In this document: piece after piece, positions 1 through 12,995 of the stretch | How the letters are laid out: every line of letters begins with the position of its first letter | Numbering within the stretch: the stretch's first letter is position 1 | DNA from: Kiritimatiellia bacterium | GTDB lineage: Bacteria > Verrucomicrobiota > Kiritimatiellia > RFP12 > UBA3636 | NCBI GenBank assembly: GCA_017476965.1 | Contig: JAFUXX010000049.1 | Location: 1 to 12,995, forward strand | Length of the DNA: 12,995 bases | Direction: 5' to 3' | The notes under the pieces: model-generated | The model's database searches: none | Told to the model about the DNA's origin: nothing | The model's input: only the letters and a program-made list of their open reading frames with translations | Translations under genes and position numbers: made by a program

Positions 1-420
1 CGCCAGGTTTCGTTTTCCGGCGGGTTCGGCCTCGCCGTTTCGCACGACGACGCCGAGCGCGGCGCCGCGACAAACGCGTGGGAACGCTACGGCTCGCGCG
101 GCGACGGCGGCGAGGACGGCGGCGAGGACGGCGCGGCGGTCCTTTCGGACGTCGTTTCGCGCGGCGACTCCGTGAACGTCGAGCGCAAGCTCGACGGCGT
201 CCGCGTCCGCTTCGGCGGCTGGCGCGACGTGGCGATGTCCCGCCGCCGCGACGACAGGACCGGCGAATCTGATTCCGGCACGGCCGCGGTCCGCTACCGC
301 TCCAACGGCACGGTCCGCCCCCACAGGTGGATCGTGGAAAACGCGGACGACCCCGAGGACCGGATCGAAATAACCGTGAACGCGGTCGGCCGCGCCACGG
401 TGGAGGCGGCGAAGCGGTGA
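1..420 (+). CDS. GspH-like minor pseudopilin, 3' part only
   Basis: The frame is open from base 1 to a TGA at 418-420, so the window holds the last 139 codons and the N-terminal prepilin helix lies outside. The C-terminal stretch (pattern SNGTVRPHRW..., then RIEITVNAVGRATVE) resembles the end of GspH/FimT-type pseudopilins, where a beta-rich globular domain finishes with a 'GR.xV' strand. Such proteins sit in the inner-membrane pseudopilus of type II secretion systems. The middle of the fragment has a Gly/Asp/Glu-rich loop made by a 12-bp tandem repeat (106-129). The next gene starts inside this stop codon (GTGA) and encodes an unmistakable pseudopilin, which is the strongest support for the call. 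Without the N-terminus, another pseudopilin (e.g. GspG/GspJ-like) cannot be excluded. Confidence 0.6.
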   Translation, partial: RQVSFSGGFGLAVSHDDAERGAATNAWERYGSRGDGGEDGGEDGAAVLSDVVSRGDSVNVERKLDGVRVRFGGWRDVAMSRRRDDRTGESDSGTAAVRYRSNGTVRPHRWIVENADDPEDRIEITVNAVGRATVEAAKR

Positions 421-836
421 ACGCCCCCGGGAAAAACGCGCTCCCGCGCCGCGCCGCCGCGCGCTCCGGCATGACGCTCGTCGAGGTGCTGCTCGCCGTG
501 GTGATTCTCGGCATTTGCCTCGTCGGCCTCCTGCAGGGCATCACCGCGGGGATCGACGTCTTCCGCGCGTCCGCTTTCCTCCGCCAGGCGCAGAACGTGA
601 TCGCCCGCGGCGAAGCGGAGCATCCCGTCGAGGTGCAGAGCGACCCGGAGGAGGACCTCGCAGTGTCGGACTCGTCCATCGAAAAGGGATGGACTTTCGT
701 GCGCACCTGCGAGCCGGACGACGACGAGGACGCGCTCTACGTCCTCCGCGTCAAGGCCATGAAGGGGCGCGGCGGCCCGGGCGCGGAGTTCGAGACGGTC
801 CGCCTCCTGTACCTTCCCGGCTACGGCGAGAGTTGA
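417..836 (+). CDS. GspI/PilV-like type II secretion pseudopilin
   Basis: 139-residue protein with a class III (prepilin peptidase) signal: a basic leader (RRAAARSG), cleavage expected after G18, M19 as mature residue +1 and the conserved Glu at +5 (E23). A hydrophobic helix (about 21-42) follows. The globular part is short and acidic (DPEEDLAVSD, EPDDDEDA) and ends in a strand RLLYLPGYGES. The length fits GspI, which forms the pseudopilus tip with GspH/J/K. The GTG at 417 is chosen because it overlaps the upstream stop as GTGA, keeps the whole leader and has GGAGG at 402-406; ATG 470 would remove the leader. No gspJ or gspK follows: the next gene encodes LemA. The family-level call (pseudopilin) is firm; the exact subfamily (GspI versus a PilV-like protein) is inferred. 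Confidence 0.75.
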   Translation: MNAPGKNALPRRAAARSGMTLVEVLLAVVILGICLVGLLQGITAGIDVFRASAFLRQAQNVIARGEAEHPVEVQSDPEEDLAVSDSSIEKGWTFVRTCEPDDDEDALYVLRVKAMKGRGGPGAEFETVRLLYLPGYGES

Positions 837-910
837 CGCGCCGCGGCGCCCGGAGACTTTTCAAACCCTCAAGACAAACCACCCAACAGGCCGCCACGGC
901 CGCATTACCC

Positions 911-1471
911 ATGAAAAGCAAGCCAATCGCAATCGGCGTAATCGTCGCGCTCGCAGTCGCGGGCTGCAACATCTACAACGGTCTCGTGGATTCCTCCGAA
1001 GGCGTGGACGCCGCCTGGAGCGACATCGACGCCATGCTCCAGCGCCGCGCCGACCTCGTGCCGAATCTCGTCTCCACCGTGAAGGGCTACGCGACCCACG
1101 AGGAAAAGGTGTTCTCGGAAGTTTCCGAGGCGCGTTCCCGCCTTTCCGGCGCGCGCACTCCCGCCGAGGCCGCAGAGGCCGACGCCGCGCTCACCGGCGT
1201 TCTCGGCCGCCTTCTAGCGATCGCGGAGGCGTACCCGGAACTCAAGGCGAACGAAAACTTCATGCGCCTGCAGGACGAACTTTCCGGCACCGAGAACCGC
1301 ATCGCCGTCGCGCGCAAGGACTACAACGCCCTCGTGAAGTCGTACAACGCCGCGATCCGCCGCATCCCCGCCTCGCTCCTCGCCGGTCCGCTCGGCTTCG
1401 AAAAGAAGGACTACTTCGAGCCGCCCGCGGGCCACGACGCCGTTCAGGTCGCGCCGGCCGTCGCGTTCTAG
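911..1471 (+). CDS. lemA: LemA family lipoprotein
   Basis: 186 residues. The N-terminus has a Lys start, a hydrophobic stretch (6-18) and a lipobox V-A-G-C with C19 as the probable lipidated residue. The body carries the LemA signature: YNGLV near the start, then D..W.DID..LQRRADLVPNLV..VKGYA.HE..V, a family-typical helical segment. A second conserved block follows (AYPELKANENFMRLQDELSGTENRIAVARKDYN..V..YN). LemA proteins are membrane-anchored helical bundles of poorly defined function. The ATG at 911 is the only start giving the lipoprotein signal, although no Shine-Dalgarno sequence is visible before it. A TPM-domain gene follows 36 nt later; lemA-TPM pairs recur in many bacteria and point to a shared envelope role. 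Nothing odd in length or sequence. Confidence 0.93.
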   Translation: MKSKPIAIGVIVALAVAGCNIYNGLVDSSEGVDAAWSDIDAMLQRRADLVPNLVSTVKGYATHEEKVFSEVSEARSRLSGARTPAEAAEADAALTGVLGRLLAIAEAYPELKANENFMRLQDELSGTENRIAVARKDYNALVKSYNAAIRRIPASLLAGPLGFEKKDYFEPPAGHDAVQVAPAVAF

Positions 1472-1507
1472 CCGCTCGCTGCCGCAGTCCGCGGAGTCCG
1501 CATCGCC

Positions 1508-2344
1508 ATGCCGAAAAAACATCCTGTGCGCCGGGCAATCGGCACCGCTCTCGTCGCGGGCGGCCTCGTGCTGTTCGCGGCGGAGATGGCGCTGTCCTGT
1601 TCCCCCTCGGACCGCGGCAAGGTCCGCGACTTCCGCGCCAGTCACGCCGTGCGCGCGGACGACCGTTCCGCGTACGTCGGCGTCGTGCCCGATCTGCCGG
1701 AGGACTTCGTGCTCGACGCCGCGGGCACCTTTTCGGAAGAAGGCCACGCTGCCGTCGCCGCGGAGCTCGCCGCGCTCGAAACCGCCACGGGCGGCGGCCA
1801 GATGGCGGTCGCCGTATTTTCCACTCTCTCCGGCGCCGATCCGCACGAAGCCGCCCTGCGCATCGCCCGGACGTGGGCGCTCGGGCGCAAGGGAGTGGAC
1901 GACGGCGCGCTGCTTCTCATCGCCGTCGAAGACCGTGAAATCCGTCTCGAAATCGGGCTCGGCTGGGAAGGCGTTATTCCCGACTCCCGCGCCGGCGGCT
2001 TCATCGACAGCGCCATCCTCGAGCTGAAGAACGCCAAGTGGGCCGACGCCGCCGTGGCCATCGCGCGCGATGTCCGCGCCGCGGTGTCCGGCGAAACCCT
2101 CCCCGCGCGCAAGACCCCGGAGGAACCCGCCAAGCCTCCTCTCGGCGTTCTCGGGCTCTTCGCCGCGTTCATCGGACTCATGCTGCGCGACGAGTCCGAA
2201 GGCTCCGGCGGCCGCGCCGTGCGCGGCGGCGGCGGCGGATGCACCGCTGCCGGCAATCCTTCCTTCCGCGGCCCCTCCCCCCGCCCCGTCCACCGCGGCG
2301 GTGGCGGACGTTTCGGCGGCGGCGGCGCGGGCCGCAGGTTCTGA
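1508..2344 (+). CDS. TPM-domain (YgcG-like) membrane protein
   Basis: 278 residues. A basic start (KKHPVRR) and hydrophobic helix 10-31 form a signal anchor or uncleaved signal; the ALSC at 28-31 is a poor lipobox. A TPM domain (about 64-200) shows the usual order: VLDAAGTFSEE, a strand QMAVAVFST, then ARTWALGRKGVDDGALLLIAVEDREIRLEIGLGWEGVIPDS. A second short hydrophobic segment (about 210-226) is followed by a Gly-rich tail ending GGGGRFGGGGAGRRF. Glycine tails after the last helix are typical of this family, though they usually end in aromatic/Ser residues rather than the Arg-rich end seen here. TPM domains have been linked to acid phosphatase activity (thylakoid TLP18.3) and photosystem repair in plants; the bacterial role is unclear. 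Pairing with lemA upstream supports the call. Confidence 0.87.
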   Translation: MPKKHPVRRAIGTALVAGGLVLFAAEMALSCSPSDRGKVRDFRASHAVRADDRSAYVGVVPDLPEDFVLDAAGTFSEEGHAAVAAELAALETATGGGQMAVAVFSTLSGADPHEAALRIARTWALGRKGVDDGALLLIAVEDREIRLEIGLGWEGVIPDSRAGGFIDSAILELKNAKWADAAVAIARDVRAAVSGETLPARKTPEEPAKPPLGVLGLFAAFIGLMLRDESEGSGGRAVRGGGGGCTAAGNPSFRGPSPRPVHRGGGGRFGGGGAGRRF

Positions 2345-2386
2345 CGCGCGGCGCTCCGGCACATCCATTTTCCCCATCGACTCTCC

Positions 2387-4711
2387 ATGAAAACTCCCGA
2401 TTGCGGCCGGTTCTCGAAAGACGGCCTCGAATACGTGGTGACGCGGCCCGACACGCCGCGTCCGTTCGACAACATGCTCTGGAACCGCCAGATGCTCGCC
2501 AACGTGCAGCAGACCGGCGCCGGCTACACCGACTACCAGATCGGCTCCTTCGAGATGACGAAACTCTCGCAGGGCATCGGCCGCATCTGCGATTTCGACG
2601 TCTACGGCCGCGACACGTTCCTGAACCGCCTCGTCTACGTCCGCGACAACAAGACCGGGCAATTCTGGAACGTCGGCTGGGAGCCCGTGAAGGCAAAGCC
2701 GACGCGCTTCCGCGCGCGCCACGGCCTCGGCTACACGATCATCGAAAACGAGACGGACGGCGTCGCCGCCTCGTTCCGCGTGTTCGTCCCCGCCGGAGAC
2801 GAGCCCGCCGAGTACTGGACGCTCCGCCTCGCGCCGAAAACCGCCCGCGACCTGACGGTCTTCGTGTACGAGCAGATTTCGTTCAAGTACATGTGGGGCT
2901 TCAACTCCTACGGCGACATGTTCTACCGCAATTCGCGCCTCGACGCGAAGCGCAACATGGCGGTCTTCGCGAAGCACCCGTTCGTCACGCCGCATCCGTG
3001 GCAGACCGGCTTCCTCGCGGCCGACCGCAAGATCGACGGCTTCGACGGCAGCAAGGACTTCTTCGTCGGCACCTACAACCAGCTCAACGAGCCCGAAGCC
3101 GTCGTGAAGGGCCGCTGCACGGGCTCCGTCGGCTCCTCGGACGCCACGATCGCCGCGCTCCAGTTCGACCTCGGCAAGGTGAAGGCGGGTGAGGAGGTCG
3201 CGATCAACCTCGTCCTCGGCGTGAGCGACTCCGAGGCGCACGCCGCCGCGGCGGCGAAGAAATCCCTCGCGAAGGTCGAGGAAAAATTCGCCGCGCTCGT
3301 CGCCGCCAAGAAGGCGCTCGCCGCGCGCAACGCGGCGCACACGCCCGACCCGGTCTTCGACTCCACTTTCAACGCCTGGCACAAGCAGCAGGCGCTCTTC
3401 GGCGCGGAGTGGTGCCGCTGGGGCTGGATGGGCTACCGCGACATCGTGCAGCACGCGATGGGCTGCTCGTCCTTCTACCCGGAGCGCACGCGCGAAATCC
3501 TGCTCCTCGCGCTGCGCCACCAGTATTCCTCCGGCCTCGCGCTGCGCGGCTGGAACCCGATCGACACGAAGGAGTACTCCGACTCCGCGCTCTGGCTCGT
3601 CTTCACGCTCTGCGCGTACCTGCGCGAAACAGGCGAGAAGGCGCTGCTCGACGTGAAGGTCCCGTTCTACGACAAGGGCGGGGCGACGGTGCTCGGCCAC
3701 GTCCGCCGCGCGCTCGACTTCCTCGAATCGAACAAGGGAGCGCACCGCCTGCTGCTGATCAAATTCGGCGACTGGAACGACTCGCTCACCGGCATCGGCA
3801 AGGGAGGCAAAGGCGAAAGCGTCTGGCTCTCGATGGCGTACAGCGCGGCGCTGCAGCAGATGGCGGAACTTTACGACTGGCTCGCCGACGCGGACTCCGC
3901 CGCCGACGCCCGCGCCCGCTCCGCCGCGATCAACAAGGCGCTCAACGAGGAGGCGTGGGACGGCGCGTGGTACGTCCGCGGGTTCGACGACGACGGCAAC
4001 CCGATCGGCTCCTCGAAGAACCGCGAGGGCAAGATCTACCTGAACACGCAGAGCTGGGCGATCATCTGCGGCGCGGCTGCGCCCGGGCGCCGCAGGAAGA
4101 TCCTCGCCTCGATCGACAGGAAGCTCAAGACGCCTCTCGGCTACCAGATGATGGCGCCCGCGTACCGCCACTTCGACCCCGTCATCGGCCGCGTCACGTC
4201 GATGGAGCCCGGCATCTGCGAAAACGGCACGATCTACACGCACTGCAACTCGTGGATGGTCCTCGCGCTGCTCCGCGCCGGACTCACCGAGCGCGCGTGG
4301 TCGCTTTACCGCGACGCCACGCCCGCCTACGGCGACTCGCCGCTCAAGAAGGCCAATCCCCGCTACGTCTACGGCAACTGCTTCTTCGGCCCCGAGCACC
4401 GCAACGCGCCGTACCGCATGGAGTTCAACTGGATCACCGGTTCGATCGCGTGGTTCTTCAACATCGAGAACGACGAACTGCTCGGCATCCGCCGCGACTA
4501 CGCGGGCCTCGCCATCGCGCCGCACCTGCCGAAGGACTGGAAAGGCTTCGAGCAGGTCCGCACGTGGCGCGGCAAGACGTTCCGCGCCGTCGTCAGGGGC
4601 GGCGGCGACAAGGTGAAGCGCGTCAGCGTGGACGGCGTCGCAATGCCCGCGCCCTTCGTCCCGGAGGAAACGCTCCGCGACGGTTCCGAAATTCTCGTCG
4701 AAATGGCCTGA
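2387..4711 (+). CDS. GH94 family glycoside phosphorylase (specificity unknown)
   Basis: 774 residues with no signal peptide, so cytoplasmic. The order is the GH94 one: an N-terminal beta-sandwich domain (about 1-270), a helical linker (about 275-320) and an (alpha/alpha)6 barrel. Key motifs are YRD (350-352), a glycosyl-binding motif; GDWNDS (461-466), holding the conserved general-acid Asp; EPG..ENGTIYTH (E612-N613-G614 plus His) and GPEHRNAP near the phosphate site; then EFNWITGS.AWFF. GH94 enzymes reversibly cleave beta-linked disaccharides or oligosaccharides with phosphate, giving a sugar 1-phosphate and saving ATP. Members act on cellobiose, cellodextrin, chitobiose, laminaribiose, cellobionate and others. 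Length is near that of disaccharide phosphorylases, but the motifs do not let me choose the substrate. No Shine-Dalgarno is visible. It leads a tight cluster with the small membrane protein (7-nt gap) and argC. Confidence 0.9.
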   Translation: MKTPDCGRFSKDGLEYVVTRPDTPRPFDNMLWNRQMLANVQQTGAGYTDYQIGSFEMTKLSQGIGRICDFDVYGRDTFLNRLVYVRDNKTGQFWNVGWEPVKAKPTRFRARHGLGYTIIENETDGVAASFRVFVPAGDEPAEYWTLRLAPKTARDLTVFVYEQISFKYMWGFNSYGDMFYRNSRLDAKRNMAVFAKHPFVTPHPWQTGFLAADRKIDGFDGSKDFFVGTYNQLNEPEAVVKGRCTGSVGSSDATIAALQFDLGKVKAGEEVAINLVLGVSDSEAHAAAAAKKSLAKVEEKFAALVAAKKALAARNAAHTPDPVFDSTFNAWHKQQALFGAEWCRWGWMGYRDIVQHAMGCSSFYPERTREILLLALRHQYSSGLALRGWNPIDTKEYSDSALWLVFTLCAYLRETGEKALLDVKVPFYDKGGATVLGHVRRALDFLESNKGAHRLLLIKFGDWNDSLTGIGKGGKGESVWLSMAYSAALQQMAELYDWLADADSAADARARSAAINKALNEEAWDGAWYVRGFDDDGNPIGSSKNREGKIYLNTQSWAIICGAAAPGRRRKILASIDRKLKTPLGYQMMAPAYRHFDPVIGRVTSMEPGICENGTIYTHCNSWMVLALLRAGLTERAWSLYRDATPAYGDSPLKKANPRYVYGNCFFGPEHRNAPYRMEFNWITGSIAWFFNIENDELLGIRRDYAGLAIAPHLPKDWKGFEQVRTWRGKTFRAVVRGGGDKVKRVSVDGVAMPAPFVPEETLRDGSEILVEMA

Positions 4712-4718
4712 ACCCAAA

Positions 4719-5015
4719 ATGGACTGGTCCGTCTTTTTCGAAAGCGCCATGCTCGTCTGCTTCGCGGCGAGCTGGCCGTTTTCCATCGCGAAAACCCTGC
4801 GCACCAAGGTCGTCGCCGGCAAGAGCCCGCTCTTCATGCTGATCATCGAAGTCGGCTACGTCTCCGGCATTCTCTACAAGCTCGTCGGCAAAACCGACGC
4901 CGTGATCTGGCTCTACGTCCTGAACTTCTGCGTCGTCGGCACCGACCTCTTCCTCTACTGGCGCTACCGCGGCAACGTCCCCGCCGCGGCTGCCGCACCC
5001 GACAAGGCGAAATGA
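4719..5015 (+). CDS. Small three-helix PQ-loop/SemiSWEET-like membrane protein
   Basis: 98 residues with three predicted membrane helices: about 4-24, 37-57 and 62-81, then a polar Ala-rich tail. The first helix ends in WPFS (19-22), followed by a basic loop with K30 and G34-K35-S36. This resembles the PQ-loop pattern (P-x at the helix end, K...G-x-S in the loop) of SemiSWEET sugar transporters, which are single three-helix units that dimerise. The resemblance is by eye and the canonical PQ pair is PF here, so transport activity is an inference. The gene starts 7 nt after the GH94 stop and overlaps argC by ATGA (5012-5015), so it is almost certainly co-transcribed. It may simply be a conserved membrane protein of unknown function. 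Confidence 0.75.
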   Translation: MDWSVFFESAMLVCFAASWPFSIAKTLRTKVVAGKSPLFMLIIEVGYVSGILYKLVGKTDAVIWLYVLNFCVVGTDLFLYWRYRGNVPAAAAAPDKAK

Positions 5016-5959
5016 AAAAAATCTTCATCGACGGCAGCGCCGGCACGACCGGCCTGCGCATACGCGACAGGCTCGCCGGGCGGGCCGACGTCTCGCTCGT
5101 CACCCTTCCCGAAGAGCTGCGCAAGGATCACGCGGCGCGCGCGGAGGCGCTGAACGCCGCGGACGTCGCGTTCCTCTGCCTGCCGGACGCCGCCGCGGTC
5201 GAAGCCGTGGCGCTCCTCGACCCGGCGAACGACCGCACGGTAGTGATCGACACCTCCACCGCGCACCGCACCGCTCCCGGATGGGACTACGGTTTCCCGG
5301 AACTGCCCGGCGCGCGCGAAAAAATCGCCCGCAGCCGCCGCATCGCGAACCCCGGCTGCCACGCGAGCGGGTTCGTCGCGCTCGTCGCGCCGCTCCTGCG
5401 CGCGGGCCTCGTCGCGCCCGGCACTCCCCTCTCCTGCTTTTCGCTCACCGGCTACACCGGCGGCGGCAAGAAGATGATCGCGCAGTACGAAGGCGACGCC
5501 GCCGCGCGCGATCCGCTGCTCGGCGCCCCGCGCCAGTACGGTCTCTCCCAGGCCCACAAGCACCTGCCCGAAATGGTGGCGATGACCGGAATCGGCGCCG
5601 CCCCCGCCTTCTGCCCCGTCGTGGCCGATTTCCCGTGCGGCATGGAGGTGACGGTTCCGCTGTTCGCCCGCGACGTCGGCGGGGCGTCGCCGGAAGCGGT
5701 CGCCGCCGTCTACCGCGCCGCGTACCCGGAGACTTCGCTCGTCCGCTTCCGCGACGCCGCGGACGAATCCGGTTTCCTCTCCGCGTCGGCGTTCGCCGGA
5801 CGCGACGACATGGAGATTTCGCTCCACGGCAACGCGGAGCGCATGGTGGCCGTCGCGCGGTTCGACAACCTCGGCAAGGGCGCTTCCGGCGCGGCGATCC
5901 AGAACATGAACGTCGCCCTCGGGCTCCCCGAAACGACCGGTCTCGAACTCGGCGCCTGA
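5012..5959 (+). CDS. argC: N-acetyl-gamma-glutamyl-phosphate reductase, type 2
   Basis: 315 residues, the length of type 2 ArgC (type 1 is about 340-350). It reduces N-acetyl-glutamyl-5-phosphate to the semialdehyde with NADPH in cytoplasmic arginine synthesis. The start KKIFIDGSAGTTGLRI is the NADP-binding Rossmann turn. ANPGCHASGF carries the catalytic Cys (C116). Other conserved blocks are VIDTSTAHR, WDYGFPEL, LTGYTGGGKKMI, QYGLSQAHKHLPEM and NLGKGASGAAIQNMN. The ATG at 5012 overlaps the upstream stop (ATGA), suggesting translational coupling; AAGG just upstream is a weak ribosome site. No other arg genes lie in the window, so argC is separated from the rest of the pathway and sits behind a sugar phosphorylase and a membrane protein. 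Confidence 0.95.
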   Translation: MKKIFIDGSAGTTGLRIRDRLAGRADVSLVTLPEELRKDHAARAEALNAADVAFLCLPDAAAVEAVALLDPANDRTVVIDTSTAHRTAPGWDYGFPELPGAREKIARSRRIANPGCHASGFVALVAPLLRAGLVAPGTPLSCFSLTGYTGGGKKMIAQYEGDAAARDPLLGAPRQYGLSQAHKHLPEMVAMTGIGAAPAFCPVVADFPCGMEVTVPLFARDVGGASPEAVAAVYRAAYPETSLVRFRDAADESGFLSASAFAGRDDMEISLHGNAERMVAVARFDNLGKGASGAAIQNMNVALGLPETTGLELGA

Positions 5960-5990
5960 CGCCGCCCCGGCCCTTCCGGGACCTCTCCCG

Positions 5991-6032
5991 CGGTTCGCGC
6001 GAAAACTGTTTGAACGGTTTTCGCGCGAACCG
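5991..6032. repeat. 42-bp near-perfect palindrome before the sigma gene
   Basis: The outer 16-bp arms CGGTTCGCGCGAAAAC (5991-6006) and GTTTTCGCGCGAACCG (6017-6032) are exact inverted repeats. Including the centre, 19 of 21 positions are symmetrical. The candidate -35 TTGAAC lies in its middle and the -10 TATAAT starts 2 nt after its right arm. It could be an operator for a dimeric regulator, a bidirectional transcription stop after argC (no T-run follows, which argues against a classic terminator), or a dispersed palindromic repeat. The placement across the promoter makes a regulatory role the preferred inference. Confidence 0.8.
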
Positions 6033-6039
6033 GTATAAT
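6010..6039 (+). promoter_or_regulatory. Sigma70-type promoter of the sigma-factor gene
   Basis: A consensus -10 TATAAT lies at 6034-6039 and a -35 TTGAAC (4/6 to TTGACA) at 6010-6015, with an 18-nt spacer. The start site would fall near 6046, giving a leader of about 14 nt that contains GGAGAG (6046-6051), 8 nt before the ATG at 6060. AT-rich hexamers are rare in this GC-rich window, which raises the weight of the match. The -35 and spacer are inside the palindrome, so binding there would block the polymerase. Confidence 0.7.
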
Positions 6040-6059
6040 CTCTTCGGAGAGTTTCCCCG

Positions 6060-9000
6060 ATGACCGTCGTCGAAGAACTGAGGCAGAACCGCGAAAGCGG
6101 CGCGAAAAGGCTCGAAGCGGAGTACAAGGCCGGGCTCATGACGCTCGCCCGGCGCTTTTGCACCGACGAGTCGGACGCCGAGGAGCTGGTGAACCGCACG
6201 TTCGCCGCCGTCGTGGAAGGCATAGACGACTACCTGGAGCAGTCCGCGTTTTTCGGCTGGATGTGCCAGATTCTCTCCAACATCCACGCCAAGGACGTGC
6301 GGAAGAAGTCGAGCGGCGTCGTCTCCTACCCCGGCGAGGTGCCGGACGTGGCGGACGAAGCCCCGGCCGTGCCGGACGCCGTGGACGCCATTTTCGTGCG
6401 CGACGCCGTGGAAAGCCTGCCCGACGAAATGCGCGAGCTCGTCGTGTTGCGCTACTTCACCGGGCTTTCGGTACCGCAAATCGCCAAATTCCTCGCGATC
6501 CCCGCCGGCACCGTGAAGAGCCGCCTGCACTACGCCCACAAGGCTCTCGCCGCCAAACTCGGCGCGGCGGCGAAGAAACCCGGCGTGAAGGCGATGCTCG
6601 TGGCGCTCGCGCTCTGCGCGATCACCGCGCTCGGCGCGCTGACCGTCGCCGTCGTGTCCGGCGGCTCCGCGGATTCCGCGGATTCCTCGGTTTCCGGCCT
6701 CGAGGCGGCGTCCGAAGCGTCAGGATTTTCCGGATCCTCCGGATCGGCGGCAAACGAATTTTCAAGAGGAAAACCAACCATGAACACACGCACAATTCTG
6801 GCGCCCGTGGCGGCGCTTTCGTTCGCGGCGATGGGAAGCGGCCCGGCGGGCGCCGCGACTGTCGCCGAGCCGGCGTCTTCGGCGTCGCTCCCGGCGTCCA
6901 TCGAAGCCAAGACCGCGCTGTGGCTCGACGCATCGAAGAACCTCGTCCTCGATTCTTCGGGCAATCTCGTAGCATGGCTCGACGCCCGCGAGACCGCCCC
7001 CGCCGACTATGCCGACTACGAGGCTTCCGCCGCCGCCGCGAGTTTCACACATCCCCGCGCGGTCGTCTGGCAGACCGGCGAAGCGCCTTCCGGCTTCCCG
7101 ACCGTCGTCGGCGACGCTCCGGCGTCCTTCGGCGGCAAGCCGTACGTCGATTTCGGCGAGTACCACGACAACAAGTGGATGCTCTTCGTCGGCCCGGACG
7201 GCGCGCACGCGCCCGTGACGCTCGTCGGCTACGCGGGCGTCCTCGGCTTCGGCGAAACCGCGGGCTTCGTCGTGGGGCACGTGGACGACCCGGATCTCGT
7301 GCCGAAGACCGACGCCGGCAACGGCTCCCAATTCTACCACAAGGGCGCGGCCGGCAGCGGAGAGGACGCGATCTACTCCGGCTCCAACGGCTACGGCCGC
7401 TACGGCGAAACCCGCAAAAACGGCCACGTCGTGAAATCTACGACGAACGACAACGAAAACCGCCACACGCGCAACGGCTGGGAAACGTTCGTCGAGAACG
7501 GCCCGAACGTTTCCGGCATGGTCGTTTCGACGCTCTTCAACAACGGCAACTTCAAGGCTTCCGTGAACGCGGCATACACCGACCGCCAGGGCGGCGGCAG
7601 GATCGCCGAAATCGTGGTCCTTTCCGAGATGCTCACGCAGGAGGAAGTCGCCGATCTCGAAGCGTACTTCCGCGCCAAGTGGCTCGCGGGCGGCGGCGAC
7701 GCCACTGCCACCGTCGCGCTCCCCGCCGGCGACACGCTCGCCGTTCAGGCCGACGGCCAAGTCTTCGTGGGCGACATCGCCGGCGCCGGCGCGATCGAAA
7801 AGACCGGCTCCTCCTCGCTCACCGTCGACCGCAACGGCCGCCTCGCCGCCGGCCCGCTCGCACTCCGCGAGGGCGGCTACGTCTCGTGGGCCAAGCGCGC
7901 CCACCACGCGCCGCTTCTCGCCATCGGCGGCAAGACGGTCACCGCTTCGGCATCGACGCTCTCCGTCCGGACCGCCGGCGACGCCGACACGTTCACCGTG
8001 AACGAAAGCGTCGCCCGCCGCGTGGCCCTCGCCGGGGCCGAATCCGGCGTCGCCAAGATCGCGGCCTCCAAGGCAGCGATCTCCCTCCGTCCGCAGGCCC
8101 TTCCCGCCGCCGACGCCGCGACCGCCGTCGACCCCGATTTCCTCGCCATCGGAAACCTGATCGAGAACGGCAGCTTCGAGAAGGACGCGATCACGGCCTC
8201 TGCGGGCTACCAGCAGAACAAGGTGCCGACCGGCTGGAGCATCTCCGCGAAGAAGAACACGAATGCGAACTCCGTCGGCATCACCACGACGCGCGACACG
8301 ACGGCATGGCTCAACTACGCCTACCAGGGCTTGGTGCCGGACGGCGACCAAGCGCTTCTCATGCAGGTGATGAACTCGACCGATTCGACGAACGGCCTCC
8401 AGCAGACGGTCTCCGTCCCGCAGGCGGGCCTCTACGAGTTCTCGGCGTTCATCCGCTGCCGCAACCGCCCGAACAACACCGACAAGACCGTTTCCTTCCG
8501 CGTCTACGTGGACGGCACGCAAGTCTTGGTGCGGCGTCCGTGGCTCACCGGAGCGTGGGATGCCTCGGCGCGCGCGTTCACGACCACCTCCACCGAATAC
8601 GAATTCAAGCGCGTCGCCACCGATGTCGCGCTCTCCAAGGGCAACCACGTGATCGAAATCGTCGCCACCAACCCGCACACCACCGACAACAAGCAGGACC
8701 GCGCAATCATGGTGGACGACGTCCGCCTCGAACCCGTCGCCCCCGGCGACTTCGTGCTCGTGCCCGACGCAAACTTCAGCTCCTGCGACGTCTGGAGCCA
8801 AACCGAGATCGACTCCTCCTACGGCGGCAACTTTTCCCGCACGGCCGCTCCGTTCTGGACGATTTCCTCCGGCGCGCTTTCGCGCTTCCCGAGCACTTGG
8901 TTCTGCAACCCGATCTACAACGACTCCGGCGAAGACCAGCAGGCCGCGCTCCAGAACAACGCCACCGCCACGCAGACCGTCACGCTCCCGCGCGCCGGCC

Positions 9001-9917
9001 GCGTGCGGGTTTCGGTCCGCTACGCGAACCGCTCCTCGAACCTCTACACCGGCGCCGTGCGCGCTTCGGGCCAGACCTTCTCGGTCTCCCTCGGCGACTC
9101 CACGGTTTTCTCCACCACGGTGACCTCGCCCGACATGGCCACGGCCGTCGCGGAAATCGACGCCGCCGCGGGCGCCCAGCAGCTCGTGCTGCGCAGCTAC
9201 CGCGACGGCAGCGCCGACCTCACGACGATCGTGGACGACGTCCGCATCGAATACGTCGGCTCTTCCGACCGCGCGCTCGACGACGCGGCCTTCGCCGCCA
9301 ACTCCTCGACCTGGTCGCTGGACGGCGCGTCTGCCGAGTCCGATCCCTACGGTCTGCGCGAGCTCGTCTTCTCCGGTACCGCCAAGGCGACCGCGACCTT
9401 CTCGGTCCCGTCCGACGGCTACTACCTGCTCACCTTCCAGTCGCGCGGGCGTCCTCTCTCCGAAAGCGGCCAAACCGGAATCTACCACAGCTTCAACTAC
9501 TACTCGCACAACCTCGACGTGCGTCTCGACGGCGGTTTCGTCGCCAACGTCTACAACGCCCACGTCGACCGCTTCCCGGTCGAGTTGCGCCTGCCATACC
9601 TCACCGCAGGCGAGCATGCCCTGCTCTTCTCCGGCTCCAGCGACGGCACCAGCGCCGCCACTGCGCAGTCGCGCATCTCCGACGTGACGGTGACGCCCCT
9701 CGCCACAGGTGCGATCGCCGATTGGAGCAAGATCGAATTCGATCTGGCCGGCGACGCGACGATCGACGCCGATTTCCCGGGCACCGTCCGCGTCGGCCGC
9801 ATCCGCGTGGACGGCAAGGCGTACTTCGGCTCCTTCACGGCGGACGACTCTTCCTTCGTCACCGGCCCCGGCACCGTCGAAGCCGTGCCCGAAGCCTTCG
9901 TCCTGGTCGTGCGCTAA
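6060..9917 (+). CDS. ECF-type sigma factor fused through one membrane helix to a LamG/CBM-like surface protein
   Basis: One uninterrupted frame of 1,285 codons. Residues 1-80 match sigma region 2 (DESDAEELVNRTFAAVVEGIDDY...FFGWMCQI..NI). Residues about 115-170 match region 4, with helix-turn-helix SVPQIAKFLAIPAGTVKSRLH. KKPGVK precedes one hydrophobic helix (178-199), then a Ser/Ala/Asp-rich tail. At 241 begins a signal-peptide-like segment (MNTRTILAPVAALSFAAM, cleavage near GPAGA), then a LamG/concanavalin-like region (280-543; ALWLDAS...GGRIAEIVVL) and a short GAGAIEKTGSSSLTV motif (about 569-595) like autotransporter-associated repeats. Three beta-sandwich domains resembling carbohydrate-binding modules follow (699-893 with NLIENGSFE..PTGW and VDDVRLEP; 898-1067 with VDDVRIEY; 1070-1215), then a 70-residue end. 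No barrel or PEP-CTERM anchor is seen. If translated as one protein, the sigma domains are cytoplasmic and the rest periplasmic. Otherwise residues 241-1285 are a separate secreted protein starting at 6780. Confidence 0.8.
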   Translation: MTVVEELRQNRESGAKRLEAEYKAGLMTLARRFCTDESDAEELVNRTFAAVVEGIDDYLEQSAFFGWMCQILSNIHAKDVRKKSSGVVSYPGEVPDVADEAPAVPDAVDAIFVRDAVESLPDEMRELVVLRYFTGLSVPQIAKFLAIPAGTVKSRLHYAHKALAAKLGAAAKKPGVKAMLVALALCAITALGALTVAVVSGGSADSADSSVSGLEAASEASGFSGSSGSAANEFSRGKPTMNTRTILAPVAALSFAAMGSGPAGAATVAEPASSASLPASIEAKTALWLDASKNLVLDSSGNLVAWLDARETAPADYADYEASAAAASFTHPRAVVWQTGEAPSGFPTVVGDAPASFGGKPYVDFGEYHDNKWMLFVGPDGAHAPVTLVGYAGVLGFGETAGFVVGHVDDPDLVPKTDAGNGSQFYHKGAAGSGEDAIYSGSNGYGRYGETRKNGHVVKSTTNDNENRHTRNGWETFVENGPNVSGMVVSTLFNNGNFKASVNAAYTDRQGGGRIAEIVVLSEMLTQEEVADLEAYFRAKWLAGGGDATATVALPAGDTLAVQADGQVFVGDIAGAGAIEKTGSSSLTVDRNGRLAAGPLALREGGYVSWAKRAHHAPLLAIGGKTVTASASTLSVRTAGDADTFTVNESVARRVALAGAESGVAKIAASKAAISLRPQALPAADAATAVDPDFLAIGNLIENGSFEKDAITASAGYQQNKVPTGWSISAKKNTNANSVGITTTRDTTAWLNYAYQGLVPDGDQALLMQVMNSTDSTNGLQQTVSVPQAGLYEFSAFIRCRNRPNNTDKTVSFRVYVDGTQVLVRRPWLTGAWDASARAFTTTSTEYEFKRVATDVALSKGNHVIEIVATNPHTTDNKQDRAIMVDDVRLEPVAPGDFVLVPDANFSSCDVWSQTEIDSSYGGNFSRTAAPFWTISSGALSRFPSTWFCNPIYNDSGEDQQAALQNNATATQTVTLPRAGRVRVSVRYANRSSNLYTGAVRASGQTFSVSLGDSTVFSTTVTSPDMATAVAEIDAAAGAQQLVLRSYRDGSADLTTIVDDVRIEYVGSSDRALDDAAFAANSSTWSLDGASAESDPYGLRELVFSGTAKATATFSVPSDGYYLLTFQSRGRPLSESGQTGIYHSFNYYSHNLDVRLDGGFVANVYNAHVDRFPVELRLPYLTAGEHALLFSGSSDGTSAATAQSRISDVTVTPLATGAIADWSKIEFDLAGDATIDADFPGTVRVGRIRVDGKAYFGSFTADDSSFVTGPGTVEAVPEAFVLVVR
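6764..6782 (+). promoter_or_regulatory. Internal ribosome site and ATG for the surface-protein part
   Basis: AAGAGGA (6764-6770) lies 9 nt before an in-frame ATG (6780-6782), one of the clearest Shine-Dalgarno/ATG pairs in a window where most genes have none. The product begins with a plausible secretion signal. This suggests that the 1,045-residue surface protein can be made on its own even though the sigma frame runs straight through. The ATG also overlaps a TGA in the +1 frame (ATGA), the usual form of coupled genes here. Confidence 0.65.
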
Positions 9918-9955
9918 AAGGCGGCTGCGCCAAGCAACCACAGGCGGCCAAGATT

Positions 9956-9988
9956 CCCGGAAGGCCTGGAAATGCCAGGCCTCCCGGG
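9956..9988. repeat. Strong hairpin between surface-protein and GH5 genes
   Basis: The arms CCCGGAAGGCCTGG (9956-9969) and CCAGGCCTCCCGGG (9975-9988) pair over 14 positions with a single mismatch around a 5-nt loop. It starts 38 nt after the TAA of the surface protein and ends 18 nt before the GH5 ATG. No T-run follows on either strand, so it is not a classic intrinsic terminator. It may attenuate or stabilise the mRNA between the two genes, or be a dispersed repeat. The remainder of the 89-nt gap shows no recognisable promoter. Confidence 0.75.
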
Positions 9989-10006
9989 CACCCGAAAAGC
10001 GTTTCC

Positions 10007-11845
10007 ATGAAATTTCCCGTTGTCCCGGTCGTTGCCACCCTTGCCGCCGTCTTGCCGGTCCATGCCGCGACGCTGCTCTTCCATGCGCCGCTCGACGGCT
10101 CGCCCGTCGCCGCGGTCGCGGCCGGGCGCGCGGAGCTCCCCTGCTCCACCGATCTCGTGAAAGTGCGCGGCGGCGAATGGGGCGGCACCAACTACCTCTA
10201 CGCAGTGAACACGGGCGACGCTCCGGCGGAAGTGGTGCTGCCGGAACCGTACGGCAAAGTGACGCTTGCGCCGAACGGGCTCGTCGTCAAAACGCAACCG
10301 GCCGATGCTCCGCGGCGGCTTGTCGTCGAAATTTTGCCCGGCGCCACGAACCGCGTCGAGCACCATGCAATCCCGCTCGACGTCGGGGAAATTTTCGCCT
10401 CCGGGAAGGGCGTACGCGCGTCGGTGCGCGTGTCGGGCGAAAACGTTTCGGAGCCGGACCATCCGTGGAACGGCGTGAAATTCATGTTCCATTACCGCGA
10501 TGCTTCATCCGGAAACGACCGCTGGCCCGGCGCCGCGCTGCCGACAGGCACGTTCACGAACCAGCTCGCGGAATTGAGCCTCAGCCCGTACGGCCTCGAC
10601 AGCAATCCCGCCGACGGCCGCGTGGAGCTGATACTCGGGCTCGAAGGCTGCACCGGCCGCGCCGTTTTCGATCTCTCCACCCTCCGCATCGAGCCCGAAG
10701 ACTGGGGCTTCGCCCCCACCAACCAAAACTGGATCGTCCACTACCCGGAAGCAGGGGGAGCAGGCGCCACCCCGGCCGGTATGGAAGCAGGCGCCACCCC
10801 ACCCGCCCAGGAAGCAGGGGGTTCGGGGGGCTGCAAGCCCCCAGTCGTGGGGGGCGCGGGGGGCGCAGCCCCCCGTCCCTTGCGCGGCACCATGCTCCCC
10901 GGCCGCGCCACGCGCGAGGAGGATATCGAGACCCTGCACCGCTGGGGCGCCACGCTCGTGCGCTTCCAGATCACGCGCAACTGGTGGAAAGTCGACGACA
11001 ACCAGGACCTTGCCGAATACGCCCGCTGGGTCGATTCGCGCCTCGACAACCTCGAGCAGGTGTTGGGCTGGTGCGCCGCGCGGGGCATGAAGGTCTGCAT
11101 CGACCTTCACGCTCTCCCCGGCGGCAAGAGCGGCTTCCGCGAGCGCCCCTACGAGATGCACATGTTCCGCGACGAGCGCTACCTCGCCGCGTTCGTCGAC
11201 ACCTGGCGGCGCATCGCGACGCGCTTCCGCGGCCATCCCGCGATCTACGGCTACGACCTCGTCAACGAGCCGAACCAGCGCTCCCCCGCGCCGTTCAGCT
11301 ACTGGGAAGTGCAGCGCCTCGCGGCCGAGGCCGTGCGCGAAATCGACCCGGACACGCCGATCATCGTCGAAAGCAACCTCGCCGACCGTGCCTGCGCCTT
11401 CCGCTACCTTTCGCCGCTCGCGATGGACAACGTGATCTACCAGTGCCACATGTACCAGCCCACCGAGTACACGCACCAAGGCGTGAACGGCAGCCCGGTG
11501 CAGGACGCCGGCAATCCGCTCTCGTGGCCCGGCACGTACCGCGGGCAGGTCTGGGACAAGGAGTTCATCCGGCGCGAGCTCGCGCCGGTCCTCGAATTCC
11601 AGCGCCGCCACAGGTGCAAGATCTACGTCGGCGAATTCAGCGCCGCCGCGTGGGCGCCCGGCGCGGAAAACTACCTGCGCGACTGCATCGAGCTCTTCGA
11701 GGAGTACGGCTGGGACTGGACCTACCACGCCTTCCGCGAAGCGCCGGTCTGGGACGTCGAAAGGGAGACGTCCGCTGACGGCGCCTCCGCGCCCTCCGCG
11801 GACAACCCGCGCAAGCGCGTCCTGCTCGACGCCCTCGCGAAGTGA
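10007..11845 (+). CDS. Exported GH5 family glycoside hydrolase with N-terminal beta-sandwich region
   Basis: 612 residues. A signal peptide (1 to about 21, ending LPVHA-A) sends it out of the cytoplasm. Residues about 22-245 are beta-rich and resemble a carbohydrate-binding module by composition, but I do not recognise the family. Residues about 248-294 are a Gly/Ala/Pro insert of odd codon use, described separately. The GH5 (beta/alpha)8 domain follows: RGTMLPG start, an Arg-bearing strand LVRFQITRNWW, CIDLHALPGG, YDLVNEPNQ with acid/base E421, the His/Tyr strand YQCHMYQP, and YVGEFSAAAW with nucleophile E543. All key GH5 residues are present, so it should be an active retaining enzyme. The substrate (a beta-glucan or beta-mannan is typical of the family) cannot be told from the sequence. 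ATG 10007 is chosen for its signal peptide; the frame stays open upstream only as a shadow. Confidence 0.9.
   Translation: MKFPVVPVVATLAAVLPVHAATLLFHAPLDGSPVAAVAAGRAELPCSTDLVKVRGGEWGGTNYLYAVNTGDAPAEVVLPEPYGKVTLAPNGLVVKTQPADAPRRLVVEILPGATNRVEHHAIPLDVGEIFASGKGVRASVRVSGENVSEPDHPWNGVKFMFHYRDASSGNDRWPGAALPTGTFTNQLAELSLSPYGLDSNPADGRVELILGLEGCTGRAVFDLSTLRIEPEDWGFAPTNQNWIVHYPEAGGAGATPAGMEAGATPPAQEAGGSGGCKPPVVGGAGGAAPRPLRGTMLPGRATREEDIETLHRWGATLVRFQITRNWWKVDDNQDLAEYARWVDSRLDNLEQVLGWCAARGMKVCIDLHALPGGKSGFRERPYEMHMFRDERYLAAFVDTWRRIATRFRGHPAIYGYDLVNEPNQRSPAPFSYWEVQRLAAEAVREIDPDTPIIVESNLADRACAFRYLSPLAMDNVIYQCHMYQPTEYTHQGVNGSPVQDAGNPLSWPGTYRGQVWDKEFIRRELAPVLEFQRRHRCKIYVGEFSAAAWAPGAENYLRDCIELFEEYGWDWTYHAFREAPVWDVERETSADGASAPSADNPRKRVLLDALAK
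10747..10890 (+). repeat. GC-rich hairpin-forming insert inside the GH5 gene
   Basis: In-frame block of about 46 codons between the N-terminal domain and the catalytic barrel. It contains GGAAGCAGGGGG twice (10747-10758, 10810-10821) and GCAGGCGCCACCCC twice (10760-10773, 10787-10800). Two 7-bp-stem hairpins have identical GCA loops (10826-10842 and 10858-10874). Glycine codons switch from the usual GGC to many GGG, and a TTG leucine appears. This looks like a repeat element tolerated as an interdomain linker rather than native coding sequence. Confidence 0.7.
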
Positions 11846-11846
11846 C

Positions 11847-11870
11847 GCGCCTCTCCGCGCGCCTCTCCGC
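11847..11870. repeat. Tandem 12-bp repeat between convergent genes
   Basis: GCGCCTCTCCGC occurs twice in direct succession (11847-11858, 11859-11870) in the 34-nt gap between the GH5 stop and the stop of the minus-strand deacylase gene. No hairpin with a T-run is visible, so the end of transcription between these convergent genes is unexplained. The repeat may be chance in GC-rich sequence. Confidence 0.6.
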
Positions 11871-11879
11871 TCGCCGCTT

Positions 11880-12383
11880 CTATCGCGGCGCGGCCTGTTC
11901 GGCGTCCACCGGGACTGCGCCGAGCAGCGTGCGCAGCAGCGCGGGATCGATCCGCACGAAAAGGCCGCGCTGGCCGCCGTTGATGCAGATCCAGTCGAAA
12001 TCGAAAATCGACTTCTGCGCGTAAATCGGGACCCGCTTGCGGAACCCGAACGGCGAAGTGCCGCCGCAGTGGTAGCCGCTGTGGCGCTCCGCGACCTGGC
12101 GGTCGCAGAGCGAGACCGACTTTTCGCCGATCGCGCGGGCGAGGTTTTTCGTGGAAATCTCGCGGTCGCCGTGCATGAGCATGATGAACGGCTTCTTAGC
12201 TTCGTTTTCGAGCACTATCGTTTTGACGATGCGGTGCTCGTCGATGCCGAGTTCGCGCGCGGCCTGGGCCGTGCCGCCGCGTTCCTCGTACTTGTAGACG
12301 CGGGCCTCGTACGCGGCGTGAGCGTCGTCGAGGAACCGCAGCGCCGCCGTGGCCGGGAGTTTGCCGTCTTTCGCGCCGCTCAT
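11880..12383 (-). CDS. ybaK: YbaK/EbsC family Cys-tRNA(Pro) deacylase
   Basis: 167 residues, near the usual length of about 155-160. This family removes cysteine wrongly attached to tRNA(Pro) (and sometimes tRNA(Cys)) in the cytoplasm. Family marks are PATAALRFLDDAHAAYE at the start, TAQAARELGIDEHRIVKTIV with the conserved Lys (K54), FIMLMHGDREISTKNLARAIGEKSV, and the late GGTSPFGFRKRVPIYA block, which corresponds to the family's GG.SP.G..K..P motif. ATG 12383 overlaps the stop of the cytidine deaminase gene (ATGA, 12383-12380), so the two are probably translated together. The frame is open upstream to 12821, but that portion is the shadow of the deaminase gene. I see no truncation. Confidence 0.93.
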   Translation of the reverse strand: MSGAKDGKLPATAALRFLDDAHAAYEARVYKYEERGGTAQAARELGIDEHRIVKTIVLENEAKKPFIMLMHGDREISTKNLARAIGEKSVSLCDRQVAERHSGYHCGGTSPFGFRKRVPIYAQKSIFDFDWICINGGQRGLFVRIDPALLRTLLGAVPVDAEQAAPR

Positions 12384-12787
12384 TTCGAAGGGAATCCGAA
12401 TGCGTGCGGAAGGTAGTCGCCGAGCGTGCGCACGACGGGCCCGCCTCCGGAGAGGGGAACCACCACGACCGGGGTTTCGGGCGTGCAGAACTCCGCGAGC
12501 GCCTGGCGGCACGCTCCGCAAGGCACCGCGGGGGCGTCCGGCGTGCCGCCCGCGATGGCGATCGCGGCGAAATCGCGGCGCCCTTCGCTCACCGCCTTGA
12601 AAAGCGCGGTCCGCTCGGCGCACATAGTCAAGCCGTACGAGGCGTTTTCGACATTGCATCCGCGCCACACGGAGCCGTCGCGGGCCAGCAGCGCCGCGCC
12701 GACCGGGTACCCGGAGTATGGGCTGTAGCTGGCGGCCGCGGCTTCGCGCGCCTCGGCCGCGAGCGTCATGGCGTCTTTTTCGTTCAT
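12380..12787 (-). CDS. cdd: Cytidine deaminase (small, tetrameric zinc type)
   Basis: 135 residues, the size of the small homotetrameric enzymes. It converts cytidine and deoxycytidine to uridine and deoxyuridine in pyrimidine salvage. SYSPYSGYPVGAALL is the usual N-terminal block. GCNVENASYGLTMCAERTAL holds the substrate Asn/Glu, the first zinc Cys and the catalytic Glu (CAE); PCGACRQALAEF gives the other two zinc Cys. The ATG at 12787 is chosen because the protein then starts just before the conserved region; an upstream ATG at 12850 would add 21 Arg/Pro-rich residues with no family support and would overlap the likely promoter. The stop overlaps the ybaK start. Confidence 0.95.
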   Translation of the reverse strand: MNEKDAMTLAAEAREAAAASYSPYSGYPVGAALLARDGSVWRGCNVENASYGLTMCAERTALFKAVSEGRRDFAAIAIAGGTPDAPAVPCGACRQALAEFCTPETPVVVVPLSGGGPVVRTLGDYLPHAFGFPSK

Positions 12788-12840
12788 CGGTTCCGGTTCC
12801 GTCGCTCCGGCGCGCCTCCATCGGCGGCCGGACGGGGTGG

Positions 12841-12869
12841 ATGATACCACATGCCGCCCGGTTTGCCTA
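12841..12869 (-). promoter_or_regulatory. Candidate promoter for the cdd-ybaK pair
   Basis: Read on the minus strand, TAGGCA (12869-12864, 4/6 to TTGACA) lies 17 nt before TATCAT (12846-12841). TGG directly precedes the -10, making an extended -10 element (TGn). The start site would fall near 12834, giving a leader of about 47 nt before the cdd ATG at 12787. It is back to back with the promoter of the rightmost plus-strand gene. Confidence 0.5.
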
Positions 12870-12882
12870 CGGGCGCGCTCCG

Positions 12883-12911
12883 TTGCAAAATCCGCGGAAC
12901 GGGGCTACAAT
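12883..12911 (+). promoter_or_regulatory. Promoter predicting a leaderless mRNA
   Basis: TTGCAA (12883-12888), a 17-nt spacer and TACAAT (12906-12911) form a good sigma70-type promoter. Only 6 nt separate the -10 from the ATG at 12918, so transcription would begin at or next to the A of the start codon. No Shine-Dalgarno sequence can fit. Confidence 0.65.
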
Positions 12912-12917
12912 TGCGGC

Positions 12918-12995
12918 ATGAAACCGACACATTCGTTGCTTTCGCGTGCGGTGTTGGCCGCCGCCGCCGCGGCGTCTCTTGCCGCGACGCGGGCC
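12918..12995 (+). CDS. Exported protein, N-terminal 26 codons only
   Basis: The frame opens at ATG 12918 and runs off the window end. The visible part is a signal peptide: MKPTHSLLSR, then a hydrophobic Ala-rich core (AVLAAAAAASLAA) and TRA at the edge. The mature protein is not visible, so no function can be given. It is divergent from cdd, with its own promoter directly upstream. The promoter and the signal peptide together make this start convincing despite the short length. Confidence 0.7.
   Translation, partial: MKPTHSLLSRAVLAAAAAASLAATRA

Follow-up and report, generated by a model that had tools for sequence, protein, structure and literature searches.

The SigI/RsgI systems carry outer carbohydrate-binding domains at the C-terminus. 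Several paralogous systems of this kind in Clostridium thermocellum sense different substrates, with RseP cleavage, according to the available excerpt of PMC12203970; there, sigma and anti-sigma factor are two proteins, whereas in the locus described here the sigma factor itself is a membrane protein. IutY (ECF243) of Pseudomonas putida is a sigma factor fused to a membrane-bound regulatory part and activated by regulated proteolysis (excerpt of PMC8999054). It resembles our protein in joining sigma factor and membrane-bound part, but as described in that excerpt it contains a fused anti-sigma factor and serves iron-starvation cell-surface signalling, and no anti-sigma domain was seen here.

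The initial annotation had named C-terminal extensions in Planctomycetes; the nearest published architecture that we found, in excerpts of PMC5826349 and PMC8999054, was ECF52 of Actinobacteria. ECF52 (SCO4117 of Streptomyces coelicolor) is one chain of ECF sigma factor, helix, low-complexity outer linker and carbohydrate-binding module, and for ECF52 and ECF53 positive autoregulation was suggested and proteolytic release proposed (PMC5826349, PMC8999054). Both groups share with our protein the order of sigma factor, helix and outer linker on one chain. As the excerpts present it, ECF52 has a zinc-finger domain between sigma factor and helix, which our protein does not have, and is described as restricted to Actinobacteria, whereas the fusion here belongs to a different phylum; the fusions here differ further in that a genome holds many paralogues, which vary in their outer domains, and in an internal start with a signal peptide. 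Helix and linker are present in our protein; of the carbohydrate-binding module, its CBM60 match is below the cut-off and that of a relative above it. No sigma-surface fusion of Kiritimatiellae was found in the literature searched, judged on titles and the starts of abstracts.

Architecture of the window protein

The 12,995-nt stretch of Kiritimatiellia DNA analysed here (the window) contains the features listed in Table 1. It matched zero Rfam families.

Table 1. Features of the window, with strand and the basis of each call
Feature	Position	Strand	Basis or remark
ECF-type promoter TTGAACGGTT-10-CCGGTATAAT of the fusion gene (putative; -35 block 6010-6019, -10 block 6030-6039)	6010..6039	+	EM motif, covariation, rare in genome
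Fusion frame, ECF sigma factor, membrane helix, linker and surface protein, 1,285 aa	6060..9917	+	ORF read, recurrence in relatives
Sigma region 2, residues 22-83	6123..6308	+	Pfam PF04542, 25.1 bits, cut-off 24
Sigma region 4, residues 114-163	6399..6548	+	Pfam PF08281 and PF04545
Single membrane helix, residues 178-199	6591..6656	+	Hydropathy
Ser/Ala-rich linker, 41 aa	6657..6779	+	Sequence, linker set of the family
Internal Shine-Dalgarno (AGGA 6767-6770) and in-frame ATG (6780-6782)	6767..6782	+	Sequence, family statistics
Putative signal peptide MNTRTILAPVAALSFAAMGSGPAGA of the sigma-free product, cleavage before A	6780..6854	+	By eye, hydropathy
Surface protein, ends FVLVVR	6855..9914	+	Weak CBM60-like match at residues 809-893
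GH5-family glycoside hydrolase, signal-peptide-like start	10007..11845	+	Adjoining gene, 89 nt downstream

The fusion frame runs from the ATG at 6060 to the stop at 9915-9917 with zero stops between, as the initial annotation had read it. Both Sigma70_r2 and the region 4 match (r4_2, residues 114-162) exceeded their Pfam cut-offs, and no region 3 match was obtained in the Pfam search, so that only regions 2 and 4 are present, as in an ECF sigma factor. The PDB sequence matches of this part were ECF sigma factors (best E 9e-13), and by these matches it is assigned to the ECF sigma factors. Residues G150, K153 and S154 were placed in the putative -35 recognition helix of region 4. The membrane segment (mean hydropathy 2.53 over 19 residues) begins about 14 residues after region 4, is preceded by KKPGVK, and was the single strong hydropathy segment ahead of the Ser-rich linker. 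The Pfam search gave no anti-sigma domain and no zf-HC2 match between region 4 and the helix.

The earlier calls of frame, sigma regions and helix thus stood, and those of LamG-like and three CBM-like domains were not confirmed: Pfam gave the window protein only a CBM60 match of 20.5 bits, below the cut-off of 28.2. One 50% identical relative (L255) scored 29.7 bits, above it. The surface part had no meaningful PDB sequence match. Among its homologues, 20 of 22 were without a sigma domain, and these begin, at the place of the internal start (6780), with a signal-peptide-like stretch of their own.

Recurrence of the fusion and the internal start

Merging identical DNA reduced 130 hits to 91 loci; the count of 68 closed loci leaves aside 15 that are open where a contig ends. 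In 66 of the 68, one of them (L086) decayed, a sigma frame of at least 300 aa stays open past one helix into an outer part; the two unfused loci were L095, out of frame, and L070, disrupted. The sigma part was also matched at E ≤ 1e-3 by 265 fused-length proteins (about 700-2,250 aa) among 7,999 scored candidates, 120 of the 265 being listed and inspected. The arrangement recurs with highly diverse outer domains, including LamG, LRR and CBM-like matches, a recurrence that the initial annotation had proposed to look for, and the stop between the two parts that would have spoken against the annotation was looked for and is ruled out as a general feature of homologues. A chance open frame or misassembly is ruled out by other assemblies (P0002, a fused protein from another source, is 97-98% identical to the window protein) and by recurrence in dozens of loci. 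At the L095/L056 locus the surface part starts in another frame than the sigma gene, in an ATGA overlap, and proteins P0169 and P0170 resemble this case; the fusion can therefore be lost.

The hydrophobic stretch plus Arg that ends the window protein is common in the family, closing 54 of 67 fusion loci and 95 of the 120 fused proteins listed from the 265 matches. It is not fusion-specific, since 11 of 38 sigma-less signal-peptide ORFs of a sampled relative carry it too. For L191, one of these ORFs, the start lies close to the edge of its contig, so that it could be a cut fusion.

At 6780 the start, putative signal peptide and Ala-X-Ala site of a secreted form are all present by eye and by hydropathy, with nine bases between AGGA and ATG. 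This internal start is conserved in most relatives. When internal ATGs were picked without regard to Shine-Dalgarno sequences, the chosen ATG had such a sequence in 49 of 63 loci; among other in-frame ATGs this held for 69 of 901, and among sigma starts for 11 of 83. An automatic finder, which includes the Shine-Dalgarno in its score, placed 61 of 66 starts in frame; it had no candidate in four further loci, L145, L120, L126 and L105, the last two cut by a contig end, and L070 was without a helix. Inspection by eye of the five of the 66 not placed in frame showed L095 truly out of frame, L127 and L141 mis-called and L133 without a signal peptide, while for L135 the finder had taken the next gene. 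Two products are likely, given that the surface part comes with a ribosome site, an ATG and a signal peptide of its own, and the one-protein switch proposed initially was incomplete in this respect, although its fused frame recurs. The initial annotation had named neither this internal start nor the promoter upstream of the frame. One gene can thus, as read from its sequence, yield both a membrane-tethered fusion of sigma and surface parts and a surface protein that is secreted. The long form would put the internal signal peptide outside the membrane, an awkward topology, though this peptide is less hydrophobic than the helix (mean hydropathy 1.31 versus 2.29).

No in-frame stop occurred in 60 distinct linkers, against 39 and 71 in the other two frames. 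Of the five fused relatives nearest the base of the group, four (L149, L145, L278 and L120; L278 judged by eye on L238) showed no internal signal peptide, and the fifth, L132, has GTG with a Shine-Dalgarno where the internal start would be. Because four of these five have no internal start and the 60 linkers no in-frame stop, the fusion itself looks selected. The nested locus L133 and protein P0205 are also without an internal signal peptide. The linker DNA has flat GC by codon position and a codon choice unlike both flanks, and seems little like normal coding DNA.

Outgroup (type I) loci of the same bacterial order encode a separate ECF sigma factor and, next door, an anti-sigma-like membrane protein, often zinc-finger-like, on a similar helix-linker-surface chassis. 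Of 24 loci, 11 have the two genes overlapping by 4 nt. Type I loci are like fused loci in helix, linker, surface part and C-terminus, and often also in having an internal start with signal peptide, but differ in that sigma factor and membrane protein are separate. In 6 of 9 inspected cases the anti-sigma-like relative continues in frame through the internal start into the surface part. Judged from this arrangement, the sigma factor of the fused group occupies the place of the anti-sigma-like protein on the chassis. Relatives with an anti-sigma-like protein on a similar outer chassis are a new observation.

Promoter, covariation and regulon

A bipartite motif recurs upstream of the fused genes (EM on 65 upstream regions, reduced from 78 by similarity), with a log-likelihood of 406 compared with 44-62 for three shuffles. 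It holds an AAC core, as in the AAC-containing -35 element of ECF sigma factors, and its recognition is predicted from covariation. For the covariation set, the 65 were reduced to 63 by score or length and to 62 without disrupted L070. Sigma residues 150, 153 and 154 co-vary with promoter -35 bases. Pairs joining region 4 with -35 or region 2 with -10 make up 43% of the 2,772 residue-base pairs, and all 50 of the top 50 were in this domain-matched class (62 sequences), as were 49 and 47 after thinning to at most 85% identity (56 sequences) and at most 75% identity (44 sequences), respectively. Base changes coincided with residue changes on tree branches in 10 of 13, 5 of 7 and 2 of 3 cases, with 1.5, 0.5 and 0.07 expected, respectively. 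The upstream regions tested were also those on which the motif had been trained; a held-out scan recovered 8 of 14 sigma starts, and of its 29 sites scoring at least 10, 22 lay away from such starts. Promoter-like sites of type I loci mostly obey the same code, these being best matches with mostly low scores and the KWRL-type L074 having none; the two type I sigma factors with Ser or Thr at residue 150, outside the derivation of the rule, also have CTATCC. This comparative evidence for a sigma factor predicted to recognise its own promoter is new.

Allowing up to 2 mismatches, the sole promoter match in the window genome was its own. When 13 promoters were searched for with up to 3 mismatches, none had a second site in the part of the 4.5-Mb relative G009 that was scanned (1.22 Mb, 27%), a strict test in which the permuted control gave 0.4 sites in all; the remainder of G009 was covered by two patterns alone. 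A wider regulon was thus rejected within this scope. Across 161 genomes, 7 of 8 and 4 of 4 sites stand before genes of this sigma family. These results suggest that the main target of each switch of this kind is the gene that encodes it, and the operon transcribed by the window sigma factor is most likely its own, here together with the GH5 gene, which is possibly on the same transcript. The initial annotation had linked the neighbouring GH5 enzyme to substrate sensing, and the family loci agree, with 5 GH5 and several other carbohydrate-active genes among 20 downstream genes. M50 protease genes turned up in each of the 3 genomes searched, but all 14 control genomes matched the family as well.

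Proposed model and its alternatives

We consider it probable that the locus encodes a self-transcribing transmembrane ECF sigma factor, with a fused chain and a secreted form from one gene. One mRNA would be translated into two products: a full-length chain that keeps the sigma factor in the cytoplasm, crosses the inner membrane by one helix and exposes a large, carbohydrate-binding-like surface protein, and a secreted form, begun at the internal start, that consists of the surface protein only. The outer part may sense a polysaccharide or its own export, upon which intramembrane cleavage would free the sigma factor, a step that the excerpts cited above give as a proposal for ECF52 and as shown in IutY. 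Once free, the sigma factor would feed back positively on its own operon, amplifying the surface protein and the gene downstream of it, here GH5. The protein may be a self-contained surface sensor; glycan sensing and membrane release are what we infer. Against the model, no anti-sigma domain remains that would keep the sigma factor off.

It seems somewhat unlikely, though it deserves weight, that the fusion is real and its outer part merely anchors the chain or reports its own export, no glycan being sensed and the sigma factor acting as a dedicated amplifier of the surface operon. The absence of an anti-sigma domain, some short members with just ~60-85 outer residues after the signal peptide, and the occurrence of the C-terminal motif on sigma-less secreted proteins would fit such a role, but the LamG, LRR and CBM-like matches in outer parts and the carbohydrate enzymes encoded downstream do not. 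Unlikely, in our judgement, is a locus with two proteins in practice, in which the surface protein comes from the internal start only, read-through is an unimportant by-product and the in-frame junction a relic. The stop-free linkers, the six members without an internal signal peptide and the anti-sigma-like relatives that also read through such a start all argue against it, whereas the strong internal Shine-Dalgarno and signal peptide, the sigma-less homologues with their own signal peptide, the ATGA overlap at L056/L095 and the flat GC profile of the linker speak for it.

Control of the fused sigma factor by a separate anti-sigma factor in trans is suggested by the anti-sigma-like proteins encoded next door in relatives outside the fused group, but 0 of 20 next genes in fused loci matched an anti-sigma family, and in the window no separate anti-sigma gene adjoins the sigma gene, the next gene being GH5; we regard this as quite improbable. 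The window promoter also reads TTGAAC-18-TATAAT, which resembles a sigma-70 promoter and could be read by the housekeeping sigma factor, leaving the sigma part a relic. This we find scarcely credible, given that TTG or TATAAT is missing in many members, that residue-base covariation splits by domain and that promoter matches are rare elsewhere.

Within the self-transcribing model, a one-gene loop is conceivable, to which we give somewhat less than an even chance: a private in-frame sigma factor would read almost only its own promoter, and the scarce full-length chain, with its poor ribosome site, would be the tethered sentinel of an abundant secreted form, with over a dozen parallel loops in some genomes separated by diverged promoter codes.

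If the self-transcribing model is true, an ECF sigma factor can do without an anti-sigma domain by itself becoming the membrane sensor, and surface proteins can each bear a private transcription factor. The residue-to-base code drawn from 62 natural sigma/promoter pairs lends itself to direct testing and could yield new orthogonal pairs. The model also proposes how the little-studied gut Kiritimatiellae may regulate polysaccharide-degrading operons.

The window fusion and its family

The N-terminus of the window fusion contains sigma regions 2 and 4, both above the Pfam cut-offs, and the PDB relatives of this part found by sequence are ECF sigma factors. It is followed by a single strong membrane helix (residues ~178-199), a Ser/Ala-rich linker of 41 residues and a C-terminal surface-type protein of ~1,020 residues. 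The initial annotation placed a LamG-like and three CBM-like domains in this outer part. Pfam did not bear these out and returned CBM60 alone, below its cut-off; a 50% identical relative passed that cut-off.

Features of the window
Feature	Position	Strand	Remark
LemA	917-1471		
TPM-domain protein	1508-2344		
GH94 phosphorylase	2387-4711		
Semialdehyde-dehydrogenase-type enzyme	5012-5959		ArgC-like
Fusion frame	6060-9917	+	open throughout, 1,285 codons
Internal in-frame ATG	6780		opens a typical signal peptide; AGGA nine bases upstream
C-terminal motif	9897-9914		hydrophobic residues plus Arg/Lys

Surveys of the family, the order and named genome records yielded 91 distinct loci, of which 68 were counted (closed, 5' side uncut, score of at least 130 bits). 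The fused arrangement recurs, a point that the initial annotation had set out to be checked: the sigma frame reached at least 300 aa in 66 of the 68, and relatives do not consistently carry a stop codon between the two parts. The exceptions were L095, in which the surface protein starts in another frame and sigma ends at a TGA overlapping its ATG, and the disrupted locus L070; L086 is decayed, though it is among the 66.

The 60 distinct linkers were 13-88 aa long (median 68.5; 4,042 codons when all in-frame rows are summed) and contained no stop in frame, versus 39 and 71 in the remaining two frames. Linker GC content was flat by codon position and codon choice was unlike either flank, so the linker is a low-complexity, fast-changing stretch; this profile counts against the reality of the fusion. 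Simple-sequence DNA, such as TTCAACCTTTCAAC, recurs in intergenic and upstream regions in genome G009 and locus L257, and linker peptides like FNLSTFQPFNLST suggest that DNA of this type also lies within linkers.

In a midpoint-rooted tree of 105 sigma domains, 76 of the 80 fused rows fell on one side of a single branch (support 97/92), the most basal being L149, L145, L278, L132 and L120. Outside were L071, whose long branch makes its placement unsure, and a trio (L154, L155 and L273) in which sigma, helix and a toroid-like domain seem to have been fused separately. These three had a weak squalene-cyclase-like (toroid) match, and similar open frames of ~590-613 aa recur in many relatives. L273 overlaps by 4 nt the gene for a likely MoxR-type ATPase.

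A short form of ~325-375 aa, with merely ~60-85 residues beyond the signal peptide, was seen in L106, L125, L131, L135, L122, L132, L084 and many of proteins P0122-P0241; its downstream gene encoded a formylglycine-generating enzyme in both loci tested (L084 and L131). The fusions P0013 and P0058 have a type I phosphodiesterase domain (PF01663) in the outer part, so the sigma chain can carry an enzyme. The C-terminal motif, which may be a candidate sorting signal, stood at the end of 54 of the 67 fusion loci; in the G009 sample, 11 of the 38 ORFs with a signal peptide and no sigma ended in it too.

Strong sigma matches numbered 14 in G009 and at least 19 in genome G043. Of 387 genomes sampled evenly across the phylum, only 7, all of this order, had strong matches (E<=1e-50). 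Source organisms, where named, were Kiritimatiellae, Verrucomicrobia or uncultured-bacterium MAGs, with ruminant guts common.

Two likely products and the proposed origin of the fusion

Nearly all of the 120 fused relatives listed by the protein search had the helix (119) and an internal Met with a hydrophobic stretch after it (118). On DNA loci, where the internal start was picked by its signal peptide and the ribosome site was ignored, a Shine-Dalgarno sequence preceded 49 of 63 internal starts, compared with 69 of the 901 remaining ATGs in frame and 11 of the 83 sigma-part starts. The surface protein start is thus mostly strong and the sigma start mostly weak. The internal signal peptide was absent from four of the five most basal fused rows (L149, L145, L278 and L120), from L133, nested in the fused group, and from P0205; the fifth basal row, L132, carries a GTG and ribosome site at the position of the internal start in other members. 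In rows lacking the signal peptide, the fused chain is the only visible way outwards. In L056/L095, P0169 and P0170, sigma and surface part lie in different frames, which suggests that the internal start can act alone.

Twenty-four plain (unfused) sigmas were picked from genome surveys and earlier loci. In 21 a membrane segment lay within the first 200 residues encoded by the next ORF, and in 11 of the 24 sigma overlapped that ORF by 4 nt. Six of nine next-door membrane proteins tested (one, L255, drawn from another survey) matched the anti-sigma zinc finger zf-HC2 at E<=0.05, two above the cut-off. By eye, six of the nine shared helix, linker, Shine-Dalgarno-ATG-signal peptide and surface domain with the window. 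In these type I systems (separate sigma with an anti-sigma-like membrane protein), the membrane proteins often had hydrophobic C-termini ending in Arg or Lys.

The window fusion, P0002 and P0243 join sigma to the window-type surface protein; 20 of 22 matches to that surface protein had no sigma domain. Sigma-less P0256 has a 60-residue cytoplasmic segment and helix in front, with a separate sigma upstream. The order's whole genomes gave 8 matches, 2 in frames with enough room for a sigma, both fusions. From these comparisons, fused and type I systems share a chassis, and the sigma of the window group occupies the place held elsewhere by the anti-sigma part.

In PMC5826349, ECF52 (SCO4117) comprises sigma, zinc finger, helix, Pro-rich linker and CBM, with autoregulation suggested, and is said to be exclusive to Actinobacteria. 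On that description it is the nearest known system; unlike it, the window family has no zinc finger, occurs in multiple copies per genome and contains the internal start.

Promoter motif and covariation

Upstream of the fusion genes we found a bipartite motif with AAC at its core and, at a spacing that hardly varies, a CGGTAT-like -10 (log-likelihood 406 versus 44-62 for three shuffles; 65 upstream regions, similar ones removed). In 1.6 Mb of loci, both strands, 53 of 54 sites scoring at least 10 directly preceded a sigma start, an in-sample count. When a held-out matrix, whose training set included some orthologues of the test genes, was run over 1.22 Mb of a relative, it hit 8 of the 14 sigma starts. 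Its sites scoring at least 10 numbered 29; 22 of these lay away from sigma starts and formed no recognisable set.

Covariation was the decisive test of what sigma is predicted to read. Sigma4/-35 or sigma2/-10 pairs make up 43% of the 2,772 residue-base pairs, and accounted for 50, 49 and 47 of the top 50 with 62, 56 and 44 sequences after similarity filtering, respectively, and, with the full 62 kept, for 87 of the top 100. Ser and Trp at residue 154 occurred with T (26/27) and C (31/33), respectively, and Lys at 153 with C (37/37); with non-Gly at 150, T replaced A in 8 of 10. When the tree was built with the recognition helix left out, residue and base changes shared branches far more than expected.

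Type I sigmas were excluded when the rule was derived. Their best matches to the matrix of the fused (type II) loci, mostly low-scoring, were CTATCC in both sigmas with Ser or Thr at 150 and GAACC in all six with GTVKSRL; type I locus L074 (KWRL) had no such site by this matrix.

The window promoter pattern (<=2 mismatches) occurred once in its own genome, at the window's own site. For 13 promoters of one relative, no second site (<=3/20 mismatches) appeared in 27% of its genome. Across 161 genomes of the order, 7/8 and 4/4 sites of two promoter classes preceded genes of this sigma family (two cut by contig ends, one decayed); controls matched 2 and 1.

Downstream genes and proposed mechanism

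By a simple ORF rule, 55 of 60 fused loci had a same-strand ORF beginning within 400 nt downstream. Twenty of the 55 were tested: five were GH5 (window included), two LamG, two formylglycine-generating enzymes, and one each GH13, GH28 with GDSL, GDSL, SASA esterase, GH109 and beta-helix; five had no family match. These families fit polysaccharide use and are no proof of sensing.

Most likely, a few full-length chains, which carry no anti-sigma domain, would tether sigma to the inner membrane, and a signal at the surface part would lead to its release. Release may occur by proteolysis, by analogy with IutY and ECF52 as described in PMC8999054 and PMC5826349. The genomes do encode site-2 proteases, though such genes are universal. 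Released sigma would then transcribe its own operon, whose main products would be secreted surface protein and the enzyme encoded downstream.
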